From the NCBI GenBank assembly GCA_011523305.1, contig WTHB01000180.1, forward strand, positions 1-37,430: a stretch of DNA of 37,430 nucleotides. Direction: 5' to 3'. The stretch's first letter is position 1, and every line of letters starts with the position of its first letter. Below, one piece after another: positions 1 through 37,430 of the stretch. Source of the stretch: Planctomycetaceae bacterium (GTDB lineage: Bacteria > Planctomycetota > Planctomycetia > Pirellulales > UBA1268). The notes under the pieces were generated by a model, which saw nothing but the letters and a program-made list of their open reading frames with translations, was not told the origin of the DNA and searched no databases. Both the position numbers and the translations under genes were made by a program.

Positions 1-451
1 CCCCCGTCCTTCCTTTACGACACCCGCGCCGGGCCGCAGCGGCGTTTTCCCCGCCATCCCCCCCGACTTGGACCCCCCCCCCCGCCATTCCGCAGGCGAA
101 CCAGTCGCCCACCGAGCCGGTGATCTGTAGGCGGCCCCCAGTCATGCCCTCGCCGGCGTGCCGGCCAACATCGCCGGTCGCGTAGATCGTTCCGCGGCTC
201 AGGCCTGCTCCCAGGAAATGCACCCGGGAAAAGTCGCCGCTGCACTGGACCACGCCGTCCCCGAGGTCGCCCGCGACATCAAAATGGTCGGCAAGCCTGC
301 CCGGTTGACCGTCACAGAGAATGGGGATGTCGCCCGGGGCAGCATGTTGGGACGGAGCGTTGATCGCTTCTGCCAGGCCAGCTAGGGAGACGCCCCCAAA
401 AGAAGCCGAGCCGGCGGAGCTATGGGTGCGGATAGAAAGGTGCAGCGGCAT
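1..451 (-). CDS. fhcC: Formyltransferase/hydrolase complex subunit C, N-terminal part (cut by window edge)
   Basis: The reverse strand reads from an ATG at 451 to the window edge without a stop (about 150 codons). The protein has the glycine-rich GXXGXXXG repeat pattern of the FwdC/FhcC (GXGXG, glutamate-synthase alpha C-terminal-like) beta-helix: GDLGDGVVQCSGD, then GDVGRHAGEGMTGG, then GSVGDWFACGMAGG, then GGDGGENAAAA. In methylotrophs and planctomycetes the Fhc complex (A, B, C, D) releases formate from formyl-tetrahydromethanopterin via a methanofuran-like carrier. The frame holds only if the G run opposite 73-83 is 11 long and the one opposite 58-64 is 7 long. Subunits A and B lie at 17680-20507. 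In the last repeat, usual Gly and Met positions read Ala and Arg, which may be natural or an end-of-contig error. Confidence 0.8.
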   Translation of the reverse strand, partial: MPLHLSIRTHSSAGSASFGGVSLAGLAEAINAPSQHAAPGDIPILCDGQPGRLADHFDVAGDLGDGVVQCSGDFSRVHFLGAGLSRGTIYATGDVGRHAGEGMTGGRLQITGSVGDWFACGMAGGGVQVGGDGGENAAAARRGCRKGRTG

Positions 452-513
452 GAGGGCTGGCCAGACAACGGAAGGAAAACCTCCCTTTATTATGCGCAGC
501 GTGCCAGCGAGAA

Positions 514-543
514 CCCAGCCGGCAGCGGTTGCTGCCGGCTGGG
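514..543 (-). terminator. Strong GC hairpin between hsp20 and fhcC
   Basis: A perfect 13-bp inverted repeat (514-526 with 531-543) closes a GGTT loop. It starts 12 bases past the stop of the last hsp20 gene on the minus strand. No long T tract follows, so intrinsic termination is likely but not certain. It could also stabilise the mRNA 3' end. It separates the heat-shock operon from fhcC. Confidence 0.65.
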
Positions 544-554
544 CACTGGAGGGA

Positions 555-1052
555 TCAACTGGCGGTGATGACCGGCACCTTGCGTGAGGCGCTTGTCGGT
601 GACTTGGTCAGGTTGACCGTCAGGACCCCCTTGTCGTAGTGCGCTGCCACCTTGCTGGGGTCGACGGCTTCTGGCAAGGGGATCGCCCGGCTGAAGCCGC
701 CAGAGTGACTTTCCCGGTGGGTCCAGCCGTTGCCCACCGATTCAGCCTCGGTCTTTTTTTCACCCGAGATCACCAACCGGTCTTCCGAGACACTGACATC
801 GACATCGTTTGGGTCGATGCCCGGAAGATCGGCCCGCACCCGGATCGTTTCATCCGACTCGGCCATGTCGATGGTTGGTAGCCACCGGCCTGGCTCGATG
901 GTCTCGAACCAGCCCGGAGCCACGGATGGCCGATTGAAGAAGCCCTCGAATAAACGATTCATTTCGTTTCGGAAATCGGTCAGCGAGGACGTGGAAAAGG
1001 ACGCAGGCTCCATGCCTAGGGAACGCTTTGTGCGAAAGGGAATCAAACTCAT
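555..1052 (-). CDS. Small heat-shock protein, Hsp20/alpha-crystallin family (third gene of operon)
   Basis: This is an ATP-independent holdase chaperone of 165 residues. The alpha-crystallin domain runs from about residue 55 to the end (WLPTIDMAESDETIRVRADLPGIDPNDVDV...). It contains the conserved A-x-x-x-n-G-V-L-like signature AHYDKGVLTVNLTK, and the short tail includes a VPV, a variant of the I/V-x-I/V oligomerisation motif. The N-terminal segment has the usual FRNEMNRLFEGFF helix. The start at 1052 is chosen because GAGGAG lies about 7 bases upstream; in-frame ATGs at 1076 and 1067 have no better site. It is the last of three tandem hsp20 genes on this strand, 70 bases after the previous one. 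Confidence 0.93.
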   Translation of the reverse strand: MSLIPFRTKRSLGMEPASFSTSSLTDFRNEMNRLFEGFFNRPSVAPGWFETIEPGRWLPTIDMAESDETIRVRADLPGIDPNDVDVSVSEDRLVISGEKKTEAESVGNGWTHRESHSGGFSRAIPLPEAVDPSKVAAHYDKGVLTVNLTKSPTSASRKVPVITAS

Positions 1053-1122
1053 CGGTCTGCTCCTCATGTCGTTCAAAGGGAAAAGGAAACGTCACCTGAA
1101 ACCGGAGGACGTCACGGTCGGC

Positions 1123-1518
1123 TCAGCCGGCCGTGATAGGAATTGTGCGGGGCTGTTCCGCGGCCAGTCGCGGCACCCGAATGGTGAGCACGCCGTTGCG
1201 ATAGGTTGCTGCAGTCTGGCTGGCGTCAAAGTCGGCACCGATCTGGAAGGAACGCTGGTAGCCGCCGATGCCGTACTCTCGCCGCACGGCCGTACCGGGA
1301 AGGGAGCGGGCTGGCACGGCCGCGTCGATCGACAGGACGCCGTCCTCAACCTGCACGTCGATTGCCGAAGCAGATGAGCCGGGAATGTCCGCGATCAAAA
1401 CCAGGATGTCATCGCAGGTGGCGACATCGACATTCGGCCGATAGGTCAGGCGCTGTTCAGCACTGCTGCCAGAGAGCTGGTTCCGCTCTGCGGGACTGGT
1501 TGGTGAAGAAGCAATCAT
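1123..1518 (-). CDS. Small heat-shock protein, Hsp20 family, divergent (second gene of operon)
   Basis: 131 residues with an alpha-crystallin domain: RPNVDVATCDDILVLIADIPG near the start, ATYRNGVLTIRVP as the A-x-x-x-n-G-V-L box, and a TIPIT tail carrying the I-x-I motif that docks neighbouring subunits. The N-terminal arm is very short and lacks the FRxEMDRLF helix of the two neighbours. It resembles the Class-A/Class-B pairing seen in bacteria with several sHsps, where unlike subunits mix; mixing here is inference. The start at 1518 has GAGGAG seven bases upstream; the longer frame to 1572 has no ribosome site. It is co-directional with the flanking hsp20 genes (100 and 70 base gaps). Confidence 0.92.
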   Translation of the reverse strand: MIASSPTSPAERNQLSGSSAEQRLTYRPNVDVATCDDILVLIADIPGSSASAIDVQVEDGVLSIDAAVPARSLPGTAVRREYGIGGYQRSFQIGADFDASQTAATYRNGVLTIRVPRLAAEQPRTIPITAG

Positions 1519-1618
1519 GGGAGGTCTCCTCGTTGTGCAAGTTGTAGAAATGAAAGAGGGGTGCAAAACCAATCAGGGGCGAATACTGCAGCCAGACGTT
1601 GCAGCAGTCCGGCTGTCA

Positions 1619-2098
1619 TCACGTGCTGGTGACCGTGACCTTTCGCGGACGGCAGGCAGCCGCCTTCGGGCAGGTGACAGTGAGCACGCCATCCTGAAGC
1701 CGGGCCTCGACGTCTTCGGGATCGATCAGGGTGGGCAGGCTGAGTCGCCGGACAAACTCGCCGATGCCACGTTCGCGTCGATGCCAGGTTGGGGTGGCTG
1801 TATTCTCCGTTGGCGTGTCCTGTGACAGGACGTCCGGTTCATCTCGGTGACCTTTGAGCGTCACCTCGTCTCCGAGCGTTGTTATTTCCAGAGCGTCCGG
1901 ATCGATGCCGGGCAGTTCGGCTTCAAGCACCACCGTTTCGGCGGTCTCAAAGAGGTTGATCGCCGGGAAGGCTTCCTTGGCTGACTGCCGCGTCCAGCCG
2001 TGAAGTGGCGGGGCTGTGGTCAACGAGTTCCAGAGCCGATCCATCTCATCGCGCAAGTCTTCCAGCGGGTGCGCGTACCCAACACGAAGCAACTGCAT
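1619..2098 (-). CDS. Small heat-shock protein, Hsp20 family (first gene of operon)
   Basis: 159 residues. It starts MQLLRVGYAHPLEDLRDEMDRLWNSL, with the amphipathic N-terminal helix typical of Hsp20. The alpha-crystallin domain follows from about residue 45 (FPAINLFETAETVVLEAELPGIDPDALEI) and holds the box ARLQDGVLTVTCPK near the C-terminus. An insertion rich in D, T and E lies in the beta5-beta7 loop (about residues 90-105). The start at 2098 is preferred: GGGAG lies about 9 bases upstream, and the sigma-54 promoter at 2239-2254 would place the transcript start near 2228, inside the otherwise open upstream frame to 2503. It is the promoter-proximal member of the three-gene operon. Confidence 0.93.
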   Translation of the reverse strand: MQLLRVGYAHPLEDLRDEMDRLWNSLTTAPPLHGWTRQSAKEAFPAINLFETAETVVLEAELPGIDPDALEITTLGDEVTLKGHRDEPDVLSQDTPTENTATPTWHRRERGIGEFVRRLSLPTLIDPEDVEARLQDGVLTVTCPKAAACRPRKVTVTST

Positions 2099-2238
2099 GG
2101 CAGAATCTCCCAAGAACGTGACAAGGCCGAAACCGGTGACCGCCGTCCCTGGAGCAGCGGAATCATTCGCAGACGCCACCGCTCTGGGCAACTGGCACCG
2201 GATCAGGCCGTTTCCCAAAACCGTTGGGAGATTGAAAT

Positions 2239-2254
2239 TGCAAAGAGCGTGCCA
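2239..2254 (-). promoter_or_regulatory. Sigma-54 (RpoN) promoter for the hsp20 operon
   Basis: On the minus strand the sequence reads TGGCACG-CTCT-TTGCA, which matches the -24/-12 consensus TGGCACG-N4-TTGCW at every fixed position, preceded by TT and followed by AT-rich bases. Transcription should begin near 2228, about 130 bases before the first hsp20 start. This means the operon needs an AAA+ enhancer-binding activator rather than a simple heat-shock sigma factor. Confidence 0.85.
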
Positions 2255-2433
2255 AACTCGGTGGCGGCCGGGTGGAGCCTCACCGCCAGCGTGGAAGAGC
2301 GTCTCCGATAGCGGCGAGTGAGTGCTTCGTGGCGTTTGGTTCAGGGCGGTGGACACCCTGCCCCGGTCGTTGTTTTGGCCGCCCCCGGAGGGTGAGAGTT
2401 GCGAGACCCTGCCGGTGATGCCAATTCTGGTGG

Positions 2434-2456
2434 CTGTCAGGCTGGCAGATTGACAG
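2434..2456. promoter_or_regulatory. Inverted repeat, possible sigma-54 activator site
   Basis: CTGTCA (2434-2439) and TGACAG (2451-2456) form a perfect 6-base inverted repeat with an 11-base spacer. The site is about 180-200 bases upstream of the sigma-54 promoter, a usual distance for an enhancer-binding protein. Assignment is inference from placement only. Confidence 0.35.
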
Positions 2457-2485
2457 AAAGACCGGTCAAAACGGCGGCCCCTAGG

Positions 2486-2513
2486 TTGTGGGGCGAATGC
2501 CAACCCCTATACT
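2486..2513 (+). promoter_or_regulatory. Sigma-70-type promoter for the dehydratase-ACP-KAS cluster
   Basis: TTGTGG (2486-2491), a 16-base spacer, then TATACT (2508-2513), facing the first dehydratase gene. The -10 is one base from consensus; the -35 matches in its TTG core. Predicted start of transcription is near 2520. Confidence 0.55.
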
Positions 2514-2520
2514 CGCGACG

Positions 2521-2546
2521 TCGGTCGGACAGGTTCGTTCGACCGA
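2521..2546 (+). promoter_or_regulatory. Inverted repeat at the start of the dehydratase transcript, possible operator
   Basis: TCGGTCG (2521-2527) and CGACCGA (2540-2546) form a perfect 7-base inverted repeat with a 12-base spacer, placed at about +1 to +27 of the predicted transcript. It could be a repressor operator or a 5' stem-loop. The regulator is unknown. Confidence 0.4.
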
Positions 2547-2589
2547 GTATTGCGAAGGGTTTTCTGATACACGCGGACGCGGGTCTACC

Positions 2590-3144
2590 ATGCGATTTAC
2601 CCTGCTTGATCGAATCACCGACGTCGACCCCGGCAAGAGCATCACGGCGGTCAAGGCGGTCTCTCTGGCTGAGGAATATCTCGGGGATCACTTTCCACGG
2701 TTTCCGGTGCTGCCTGGCGTGTTCATGCTGGAGGCGATGACGCAGGCTGCAGCCTGGACGATTCGTCTGGGCGAGGACTTTGCCCACAGCATCGTGGTGC
2801 TTCGCACTGCTCGCAATGTGAAGTACGGCGATTTTGTCGAACCGGGCCGAGTGCTGACCGTGCATGCCGAAGTGCTGTCGCAGGACGCCACCCGGACAAA
2901 GGTCAAGGCCAGTGGCATGGTGGGTGACCGAACCAGCCTGACGGCACGGTTGGAACTGGAGCGGTACAACCTCGCGGACCGGCGACCGCACGGGGACGCC
3001 ATTGATGTTCGGGTTCGGGCGGAGATGCGGCGACTTTGGTCAGTACTCAATCCGCCCGAGCGTGCCGGAGCCCAGGATCGGCACATGGTCTATGGCGTTG
3101 CGGCAACCGCTGCGGTGCCAGCGACCCAGTCGACCAGCGTCTGA
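2590..3144 (+). CDS. fabZ: 3-hydroxyacyl-ACP dehydratase, FabZ-like hotdog protein (first copy)
   Basis: 184 residues of the FabZ/hotdog family, which dehydrates 3-hydroxyacyl-ACP to trans-2-enoyl-ACP. The active-site helix reads DHFPRFPVLPGVFMLEAMTQ, giving catalytic His34 and Glu48 with the 14-residue spacing of FabZ. The start MRFTLLDRI at 2590 fits the family; the open frame upstream to 2488 crosses the predicted promoter and is not used. The C-terminal ~40 residues, after the hotdog core, are longer than classical FabZ (about 145-150 aa) and low in recognisable features. It heads a co-directional cluster with an ACP, a second FabZ-like protein and a KAS II enzyme. Confidence 0.88.
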   Translation: MRFTLLDRITDVDPGKSITAVKAVSLAEEYLGDHFPRFPVLPGVFMLEAMTQAAAWTIRLGEDFAHSIVVLRTARNVKYGDFVEPGRVLTVHAEVLSQDATRTKVKASGMVGDRTSLTARLELERYNLADRRPHGDAIDVRVRAEMRRLWSVLNPPERAGAQDRHMVYGVAATAAVPATQSTSV

Positions 3145-3370
3145 AGCGGCCGCTGGCTCCGTCGCACAGCAGGCTGACGCCTGGCCAGCGGCAGGCCGGT
3201 TGGCACAAAAGTGGCGGTTTTCGTGCTTCTCTGGGCCAGGTCTCGGGGCCGAACATGACGGTTGTACCGCTGTCGCGGGCCAGCAATTCCACCGTTCGGC
3301 TTTCCAAGGTGAAACGCCGAGATTACAACCTACGTTGTTTCCGCAGGTTCCCACTCCCCCTGAAGGTGAG

Positions 3371-3763
3371 ATGTCGATGCCGTCTCGAGATGAAATCTTT
3401 GAAAAAGTCCAAGCCGCCCTCGTTGACGCCCTTGGTGTGGATGATGACGAGGTGACCCCTGAGGCCACCATGGTCGGTGACCTTGGTGCGGAGTCGATTG
3501 ACTTCCTTGACATCGTGTTCCGGCTTGAGAAAGCCTTCGGGATCAAGATCCCACGGGGTGAACTCTTCCCCGAAGATGTGCTGTCGAGTACGGACTACGT
3601 CGTCAATGGCAAGCTCAACGAAGCTGGCCTGACCGCGTTGAAGGAGCGAATGCCGTTCGTCGATCTGACCAAGTTCGAAGAGAACCCGAGCGTGCAGAAT
3701 TTCCCCAACACGCTGACGGTCGAAGACATGGTTCGGTACGTGCAGAGCAAACTCGCGGGCTGA
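3371..3763 (+). CDS. Acyl carrier protein with long C-terminal insert
   Basis: 130 residues, against about 78 for the standard ACP. Helix I and the prosthetic-group site are clear: VGDLGAESIDFLDIVFRLEKAFGIKIP, with Ser42 the phosphopantetheine attachment site (the usual D-S-L is E-S-I). After this the family's short helix III region is replaced by about 50 extra residues (PEDVLSSTDYVVNGKLNEAG... NFPNTLTVEDMVRYV) before the final helix. The start is 3371, with AAGGTG just upstream; an ATG two codons later at 3377 is also possible. It probably carries the acyl chain between the flanking dehydratases and the ketoacyl synthase. Positions 3145-3370 before it hold no gene I can support. Confidence 0.88.
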   Translation: MSMPSRDEIFEKVQAALVDALGVDDDEVTPEATMVGDLGAESIDFLDIVFRLEKAFGIKIPRGELFPEDVLSSTDYVVNGKLNEAGLTALKERMPFVDLTKFEENPSVQNFPNTLTVEDMVRYVQSKLAG

Positions 3764-3880
3764 ACCAGCGTTGGCAGATGCCGGGGCGAGTGAGGCACCC
3801 CGGGATGAGGGTGTCGCCTGTTGCTGCGAGTGCGAGCAGGTGACGCGTAACGTTGTTGGTGAAGGGAGTGCGGCAACCGT

Positions 3881-4396
3881 ATGCGTTGGTTCTGGGTCGA
3901 TCGGTTCACTGAGTTTGTTCGCGGGAAGCAGGCGACTGCGGTCAAGAACGTTTCCCTCGCAGAAGAACATCTGCACGACCACTTTCCCGGCGCTGCCCTC
4001 ATGCCGAACTCGTTGATTGTTGAGGGCATGGCGCAGACGGCAGGGTTGCTGGTTGCCGATGCCCTCGAATTTGGTCGGCGGGTCGTGTTGGCTAAAGTGG
4101 CCAAGGCGGAATTTCAATATGATGCCCTGCCGGGTGACACGCTCTTGTTCCGTGCCACCATTCTCGACTTAAAACCGACCGGTTCCCTGGCGAGCGTCAG
4201 CAGTGCAGTGGTCGATACGGCAGGAAATGAGCAGCCCCAGGGTGAGGCGGAACTGTTCTTCGCCCATCTTGAGCCGGGCGAAGGGGTGCCGAAATTGTTT
4301 GAGCCCGATGAACTGCTGAAGTGGCTCGATCACATGCACATCTACGACATTGGTCGGGATGAGGCCGGGAATCCGCTCTCCCGCCCCGACTGGTAG
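3881..4396 (+). CDS. fabZ: 3-hydroxyacyl-ACP dehydratase, FabZ/FabA-like hotdog protein (second copy)
   Basis: 171 residues. The active-site segment DHFPGAALMPNSLIVEGMAQTAGLL again places His34 and Glu48 fourteen residues apart, so both dehydratases of the cluster keep the catalytic pair. The motif differs from the first copy in having MPN rather than LPG at the turn, and the C-terminal region (FEPDELLKWLDHMHIYDIG) is unrelated to it, so the two are not a recent duplication. The only in-frame start is the ATG at 3881, with GGGAG about 12 bases upstream, a loose spacing. The neighbours are the ACP (118 bases upstream) and fabF (78 bases downstream). The two could form a heteromeric enzyme or act on different chain types. 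Confidence 0.88.
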   Translation: MRWFWVDRFTEFVRGKQATAVKNVSLAEEHLHDHFPGAALMPNSLIVEGMAQTAGLLVADALEFGRRVVLAKVAKAEFQYDALPGDTLLFRATILDLKPTGSLASVSSAVVDTAGNEQPQGEAELFFAHLEPGEGVPKLFEPDELLKWLDHMHIYDIGRDEAGNPLSRPDW

Positions 4397-4474
4397 GCTG
4401 ATCGCCGCCAGAACGGTATCGTGGTGGACGGCCGTCAGTGACGCGGCCGGAACAGCGAAGGTGGAGGAACCGCA

Positions 4475-5773
4475 ATGGTGGCTGGTCGTCGGCGGGTTGT
4501 GATCACGGGCATGGGGTGTGTAACACCACTCGGAGTCACCGTGGAGGAACTCTGGGGGAACCTCAAGGAAGGTCGCTCGGGCGTAGGCCCCACCACCGTG
4601 TTTGATGCCTCTCGGTTTCCCACCAAAATTGCCGCCGAGGTGAAGAACTGGTCGGTTGCCGATGAGGGACAGTCAGAAGACCGGTGGCAGAACTGCGGCC
4701 GGCATACAAAATTTGCCGCCGGAGCGGCGCTCCAGGCGATGCGACACGCCGGGCTGGAAGGGGGCCTGACTTCCGCGCCTGATCGGCTGGGAATCTATCT
4801 CGGAAGTGGCGAGGGGCAGCAAGATTTCGATTCCTTCACCAAGATGATGATGGCTTCCATCGAAGGGGACTCCCTCGATGTGGCGAAGTTCACCAGGTTG
4901 GGGCTCGAAACCCTCAAGCCGCTCACGGAAGTGGAGCAGGAACCGAACATGCCGGCTGGCCATCTGGCCGCCCTGTTTGATGCCCAGGGGCCTAATCTCA
5001 ACTGTCTGACGGCGTGTGCAGCTTCAAGCCAGGCCATTGGAGAGGCAACCGAATTGGTCCGGCGGGGTGATGCTGATGTGATGCTCTCCGGCGGAACCCA
5101 CAGCATGATCCATCCTTTCGGTGTCACTGGCTTCAATCTGTTGACGGCGTTGTCGACCCGAAACGATGAACCGGCCCGGGCCAGTCGTCCGTTTGACTAC
5201 GAACGCGACGGTTTTGTGCTGGGTGAAGGCGCCGCCATGGTGGTGCTGGAGGAACTTGAACATGCCCGGCGGCGAGGTGCCACGATCTTTGGCGAGGTGC
5301 TTGGCTATGGCTCAACTGCTGACGCCTATCGGATTACCGACACCCATCCCGAGGGCCGGGGGGCGTCCAGTTGTATCCGCATGGCTCTGGCCGATGCGGG
5401 CCTTGGTCTGGAGGCCATCGACTACGTCAACGCCCACGGAACGAGTACGAGTGTCAACGACCGGGTTGAGACGTTGGCAATCAAGACGGTCTTTGGGGAA
5501 CGTGCCCCGCAGATTCCCGTCTCCAGCACGAAGAGCATGATGGGGCACCTGATCGCAGCGGCTGGAGCGACCGAGGCGATCGTGTCGCTGCTGGCGATTC
5601 GGGATGATGTCCTTCCGCCCACGATCAACTACGAAAACCCTGATCCGGAATGTGACCTCGACTACATTCCCAATGCTGCCCGAAAGGCATCCTGCCGCCG
5701 GGTGCTGTCCAACAGTTTTGGGTTCGGCGGCCAGAACATTTCGCTCATTCTGGGGCAGTTTGACGGGGCCTGA
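4475..5773 (+). CDS. fabF: Beta-ketoacyl-ACP synthase II (KAS II type)
   Basis: 432 residues of the thiolase fold, close to FabF length (about 413). It catalyses decarboxylative condensation of malonyl-ACP with an acyl chain. The full Cys-His-His triad is visible: Cys181 in LTACAASSQ, His321 in VNAHGTST and His358 in MMGHLIAAAGA, with the NSFGFGGQN motif near the C-terminus. The start MVAGRRRVVITGMG has GGTGGAGG at good distance. It is the last gene of the dehydratase-ACP-dehydratase cluster and is followed by a terminator-like hairpin at 5825. No ketoreductase or enoyl reductase is in the cluster, so those steps must come from housekeeping enzymes. Confidence 0.93.
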   Translation: MVAGRRRVVITGMGCVTPLGVTVEELWGNLKEGRSGVGPTTVFDASRFPTKIAAEVKNWSVADEGQSEDRWQNCGRHTKFAAGAALQAMRHAGLEGGLTSAPDRLGIYLGSGEGQQDFDSFTKMMMASIEGDSLDVAKFTRLGLETLKPLTEVEQEPNMPAGHLAALFDAQGPNLNCLTACAASSQAIGEATELVRRGDADVMLSGGTHSMIHPFGVTGFNLLTALSTRNDEPARASRPFDYERDGFVLGEGAAMVVLEELEHARRRGATIFGEVLGYGSTADAYRITDTHPEGRGASSCIRMALADAGLGLEAIDYVNAHGTSTSVNDRVETLAIKTVFGERAPQIPVSSTKSMMGHLIAAAGATEAIVSLLAIRDDVLPPTINYENPDPECDLDYIPNAARKASCRRVLSNSFGFGGQNISLILGQFDGA

Positions 5774-5824
5774 TTCCAAGGACGGGTGGCACGCGGGGGT
5801 TCCTGGAGGCATCCCTGAAGCCAA

Positions 5825-5845
5825 AAAACCGTCACGGTTTTCTTA
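5825..5845 (+). terminator. Intrinsic terminator after fabF
   Basis: A 7-bp perfect stem AAAACCG/CGGTTTT (5825-5831, 5835-5841) with a TCA loop is followed by CTTAAT. It is short and AU-rich at its base, with a modest T tract, 52 bases past the fabF stop. Confidence 0.55.
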
Positions 5846-5968
5846 ATCGTTGGAACCGGTTTGACCGATACCTGAGGTGGTGGCCGCAGTTGTGGCCTTT
5901 GAGAGCGGCATCTGGTGTGCCGTCCATGTTGGCCCAGAAGGCCGAACCTGCCCAGGATACCCGAAGCC

Positions 5969-6448
5969 ATGAGACACCTTTCTGCCTGCCTGCTTGCCGT
6001 ATCCATGCTGGGAATGGCCAGTGGCTGCTCGATCATTGACCGGTTGTTCCTGCTGAATGCTGACGGCCCCTATTCGCATGGCCACGGTGGCTGTCCGGTC
6101 GGCTGCGAGGATGGCTGCGAGCACTGTGCTGAGGCGCCCTGCACCGGCTGTGAAGGCGGCATCTGCCCGACGGCTGGCTGTGAAGATGGCCGCTGTGGCC
6201 TTGGCGGCTGCCGGACTCCAGGCTGCCGGGACTGCGCTGCGGGTCGGTGTCACCAGCGGCATGTGGGACGGTATGGCGGACTGGCAAAGCACCATCTGAC
6301 TCCTGAGGAGCGGTGCGAACTGGAGGCCTCGGACTACGGTGCGACCTGTCCCCCTGGGCCCCCAAGCGGTGCGGTGGCCTATCCGTACTACACCACGCGA
6401 GGTCCCCGAGACTTTCTCGCGAAGTGCCCCCCTTCAATTGGTCCCTGA
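5969..6448 (+). CDS. Cysteine-rich secreted lipoprotein, planctomycete-type
   Basis: 159 residues. The N-terminus MRHLSACLLAVSMLGMASGCS is a signal sequence ending in an ASGC lipobox, so the mature protein should be lipidated on that cysteine. Residues 35-95 are very rich in Cys and Gly, with C-x2-C, C-x3-C and C-x4-C spacings (GCPVGCEDGCEHC, CTGCEGGICPTAGC, CRTPGCRDC) suited to disulfides or metal binding. The tail ends YPYYTTRGPRDFLAKCPPSIGP, a motif I recall from other planctomycete secreted proteins, though this was not checked. Function is unknown. It stands alone between fabF and a convergent symporter gene. The frame extends to 5915, but the 5969 ATG gives a proper signal peptide. Confidence 0.75.
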   Translation: MRHLSACLLAVSMLGMASGCSIIDRLFLLNADGPYSHGHGGCPVGCEDGCEHCAEAPCTGCEGGICPTAGCEDGRCGLGGCRTPGCRDCAAGRCHQRHVGRYGGLAKHHLTPEERCELEASDYGATCPPGPPSGAVAYPYYTTRGPRDFLAKCPPSIGP

Positions 6449-6474
6449 CCAGGCGAACTGAGGCCGGTCACTCT

Positions 6475-8127
6475 TCACCCGGCCGGCGGGAAGAAGCGAT
6501 CGAGCGTCTGGCGACGTGGCGGGCTGGTGAGTAGCGACACGACGATCATCGCCACCGTGGACACTGTGATCATGGCTGCCACCGGCATGAGTTGCCACCA
6601 GCCGTCGGCGTCGATTACGGCTGGCACCGGCAGGTTCACGGTAAAGTCAGGCTGTGCCGCGAAGTCAGAAGCGGCAAACAGCCACAGCCAGCTGCCGGCA
6701 GCAGCTATCACGCAGGCATAGGCGCCGGCACGCGTCAGCCGTGGCCAATAGAGGGCGGCAACGATCAGCGGGAAGAGGCTGGAGAAGCCGCTGAAACACC
6801 AGACCCCGAGCGTGAACACTCGGCGGGGTTCCGCCAGGCTCAGGGCGTAGGTCACTGCCACGATTGCGATGATGAACAGGCGGGCCACCAGAAGTTCCTG
6901 CTGGTCGGAGAGCCGCTTCTCGCCCCGCAAGGGCTGCACGACATCTTCGGTGAACATCGTGCCGAGGCAGAGGAACTGGCTATCCAGCGAGGACATGATC
7001 GCCGCCAGGATGCCCGCTGTCAGTAGTCCTCCCAACACCGGGCCGGCCAGTTTCTGTACCAAGAACGGCAGCACGGCGTTGGGGTTAGCGGCAACGGGTG
7101 GTGGAATGCTGATCAGATCACTGGTCGCCCATACGCCAATCAGGACGCAGGGAACCCAGACGATCGCAATAAAGACCGGATGGGCGACGACCGGTAATTT
7201 GAAACTGGCAGCGCTCCGGGCAGTCAGCCAGTGCTGAAAGAGGTGGGGGAACATCCCAACGCTCAGAGGCACGAACATGTAGGTGAAGAACTTCTCGGGT
7301 GGAATGTGCAGCCGCGTCAGTTTCTCCGGCGGGATGGCGACGCTGGCTGCCTGCAGGCTTGCCCAGAAACTCGGCTGGCCTCCTAATTTCCAGGCGATGA
7401 CCACAAAGGTGACCACCCCCAGGATCATGAAGAACAGGGTCTGGAAGGTGTTGGCCCAGGCGGTGCCCCGCATGCCACCGAGGAAGACGTAGATCAGCAC
7501 GATGCCACAGATGGCCAGCGAGGCCACCGGCTTGGGAAGGCCTCCCTGTGAGCCATAGAGAAAGCTGGGGGGCTGATCCGGCGTGTTGGGATTGCTTCCC
7601 TGCTCGAGGAATGCCGGGAAGGTGCCCTCTGCGAAGGTGCCACCTACGACCTGTCCGTTCACGATGCGACCGGCAGTCACCTTGTTGATGACGGTGCCCG
7701 AGGCCATCACGCCAATGAGCAGGTAGGGGATGACCAGGCCCACCAGCACCGGGAAAAGCAGGGCACCAATCCAGCGGCTCTCGAGGCGGTCCCGAAAGAA
7801 TTGCACCTGCGTGCGATAGCCGTGGGCCTTGCCGAGTTTCCAAACCTTCACACCGAGCAGAAAGAAGCACAGTGAGTGGATGATGCCACTGGAACTGGCC
7901 AGCATGCCATAGACCCCCACACCCTCTTTAAAAGCCTCGCCGGTTGATCCAACAAGGGCGAAGGCTGTCATGGTGGTGCCAAAGATCGACATCAGCAACA
8001 GGAATGGACCGATCGAATGGCTGGCCAGCATGTAGTCTTGGCTGGTGCCACGGAACAAACGGCTAGCGCCAATGCCCAACAGCAGCAAAAGCCCGAGGTA
8101 GCCTGCGATGATCAACAGCTGGGTCAT
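6475..8127 (-). CDS. Sodium:solute symporter (SSS family)
   Basis: 550 residues, a normal length for this family. It has about 13 hydrophobic helices, beginning LLIIAGYLGLLLLLGIG, and family features such as MLASHSIGPFLLLMSIFGTTMTAFALVGSTGEAFKEG near the N-terminus (first and second helices) and GILAAIMSSLDSQFL in the eighth/ninth helix, the SSS Na+ site signature region. It should couple sodium entry to import of an organic solute; substrate cannot be told from sequence (the nearest look is the PanF/proline-type group). A long extracellular loop with FAEGTFPAFLEQGSNPNTPDQPP sits around residue 185. The start overlaps the stop of the small upstream membrane gene by 4 bases, implying coupled translation. 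Confidence 0.9.
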   Translation of the reverse strand: MTQLLIIAGYLGLLLLLGIGASRLFRGTSQDYMLASHSIGPFLLLMSIFGTTMTAFALVGSTGEAFKEGVGVYGMLASSSGIIHSLCFFLLGVKVWKLGKAHGYRTQVQFFRDRLESRWIGALLFPVLVGLVIPYLLIGVMASGTVINKVTAGRIVNGQVVGGTFAEGTFPAFLEQGSNPNTPDQPPSFLYGSQGGLPKPVASLAICGIVLIYVFLGGMRGTAWANTFQTLFFMILGVVTFVVIAWKLGGQPSFWASLQAASVAIPPEKLTRLHIPPEKFFTYMFVPLSVGMFPHLFQHWLTARSAASFKLPVVAHPVFIAIVWVPCVLIGVWATSDLISIPPPVAANPNAVLPFLVQKLAGPVLGGLLTAGILAAIMSSLDSQFLCLGTMFTEDVVQPLRGEKRLSDQQELLVARLFIIAIVAVTYALSLAEPRRVFTLGVWCFSGFSSLFPLIVAALYWPRLTRAGAYACVIAAAGSWLWLFAASDFAAQPDFTVNLPVPAVIDADGWWQLMPVAAMITVSTVAMIVVSLLTSPPRRQTLDRFFPPAG

Positions 8128-8351
8128 CGTGCATCGTCTCCTGAGGCTGACGCGGCAGGATCGTCACCGGGCCAGCAGACGCGGGTGGCCAGGAACCAGG
8201 TGCCGGCCGCTGCCAGCGAGATGCCGGCGTGATAGGCCAACGCGACAGGAAGGAAGCCCCAGACGAGCGTGGTGTCGTCCCAGAACCAGATGTCCTGATG
8301 GGCGATGATCAGGAGGACCACGAGAGCCCAGACGCCGTGCGCGGGTTTCAT
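8124..8351 (-). CDS. Small membrane protein, DUF3311-like, symporter partner
   Basis: 75 residues with two hydrophobic segments (VWALVVLLIIAHQDIWFW and FLPVALAYHAGISLAAAGTWFLAT). Small two-helix DUF3311-type proteins are commonly found just before sodium:solute symporters, and this one overlaps the symporter start by 4 bases (ATGA). The assignment to DUF3311 rests on size, topology and context rather than on a sharp motif. The start is taken at the ATG at 8351; a TTG at 8366 would add five residues but has no ribosome site. Confidence 0.65.
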   Translation of the reverse strand: MKPAHGVWALVVLLIIAHQDIWFWDDTTLVWGFLPVALAYHAGISLAAAGTWFLATRVCWPGDDPAASASGDDAR

Positions 8352-8444
8352 TGGAGGAATGTCCAAAGGAAATGAAATCGTCCCGACCGACCCTAGTTGT
8401 ATCGCGTCATCGTGATCGCGAACAGGCAGCGGCAGGTGGCTGGC

Positions 8445-8873
8445 TCATTCGGTCAGAATCGTTCGGGGTGGGCGGGGGGTGTCGTCGGGAAGGGTCGGTA
8501 CCGTGGCAATTACGTAGACGCCGATGCAGACCGCCCCGAGTGCGACATATTTCAGCCAGCCTGGCAGGCTGTTGAGCAAGAGGCTCGAGATGACAACGGC
8601 AGCCACCAAGCCAAGTGTTCGATACTTTACGGTCCGGCGAATGCCCCGGTATTCGTGCCAGTCGTCCAGGGTTGGGCCGAACCAGCGAGAACGATGCAGC
8701 CAGGCATGAATCCGCGGCGAGCCGCGGTAGAAGCACCAGCTGGCCAGTAGCAGAAAGGGGGTGGTTGGCAGCAGGGGCAGCACGGCCCCAATGACGGCAA
8801 AGCCGACGCAGATCCAGCCGCCGACCACGAACAAAAAGCTTTTCAGCGAGTCTCTGGTTGGCCGCATGTCCAT
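8445..8873 (-). CDS. YbaN/DUF454 inner-membrane protein
   Basis: 142 residues. The DUF454 core is clear: GAVLPLLPTTPFLLLASWCFYRGSPRIHAWL, followed by FGPTLDDWHEYRGI and a conserved RTVKYRTLG. There are three to four hydrophobic helices (about residues 12-46 and 85-125). The E. coli relative YbaN is an inner-membrane protein without a settled function. The start at 8873 has GGGAG about 8 bases upstream. It is on the same strand as the symporter pair but 93 bases upstream of it, and diverges from fba. Confidence 0.87.
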   Translation of the reverse strand: MDMRPTRDSLKSFLFVVGGWICVGFAVIGAVLPLLPTTPFLLLASWCFYRGSPRIHAWLHRSRWFGPTLDDWHEYRGIRRTVKYRTLGLVAAVVISSLLLNSLPGWLKYVALGAVCIGVYVIATVPTLPDDTPRPPRTILTE

Positions 8874-8998
8874 CCCTGTTTCTCCCGGTTTGCCGCCCAG
8901 GCGACTCCCGCTGGAAGGGATTTTAGCACGAGGGCCGATCCCGTATGCTGTGGGGGAATTGACCGTTCCCTTTCACCCCGCTGACGGAGAGTCTTCCT

Positions 8999-10036
8999 AT
9001 GCCCCTGGTTCCCCTGCGTATCCTGCTCGATCATGCTGCCGAGAATGATTACGGACTGGCTGCCTTCAATGTCAACAACATGGAGCAGATTCAGGCGATC
9101 ATGGAGGCGGCGAAAGAGACTGACTCGCCCGTCATCATCCAGGCCTCTCGGGGGGCCCGCTCGTATAGCCAGGACAACTACCTGCGGCATCTGATGCTCG
9201 CCGCCGCCGAACTCTATCCGACCATTCCCGTCGCGATGCACCAGGATCATGGCAACTCACCCGCCACCTGTGCCAGTGCGATCGACAATGGCTTCACGAG
9301 CGTCATGATGGACGGGTCGCTTGAGGAAGACGGAAAGACACCTGCTGACTTCGACTACAACGTCAAGGTGACGGCAGAGGTGGTCAAGCAGGCCCATGCC
9401 CGGGGTGTTTCAGTCGAGGGAGAACTGGGCTGTCTTGGGTCGCTCGAAAGCGGGCAGGGCGAGGCCGAGGATGGCCATGGTGCCGAGGGTGTCCTCTCGC
9501 ACGATCAGTTGCTGACCGATCCCGATGAGGCTGCCCGTTTTGTGGAGGCGACTGGGGTGGATGCCCTTGCTGTCGCGATCGGCACCAGTCACGGTGCCTA
9601 CAAGTTCAGCCGCAAGCCAGACGGTGACGTCTTGGCCATGAAGCGGATCGAGGAGATTCATGCCAAACTGCCAAACTGTCATCTGGTGATGCACGGTTCG
9701 TCAAGTGTTCCCCAGGAGCTGCAGGACATCATCAATCAGTATGGCGGGAAGATGCCGCAGACCTATGGCGTGCCGGTCGAAGAGATTCAGCGGGGAATCA
9801 AGAACGGTGTCCGGAAAATCAACGTCGACACCGACTGCCGTATGGCCATCACGGGTGCGATCCGGAAGGTCCTCAGCGAGTCTCCGGAGAAGTTTGATCC
9901 GCGGGATTACCTAAAGCCGGCCCGGGCCGCGATGCAGAAGGTCTGTGCCGAACGCATGGTGCAGTTTGGCCAAGCCGGGAATGCCGGCAGGGTGCCGGTC
10001 ATCTCCCTGGAAGAGATGGCGAAACGCTACGGCTGA
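8999..10036 (+). CDS. fba: Class II fructose-1,6-bisphosphate aldolase, Calvin-cycle subtype
   Basis: 345 residues, the length of the CbbA-like subtype of class II aldolase. It cleaves fructose-1,6-bisphosphate to dihydroxyacetone phosphate and glyceraldehyde-3-phosphate, using zinc. Seen in the sequence: [10 protein letters not shown] with the catalytic Asp83 and zinc ligand His84, VEGELGCLG with Glu142, IGTSHGAYK with His198, VMHGSSS with His232, and NVDTDCRMA binding the phosphate end. GGAG lies about 9 bases before the ATG. It is monocistronic by context: a divergent gene lies upstream and a strong hairpin (10115-10147) downstream. Confidence 0.96.
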
Positions 10037-10350
10037 GTTGTGGGTGCCTTGGCGTTGGGGCCACGGCTTTCGTTGTTTGCCACCCATGACGCCACTCCAT
10101 GAAAAATGGTCCAACCGGGTGGCCGCACGGTTTGTGCGGCCACCCGGGGATGACCCGGCGGAGTGGGCTTGGGCCTATAGTTTGCAGTTCAGTACCCCGG
10201 GGAAAGAACCCTTCGGCACCCCGAGGAAGCCCCCTCGGATTCTGCCGCGATTTCCGGGCCGAAATGCCCGTTGTGACCGTTGCCCAGTCGGCCTATCATC
10301 CCTCCCCCCTAGGTGGGTCGCCCGTGAAAACCGCGGACAGGAGGATGACG
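10037..10350 (+). other. Intergenic region between fba and kdsD
   Basis: 314 bases with no supported gene. It contains the 14-bp hairpin at 10115-10147, and a TATAGT hexamer at 10176-10181 that could be a -10 element for kdsD, although no good -35 is seen in front of it. Confidence 0.5.
10115..10147 (+). terminator. 14-bp GC-rich hairpin downstream of fba
   Basis: CCGGGTGGCCGCAC (10115-10128) pairs perfectly with 10134-10147 around a GGTTT loop. There is no T tract, so it is either a T-less terminator or an mRNA-stabilising hairpin 79 bases past the fba stop. Confidence 0.55.
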
Positions 10351-11370
10351 GTGGCTGAAATGACCGATGTGGCATTGCTTGAACAGGGGCAACAGATCCT
10401 CAAGGCCGAGGCGGCGGCCGTCGCCCAGGCGGCTGAGACGCTCGACGAGGCCTTCTGTTGGGCCGCTCGGTTGCTTCACCACTGCACCGGCAGTGTGGTC
10501 GTGACAGGCATGGGCAAGGCGGGGTTGGTCGGCAGGAAAATTGCCGCCACGCTGGCCTCGACCGGCACGCCGAGTCATTACCTGCATCCCGCCGAGGCGA
10601 TGCATGGCGATCTGGGAGTGCTCCGGCGAGATGATCTCGTGCTCGCCTTTTCGCAGTCGGGCGAAACCGACGAAGTAACGCAAATTCTGCCCCATATTCG
10701 GACGCGGGGCATCAGCCTGATTGCCGTCACGGCTCGGGCAGACAGCACGCTTGGCCGTGCGGCTGACGTGGTGGTGGGGACCGGACGTCTTGGGGAGGCT
10801 GATCCACTTGGCATGGCTCCAAGCACCAGCACGACCGTGATGCTTGCCCTGGGCGATAGCCTTGCGTTGGTGGCGAGCGTCCTGCGGGGCTTCAGTCATG
10901 ATGACTTTGCAGCCCGTCACCCGGGCGGCAGCTTGGGAATGCGGCTGCTCCGCGTCGAGGATGCGATGCGGCCCTTGGAACGTTGCCGCACCGCCAGCCC
11001 CGATGAGACGGTCCGCAGCGTGTTTGCACGTCCGCTCCCCGATCGGCGGACCGGTGCGGTCATGATCATCGCTGCGACTGGTCGGCTTGAGGGCATCTTC
11101 ACCGACAGCGACCTCGCCCGACTGTTTGAACATCGGCATGATCACGCTCTCGACCGCCCCATCGGTGACGTCATGACAAAGCAGCCCGCCTGTGCGCGGC
11201 AGGGGAGTCGGCTCGAAGAGGCGATTGCCATCCTGGAACGCCGCCGCCTCAGTGAACTGCCAGTGGTCGATAAGGCTGGCCGGCCCTGTGGCCTGATTGA
11301 CGTCGTTGACCTTGTCGGTGTGGAAGTGGCCCACGCCGACGGGGCAGCAGCTCGTGGGGTGGCAGCCTGA
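10351..11370 (+). CDS. kdsD: Arabinose-5-phosphate isomerase, KdsD/KpsF/GutQ family
   Basis: 339 residues as SIS domain plus two CBS domains, the standard KdsD layout (about 328 aa). It interconverts ribulose-5-phosphate and arabinose-5-phosphate, the first step to Kdo. The SIS domain shows VVTGMGKAGLVGRKIAATLASTGTPS, HPAEAMHGDLG and AFSQSGETDEV; the CBS pair begins near VEDAMRPL and VMTKQPACARQG. The start is uncertain: AGGAGG at 10339-10344 sits 6 bases before the GTG at 10351, which is chosen, while the ATG at 10345 directly abuts it and the ATG at 10360 is 15 bases away. kdsC follows 104 bases downstream. Confidence 0.93.
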   Translation: MAEMTDVALLEQGQQILKAEAAAVAQAAETLDEAFCWAARLLHHCTGSVVVTGMGKAGLVGRKIAATLASTGTPSHYLHPAEAMHGDLGVLRRDDLVLAFSQSGETDEVTQILPHIRTRGISLIAVTARADSTLGRAADVVVGTGRLGEADPLGMAPSTSTTVMLALGDSLALVASVLRGFSHDDFAARHPGGSLGMRLLRVEDAMRPLERCRTASPDETVRSVFARPLPDRRTGAVMIIAATGRLEGIFTDSDLARLFEHRHDHALDRPIGDVMTKQPACARQGSRLEEAIAILERRRLSELPVVDKAGRPCGLIDVVDLVGVEVAHADGAAARGVAA

Positions 11371-11474
11371 CAGGGGCTGACACTGGTCCTTTCAAACCAC
11401 CAGCATCGTGTTCGTCGGGGCACTGCCAGTCACGTGCCGACCACTCCGTTTTTTCGCCCTGTGCAGAGAAGCCG

Positions 11475-12026
11475 ATGATCAGTGACGAGTCAGACCCTGT
11501 TTGTGACGCTGCTGCTGCCGTTAGGCTGTTGCTGCTCGACTGCGATGGCGTGTTGACGGATGGCGGAGTGACGTGGACAGAAGATGGGGTAGAGCAGAAG
11601 ACCTTCAACATCCGCGATGGCCTCGGGATCAAACTCTGGCAGCGGGCGGGAGGGCGAGTCGGCATCATCACCGGCCGTTGCAGTCGGGTCGTGCAGTGGC
11701 GAGCCACGGAATTGGGCATCGATTTCGTTCGGCAGGGCGTTGGCGACAAGCTTCAGGTGGCTCGGGAACTGCTTGATGCCTGTGGGCTTGATTGGCCAGC
11801 AGCCGTTTTTGTGGGGGATGATCTGCCAGACCTGCCGGTCATCCGTCGGGTTGGCGTTGGCGTGGCAGTCGCCGATGCCTGCGCTGAGGTGCGGGCAACT
11901 GCCGATCTGGTGACGCAACTTCCCGGAGGTCGTGGCGCCGTCCGGGAAACGGTCGAGCGACTCCTGCGGGCCCGGGGGTGCTGGGAGGAACTCATCAGCC
12001 ACTACCGCGGAGACGGAATCGCCTGA
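11475..12026 (+). CDS. kdsC: Kdo-8-phosphate phosphatase (HAD family)
   Basis: 183 residues, matching KdsC length. It hydrolyses 3-deoxy-D-manno-octulosonate 8-phosphate to Kdo. HAD motif I is LLLLDCDGVLTDGG with Asp22 and Asp24, motif II is GIITGR, motif III includes the Lys of GDKLQVA, and motif IV is VGDDLPDLPV. It has no cap insertion, like other KdsC proteins that form tetramers. It lies directly behind kdsD and its TGA stop overlaps the ATG of the next gene (TGATG), so the three genes are very probably one operon for the LPS core. Confidence 0.93.
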   Translation: MISDESDPVCDAAAAVRLLLLDCDGVLTDGGVTWTEDGVEQKTFNIRDGLGIKLWQRAGGRVGIITGRCSRVVQWRATELGIDFVRQGVGDKLQVARELLDACGLDWPAAVFVGDDLPDLPVIRRVGVGVAVADACAEVRATADLVTQLPGGRGAVRETVERLLRARGCWEELISHYRGDGIA

Positions 12027-15000
12027 TGGAACAGCGGTTCGGACGCACTGTGCGGGTGTTTCTGGTCGTGCTGGCCGCAGCAGGACTTTACCGGCTGGCC
12101 ATCGTGCCGTGGGTCGAGCCCCGCTACCGTGAGTCGGGGGGCACGGCAGAACTGACGCCGGAGCAGGTGGCGGCGATTCGGGCTCGGGCCGATCGGCGGC
12201 TCGATCGGATCAGGCAACTGTTTCCACCCGGAGCCTGGGAACATGACGAGCCGATTGTGATGGAAAGTCGGGGCATGCGGCTGCTGTTCAAACAGTACCA
12301 CTCCCTGCCCGATGGCCGCGTCAACCTGGCGCCCTGCACCCTGGTGGTGCTGCCTGATGGACAGCGACGGGCTGCCGGGGATGCCGGCCGGACCGTGGTA
12401 ATGCGAGCACCACAGGGGGCTGTTCTGGAGTTTGACGAACCGCTCGATCTGCGGGCAGGGCGGCTGGCCCGGCTCATCGGGGGCAGCCTCCGCGGTCAGG
12501 TGACGGTTCGGGGAACTCCCAGTTCAGCGGAGAGTCAGGACGATCTGGAGGTTGTGACCCGCGACCTCGAACTCAACGAGTTTGAAATCCGCACGAATGA
12601 AAAAGTTGAGTTTCGGTACGGGCGGTCGACCGGACGAGGCCGGGGCCTGGTCGCCACGCTGCTGCCGCAGCCGGACGGATCGGGACGTGGTCCCAACATC
12701 GGTGGTGTCGATACGATTCGGCTGGAACGTGAGGTGGAACTACGTCTGGAAGGGGCTGCAACGACGCTGCTGCCAGAAACGGATGCTGCCGGGGCGTCGA
12801 CCCAAGCGTTGCCGGTGCTGGTGACCTGCACCGGCAACCTCACCACCAACCTATCGGCCAATGTGATCACGCTTGAAGATGCTGTTGAGGTGCGGCGGGG
12901 TGAGGTCGAGCAGGGGGGGGACAGGCTGTCCTGCCATGTGCTGGCAATCATGCTGGGAAACCCGCCGGAGGCTGCTGGCAACGGTAACTCATCCGGTGGG
13001 CTGCAGGTGACCGAGATCCAGGCCAGCGGAACGCCGGCAGTGGTCCAGAGTGGTGCGGCGGGGCTTGAGGTCCGCACTGAACGCTTGGGCTACGAGGTCC
13101 AGACGCGGCGGATTCTCCTCGATGGCGATATGCCGGTGTCGGTGGTTGCCAACGGTCTCGAGATGGAGGCCAAATCGATCGACTACACCCCCGGTCCGAA
13201 GCGTTCTCCCGGTTCCTTGATGGCGGTCGGGCCTGGCTGGCTACGAGCCATGGGGTCGCGGCCACCGGCGGTTGAAACCCGCTGGCAGAAATGGCTGCGG
13301 GTGCGTCCTGATGAGCAGGGGCATGTGGCCTCGTTGGCAGGCCAGGCAGAGGTTGCCGTCGATGCTCAGGGCCGCCTGAGTGGTGCTGAGATGCATCTCT
13401 GGTTTCAGCAGCAGAACGCAGAGCCAGCGGCACCTACCAGCCAGGGGCTGCCCAATCCGGCGTCCCTGCGGCCTTTGCGAATGCTGGTCCGCGGAGTGGT
13501 TGAGGTCGATGTTCCCGAGGTAGCCGCCCGGACCGACCGGATGGAACTTTGGTTCCGACAGGTGGCAGGATCCCCGTCGCCTGTCAGTGAGCCTGCTGCT
13601 ACACCACCGCCTGCTCCGGCAGCTGGCAGTGCCCCGACACAACCCCAGCCGAGCCGACCCCGCGCTGCTGCAGTTCGCCGTCCCCCCACAACCATTCGGC
13701 CACCGGCGGCAGCGGCCCGCAAACTGCTGGCAACCGGTGATCTGATTCGGGGGCTGGTGGTGCTCTCGCCGGATCGCAATGAACTCGAAGAGATGTCCCT
13801 GGAAGGGCAGGTGCAACTGGTTGAGCAAGTGACTGGTGAGGCGGTTGCTGGGGGTGGAATCGATATCCGCGGCGATCAACTCCAGGTCACTCGGCCAACC
13901 CGCTTCGATGCGCGAGCGATCGTCTCGGGACGGCCGGCCACGGTGCATGCTGAAAAACTGGATTTGGAGGGTCCGCTCATCGAATTCGACCGGGGGCGGA
14001 ACCACGTGACAGTCGATGGTGGTGGCCAGCTCACCGTGCCAGTTCCCGGAGGTGCTGGCCTTGAGGCGTTGGGAGTGTTGGGTGGAGGCGGGCCCCGTCC
14101 GCAGGCTCAGCCGACAGCCGACGAACCGCTCGCCATCACCTGGCAAGGGCGGATGGATTTTGACGGACAGACGGCCCGTTTTGTGGATCGCGTTCAGACC
14201 GGCAGCGGGGGGACATCCCTGCATGCAGGGTCGCTCGACTGCATCTTCACCCAGCCACTTTCATTTGATCAGCAGAGGCAGACAGGTGGATCACAGCCGA
14301 CCGATGTTGCTCGCATTGCCTGCGGGAAGGGCGTGCGGATTGATAGCAAAACCGAGGTTGCGGGCAGGGTCGATTCAGAAGAACACCTCTTTGTACGAGA
14401 CCTGTTCTTTGATCGACGTTCCGGCGACGTGCGGGGTACCGGGCCCGGTCGACTGACCAGCACTCGACGGGGTGGCGGCGGCTTGCCGTTGGGAACGACG
14501 AATCTGCCGGGAGGTTCGCCCGCAGTTCCTGCGGAATCTGCTCCGCTGGCCACAGCCGATCCCAACGGGATTACTTTCCTTGGGGTCGACTTCCAACGGG
14601 GCTTCACCGGCAACATGAACCGGCGGCAGTTGGAATTTCAGCAGCGGGTGGAAACCATCTGGGGACCGGTATCGCATTGGGAAGAGAGCCTCGATCTGCA
14701 TGCTCCGGGGGGGCTTCCTGAACAGGTTGTCGCCGTGACCAGCGATGTGCTGGCCGTTGGCCAGACACCCCCGGTTCCCGGTCGGGATACTCGGACGATT
14801 GAACTCTCGGCAGGCGGAAACGTGCTGGTTGAAGGGGCGGCCTTTACGGCCCGTAGTGCCCGGCTGTCCTACAGCGAGATGAAGGACCTGTTGGTCTTTG
14901 AGGGAGATGGCCGGACCGATGCACAGTTGTTTCGCCAGGATCGCATTGGCGGGCCAACATCGAGTGCCTCTGCAGGCAAGATTCTTTACTGGCGGCAGCA

Positions 15001-15100
15001 CAACCGGGTTGAGGTGCAGGACGCACGGTATCTCGACTTTGAGCAACTTGGCGGGGGGGGCGGCCTGCCGAGTTTTCCGGGGACGACCCCACCACGCTGA
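12026..15100 (+). CDS. Very large LptC/LptA(OstA)-like fusion protein
   Basis: 1,024 residues with one N-terminal membrane helix (about residues 9-28) and the rest predicted periplasmic. Residues 177-208 (TRDLELNEFEIRTNEKVEF ... GRGL) resemble the beta-jellyroll of LptC. Several later stretches resemble OstA/LptA repeats: about 277-310, 591-622 (LEGQVQLVEQ ... IRGDQLQV) and 927-963 (GGNVLVEGAAFTARSARLSY...LVFEGDG). A Pro/Ala-rich linker lies at about 516-565. LptC is about 190 aa and LptA about 185 aa, so this is far larger than either. Translation is coupled to kdsC. The role proposed is a trans-periplasmic LPS bridge; this is inference from position and weak motif likeness. Confidence 0.72.
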   Translation: MEQRFGRTVRVFLVVLAAAGLYRLAIVPWVEPRYRESGGTAELTPEQVAAIRARADRRLDRIRQLFPPGAWEHDEPIVMESRGMRLLFKQYHSLPDGRVNLAPCTLVVLPDGQRRAAGDAGRTVVMRAPQGAVLEFDEPLDLRAGRLARLIGGSLRGQVTVRGTPSSAESQDDLEVVTRDLELNEFEIRTNEKVEFRYGRSTGRGRGLVATLLPQPDGSGRGPNIGGVDTIRLEREVELRLEGAATTLLPETDAAGASTQALPVLVTCTGNLTTNLSANVITLEDAVEVRRGEVEQGGDRLSCHVLAIMLGNPPEAAGNGNSSGGLQVTEIQASGTPAVVQSGAAGLEVRTERLGYEVQTRRILLDGDMPVSVVANGLEMEAKSIDYTPGPKRSPGSLMAVGPGWLRAMGSRPPAVETRWQKWLRVRPDEQGHVASLAGQAEVAVDAQGRLSGAEMHLWFQQQNAEPAAPTSQGLPNPASLRPLRMLVRGVVEVDVPEVAARTDRMELWFRQVAGSPSPVSEPAATPPPAPAAGSAPTQPQPSRPRAAAVRRPPTTIRPPAAAARKLLATGDLIRGLVVLSPDRNELEEMSLEGQVQLVEQVTGEAVAGGGIDIRGDQLQVTRPTRFDARAIVSGRPATVHAEKLDLEGPLIEFDRGRNHVTVDGGGQLTVPVPGGAGLEALGVLGGGGPRPQAQPTADEPLAITWQGRMDFDGQTARFVDRVQTGSGGTSLHAGSLDCIFTQPLSFDQQRQTGGSQPTDVARIACGKGVRIDSKTEVAGRVDSEEHLFVRDLFFDRRSGDVRGTGPGRLTSTRRGGGGLPLGTTNLPGGSPAVPAESAPLATADPNGITFLGVDFQRGFTGNMNRRQLEFQQRVETIWGPVSHWEESLDLHAPGGLPEQVVAVTSDVLAVGQTPPVPGRDTRTIELSAGGNVLVEGAAFTARSARLSYSEMKDLLVFEGDGRTDAQLFRQDRIGGPTSSASAGKILYWRQHNRVEVQDARYLDFEQLGGGGGLPSFPGTTPPR

Positions 15101-15104
15101 ACCA

Positions 15105-15875
15105 TCAGGCCAGTCGCCGGGCTTCCTTGTCGAGTGCCTCCGCGAGGAAGGCGACCGCTTCGGCGGCGAAGGCTTCCAGCGGCTGGTTGCCAGTCGGTCG
15201 ATCGAGAAGTGCCGTGTGTGGTATTCCAAGTGCCACAAGTTTACTGGTGAGCCGCACGGCACCGTCATGCCAGCGGAAATCATCAGGGCCGCTCGCGAAC
15301 CATTGGTGGCGGGGCCAGTTCAGCGGGTGAATGTGCAGCAGGGCAGTCTCTTGGCGGGCTTCCTCAACCTCGGTGAACATCTCCCAGAGGGAGGCAAACC
15401 GCTCGCCGTCAGGCCATTCATGGCCGTGCTGCATGCCGAGATGGAAGTCAATCGCCGGACTGATGGCAGCGGCTACTGGAAAGCGGTCAGGGTAGCGGTA
15501 CGCCAGCTGCAACGCGGCCTGTCCTCCCATGTCGTATCCAAGGAGGCCGATGCCCGGGGGTGACGCAGCAAATCGGCGGTGGCATTCAGTGAGCACGGGA
15601 CCGAGCAGGAATGCCTCGGCCGAGAGCTCCGGATCGAACGGGTCGAAGTGTCGCCCCAGCCACCAGGAGCCGGGGGCTTGCGGAGCCAGCACAGGCAATC
15701 CGGCCTGCTCCAGGACCGTCTGGAGGGGCGGCAGATTTCTGGGAGACTGGCCGTCGAGATCGTGCAGGTAGAGGATGGCCTGCCCCTCTGCCGCAACCGT
15801 TGAAGGCTGAAACAGGTCGCAGGCATGGCCGCCAACGTTACAGGTTGACCAACCGAGTGCAGTGGGGGATGACAT
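15105..15875 (-). CDS. Alpha/beta-hydrolase fold protein with altered active site
   Basis: 256 residues with the alpha/beta-hydrolase plan: ILYLHDLDGQSPRN as the strand-3/oxyanion region, GLLGYDMGGQAALQLAYRYPDRF as the nucleophile elbow, and WFASGPDDFRWHDG around the acid strand. It most resembles esterase D or dienelactone-hydrolase relatives. The nucleophile position is Asp115 (G-Y-D-M-G) rather than Ser or Cys, and where a late G-H is expected the sequence has TGNQ (Asn230). Either it works by an Asp nucleophile with a relocated His (His220 is the nearest) or it is not a hydrolase. It is convergent with the LPS-export gene (4 bases apart) and divergent from hpt. Confidence 0.75.
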   Translation of the reverse strand: MSSPTALGWSTCNVGGHACDLFQPSTVAAEGQAILYLHDLDGQSPRNLPPLQTVLEQAGLPVLAPQAPGSWWLGRHFDPFDPELSAEAFLLGPVLTECHRRFAASPPGIGLLGYDMGGQAALQLAYRYPDRFPVAAAISPAIDFHLGMQHGHEWPDGERFASLWEMFTEVEEARQETALLHIHPLNWPRHQWFASGPDDFRWHDGAVRLTSKLVALGIPHTALLDRPTGNQPLEAFAAEAVAFLAEALDKEARRLA

Positions 15876-15946
15876 AGGCGAGCGCTTGCCGTGGGAGAGA
15901 ACCTGTAGTCCTGCGTTCTACCAGAGCAATCCGATCCAGAAAAACC

Positions 15947-15972
15947 AGCCCCGGTTACGACACGACCGGGCT
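15947..15972 (+). other. Hairpin just before the hpt ribosome site
   Basis: AGCCCCGGT (15947-15955) can pair with ACCGGGCT (15965-15972) with one bulged base and a 9-base loop. It ends six bases before the AAGGAG of hpt, so it could affect hpt translation. No known riboswitch is recognised. Confidence 0.3.
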
Positions 15973-15989
15973 CCCTTCAAGGAGTCACC

Positions 15990-16550
15990 ATGCGGCAGTT
16001 GCTCACTGCGGAAGAACTTGCTGCCGGCATTGATCGTCTGGCAGATGCTGTCCGCCGGGATTGTGGCGGACGGCCGCTGACCCTATTGGGAGTGCTCACG
16101 GGAAGTATTGTGCTGGTTGCCGACCTGCTGCGGCGGCTGGAGGGGCCACTGGAGGTGGGCATGGTCTGGGCGAGCAGTTACCGCGGTGCCGTCACGCAGC
16201 CTGGTCGCCTCGCTCTCCGGCTCGACTTGTTACCTGACCTGACCGGCAGGGATGTACTGTTGGTCGATGATATTTTTGATACAGGCCGCACGCTGGCCGC
16301 TTTGGTTGCAGCCCTCCGGTCGCATGGTGCTGCGTCTGTCAAAACCCTCGTGCTCCTGCGGAAGCCGGCCCGGACTGAGGTAGCGCTGGTGCCAGACTAT
16401 GTTGGATTCGACATTCCCGACGCCTTTGTGGTTGGCTATGGTTTGGACTACGACGGAGCCTGGCGGAACCTGCCGGAAATCTGCACCCTCGAGCCGGCCG
16501 ATCTGTCCTCGCCACCAGGCTCACCCCTGCCCCTGCCCCAGGCGGAATGA
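15990..16550 (+). CDS. hpt: Hypoxanthine/guanine phosphoribosyltransferase
   Basis: 186 residues, typical for bacterial HPRT. It converts hypoxanthine or guanine plus PRPP to IMP or GMP. It shows LGVLTGSIVLVADLLRRL (pyrophosphate loop), VWASSYRG (flexible loop with the SY pair), VLLVDDIFDTGRTL at residues 89-102 (PRPP motif), LRKPAR, and FDIPDAFVVGYGLDYDGAWRNLP (purine-binding and C-terminal region). A strong AAGGAG lies 5 bases before the ATG. The tail past LEPADLS is Pro-rich and not conserved. The glycosyltransferase gene starts 21 bases later, so the two may be cotranscribed. Confidence 0.95.
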   Translation: MRQLLTAEELAAGIDRLADAVRRDCGGRPLTLLGVLTGSIVLVADLLRRLEGPLEVGMVWASSYRGAVTQPGRLALRLDLLPDLTGRDVLLVDDIFDTGRTLAALVAALRSHGAASVKTLVLLRKPARTEVALVPDYVGFDIPDAFVVGYGLDYDGAWRNLPEICTLEPADLSSPPGSPLPLPQAE

Positions 16551-16571
16551 CACCGCTTTTGTTCTGCCGGA

Positions 16572-17672
16572 ATGCCGATGCCTGCTTCTCCTCATACCAG
16601 ACTGTTGATGGTTGCCTGTGAGCACGATCCAGTCGGTGTTGGTCGGCAGATCGAACTGGCTGCAGCAGCCTTCCAAGCGGCGGGATGGCAGGTGACCGTC
16701 GCCGTTCTCACCAGCGGCGGCAGCCTTGCCGACCGTCTCGGCAAGGCTGGCACGTCGGTGGTGCGGCTGTCTCGACGGCCACGGCCTGATGCGTCAGCTG
16801 CCTTCCGCCTGCTGGCGACGCTGCAGCGGGAACGCCCTGCTGTGGTGCTCGGCTGGGGACGGGAAACGGCATGCCCACTGGCTGTTGCCCGCCAGTGCTG
16901 GCGAGCGGCCGGTCGGCCTCCCTATCGGACACTGCTCCGTCTCGATCAGCCACCACAGGGCTGGTTGGAAACGACAGCAGTCGCTGCCGCTGAACGGCTG
17001 CTGGTGACCGCCGAGTCGGTTGCCGACCGCTGCCGGCGGTCGCAGGCTACAGGCCAGATTCGGCTGGTTCCTCCCGCGGCTTCCCCCTTCGCCGACGTGA
17101 GCAATCGTGAGCGGTTAGCCACGCAGTTGGAGCTCGACCCGGCCAAACCCTGGACTCTTTGCGTTGCCCCGTTGGTTGCCGAGTCACGGCTGGAACGGCT
17201 GCTCTGGGGCATCGATCAGATGGGGGTGGCCCGGCAGGATCTGGAGCACATTCTCGTGGGCAGTGGCAGGCTGAAGCGACGGCTGCTCCGCCGGGCCCGA
17301 GTTGAGGAGATTGATGGCTGGCTGCACTGGTTTGATCACCTGCCCTGTCTGCCTGAATTGCTGCCCCAGATACAACTCGTGCTGCAACCGGGCTCCGTTG
17401 CCTATGGCGGTTGCCTGCCGGAGGCATTGGCGCATGGACTTCCCGTGGTGGCGGTCACGTCACCCGAGAGCCGGGACCTGCTCGGCGAGGAGGGGGCTGG
17501 CCGACTGGTGCCTCCGGTGCCGGAGAGTGAATTGGCCCGACGGGCGATCCAGATGCTGGAGGATCGAGAGCAGGCTGACGCCTGTGCCACGGCTGCCCGC
17601 GCACGGGCAGCCACCGTGTTTGCAGTTCAGCCGGCGCTCGCTGCCCTTGTCGAGGCGATCGAGACTGTCTGA
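16572..17672 (+). CDS. GT-B glycosyltransferase, GT4-like
   Basis: 366 residues with two Rossmann-like halves. The N-terminal half starts RLLMVACEHDPVGVGRQIELAAAAFQAAGW, the usual GT4 acceptor-domain opening. The C-terminal half has LVGSGRLKRRL, then LVLQPGSVAYGGCLPEALAHGLPVVAVTSPESRDLLGEEGAGRLVPP, the nucleotide-sugar site with the E-x7-E-like region represented by PEALAHG. The first ATG is used; a second ATG lies two codons later. Substrate is unknown; LPS or exopolysaccharide glycosylation is plausible because kdsD-kdsC lie nearby, but the hpt neighbour gives no clue. Confidence 0.85.
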   Translation: MPMPASPHTRLLMVACEHDPVGVGRQIELAAAAFQAAGWQVTVAVLTSGGSLADRLGKAGTSVVRLSRRPRPDASAAFRLLATLQRERPAVVLGWGRETACPLAVARQCWRAAGRPPYRTLLRLDQPPQGWLETTAVAAAERLLVTAESVADRCRRSQATGQIRLVPPAASPFADVSNRERLATQLELDPAKPWTLCVAPLVAESRLERLLWGIDQMGVARQDLEHILVGSGRLKRRLLRRARVEEIDGWLHWFDHLPCLPELLPQIQLVLQPGSVAYGGCLPEALAHGLPVVAVTSPESRDLLGEEGAGRLVPPVPESELARRAIQMLEDREQADACATAARARAATVFAVQPALAALVEAIETV

Positions 17673-17679
17673 ACCGGGG

Positions 17680-19215
17680 TCACTGCGTTGGCAGTGCCCG
17701 AAGCTGCCGCCCTGGTGAGAGACTCCGGCACTGGCCAGCTTCAGCGACCAGCTGGCCTGCCTTGTAGACCGCTGCCGGCATCGCGAACATTGCGGCGAGA
17801 TCGTCGTTGGGCCGGTAGAGTGTGATGTCAGCGTCGGCTGTCAGGCCGAGGTGCCCCTTGTCTGGCAGGCCGGCGATCCGAGCGGGTGCTGCCCTGGTGA
17901 TGATGCAGAGTTCCTGCAGCGAGTATTCACGGTCGAAGTCAGCCAGCGGCGACCGGTCGCGGACAGCGGGATGTATTCGCTCGAAGGCAGCTCGGCGGAA
18001 ACTGGCATCACCGAGGAGTTGCATCAGAACCGGATAGGCGGTGAAGTGGGCTCCGTTGGGATGATCGGTTGAGAGCACCAGTCGCCAGGGGTCGTCTACG
18101 GAGAGGAACCACTCCAGCCCAATGGCCCACTGCCAGGCGTGAATCAGGCTTTTTTCCTTGTAGGTGATCGGCAGGACACCGCAGCCTCCCTCCAGCCAGA
18201 GGTCGTGGGAGTGCCAGGGGACTCCGGTGGTGTGGGCCAGATGCTCGGCTGCCGCGGAGTCACCCGTCATTGCGACGGTTTCGCCGAAGAGCACCTGACC
18301 AACGTCGAGCGTAAGACCCTCGTGGGAATTGAACCAGGCTGCCAGTTCGGCGACCCCTGAGCCAAACGTGTCGGCGTCAAGTTCTCCGCCGGTGTAACTG
18401 TGAAATTGCACGTGGGCCAGATGAGCGGGGATGCCGTCTAGCGTCTGCATCGTTTCGGCAAGCGTCCGCCAGTTTCCTGGCAGGCCGAGGTTGGCCGTGT
18501 GGATATGGAGAGGATGGGGCAGGCCCGTTGTGGCCACGCCGCGGGCCAGCCGCTCGAGCAGCGTGCGTCCGGTCAGACCGTATCCTGGCAGTGGCGTGTC
18601 GAGATCGCGATGGTCCCCACGGCGTTGTTTCCAGAACGTGGGGCCACCGGGGTTGGCGACCTTCACTCCCCAGCCTCCGCCCTGCTCGACAGCATCGCCA
18701 ATGAGGCGGCCAATCACGGCAGGGTCACCAGCATCAAGAGCGGCCAGAAGGTCAGCATCATCGGCAGCCAGTAGATAAAAGCCCTTGTCGAGAATCGGCA
18801 GTTCGGCCAGCTCGAGTGTGGCAATGGCAGCTGCTCCCGTGGCGATGGCGGCGTCGAAGACGGTGGTGTAGCCGAGGGCTGCGTAGAGCGCCCCCGTGCT
18901 CTGAATGGTGGGGACGGCTGCTGGCTGGCTACTGGTGCGGGGTTTGCGGGCGAGATGAGGGGCGATCCGTCGCCCAGCGTTGACCTTCGGGCCGGCGACA
19001 TGGCTGTGAAGGTCAACGCCGCCCGGCATGACGACCAACCCCGTTGCGTCGACCCGCCGGAAGCGGCTGGGGTCAGTCGGGGCCGCGACGATCGTGCCGT
19101 CCTCAATCCAGAGATCACTCACGACTCCGTCCCGATTGTTGGCGGGGTCATGGATCGTCCCCCCGAGCAGCACGAAGGGATCGTGACCGCCGGGCTCTGT
19201 GGCAGGGTGGTTCAT
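17680..19215 (-). CDS. fhcA: Formyltransferase/hydrolase complex subunit A (FwdA-like amidohydrolase)
   Basis: 511 residues of the amidohydrolase family, related to formylmethanofuran dehydrogenase subunit A. In bacteria this subunit hydrolyses the formyl group carried on the methanofuran-like cofactor to formate. The metal-site residues are visible: His70 and His72 in GGVDLHSHVAG, Lys185 in GVKVANPGG (carboxylated Lys), His237/His239 in LHIHTANLG and the Asp in LSTDHPNGAHF. The start overlaps the fhcB stop by four bases (ATGA), so translation is coupled. A small CACTGC/GCAGTG stem at 17681-17696 overlaps the end, between the convergent glycosyltransferase and this gene. Confidence 0.95.
   Translation of the reverse strand: MNHPATEPGGHDPFVLLGGTIHDPANNRDGVVSDLWIEDGTIVAAPTDPSRFRRVDATGLVVMPGGVDLHSHVAGPKVNAGRRIAPHLARKPRTSSQPAAVPTIQSTGALYAALGYTTVFDAAIATGAAAIATLELAELPILDKGFYLLAADDADLLAALDAGDPAVIGRLIGDAVEQGGGWGVKVANPGGPTFWKQRRGDHRDLDTPLPGYGLTGRTLLERLARGVATTGLPHPLHIHTANLGLPGNWRTLAETMQTLDGIPAHLAHVQFHSYTGGELDADTFGSGVAELAAWFNSHEGLTLDVGQVLFGETVAMTGDSAAAEHLAHTTGVPWHSHDLWLEGGCGVLPITYKEKSLIHAWQWAIGLEWFLSVDDPWRLVLSTDHPNGAHFTAYPVLMQLLGDASFRRAAFERIHPAVRDRSPLADFDREYSLQELCIITRAAPARIAGLPDKGHLGLTADADITLYRPNDDLAAMFAMPAAVYKAGQLVAEAGQCRSLSPGRQLRALPTQ
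17681..17696. terminator. Small hairpin at the convergent glycosyltransferase/fhcA ends
   Basis: CACTGC-GTTG-GCAGTG forms a 6-bp stem right after the glycosyltransferase stop and across the last codons of fhcA. It lacks a T tract; a shared terminator role is possible but weakly supported. Confidence 0.3.
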
Positions 19216-20507
19216 TCGGCACCTCCCGCGGGCGGATGCTCTGCAAGCCGTTCGGCGAGGGTAGTCAGCAGGTCTTCAAGCGTCGGATGCGTGGCTGGTT
19301 CAAGCGGGGTCAACGAAATCAGCCGCCCGTCCTCCCGCAGCATCGTGCCACTGGTTGCCCGGGCGAGGCTGGCGGTGGCCAGAACGACGCTCTCAACTGC
19401 TGGTGTGGACTGGGCAACATCAGTGATGTGGATGAGTGCTGGCGGCGGTGCGGCGGTTGCCAGGGCTGCTTCGATCGTGGCGGTGAGCCCCCCGATAGCC
19501 ATGACGCAGTCGACCTCGCCGCGGTTGATCAGTCGCACTGCATCAGCCTCCGCGGGCTGGAAGAGGCTACCCTGCCGATCGGCGGCAGCGAGTGCTCCGG
19601 GAGCTCCGTACCGCCAGGTGCAACTAGCGGCTACGCCGGCAGCATTTCCGCCGCCAGCCGCGATTCCCACGCCGAGTGGAATCTGGAAGGCCGGCTTTCG
19701 GTGGGCCAGCATCCGCACCAGCGTGGCGAGGCTCCAAGCGGTCAGGCCTGTGGGGTCGGCCTGCGTGCTGGTCACGATACCGATGCACTCGGCCGCATCA
19801 ATTACGGCGGCAAGTTGTGGCACTATAGTGCCCAGGCGGCCCTCAAGCAGGTCGTTTGGATGGTGGTGGATGTGCGTCTGGAGAAGCCGGGTTGCGGGTA
19901 AGGCTTCGTCCGCTGTTAGCGCAAAATGAAGGTGGCTGGCAGAGGCTGGCATCACCGGGTGCGGGCCGAGGCTGATCGTCCGTCGGCTACCTGCCGGTCG
20001 CGCCGGCTGCACAAAACGCTCAATGAACCGAGGGTGGGTGGCTGCCGGGTCGCAGTTCCAGAAAATAATCAGGTCAGCCCGGTCACGGAGTTCTTCGAAG
20101 GCAGCGGTCACTTCCCCCACCCGAGCAAAGGTCGGGCCGGTGGGAACGGCGGTGTCCGAGCCGCCCGCGTCGATGGCGGCCGCCAGCAGGTCGGCAATCT
20201 GGCAAGCAGGCTGCAGGGCTTCCATGGGGGCAGCAGTCAGGCCGGTGACAAGCACCCGGCGGGCGGTCAGGAGACGAAGAGCCGCCAGGTCGAGTGCTTC
20301 AGGAGGCGTTGCAGAGACGCCATCGATTGCCGTGATTGCTGGGGTGTTATCCGCAGCAGTGAACCACCGCGCAGCGGCCGGGCAGGCCCACCTAGTTGTG
20401 GCGAGGCCGCCGGGATCGAGGTCATCGCAGAGAAGCCCGCAGCCAGCGCAGACAAGCCGCTCTGTCGGCGCGGTGTTACAGACGGGTTGGGGCGACGGGC
20501 GTGGCAA
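19212..20507 (-). CDS. fhcB: Formyltransferase/hydrolase complex subunit B (FwdB-like)
   Basis: About 431 residues, related to formylmethanofuran dehydrogenase subunit B. The N-terminus keeps the cysteine cluster CAGCGLLCDD (Cys20, Cys23, Cys27) and DLIIFWNCDPAATHPRF follows in the middle, both typical of the family. In known bacterial FhcB proteins the molybdopterin redox function is lost and the subunit is structural; I cannot confirm that here beyond the bacterial-type length. The start is chosen as TTG at 20507 with AGGAG six bases upstream; a GTG at 20543 without ribosome site would add 12 residues. It is followed by fhcA with a 4-base overlap. Confidence 0.9.
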   Translation of the reverse strand: MPRPSPQPVCNTAPTERLVCAGCGLLCDDLDPGGLATTRWACPAAARWFTAADNTPAITAIDGVSATPPEALDLAALRLLTARRVLVTGLTAAPMEALQPACQIADLLAAAIDAGGSDTAVPTGPTFARVGEVTAAFEELRDRADLIIFWNCDPAATHPRFIERFVQPARPAGSRRTISLGPHPVMPASASHLHFALTADEALPATRLLQTHIHHHPNDLLEGRLGTIVPQLAAVIDAAECIGIVTSTQADPTGLTAWSLATLVRMLAHRKPAFQIPLGVGIAAGGGNAAGVAASCTWRYGAPGALAAADRQGSLFQPAEADAVRLINRGEVDCVMAIGGLTATIEAALATAAPPPALIHITDVAQSTPAVESVVLATASLARATSGTMLREDGRLISLTPLEPATHPTLEDLLTTLAERLAEHPPAGGAE

Positions 20508-20628
20508 GGCAGGCTCCTGAGGAGAGCCCCGAGTATGCCCCACGACAGGGTGACCGACAACGCACCATGCCCCAGGCTTGGAGACCCGACGAGCGTCCGT
20601 CGGCAGACCTCAAGCCGGCGGGTGTGGT

Positions 20629-21966
20629 TCAGGCCAAGCCCGTGAGCGGCCCCTCGCTACAGTAGTCGGGATTGCCGAAACGACTGAGTCCGGCGTGGCC
20701 CATCGCCTGGGCAATCGACAGCAGCAGCCTGTTGTGGGGCACACCGCCGGCATCGACCATCCGTCCCCCCGAGAAGCCGATCCCCCCGCCAATGAAGACC
20801 CAGGGAATGTCATTGTGTGAGTGCGAATTGCCCTCGCCGAGTTCGTTGGTCCAGAGGATGGTGGTGTGGTCGAGCATTGAGCCGTCGCCTCCCGGCTCGG
20901 GTGTTTGGGCGAGCCGGTGGGCAAGGTGAGCGATTTCGCCGGCATACCAGGCGTTGATCTTCGTGAGTTTTTCCTGAGCCTCAGCATCAGAATTTGGCTT
21001 GTGTGACAGGTCGTGCTGCTTGTCCTGAAAGCCAAGCCAACGCATGCTCGGCTGACCGACCGAGTTGGTGAACTGAAGTGTTGCCACTCGGGTGAAGTCG
21101 GCCTGCAGTGATGCCACGAGCAGATCAATCTGCATTCGACTGATTGTTGGCATCTGATCATTCTGTTCGACAACACCCTGCTCAAGCACCGGCACCGGAT
21201 GGCTGGTTGGCCCGTGATGACTCGCCAATTCCCGCTCGAAGTTTCGCACGAGTTCCGCATGTTCCTCCAGCAACTTGCGATCTTCAGCCGGCAGCTTCGC
21301 GGCAAGCCTGGCCAGGTCGTCACGGACATCATCCAAAACACTCTGGAGGCTTTCACGGTCTTTCGTCTGGCCGTAAAGTTTTTTGAACATCTGGTAGGGG
21401 TCATCAATGGGCGCGACCGGCTGGTTGGGGCCGGAATAGACCATGCGGGTCCAAATGTCGGATTTATTCGGAACAAGTACCCCGAATTCCAGTGAGCCAA
21501 AGCGGGTCGTGGTTTCTGGGGAAGCCTGGAGGAATTCACGAATCTCTTGGTCGATTGACTTTCCGCTGGCCCAGCCGGCTGGTGTGTCGCTTCCCCCCTG
21601 AATATTGCCCGGGAACAGTTCGATTCCGGTCAGCAGGCAGCCGATGCCCCGCATGTGGCCGTCGCCGTCGCCCCGTACCTGGTTGTGGACCCCCTTGACC
21701 AGCAGCAGTTGATCGCGGAACGGCTCAAACGGCGCAAGGATCGGAGGCAGTGCGGCAGGCTGGACATCCGGCGGCGGCGTGGTGAAGGTTCCAGCCTGCT
21801 CGGGCCAGAAGTTTCTTTTTACCACTCCGTCAGGGCTGAATACGATCACCAGCCGTTGCCGAGGCCGGCTCGCCGAAGCGCTGGCGAAGCTTGGGAGATT
21901 GCCCAGGAAGGGAAGGGCTGCTGGAGCGATGCCAAGCTGTTTCAGAATGGTGCGACGGGTCAGCAT
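20629..21966 (-). CDS. DUF1552 protein, Tat-exported
   Basis: 445 residues of the planctomycete-rich DUF1552 family, distant relatives of the DUF1501/alkaline-phosphatase-like superfamily. The N-terminus [20 protein letters not shown] carries a twin-arginine motif (TRRTILK), so it is exported folded. Family features include [55 protein letters not shown], and [31 protein letters not shown]. The start at 21966 is taken for the Tat signal; the frame is open to 22077 but that part is not a signal. It is downstream of and co-directional with the DUF1592 cytochrome, the usual pairing. The biochemical role is unknown. Confidence 0.9.
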
Positions 21967-22152
21967 GATTCGGTGGTTGACTGGTAAGGCTTGTGTGGTG
22001 ATCCAGCTCACAATTCTACGGCGTCGATTTGTTTCGGATGACACCATTTCTTTTTGTCGTAATTGCTCGGGTTCCAAAGGCCTCCAGCGAGAGGGCTCTG
22101 GTGCACACGTCGGCGTTAGGCAGGACGTTCGTCCTCTCGTTTCAGCGGTTCT

Positions 22153-24486
22153 CTATGGGGACGTCGCTACCGGACCACCTGTTGTCGGTGAGGTTGCTAC
22201 CAGCAAGATCTCGACAAGCAGCTTTTGGATGGAGTAGTCGGCGGCGGTGAAGCGGTCGACTAGCTGGTCGAGGGTGTCGGGACCCCAGGCCCGGACCGGC
22301 TGTTTGACCACGGCGTGGAAAAGATTTTGGACGAAGGCCTCGGCGGTATCACGGCTGACGGCAAGGGCGACGCCGAGTTCCCGGCCGCCCTGAAAACTCA
22401 ACGGCTCGCCGACGCGGGGCTGGTAGCCGCCCGAGGCGTCGATCGGCTGGTCGCTGTTGCCGATCCGCTCTGTTGTGCGGTAGCGGCCGATGGCGTCAAA
22501 GTCTTCAAGGGCAAAGCCAAGCGGGTTGATCATCGTGTGGCAGGTCTGGCAGGCGACCGGCTTGGTCTGTTCGGCCACTCGCTGTCGCGTCGTGAGGTAG
22601 GAATGCAGGTCAGCTGCGAGCGGAGTGACCGCCTCCTTCGGGGGCTTGAGCACGTTGCCCAGCACGCTGCGGGCCAGAAAGACTCCCCGATGAATCGGTG
22701 AACTGGCGTCGGCATAGGCCAGCACACTGAGCGTGTAGGGGTGCGTCAGCAACCCGGCCCGCCTGCCGTCGTCGAGTCGCACGCTGCGAAAGGGGGCGTC
22801 GGCCGGCAACGACAGGCCGAAGAGCGGGCCTAGCCGGCCATCGATGAAGACTTCATCGTGGGTGAACAGCCGGCGGAAATCTGAGCCCTCACTCCAGACG
22901 ATCTCGTCGAGCAACAGCGAGAGGCTCGTCCGCATCGCGGCTGCGATCTCGAGTGTGAAGCCAGCATAGCGTTCTTGGCTCTTGATGATTTCAGGGCCAT
23001 GGTCGACCCGCAGCCAGGAAAGCAGAAAGTTGTGCAGCTTGGCCCGGGTTCGCCGGTCAGCGAGCATTCGCTCGGCCTGTTGACGGATTTGCACGCGGGT
23101 CTGCAACTGGCCATTGCGGGCGGCGTTGGTCAGGGCTTCGTCGGGTAGCGAGTCCCAGAGCCCGAACGAGAGTTGACTGGCGATGACAGAGGGTGCGAGT
23201 GATCCATCGGCTGCCAGGGCGGGCGCCCGATAAAGAAACCGCGGCGAGGTGAGCGTTAGCAGCAGCGACCGTTTGAGCCCGGTCTCAAGATTAGGGGCGG
23301 TCGCAAAGGGAGCGTCGACAATGGCTTGATTGAGGTCAGCGGTCAGGGGCTTGCGAAACGCCCGTTCAGCGAAGGTTGTTGCGAAGCCTTTGAGTTTGAC
23401 CGCCCGGTCAGGGGCATTCCGCTTCGACCGGGTGAGCTCTTCAATGTGTTCCAGGCAATAGTCGGCCGTCTCGATCGCTGCTGCCGTCGCTGCCGCGAAC
23501 CACGCCGGCGAGATGCGCACACCCCGCTCGTAGCCGATCGAGGCGTCGTCGGGAGGAAAGGGCGTCGTCAGCACGAATGATTCTCGGCTGTCGGCTGGCA
23601 GCAGGCACCGCTCGGGGACGGTCTCAATGACACCGTGCGGTGGCTTCCAGAGCAGTTCAATCGTGGCCGGCGTCGCGGTTTCGTTATCCGGCTTATTGAC
23701 CCCTTGGTTGGCCTTGGAAAACTCCAGCCGCAGCGGATAGGACCGGCCGCCCAGCAGATCGATGCTGGCCCGGAACTCGGTCTCGTCTCCTGACCTGACA
23801 TAGGCGTCGATTGTCGCCGGCTCGTCCCCGGCCCGATTGATAAAGAGCTTGACCGAATGGTCGCTCCGCACGATGAACTCGTAGTGGCCCGATTCCGGTG
23901 GTACCACTGACCCGGTCCAGCGGATCGAGTACCTCTTTGAGGTGATTTTTTCAGCATCTGGTGATCCAGCACCGAAGTCGAACCGCACCTGCCGGTCGAT
24001 GCGGTCGAAGGCCTGGTTTTTTTTCTCAAAGCCCCGGTTACTAAAATATTCAGCCCGCAGGCCGCGGCGATTGTCTGTTTTCGGCGGCTGCCCCCGGAAA
24101 CTGCCGACAAGGTCTGCCAGTGTTTCTCGCATCTGTCGTACGGTCAGCCGGGAGAGCTCAGGCCGCACCGGCTTGTTCCGTTCCTGCGCAAGCGTTGAGT
24201 AAAACGCGGCGTGGATCGCCTCCGCCACCTGTCGGGCCGCGTCGCCGGTCACCAGCGACGGGTCGTCCTCCGGCATCGTCTTGTCGATGTAGGCGGCCAA
24301 TTGATTGACCGAGAGGCTGCCCGCCAGTGGGTCGGAATAGTCTTCCGTGCCGCGACCGGCGTCGCCGTGACAGTGGCTACAGTGCTCACGATAGACCACC
24401 ATACCGGGGTGTTCTGCCGCCGCCGTGGGGCAACTCATGGAGAGACCAGCGGCGAGCAGGTAGCAGATCCACTGCACGAAGTTCAC
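22153..24486 (-). CDS. Planctomycete cytochrome c with PA14 and DUF1592/DUF1588/DUF1585 domains
   Basis: About 777 residues, secreted. Order: signal-like segment, a class I haem c site CSHCH (residues 36-40) with a later MPEDD, then DUF1587-like, a PA14 domain (LRAEYFSNRGF ... YEFIVRSDHSVKLFINR) around residues 140-290, DUF1592 (LTSPRFLYR, LSFGLWDSLPDEAL), DUF1588 with a second haem motif CQTCHTMINPLGFALEDFD (about 646-650), and DUF1585 at the end. PA14 suggests glycan binding. The start is uncertain: GTG at 24486 gives the best leader; an ATG at 24615 overlaps the sulfatase end by 17 bases and would add 43 residues. Redox partners are unknown; the context is extracellular polymer degradation. 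Confidence 0.88.
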   Translation of the reverse strand: MNFVQWICYLLAAGLSMSCPTAAAEHPGMVVYREHCSHCHGDAGRGTEDYSDPLAGSLSVNQLAAYIDKTMPEDDPSLVTGDAARQVAEAIHAAFYSTLAQERNKPVRPELSRLTVRQMRETLADLVGSFRGQPPKTDNRRGLRAEYFSNRGFEKKNQAFDRIDRQVRFDFGAGSPDAEKITSKRYSIRWTGSVVPPESGHYEFIVRSDHSVKLFINRAGDEPATIDAYVRSGDETEFRASIDLLGGRSYPLRLEFSKANQGVNKPDNETATPATIELLWKPPHGVIETVPERCLLPADSRESFVLTTPFPPDDASIGYERGVRISPAWFAAATAAAIETADYCLEHIEELTRSKRNAPDRAVKLKGFATTFAERAFRKPLTADLNQAIVDAPFATAPNLETGLKRSLLLTLTSPRFLYRAPALAADGSLAPSVIASQLSFGLWDSLPDEALTNAARNGQLQTRVQIRQQAERMLADRRTRAKLHNFLLSWLRVDHGPEIIKSQERYAGFTLEIAAAMRTSLSLLLDEIVWSEGSDFRRLFTHDEVFIDGRLGPLFGLSLPADAPFRSVRLDDGRRAGLLTHPYTLSVLAYADASSPIHRGVFLARSVLGNVLKPPKEAVTPLAADLHSYLTTRQRVAEQTKPVACQTCHTMINPLGFALEDFDAIGRYRTTERIGNSDQPIDASGGYQPRVGEPLSFQGGRELGVALAVSRDTAEAFVQNLFHAVVKQPVRAWGPDTLDQLVDRFTAADYSIQKLLVEILLVATSPTTGGPVATSP

Positions 24487-24598
24487 TCTGGAAATTGGAC
24501 GCTCCACAAACTGCCTCGCCCCGTGTCCGTCGTGCCTTTGTGGTGAAAGAGACGCTCGATAGTTTGCGATCCGAACGAGTTTGGAGCGAGCGACAGCT

Positions 24599-26128
24599 TC
24601 AGCGAATGTTCTCATCCGGGAGTTCCGTTTTGATGCCCTCGTCAATCGGCATCTTGTCCGTCGCGGCGGTGAGGCCAAGGGCGGTAAGTTCGGCCGCCAG
24701 GTGTTGTTCCAGTTCAGCCCGTTTCGCAGCAAAGTCAGGATTTTCGGCGAGGTTGGTCACCTCAAGCGGATCGGTTTTCAAATCGTAGAGTTCCGGTGTG
24801 TGTCGATCAGGGGTGCCATCACCGTGCGGGTAGCGGATGAACTTCCAGCGGTCGGTCCGGATGCCCCGGATGTTCGGCGTGTAGGGGAACTGCTTTTCGT
24901 AGTCGTATTCATAGACCCAGCCGGTTCGCCAGTCGGTCTCGGCGTCCCCAGCCAGTTTTCGCCAGGAGCGGCCCTGGATGTCAGCCAGTGGCTGCGCGGC
25001 ACAGAGGTCGAGAATGCTCGGGGCGATGTCTTCGGTGAGGACCTGGCCGGTCACCGTTGCTCCCGTGGGGAGGCCCGGGCCACGGGCGATCAGTGGCACC
25101 CGAATGCTTGGCTCATGCATGGTTCGCTTGTCGACCATGCCGTGTTCGCCCTCTAACAGGCCGTTATCACCCATGAAGATGATCAGGGTGTTGTCGTACT
25201 GTCCGGTCTTTTTGAGAAAGGTAACGAGCCGTCCCAGGCTTTCATCGACCGAAAGTACCGTGCCCCAGTAGGCCCGAACCATGTTTTCAAAGTCAGCAAC
25301 TGCCTCAGGGCGACGGTCCGGGAAGTTCTTTCGCCAGTCAAACAATGGGCCGTAGATACCATGCCAGGTCGGGAGTCGCTGTCTGATCCAGTCGGGCTGC
25401 GTGTCGAGCTGAAAGGCACTGGCTGGATACCGAACGGTCACGTTATCGAAGGCATGCTCGTACTTCGGCTCAGGGAAATAGAAAGAATGCGGGGCCTTGT
25501 GTCCCAGGCAGAGCGCCCACGGCCTGTCCTGCTGCGTGGAAAGCCAGTCGAGGCAGTAGTCGGTGACGACCGTGGTGTAGTAGCCCTTGGGCGTTTCACG
25601 CCGCTGACCATTCACGTTCCACTCGGTGTCGAAGTACTTGCCTTGCCCCTTGTGCGAGACAAACCAATCAAAGCCGGGGCGTGGGCTGTCGTTGGCTTCG
25701 CCCATGTGCCATTTTCCGATGTAGGCGGTGGCATAGCCCTCCCGCTGCAGCTGGTCTGGCCAGGTCGGCAGATCAGCCGGTAGTTCGGTGAAGTTGTTGC
25801 GAACGCCGTGGGCGTGGGCATAGAGGCCGGTGAGAATGCTCGCCCGGCTTGGCGAGCAGAGCGACGTCGTGCAGAAGCTGTTGGTGAACCGCACTCCGTC
25901 AGCAGCGATCGCGTCAATCTGCGGGGTTTTGACATGCTTCGAGCCAAGGCAGCCGACGGCATCGGGCCGGAGATCGTCGCAGAGAATGAATAGCACATTG
26001 GGCTGCGAGCCCGCAGGTGACGCCGCTTGGCTATCAGCAACGAGGGCAACCGTGAACAGGAGGCCAACTCCAAACAGTGAGACTCGATAGGCGGTTTTGC
26101 GGACGGCCGAAGAGCGGAGCAGAGGCAT
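24599..26128 (-). CDS. Secreted sulfatase, iduronate-2-sulfatase-like
   Basis: 509 residues of the type I (formylglycine) sulfatase family. A signal peptide (MPLLRSSAVRKTAYRVSLFG..., cleaving near DSQAASPAG) is followed by NVLFILCDDLRPDAVGC with metal ligands Asp51 and Asp52. The activation motif is CSPSRASILTG with Cys91 as the residue converted to formylglycine. Further conserved parts are YIGKWHMGE, FMGDNGLLEGEHGMVDK and RGIRTDRWKFIRY. The layout is that of iduronate-2-sulfatase-like enzymes acting on sulfated polysaccharides. GGAGAAG lies 6 bases before the 26128 ATG; the frame further upstream is spurious. It leads the co-directional DUF1592-DUF1552 pair. A formylglycine-generating enzyme is required but is not in the window. 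Confidence 0.93.
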   Translation of the reverse strand: MPLLRSSAVRKTAYRVSLFGVGLLFTVALVADSQAASPAGSQPNVLFILCDDLRPDAVGCLGSKHVKTPQIDAIAADGVRFTNSFCTTSLCSPSRASILTGLYAHAHGVRNNFTELPADLPTWPDQLQREGYATAYIGKWHMGEANDSPRPGFDWFVSHKGQGKYFDTEWNVNGQRRETPKGYYTTVVTDYCLDWLSTQQDRPWALCLGHKAPHSFYFPEPKYEHAFDNVTVRYPASAFQLDTQPDWIRQRLPTWHGIYGPLFDWRKNFPDRRPEAVADFENMVRAYWGTVLSVDESLGRLVTFLKKTGQYDNTLIIFMGDNGLLEGEHGMVDKRTMHEPSIRVPLIARGPGLPTGATVTGQVLTEDIAPSILDLCAAQPLADIQGRSWRKLAGDAETDWRTGWVYEYDYEKQFPYTPNIRGIRTDRWKFIRYPHGDGTPDRHTPELYDLKTDPLEVTNLAENPDFAAKRAELEQHLAAELTALGLTAATDKMPIDEGIKTELPDENIR

Positions 26129-26316
26129 GGGCTTCTCCGAGAGGGGTTTTGGTCCACGGTGGAAGACCCTGAGCCACCGGCACGCGCCGGCTGATGGTCT
26201 CCAGGATATATGCATACAGATGGTAGATGGCTCCCAATCTTATGCAGAGACTGCATCGAGACGGGCACCTGTTTCCCAGGCGACAGCGGCGCTCGTTGAC
26301 CGATCGTCCGCAGGGC

Positions 26317-27342
26317 TCAGCCGCGGTGCATTTCGGGCCGGGCGAAGACGAGCCTGCCGGCAGAGGTCTGCAGGGTGCTCGTCACGCTGACTGAGATGGT
26401 TCGGCCGATCACGTCGCGGCCGTGTTCGACTACCACCATGGTGCCGTCCTCCAGGAACCCGACCCCCTGGCCAGGCTCCTCACCCGGTTTGACGAGTTTG
26501 ACGTCAAGCATGTCGCCTGGCACGTAGGAAGGCCGCAGCGCTACGGCGACGTCGTTCACGTTGAGTGCTGGAACGCCGCGGACGCTGGCGATCTTCATCA
26601 GGTTTGCATCGTTGGTGATGATGCGTCCACCAAGTTCCCGAGTAAGTTCAACGACTTCTGAATCGATGGAAGAAGTCGAAGCCGCCTGATCGCGGACGGA
26701 GAGAATTTCGACTTCGATCGTCGGCGTACTCCGCAAGCGGTCGAGGACGTCAAGGCCGCGACGACCCCGCATCCGACGAGCCTTATCCCCTGCATCGGCG
26801 GCATGCTGCAAGTCTTCCATCACGGCTGCTGGTACCACAAACCGACTCTGAAACAGGCCTGTGTCGGCCAGTTCGGCGATACGACCGTCAATGATGGCGC
26901 TGGCATCAAGTACGTTTGGTCGAAGGCCTCGGACATCGCGAGCGAACTGAACGTAGGGGATGATGAATCGAAAGTCATTGCGGGTCTGCAGGAGCACACT
27001 CGTGGAGATGTAGCACAGCAGCATGCCGAGGATCGGGGGAATCCATGAGACGACCGGTGAGGCTGCGAATGAGGCCAGCAGCGGGCTGAGAGCCAGGATC
27101 GCGATGTAGGTCAGGAACACGCCGATCAGCAGGCCGAAGTAAATCGACGTGATGACGGTGAGATCTTTCCGCTTGATCCAGAGATCAGCGGCGATGGCTC
27201 CCAAGGGGATTGTTACCATTGTGACAAGTACCGCCCAAGGCACCCAGCCGGGGGCAGAACGCATCGGTGCGGAATTGAAAATGAGGACTGCGATTCCAAT
27301 TGAGACCAAGAAGAAGAGGGTGCGGAGAACAACGAGTGTCAT
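26317..27342 (-). CDS. Membrane PIN-TRAM protein (YacL-like)
   Basis: 341 residues. Four membrane helices (about 1-22, 33-53, 63-85, 98-118) precede a PIN nuclease domain (about 143-265) with acidic residues Asp146 and Asp152 (NVLDASAIIDGRI), Asp227 and Asp245 (IITNDANLMKIA), and then a TRAM domain (about 273-336), which usually binds RNA. This is the layout of Bacillus YacL and its relatives. A membrane-bound RNase role is inference from the fold. The start at 27342 is the first sensible ATG; an upstream open frame to 27432 crosses a T8/G8 tract and has no membrane-signal logic. It stands alone, 101 bases from the sulfatase 5' end. Confidence 0.9.
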   Translation of the reverse strand: MTLVVLRTLFFLVSIGIAVLIFNSAPMRSAPGWVPWAVLVTMVTIPLGAIAADLWIKRKDLTVITSIYFGLLIGVFLTYIAILALSPLLASFAASPVVSWIPPILGMLLCYISTSVLLQTRNDFRFIIPYVQFARDVRGLRPNVLDASAIIDGRIAELADTGLFQSRFVVPAAVMEDLQHAADAGDKARRMRGRRGLDVLDRLRSTPTIEVEILSVRDQAASTSSIDSEVVELTRELGGRIITNDANLMKIASVRGVPALNVNDVAVALRPSYVPGDMLDVKLVKPGEEPGQGVGFLEDGTMVVVEHGRDVIGRTISVSVTSTLQTSAGRLVFARPEMHRG

Positions 27343-27606
27343 GGGGTAAGCTCTAGTTTTTTTTGGGGGGGGAATAATAAGGGGGGCGACCGAGTCCTGC
27401 CATGGGGACTGCCGCCGTAATCGGAACAACACAATCGTACCATGCCGTTGTCCAGTCTGCGGGAGAGGGCGGTTGCCGTGGTGGGATTCCCTCGATCGGC
27501 CACGTTGTGCCAGAACGGAGCCGGTCAGGCCGGGTCCATGGACCCGAGGGGTGCCGGAACGGGCGAAGGAGGCCGGTTTTGTGGGCGATAGCCCCCTAAG
27601 AGTGAT

Positions 27607-28752
27607 TCAGCCCAGCCGTCGCTGGGCATCACGGCTGAGAAAGCGGTCAGTCATTCCGGCGAGATAGTCGGCCACGCTTCGTCGCAGGCCGACTGATTCG
27701 ACCCGCTGGCGGTATCGGGGCGGCATGTCGTGTGGGTGCTCGCAGTACCAGACAAAGAGATTCCGAAGTTGCTGCTGGGCCCGTTCCCGCACCTCCATGA
27801 CCCGGCTGCTGCGGTAGACCTGTTCGAAGAGGAATCGCTCCAGCTCTTTTTTGCCCGCGGCCAGTTCAGGCTCGTGGATGACGAGTCGGCCATCCTCACG
27901 AGTGACTGTCCTGGCGGCAGTGGCAGAGGCGAACTGCTCTGCCTGAAGTCGGCGAGCGGTTGCTGCGATGAGGTCGGCCACCTGAGTTTCGATCAATTGG
28001 TGGAGAACAGCCCGCCGGAGGGCCAACGGCCCCAGTTCACCGAACCGCTCGGTCACCCGACGGGCGGCGGCAGCCACCAGCGGCAGACTCAGAAGTTCCT
28101 CCAGCGTGACAAGCCCCAACTCCACGGCATCATCGGCATCGTGGGTGTCATAGGCGATGGAATCGGCCGCGTCGACCACCTGGGTCTCCAGCAGAGGAGT
28201 GGGGGCCTCGGGCTGACGAGCCCTCACCGCCTGGGCATCGAGTACTTCACGGGAGAGATTGAGGCCAGGGAATCCTGGATACCGCTGCTCCAGCAGCGTC
28301 ATGATCCGCAGGGCTTGGCTGTTGTGGCTGAAGCCCCCCTCATCCGTGAGCAGGTCGTTGAGTGTGTCCTCGCCAGCATGCCCCAGCGGTGGGTGGCCAA
28401 TGTCATGAGCGAGAGCGAGGGCCTCAACGAGATCTTCGTTGAGGGCAAGTGTGCGGGCCAGTGTCCGAGCGATGCTGGTCACTTCCAGCGTGTGGGTCAG
28501 GCGACTGCGATGAAAGTCACCGGGATAGTCGGTGAAGACCTGCGTCTTGTGGGCCAGCCGGCGGAAGGCGGCCGAGTGGACGATCCGGTCTCGGTCTCGT
28601 TGATAAGGACTGCGGAACGGGTGGGATTCTTCCGGGTGTTCGCGGCCGGCCGAATCGGTAGCATGCATGGCCCACGGGGCAAGAATGGCTCGCTCGCGGG
28701 CGTGCCAGTCAGCAGGTATTGGCGGCGAGCCCGTTTGGTCAGCATCGGTCAT
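27607..28752 (-). CDS. dgt: Deoxyguanosinetriphosphate triphosphohydrolase-like protein
   Basis: 381 residues of the HD-domain dNTPase family. It hydrolyses dGTP (and sometimes other dNTPs) to the nucleoside and tripolyphosphate. The metal site is H...HD...D: His87 in FHRSRLTHTLE, His116-Asp117 in LALAHDIGHPPLGHAGED and the Asp in VVDAADSIAYDTHDADDA. The N-terminal SPYQRDRDRIVHSAAFRRLAHKTQVF block is typical. Length matches the shorter, dgt-like group (about 375 aa). GAGGAG lies 6 bases before the ATG at 28752, which overlaps the upstream HIT-family gene by four bases, so the two nucleotide-cleaning enzymes are translationally coupled. Confidence 0.94.
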   Translation of the reverse strand: MTDADQTGSPPIPADWHARERAILAPWAMHATDSAGREHPEESHPFRSPYQRDRDRIVHSAAFRRLAHKTQVFTDYPGDFHRSRLTHTLEVTSIARTLARTLALNEDLVEALALAHDIGHPPLGHAGEDTLNDLLTDEGGFSHNSQALRIMTLLEQRYPGFPGLNLSREVLDAQAVRARQPEAPTPLLETQVVDAADSIAYDTHDADDAVELGLVTLEELLSLPLVAAAARRVTERFGELGPLALRRAVLHQLIETQVADLIAATARRLQAEQFASATAARTVTREDGRLVIHEPELAAGKKELERFLFEQVYRSSRVMEVRERAQQQLRNLFVWYCEHPHDMPPRYRQRVESVGLRRSVADYLAGMTDRFLSRDAQRRLG

Positions 28753-29294
28753 GAAGTGCTCCTCAGTTGCTCCCAGAGGGCGTCGAGTGCCTGGGGGATA
28801 ACCCGTACGCCGGCCACACTCGTCATGAAGTTCACATCACCAGGCCAGCGGGGCACAAGATGCCAGTGCAAGTGGCCTGGGACCCCGGCCCCAGCAACCT
28901 GTCCGAGGTTAAGGCCAATGTTGAGCCCGTGTGCCTGCAGCGCAAGTTGCAAGCGGCCACACCAGTCAGCCAGACGCTGCTGCAACTCGAGCAGTGTGTC
29001 CGACGTGAGGTCAGCCAGCATTGCCCGATGGTCAAGCGGCGCGATGAGCAGATGTCCATTGGCATAGGGGTAGCGATTGAGAAGGACCAGTGCGGTCGGA
29101 GTTCGTTCCAGCACCCCCAGGGTGCGGTCATGGGTTGCTGCGACCGCTGCCGCCCGGCACAGAAAACAGTCGGTGTCGGCCCCGGGCCGCCAGACAGCCG
29201 GCTCAGGAGCCGGTGCATCGGCCTTGTCGCCGGTGATGTAGGCCAGTCGCCAGGGAGCCCAGAGACTGTCAGGGTGGGGTGATGGAGCGGACAT
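28749..29294 (-). CDS. HIT-family nucleotide hydrolase/transferase
   Basis: 181 residues. The histidine triad is HLHWHLVPRW (His141, His143, His145), with NRYPYANGHLLIAPLDHR upstream as in the Ap4A-phosphorylase-like HIT branch. Cys43 and Cys46 (CFLC) form half of the zinc site usual in this branch. The likely substrates are dinucleoside polyphosphates or nucleotide-phosphoramidates; the exact one is not known. No ribosome site is obvious before the ATG at 29294; the sequence there is C-rich. The gene is first in a two-gene unit with dgt and diverges from scpA across 142 bases. Confidence 0.9.
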   Translation of the reverse strand: MSAPSPHPDSLWAPWRLAYITGDKADAPAPEPAVWRPGADTDCFLCRAAAVAATHDRTLGVLERTPTALVLLNRYPYANGHLLIAPLDHRAMLADLTSDTLLELQQRLADWCGRLQLALQAHGLNIGLNLGQVAGAGVPGHLHWHLVPRWPGDVNFMTSVAGVRVIPQALDALWEQLRSTS

Positions 29295-29436
29295 CGGTTG
29301 CGGTTGGGGGGCGAACAGCGTGACTTTGCCACGTCCCGTATCCTACCTGAAGCCACGCTCCCGTGAGGACGGCGGCATTGACAACGAACGCTCTGGGACG
29401 CCAAAAGAAGGACATTGGTTCCGGAGGCAAGTTGCT

Positions 29437-30168
29437 GTGGCATTCAAGGTCGATCTCGACGTTTTTGCAGGTCCGCTCGATCTGTTGCTGTACCTCGTCA
29501 AAAAGCACGAGGTCGATGTCACGGAGGTTCCCATCGCCACGATTGTCGAGGCGTTTTTGGGTTACTTGGAGGTGCTTGAAGAATTAGCGATTGAGCAGGT
29601 GGGAGAGTTCGTTGAACTCGCCAGCGTGCTACTTGAAATCAAGGCTCGGGCCCTCGTGCCGCGTCCGGAGGAGCAGGAAGAGACGCTGGAGCCCATCCGT
29701 GAAGACCTGGTCGAGCGGTTGCTGGAGTACAAGCAGTTCCGTGACGCTGCAGTTCTGCTTGAGGATCGAGCCCGGGAGTGGGAGTCGCGATTTGTCCGAG
29801 CTCACACGGAAGAGTTGCCCAAGCAGGGGCCACCGGCAGAGATCCACTTTGCAGACGTTCAGGTCTGGGATCTGGTCGGTGCCTTCAGCCGAGTTCTCCA
29901 GCGGCAAGAGCGGCGGAAGCCGCGGCAGATTATCCATGATGACACGCCGATTGAGACGCACATTGAAAGGATCGAACAGCTTTTGCAGACACAGGAAAAG
30001 GTGGCATTCACAACGCTTTTTGATGACGAGATGCCTCGGATGCGTGTGGTCGGTATCTTTCTGGCAGCCCTCGAGTTGGTCCGTCGGGGTCGGCTGACAA
30101 CCCGGCAGGACGCCCTGTTTGCGGAGATCTGGCTGGAGCGGCGGCCGCTGGCGGCGTCGTCAGGCTGA
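29437..30168 (+). CDS. scpA: Segregation and condensation protein A
   Basis: 243 residues, the usual kleisin subunit length. ScpA links the heads of SMC and works with ScpB in chromosome condensation. The N-terminal signature FAGPLDLLLYLVKKHEVDVTEVPIATIVEAFLGYL and the following VGEFVELASVLLEIKARALVPRP are diagnostic, and the C-terminal winged helix holds RMRVVGIFLAALELVRRGRLTTRQ. The start is GTG at 29437 with GGAGG nine bases before it; the frame runs open to 29320 but without family resemblance. scpB is not next to it: the next genes are a metallohydrolase and hemW. Confidence 0.94.
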   Translation: MAFKVDLDVFAGPLDLLLYLVKKHEVDVTEVPIATIVEAFLGYLEVLEELAIEQVGEFVELASVLLEIKARALVPRPEEQEETLEPIREDLVERLLEYKQFRDAAVLLEDRAREWESRFVRAHTEELPKQGPPAEIHFADVQVWDLVGAFSRVLQRQERRKPRQIIHDDTPIETHIERIEQLLQTQEKVAFTTLFDDEMPRMRVVGIFLAALELVRRGRLTTRQDALFAEIWLERRPLAASSG

Positions 30169-30312
30169 GGACCGGCGAACGAGGCACGGGCTGCGGGACA
30201 GTGCGGCTTTCTCCTCTGAGGAGTCATCCGCCGGCTTCAGCGGTCTTCCGAACGCTCCTGCTCTGGCAGCAGCTACGATTGGATTTTTAAAAACCAAGAA
30301 GTAAACGCCAGC

Positions 30313-31152
30313 ATGATCGAAAACGCTCCGCTTCGTACCCTCGTCCACAAAGGCATCACGGTTGAGGGCTATTCCCGGGCAGCCGTCCAGAGCTATTGGA
30401 GGATTCCGGAACTGAAGCTCGGCTTTGACCTGGGCGGTCAGCCGTGGGGATTCATGGCAACCTCAACCTGGTTCATCAGCCATACCCACCTCGATCACAT
30501 TGCGGCCCTACCGGTCTATGTGGCCCGCCGCCGCATGATGAAGATGGACCCACCGACGATCTACCTACCGGACACCGCCATTGAACCGGTGGAGCGGCTG
30601 CTGCGGGCGGTCTCACGACTTGACCGGGGGCGGCTGCCCTGCCAGTTGCTGCCAGCCAGGCCGGGTGATGAAATCGAGCTCTCACGGGAGCATGTCGTCA
30701 CCGTTTCCAATACCTGCCACACCATTCCCAGCGTGGGGTATGTCGTCTGGGACCGGCGGCAGAAACTTAAGCACGAATATCAGGGGTTGCCCGGTCCCCA
30801 GATTCGTGACCTGCGACTCTCCGGCGTTGATGTCACGCACGAGGTCCGGACACCGTTGGTCGCGTACTTAGGTGACTCCAACCCCGATGGGCTCGATCGC
30901 TGTCCGGCAATGTACGAGGCGATGATCCTCATCACCGAAATGACATTTGTTGCCCGCAGCCATCGCCGTGAGAAGATCCACAAGTATGGGCACATGCACC
31001 TGGAAGATTTTCTGGCTAGGCGGGAGCGATTCCACAATGAGGTGATCATCGCGGCGCATTACTCGACCCGCTACACCGACGAGAGGATTCGGCGGATCCT
31101 TGCCAAGAAACTGCCCGACCTGCTTGATGGCCGGCTGCAGGTGTGGCTGTGA
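30313..31152 (+). CDS. RNase Z-like metallo-beta-lactamase-fold hydrolase
   Basis: 279 residues. The zinc motif is SHTHLDHIAALPVYV (H-x-H-x-D-H), with further ligands His in TCHTIPSVGYVV, Asp in YLGDSNPDG, and His in GHMHLED and AHYSTRY. The last of these resembles the H-F-S-x-R-Y signature of RNase Z. The flexible arm of classical RNase Z is replaced by a different insertion around residues 85-115. It may process tRNA 3' ends or be a related hydrolase; the motifs favour a tRNase Z-like enzyme but specificity is not proven. hemW overlaps the stop by four bases (GTGA). Confidence 0.85.
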   Translation: MIENAPLRTLVHKGITVEGYSRAAVQSYWRIPELKLGFDLGGQPWGFMATSTWFISHTHLDHIAALPVYVARRRMMKMDPPTIYLPDTAIEPVERLLRAVSRLDRGRLPCQLLPARPGDEIELSREHVVTVSNTCHTIPSVGYVVWDRRQKLKHEYQGLPGPQIRDLRLSGVDVTHEVRTPLVAYLGDSNPDGLDRCPAMYEAMILITEMTFVARSHRREKIHKYGHMHLEDFLARRERFHNEVIIAAHYSTRYTDERIRRILAKKLPDLLDGRLQVWL

Positions 31153-32276
31153 CCACCGCCATTCGGTACGCCTACGTCCATGTACCGTTCTGTCGCCACC
31201 GCTGTGGCTACTGCGATTTTACGCTGGTTGCGGGGCGGGACGATCTGATTGATCGCTATCTGATGGCGTTGGAGCAGGAACTCACTCGAGTGGTGCAGCC
31301 CCTGAGCATTGACACGCTCTACCTCGGCGGCGGAACGCCCTCGCATCTTGGACCGGACGGTCTCCGGCAACTCTTTGCGCTCCTCACCAGACGGCTCCAG
31401 CCAGCCGCGGGCGCAGAGGTAACGATTGAGGCGAATCCGCTCGACGTGACCCCGGCGTTCGTCGCCGCAGTGAGCGACTGCGGGGTGACTCGGGTGAGTC
31501 TCGGAGCCCAGTCGCTAGCTGCTGACACGCTGGCCAACCTCGATCGGGACCACTGTCCTGCGGATGTCCGACGGGCGACGGAACGCTTGCTGACGCAGGG
31601 CTTCACGGTAAGTGTCGATCTGATGACTGCCGCGCCCGGGCAAAACCTGGCAGCCGTGGAGCGCGACCTCGAGGCGATCACTGCCCTTGGCTCGCAGCAT
31701 GTCTCGGTCTATTGCCTGACCTGGGAGCAGGGAACTGCGTTCGCCAGCCAGCGTCGCCGGGGCCTGCTCCAGCCCGTGCCTGAGGAAACAGAGCGAGCGA
31801 TGTTCGAACTGGCCATCGATCGACTCTCGGAAGCTGAGTTTGAACACTATGAAGTATCGAACTTTGCCCGTCCGTCCGGCCGCTGCCGCCACAATGAGGC
31901 CTACTGGGACTGCCAGCCCTGGGAGGCCTTCGGGCCTGGGGCGGCCCGGTTCGATGGCCGCACCCGCACGACCAACCATCGAAGCACCACCACCTGGATG
32001 AACCGGCTGCTCGCCGGTGAGGATGCTACCGGTGAGGTCGATTCCATGACGCCGGAGGAGGCAGCCCGCGAACGCTTGGTGGTGGGGCTCCGCCGCCGTG
32101 CCGGAGTCTCCCGCGATCGCTTTGCGGCTGCTAGCGGATTCAGCATCGAGCAACTGGCGGGCGAGCCGGTCGCTGGCTGGGTGGCAGCCGGCCTCGCCGA
32201 GGACGATGGTCAGACGCTGCGACTCACCCGAGCCGGCCTGCTGGTTTCAGACTCGCTCTGGGCGGCGGTGCTCTAA
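31149..32276 (+). CDS. hemW: HemW-type radical SAM protein
   Basis: 375 residues. The radical SAM cluster motif is PFCRHRCGYCDF: C-x3-C-x2-C followed by Phe, the HemW form (HemN has a fourth Cys there). Then LYLGGGTPS, the VTIEANPLDVT strand and a HemN C-terminal domain (TPEEAARERLVVGLRRRAGV). HemW is a haem chaperone-like relative of oxygen-independent coproporphyrinogen oxidase rather than a proven oxidase. The start is the GTG at 31149, in a GTGA overlap with the upstream stop and seven bases past an AGG; the GTG at 31143 is also possible. It is convergent with pntB, 17 bases apart. Confidence 0.92.
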   Translation: MTTAIRYAYVHVPFCRHRCGYCDFTLVAGRDDLIDRYLMALEQELTRVVQPLSIDTLYLGGGTPSHLGPDGLRQLFALLTRRLQPAAGAEVTIEANPLDVTPAFVAAVSDCGVTRVSLGAQSLAADTLANLDRDHCPADVRRATERLLTQGFTVSVDLMTAAPGQNLAAVERDLEAITALGSQHVSVYCLTWEQGTAFASQRRRGLLQPVPEETERAMFELAIDRLSEAEFEHYEVSNFARPSGRCRHNEAYWDCQPWEAFGPGAARFDGRTRTTNHRSTTTWMNRLLAGEDATGEVDSMTPEEAARERLVVGLRRRAGVSRDRFAAASGFSIEQLAGEPVAGWVAAGLAEDDGQTLRLTRAGLLVSDSLWAAVL

Positions 32277-32293
32277 CTGAGCGTTCGGCGGCC

Positions 32294-33751
32294 TTAGGCC
32301 TGGGCGATTGCAGCGGTCAGGTCGATCAATGCCTTCTTGCCGTCGGCGAAGTACATCAAAGTGTTGTCGGCAGCAAACAAGGGGTTGGGGATGCCAGCAA
32401 ACCCGGGAGACAGCGACCGTTTCACCACGATCACCGTTTGGGCCTTGTCGACATCGAGGATCGGCATGCCGGCAATGGGGCTAGAGGGGTCGGTGCGGGC
32501 CGACGGATTGACCACGTCATTGGCACCGATGACGATCGCCACATCGGTTTCGGGAAAGGTTGGGTTGATGTCATCCATTTCCCGAAGTTTTTCGTAGGGA
32601 ATATCTGCCTCGGCCAGCAGAACGTTCATGTGTCCTGGCATCCGGCCGGCGACGGGATGGATGGCATACTCGACCGTGGTGCCTCGAGCCTCCAGAACGT
32701 CGGAAAGTTCACGAACCGCATGCTGGGCTTGAGCGACGGCCAGCCCGTACCCAGGCACGATCACTACCCGGTCGGCCTGCTCAAGCACCATGGCCAGTTC
32801 TTCAGTTTCAGCAGCCTTGATCTTGCCCTCGTAGACATCATCAGCCGCCACTGACGCGGTGGTTCCCAGTCCGCCGAAGAGTACACCGGTGAGTGAGCGA
32901 TTCATCGCTCGGCACATGATGGCCGTCAGGATCAGACCGCTGGCTCCGACCAGCGAGCCGGCGATCACCAGAACAGAGTTGTCGATCACAAAACCGGCAG
33001 CAGCCGCAGCGAGTCCTGAGTAACTGTTGAGCAGGCAGATCACGACCGGCATGTCGGCGCCGCCGATCGGGAGCGTCAGCGTTGCCCCAAGCGTGGCAGC
33101 GACCACGACCAGGAGCATAAAGAAGAGCAACTGAGAGGTGCTGAAGACCCCCCAGAGCAGCAGCACAGCAGCCACGGCCAGCCCCAAGTTGATCCAGTGT
33201 CGGTTTGGATTCATCCAGGGCTTTTTAAACTGAGGAAGCTCCTGCAATTTGCCGAAGGCAACCAGGCTTCCGGTAAGCGTGACCGAGCCAATCAGACAGG
33301 CCAGTCCGATCGCAACCGCAAACTGCGTCCAGGGGTCGAGGCTGGCTGCGGCTTGAGCCTGGGACGGACCTTCGGCAAACCGGGCAACCGCGCGGGTGCT
33401 TGTCAGTTCGGCGGCGGCGACCAGCATCGAGGCCGCCCCGCCAAAGCCATTGAGTAATGCCACCATTTGTGGCATCCCGGTCATCGGCCAGCGGCGGGCC
33501 ATTGTCGCGCCGATACCACCGCCAGCGGCCGCGAACAGGCCTAGCAAGAGCAGGGGCCAGATGCCGTGGCGACCGATACTGGCAACGACGGGCTGCTCAA
33601 AGCAGGCGGCGAGAATGGCAATCGCCATGCCGGCAGCCCCCAGCAGGTTGCCACGAACCGCTGTTCGCGGCCCGCTCATCTGCTTGAAGGCCACAATGAA
33701 CAGCATCGAGGCTGTGAGGTAGGCGAGATTGATCCAGGCCTGGCTCGACAT
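32294..33751 (-). CDS. pntB: NAD(P) transhydrogenase beta subunit
   Basis: 485 residues, with about nine membrane helices and a C-terminal NADP(H)-binding domain III. The latter includes VVIVPGYGLAVAQAQHAVREL (the GYG Rossmann loop), HPVAGRMPGHMNVLLAEADIPY, IGANDVVNPSARTDPSSPIAGMPIL and VVKRSLSPGFAGIPNPLF, all standard PntB features. Together with PntAA and PntAB it moves protons across the membrane while passing hydride from NADH to NADP+. The gene order pntAA-pntAB-pntB on the minus strand, with short gaps, is that of the three-subunit (split-alpha) form found in many bacteria. Confidence 0.97.
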   Translation of the reverse strand: MSSQAWINLAYLTASMLFIVAFKQMSGPRTAVRGNLLGAAGMAIAILAACFEQPVVASIGRHGIWPLLLLGLFAAAGGGIGATMARRWPMTGMPQMVALLNGFGGAASMLVAAAELTSTRAVARFAEGPSQAQAAASLDPWTQFAVAIGLACLIGSVTLTGSLVAFGKLQELPQFKKPWMNPNRHWINLGLAVAAVLLLWGVFSTSQLLFFMLLVVVAATLGATLTLPIGGADMPVVICLLNSYSGLAAAAAGFVIDNSVLVIAGSLVGASGLILTAIMCRAMNRSLTGVLFGGLGTTASVAADDVYEGKIKAAETEELAMVLEQADRVVIVPGYGLAVAQAQHAVRELSDVLEARGTTVEYAIHPVAGRMPGHMNVLLAEADIPYEKLREMDDINPTFPETDVAIVIGANDVVNPSARTDPSSPIAGMPILDVDKAQTVIVVKRSLSPGFAGIPNPLFAADNTLMYFADGKKALIDLTAAIAQA

Positions 33752-33808
33752 GGGAATCCTTCGGATCGGTGGACGGGGGAGAGGACAACGGAGACGGGGG
33801 CGTGCCCC

Positions 33809-34162
33809 CTATTTCTTCTTGGGGTTAAACATTTCCAGCATTCGGTGGGTCACAACGAACCCGCCGGCAACGTTGATCATTGCCAGCAAAACCGCCAGCA
33901 GCCCGAACAGGGTGCCGAAGCCGGTGGTCAGACTGCCGGCCACCACGAGGGCACCCACAACGGTGATGCCGGAGATGGCGTTGGACCCACTGGTGAGCGG
34001 GGTGTGCAGCCGCTGTGGCACCTTGGTGATCACCTCAAAGCCAACCCACATTGCCAGCAGAAAGACCGTGAGCAGGCGGATAAATGTTGATGCGGGATCC
34101 TCGCCCGTGGTTTCGGTTGCCCCAAGCAGGGGCAGGGCGTGCAGCAGAACGTCGATGGTCAT
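33809..34162 (-). CDS. pntAB: NAD(P) transhydrogenase alpha subunit, membrane part
   Basis: 117 residues with three or four membrane helices (FIRLLTVFLLAMWVGFEVI, ISGITVVGALVVAG, FGTLFGLLAVLLAMINVAGGF). The motif VITKVPQRLHTPLTSGSNAISGI is the conserved loop of the PntAB/alpha-membrane domain. It ends in a Lys-rich tail (FNPKKK). In E. coli this segment is fused to PntA; here it is a separate gene, as in Rhodospirillum-type enzymes. A start codon at 34162 gives a 25-residue N-terminal extension ahead of the first helix. Confidence 0.95.
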   Translation of the reverse strand: MTIDVLLHALPLLGATETTGEDPASTFIRLLTVFLLAMWVGFEVITKVPQRLHTPLTSGSNAISGITVVGALVVAGSLTTGFGTLFGLLAVLLAMINVAGGFVVTHRMLEMFNPKKK

Positions 34163-34266
34163 GCGAGATCCTGGAGTGACGGAGGAGCAGTGAGGTCGAG
34201 AACGGGATGTGAGTCGTGGGCCGGGGGATTCAGCAATGGGGCAGGAGCCCCTGGGCGAGCGGTCGG

Positions 34267-35502
34267 TCAGGCGGGCGGCGAGGCCGCAGGAGGAGTCGGC
34301 TCCGCTGCGGACGCGGCTTCCGCGGGGGTGTCAGCGACTGCGTTTGATGCCCGGGGAGGTAGGCCCGCCAGGTCACGCACTCGACTGTGGACTAGCTCGC
34401 CCCCTTGGGTCACCAGGGTTTCGCGATAGATTTCGTCGTCGCTGGTGCCCTCCGGGAATCCGCAGCTGATCAGGTGCTGCAGGAAGGTGGTAACGTTGCG
34501 GGCATAGAGTTGGCTGGTGTGGGTCGCCACCTCGGCCGGCAGATTGGTGGGGCCCAGAATCGTGACCCCGTTGACGGTGCAGGTTTCGCCCGGCGTGGTC
34601 GCCTCGCAGTTGCCGCCCCGCTCGGCAGCCAGGTCGACGATGACGCTGCCCGGCTGCATGCCGGCGACCATTTCATGGGTGATCAGGGTCGGCGCTGGCT
34701 TGCCGGGAATGAGGGCGGTGGTCACCACCAGGTCGCACTCGGCAAGCACCTTTCCGAGCAGCTCTCGCTGCTTCTGATAAAACTCCTCCGACATCGCCTT
34801 GGCGTAGCCCCCCGTGGTCTCGCTGGTGCCGGTTTCTAGGGGAAGTTCGACAAACTTCGCACCGAGACTTTCGACCTGCTCTTTGACTGCCGGGCGAACA
34901 TCGTAGGCCAGGACCTGGCCACCAAGTCGCTTGGCGGTGGCAATGGCCTGGAGGCCTGCGACGCCCGCTCCGAGGATCAGAATTTTGGCGGGACGAATGG
35001 TGCCGGCGGCAGTTGTCATCATCGGAATAATCTTCTGAAGCGCCGTCGCGCCCAGCAGGACGGCGCGATAGCCGGCAATGTTGGCTTGGCTGGAGAGCAC
35101 GTCCATGCTCTGGGCCCGGGTGATGCGGGGAACGAGTTCAAGGGCAAACACGGTGGCCCCGGTGGCGGCGAGCTCGTGGCAGGTCTGCCAACTGCCGAGG
35201 GGGTCGGCCATGCCGATCAGGGTGGTAGCCGGGCCTAGCCGAGCCTGGTCGGTAGCCCACTGGTCTGCACAGGCGCCGGCAATTCGCACAGCCACAACGC
35301 AGTCGGCCTGAAAAGCATCGTCCCGGCTGACGAGCTGGGCCCCGCCGGCCTCGTAGTCAGCGTCCGCGAATCCGGCTGCCGCGCCAGCCTCTCGTTCAAC
35401 GAGCACCGTGTGGCCAGCTTTGACGAGGGGGGCAATGCCCGCTGGCACCAAGGCCACGCGACGTTCACCGGGAACCAATTCTTTGACGACCGCGATCTTC
35501 AT
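34267..35502 (-). CDS. pntAA: NAD(P) transhydrogenase alpha subunit, NAD-binding part
   Basis: 411 residues. The AlaDH/PNT N-terminal domain begins MKIAVVKELVPGERRVALVPAGI and the NAD(H)-binding domain carries ILILGAGVAGLQAIATAKRLGGQVLAYDVRP. Further signatures: TTALIPGKPAPTLIT and VIVDLAAERGGNCE. This is soluble domain I of the proton-pumping transhydrogenase. The protein ends in an Ala/Pro-rich tail (about 35 residues) that is longer than in most PntAA proteins and may be a flexible linker. The start at 35502 is the first codon of the conserved N-terminus; the upstream frame to 35679 is not conserved-looking. Confidence 0.96.
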   Translation of the reverse strand: MKIAVVKELVPGERRVALVPAGIAPLVKAGHTVLVEREAGAAAGFADADYEAGGAQLVSRDDAFQADCVVAVRIAGACADQWATDQARLGPATTLIGMADPLGSWQTCHELAATGATVFALELVPRITRAQSMDVLSSQANIAGYRAVLLGATALQKIIPMMTTAAGTIRPAKILILGAGVAGLQAIATAKRLGGQVLAYDVRPAVKEQVESLGAKFVELPLETGTSETTGGYAKAMSEEFYQKQRELLGKVLAECDLVVTTALIPGKPAPTLITHEMVAGMQPGSVIVDLAAERGGNCEATTPGETCTVNGVTILGPTNLPAEVATHTSQLYARNVTTFLQHLISCGFPEGTSDDEIYRETLVTQGGELVHSRVRDLAGLPPRASNAVADTPAEAASAAEPTPPAASPPA

Positions 35503-35663
35503 TCCGCTACTTTCCGCTGAACGATGGAGGGTGGAAGGGAACGTGATGAGGCGGCGGTACCAGCCCACGTGATGGCCCTTCGCTGCCGCTGGCAGATTGT
35601 GGCGTCTCGACGGGAAACAGGCAAATAGTCGCGGTTCAGCCGGGAAGCACGGAGGCCGCTTGA

Positions 35664-35704
35664 GGGAGCGGCGAGGCATTGGTATCCTTCGGGACTCCCG
35701 CCGC
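35664..35704 (+). promoter_or_regulatory. Possible structured rplM leader RNA with alternative stems
   Basis: GGGAG (35664-35668) can pair with CTCCC (35695-35699), or GCGGCG (35668-35673) with CGCCGC (35699-35704); the two share bases and so exclude each other. A TCC-TTCG-GGA tetraloop stem lies inside. This resembles a ribosomal-protein leader, but no known motif is recognised. Confidence 0.3.
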
Positions 35705-35742
35705 AGGGAAGTAGACTAGCCGGAAATCCGCGGAGCGAATGG

Positions 35743-35756
35743 TGGCTGTACAGCCA
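35743..35756. promoter_or_regulatory. 14-base palindrome upstream of rplM
   Basis: TGGCTGT/ACAGCCA is a perfect palindrome 54 bases before the rplM start. It could be a dimeric regulator's operator or a loop-less stem extension. The regulator is not known. Confidence 0.4.
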
Positions 35757-35809
35757 ACCAACCCACAACTTGAGTGGTCTTTCGGACAAGCGACGAATTG
35801 AGTGACAGA

Positions 35810-36262
35810 ATGACAAAAACATACATGGCCAAGCCGGGTGAAGTAGAGCAGCGTTGGTGGCTGGTCGATGCCGCAGGCAAACGCGTCGGTCGCCTTGCAA
35901 GCGATCTGGCGATGATATTGATGGGCAAACACCGTCCAACCTACACGCCCCACATTGATACCGGTGACTACGTGGTGGTGATCAACGCTGAAAAAGTCGA
36001 GTTTGGTGGGAAGAAGTGGGAGCAGAAGGAGTACCGCTGGTACACCGGCTACACGGGCCTGAAAACCGAAACTGCTGAGAGCCGGCGGGAACGCCGCCCG
36101 GAACTTATTCTGGAAGAGGCTGTCCGACGGATGCTGCCGAAAACCAAGCTTGGCCGAGTCATGCTCAGCAAATTGAAGGTGTATGCAGGCACGGAGCATC
36201 CCCATCTGGCACAGCAACCCGAGCCCAGAGATGCTGGCACCCGCTCAACAGTTGGCGTTTGA
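35810..36262 (+). CDS. rplM: 50S ribosomal protein L13
   Basis: 150 residues, close to the standard 142. It carries the typical [70 protein letters not shown], then [32 protein letters not shown]13 is an early-binding protein of the large subunit. The start [10 protein letters not shown] at 35810 is preferred; the frame extends to 35774 but without conserved residues. The C-terminal tail after QQPEPRDAG is not conserved. It is followed by rpsI in the usual order. Confidence 0.97.
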
Positions 36263-36353
36263 CGCCCCCGTTTGTGGCGGTTCTTTCGAGAGAAAAATTC
36301 ACCAAGAGACATTGATCCCCTGCACTTCTTCGTTGCTCATGGAGCCTGACCGA

Positions 36354-36878
36354 ATGTCGAACGATTCCACGCCTGAACCTGCTGCTACTCCGGCCCCTGT
36401 TTCCCCCTCCGCAGAAACACCTGTCGCCGTCGCTGCTCCGGCGCCCCCTCCGGCTCCGGCCGCCACCCCCGCGAAGAAGCGTATCGATCTGGCCGGCAAT
36501 GTGATTGCCACGGGACGTCGCAAAACCGCGGTTGCCCGGGTCCGGCTGCGTGCTGGCACGGGAGTAGTGACTGTCAATCAGAAGCCGTTGGAAGTCTATT
36601 TCCCCACGGTGAAGGATCGGGAACTCGTGGCCGGGGCCCTCGGTCATGTCGACCGGCAGCAGTCGGTTGATGTTGATATCACGGTCAGTGGCGGTGGTCC
36701 GACCGGGCAGGCCGGTGCCTGCCGGCTGGGCATTGCCCGGGCGTTGAAAGACTTCGATGCCGAGTTGGCCGAACCGCTGCGACAGGGTGGCTTTCTCACC
36801 CGTGATGGTCGCATGAAAGAGCGGAAGAAGTACGGCCTCCGCGGCGCCCGACGGGGTACGCAGTTCTCCAAGCGTTAA
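36354..36878 (+). CDS. rpsI: 30S ribosomal protein S9 with Ala/Pro-rich N-terminal extension
   Basis: 174 residues, against about 130 for most bacterial S9. The conserved core starts near residue 48 (IATGRRKTAVARVRLRAGTG) and ends with the standard DGRMKERKKYGLRGARRGTQFSKR, whose basic tail reaches the decoding centre. The first ~45 residues are Ala/Pro/Ser-rich and look disordered. The start is ATG at 36354 with GGAG nine bases upstream; ATG at 36339 has no site. It is 91 bases after rplM and in the same direction, as in the conserved L13-S9 operon. Confidence 0.96.
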   Translation: MSNDSTPEPAATPAPVSPSAETPVAVAAPAPPPAPAATPAKKRIDLAGNVIATGRRKTAVARVRLRAGTGVVTVNQKPLEVYFPTVKDRELVAGALGHVDRQQSVDVDITVSGGGPTGQAGACRLGIARALKDFDAELAEPLRQGGFLTRDGRMKERKKYGLRGARRGTQFSKR

Positions 36879-37086
36879 AACCGCTTCAAGCAGGGAAAAG
36901 CTCGCAACCGCTCCGTCCCCTCGAGACGAGTGTCGCTGTTCGGTTTTCTTATGTGCCGAGCCGAAGCAATACTTGGGGAGTTGTCTGCCCGCAGCACTGT
37001 TCGGTCACGCCGCCGAACCGGGGAGACGTCTGAGCGACCAGGCTCGGATTCCTGGTCTTTTCGACCCCCCCTGGGGACTTCTGAAC

Positions 37087-37430
37087 ATGAAGTGGTTCAT
37101 CGTGCGAGTTGCTCTGCTGGCCACGTGCGCCAGCTTTCTTGCGTCCTCGAGTGTTGCCGCTGAGTCCGTCGCGGAGCGACAACTCCCGCAGGATGTCCTC
37201 GAGGCGGAGGCCGCGGGGCTCGTTGAGATCAAATACATTCCAAACGATTCCCGCTCGGCCCAGATTGTGGTGGCCAACCGCACTGCCAAACCGCTGACCT
37301 TGCGGCTGCCCGAGGCATTTGCTGGCGTTCCTGTTTTGGCCCAGTTCGGCGGTGGTGGCATCGGTGGTGGTGGTGGTGGTGTCGGTTTTGGTGGCGGTGG
37401 CATCGGTGGCGGTGGCATGGGCGGTGGTGG
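37087..37430 (+). CDS. Secreted protein with glycine-rich region (cut by window edge)
   Basis: An ATG at 37087 opens a frame that runs to the window end (114 codons seen). The first ~25 residues, MKWFIVRVALLATCASFLASSSVAAES, are a clear Sec signal peptide. Residues 35-75 hold a short conserved-looking domain (VEIKYIPNDSRSAQIVVANRT) followed by a glycine-rich stretch with GGGGIGGGG-type repeats starting near residue 88. The domain is not recognised, although similar signal peptide plus Gly-rich secreted proteins are frequent in planctomycetes. It lies 208 bases past rpsI with no obvious terminator between, so the 3' context is unclear. Confidence 0.7.
   Translation, partial: MKWFIVRVALLATCASFLASSSVAAESVAERQLPQDVLEAEAAGLVEIKYIPNDSRSAQIVVANRTAKPLTLRLPEAFAGVPVLAQFGGGGIGGGGGGVGFGGGGIGGGGMGGG

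Follow-up and report, generated by a model that had tools for sequence, protein, structure and literature searches.

What would switch on a three-gene hsp20 operon of a planctomycete whose upstream region carries what looks like a perfect sigma-54 promoter, and is this promoter a peculiarity of one operon? The question is raised by the window analysed here, a 37,430-nt contig from a Planctomycetaceae bacterium of the order Pirellulales, where the minus strand from 2254 to 2239 reads TGGCACGCTCTTTGCA and agrees with the consensus TGGCACG-N4-TTGCW at 12 of 12 positions. Both this complete match and its placement before three tandem hsp20 genes had been claimed by the first-pass annotation, and both are borne out, with three same-strand genes carrying HSP20 Pfam domains lying downstream. 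The features of the region are the following.

1619..2098, minus strand: hsp20 gene 1, 159 aa (PF00011, E=4e-17)
1123..1518, minus strand: hsp20 gene 2, 131 aa from ATG, 149 aa from a TTG start (PF00011, E=4e-14)
555..1052, minus strand: hsp20 gene 3, 165 aa from ATG (PF00011, E=1e-21)
2099..2228, minus strand: predicted hsp20 5′ untranslated region; contains a block also conserved in two genomes of the same genus (G004 and G007)
2239..2254, minus strand: predicted -24/-12 sigma-54 promoter element, TGGCACG-CTCT-TTGCA (consensus match and conservation)
2434..2448, no strand assigned: enhancer-like inverted repeat (putative UAS), minus strand CTGCCAGCCTGACAG, one mismatch to CTGCCA-N3-TGGCAG
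2442..2456, no strand assigned: second, weaker overlapping repeat copy, minus strand CTGTCAATCTGCCAG, two mismatches
2590..3144, plus strand: divergent FabA/FabZ-like gene (PF07977, E=2e-16)

The hsp20 genes are separated by gaps of 100 and 70 nt, and 141 nt lie between the 3′ edge of the element (2239) and the ATG of gene 1 (2098). With C2240 taken as position -12, transcription would start near 2228, in agreement with the first-pass annotation, and leave a 5′ untranslated region of about 130 nt. The consensus occurs once in the window against 0.03 expected by chance; the whole 3.49-Mb genome has three exact matches, and the reversed pattern has none. In the leader, a block running from TGCGAATGATT to CCAGGGACGGC (window 2113-2170) is conserved in three members of the genus. 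A search of window positions 1-4200 against Rfam families, thermometers such as ROSE and fourU included, gave no match at E<=1, although an RNA thermometer outside the described families could still reside in this 5′ untranslated region. On the divergent side, the genes from 2590 to 5773 (FabZ-like, acyl carrier, second FabZ-like, ketoacyl synthase) form a fatty-acid-type cluster.

Conservation of the element was scored in the 350 nt upstream of dnaK, groES and hsp20 in as many as 58 related genomes of the order. A site was counted when the invariant GG and GC were both intact and 10 or more of the 12 consensus positions agreed. Such a site precedes dnaK at 50 of 53 loci, groES at 52 of 54 and hsp20 at 39 of 47, counts in which related genomes are not independent and in which the hsp20 set includes, from distant families, single and possibly non-orthologous genes. 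Antisense controls gave 0 in every set and dinucleotide shuffles averaged about 1 per set; 10 of 193 comparison genes (5%) were preceded by such a site; rpoN itself accounts for several of the ten, and none of them had the repeat described below. A clear site is missing at 8 of the 47 hsp20 loci and at a few dnaK and groES loci. One hsp20 locus (L120, G005:C145) was excluded as lying on an apparent contaminant contig; this contig, which also bears IMP dehydrogenase-like and ClpS-like genes, looks foreign to its MAG. The comparison across Pirellulales suggested with the first-pass annotation favours its promoter, and the refuting condition named there, loss of the -24/-12 element from close relatives that keep the operon, did not arise: both same-genus genomes that have the operon (G004 and G007) retain the element. 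Taken together, we consider it very likely from these sequence comparisons that 2254-2239 is a sigma-54 promoter, at which sigma-54 would bind.

The operon is not alone in its own genome. The remaining two exact sites stand before dnaK, 178 nt from its start, and before a PII-type gene. A degenerate search with TGGCNCR-N4-TTGCW gave nine sites genome-wide; most of the six extra ones lie inside genes, but one of them, TGGCGCGCCACTTGCT, stands 152 nt upstream of groES-groEL and matches at 11 of 12 positions. A further element matching at 11 of 12 (CGGCACGGCGGTTGCA) was found 106 nt upstream of a groEL2-groES2-groEL3-dnaJ operon, which brings the number of chaperone operons with the element to four. 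Among the groEL2 loci that were fetched, 14 show an upstream element agreeing at 10 or more of the 12 positions, and at least one locus (L387) lacks it; these counts are descriptive and do not give a rate, since the set was partly picked for nearby repeats.

The same promoters share a second signal. At 114 of 141 element-bearing promoters, the 300 nt upstream contain an inverted repeat that departs from CTGCCA-N3-TGGCAG at no more than one position; a simple count with equal base frequencies puts the estimated chance of this under 0.1% for each region. The repeat takes the forms CTGCCAAACTGGCAG at groES, CTGCCA-N3-TGACAG at hsp20, CGGCCAAAATGGCAG at dnaK and CTGCCAAAACGGCAC at groEL2, the copy at the groEL2 operon being degenerate. 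Mostly it is found 80-200 nt upstream of the promoter, the position of a sigma-54 enhancer, and we infer from this placement a putative activator site. In the window the repeat at 2434-2448 is 194 nt upstream of the -24 element, farther than in most loci, and is identical in G004 and G007, in which the second copy at 2442-2456 is not conserved. When the region is aligned with these two genomes, two islands of conservation, CTGCCAGCCTGACAGCC (the repeat) and TTTGGCACG..CTTTGC (the promoter), stand out from a mostly poor alignment, and the remaining conserved blocks probably belong to the leader and to the divergent FabZ-like gene, with which the hsp20 operon has the repeat-bearing intergenic region in common. 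The case for the repeat rests on position and not on number, as its raw genome-wide counts show no clear excess over controls in the window's own family. Helical phasing was also tried as an argument and set aside: the 114 distances give a peak at 10.5 bp (R=0.39), but p=0.08 among order-level genomes. Promoter and repeat also occur together at dnaK in the named Pirellulales Bythopirellula polymerisocia and Botrimarina, and the dnaK pair is present in Phycisphaerae MAGs, where the promoters are weaker.

We therefore read the hsp20 operon as one operon among a wider chaperone regulon, and not as the oddity that it had been taken for. The envelope, redox or metabolic signal first proposed for it finds no support here: the same promoter and repeat stand before dnaK, groES-groEL and groEL2-groES2-groEL3-dnaJ, which points to general protein-folding or heat stress; heat or misfolding is the probable signal. 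Our model, in which we place high confidence, is that 2254-2239 is the working hsp20 promoter within a conserved Pirellulales proteostasis regulon that answers to folding stress through one AAA+ activator, and that the hsp20 operon is likely to share this activator with the other three operons. Sigma-54 RNA polymerase would wait at the -24/-12 element; the activator would bind CTGCCA-N3-TGGCAG some 80-200 nt upstream, loop to the polymerase and open the promoters jointly in response to protein-folding stress. If true, a tightly off, ATP-driven class of promoter governs core chaperones, DnaK and GroEL among them, which elsewhere are usually under promoters of the sigma-70 family.

Such a regulon with one enhancer would also make sense of planctomycete heat-shock control as seen on arrays. 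In Rhodopirellula baltica, a shift from 28 to 37 °C induced Hsp20, dnaK, GroEL, DnaJ, GrpE, Cpn10 and Cpn60 and left rpoH, rpoE and rpoN unchanged, from which the authors inferred a differing cascade (PMC2754498). A sigma-54 regulon would explain this result because control would lie in the activity of the activator, in which case unchanged rpoN is as expected.

Is the machinery for such control present? RpoN was found in 54 of 59 genomes overall and in 8 of 9 other genomes of the same genus. No RpoN turned up in the assembly that contains the window, despite six clear sigma-54 activators and intact promoters there. This assembly is 95% complete in 195 contigs and is the exception among the well-covered genomes, 43 of 44 of which have RpoN, so that the gene was probably lost to an assembly gap, a true loss being conceivable. 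The order-wide element, the enhancer-like repeat, RpoN in the relatives and the six activators together lend strong support, at the level of sequence, to the first-pass proposal that a sigma-54 promoter ties the chaperones to an AAA+ activator.

A candidate for this activator is one of the six, an NtrC-type regulator that is a single-copy orthologue in 56 of 59 genomes and in all 44 of 44 well-covered ones, located in a pnp-histidine kinase-regulator-mutL neighbourhood. The regulator has REC, sigma-54 AAA+ and HTH_8 (Fis-type HTH) domains; in its soluble partner kinase, HisKA and HATPase domains were recognised but no sensor domain. The contact loop reads GAFTDA instead of GAFTGA in 30 of 30 copies read. 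NorR with the same change (G266D) is active, in fact unregulated (PMC2941729), and GAFTDA is listed as compatible with activation in Desulfovibrio (PMC4641369). An apparent orthologue (53% identity, its highest among the six activators) lies directly upstream of dnaK in one MAG of the Planctomycetota (L290), where dnaK is itself preceded by a weaker promoter and by a sequence close to the repeat. These observations weakly suggest the kinase and regulator as a candidate pair for activating the chaperones. We offer only tentatively, as a possibility with the balance against it, the wider proposal that heat shock in Pirellulales, and perhaps in further Planctomycetota, is under one master switch, a soluble two-component system made up of a cytoplasmic histidine kinase and a GAFTDA NtrC-type regulator, which would act through CTGCCA-N3-TGGCAG and sigma-54 in the place of HrcA and RpoH-type control. 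A second NtrC-type regulator, from another genome (G058; L312, L380), is not favoured as a candidate: it has a different HTH, and none of the six activators is closely related to it.

Heat induction could instead come from another promoter, ECF-dependent or read by the primary sigma factor, leaving sigma-54 a basal or stationary-phase role, as with tandem promoters. Chlamydia offers a precedent, its hrcA-grpE operon having tandem sigma-66 and sigma-54 promoters (PMC8762339), and ECF factors of R. baltica respond to stress (PMC2754498). In the present genomes, dnaK loci (L059 among them) have a strongly conserved CAACTGTA-N16-CGTAAATA some 60-100 nt before the -24 element, which looks ECF-like and is possibly a second promoter of ECF type or the site of some other factor. 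However, this block was noticed at dnaK only, while the -24/-12 element and the repeat are common to four operons, and a consensus scan of the hsp20 upstream region found no sigma-70-like promoter. We regard this explanation as unlikely.

It is also conceivable that the sigma-54 promoter is real and that its activator senses nitrogen, carbon or envelope state, the chaperones being co-regulated by growth state and not by heat. One of the three perfect sites indeed belongs to the glnB-type PII gene (L003, G000:C169:42243), where it resembles classical nitrogen control. In G058, a repeat and sigma-54 element precede a DUF2383-like gene (L312, G058:C1:1979442) beside a Dps-like gene and the second NtrC-type regulator mentioned above; the locus is a possible extra member of the regulon. 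On the other hand, no copy of the chaperone repeat is found at the PII locus, which is thus probably served by another activator, and the targets that share the repeat are chaperones, heat-induced in R. baltica. A growth-state signal seems to us distinctly unlikely.

The inverted repeat might, in turn, be the operator of a repressor, given that chaperone operons are often governed by repressors that bind inverted repeats, HrcA with CIRCE being the example. At groES, moreover, the -24 region is itself palindromic: its half site is mostly TGGCGCGCCA or CGGCGCGCCA in place of TGGCACG (L089-L118, L183-L206) and may double as an operator. Nevertheless, a site mostly 80-200 nt upstream is poorly placed for blocking polymerase and usual for a sigma-54 enhancer, and sigma-54 promoters require an activator, which makes a repressor at the repeat very improbable. 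HrcA/CIRCE control in particular was rejected: hrcA was detected in 0 of 59 genomes by a search that was positive in 7 of 14 control genomes, and the dnaK loci L219-L298 gave no near-exact match to CIRCE (TTAGCACTC-N9-GAGTGCTAA). Finally, a chance match, for which nothing speaks beyond the shortness of the motif, can practically be dismissed, with 0.03 occurrences expected in the window and conservation across the order against 0 antisense.

Part of this picture has been predicted before. A matrix survey published in PLoS One in 2025 reports sigma-54 promoters enriched at the GroEL, IbpA/Hsp20, GroES, GrpE, DnaJ and DnaK groups, with a Planctomycetota signal concentrated in Planctomycetia and fewer in Phycisphaerae; the chaperone cluster is predicted there for Planctomycetia and Bacteroidota (PMC12316311). 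The sigma-54 enrichment at Planctomycetia chaperone genes was thus already predicted by this in-silico study. What the portion available describes is enrichment at the level of groups, and in it an upstream site common to the promoters, the architecture of the operons, a lack of HrcA and an activator are not described. As far as the open literature shows, the shared repeat, the four-operon architecture, the lack of HrcA in these genomes and the candidate activator are new.

Among known systems, the HrcA/CIRCE regulon also relies on an inverted repeat to coordinate groE and dnaK operons. It is however a repressor system, whereas the Pirellulales repeat does not resemble CIRCE and sits upstream of the promoter in genomes without detected hrcA, and chaperones of this order (Hsp20, DnaK, GroES/GroEL) appear to use sigma-54 and a shared site in place of HrcA. 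The sigma-54 promoter of Chlamydia hrcA-grpE also stands at a chaperone operon (PMC8762339), but this operon is still governed by HrcA and CIRCE. In E. coli, the small heat-shock gene ibpB also has a sigma-54 promoter (Kuczynska-Wisnik 2001, cited in PMC8155344); there, sigma-32 is the main factor and sigma-54 an addition, whereas in Pirellulales sigma-54 elements are found at all main chaperone operons and HrcA is absent. The two cases, from E. coli and from Chlamydia, are in this respect single-operon precedents.
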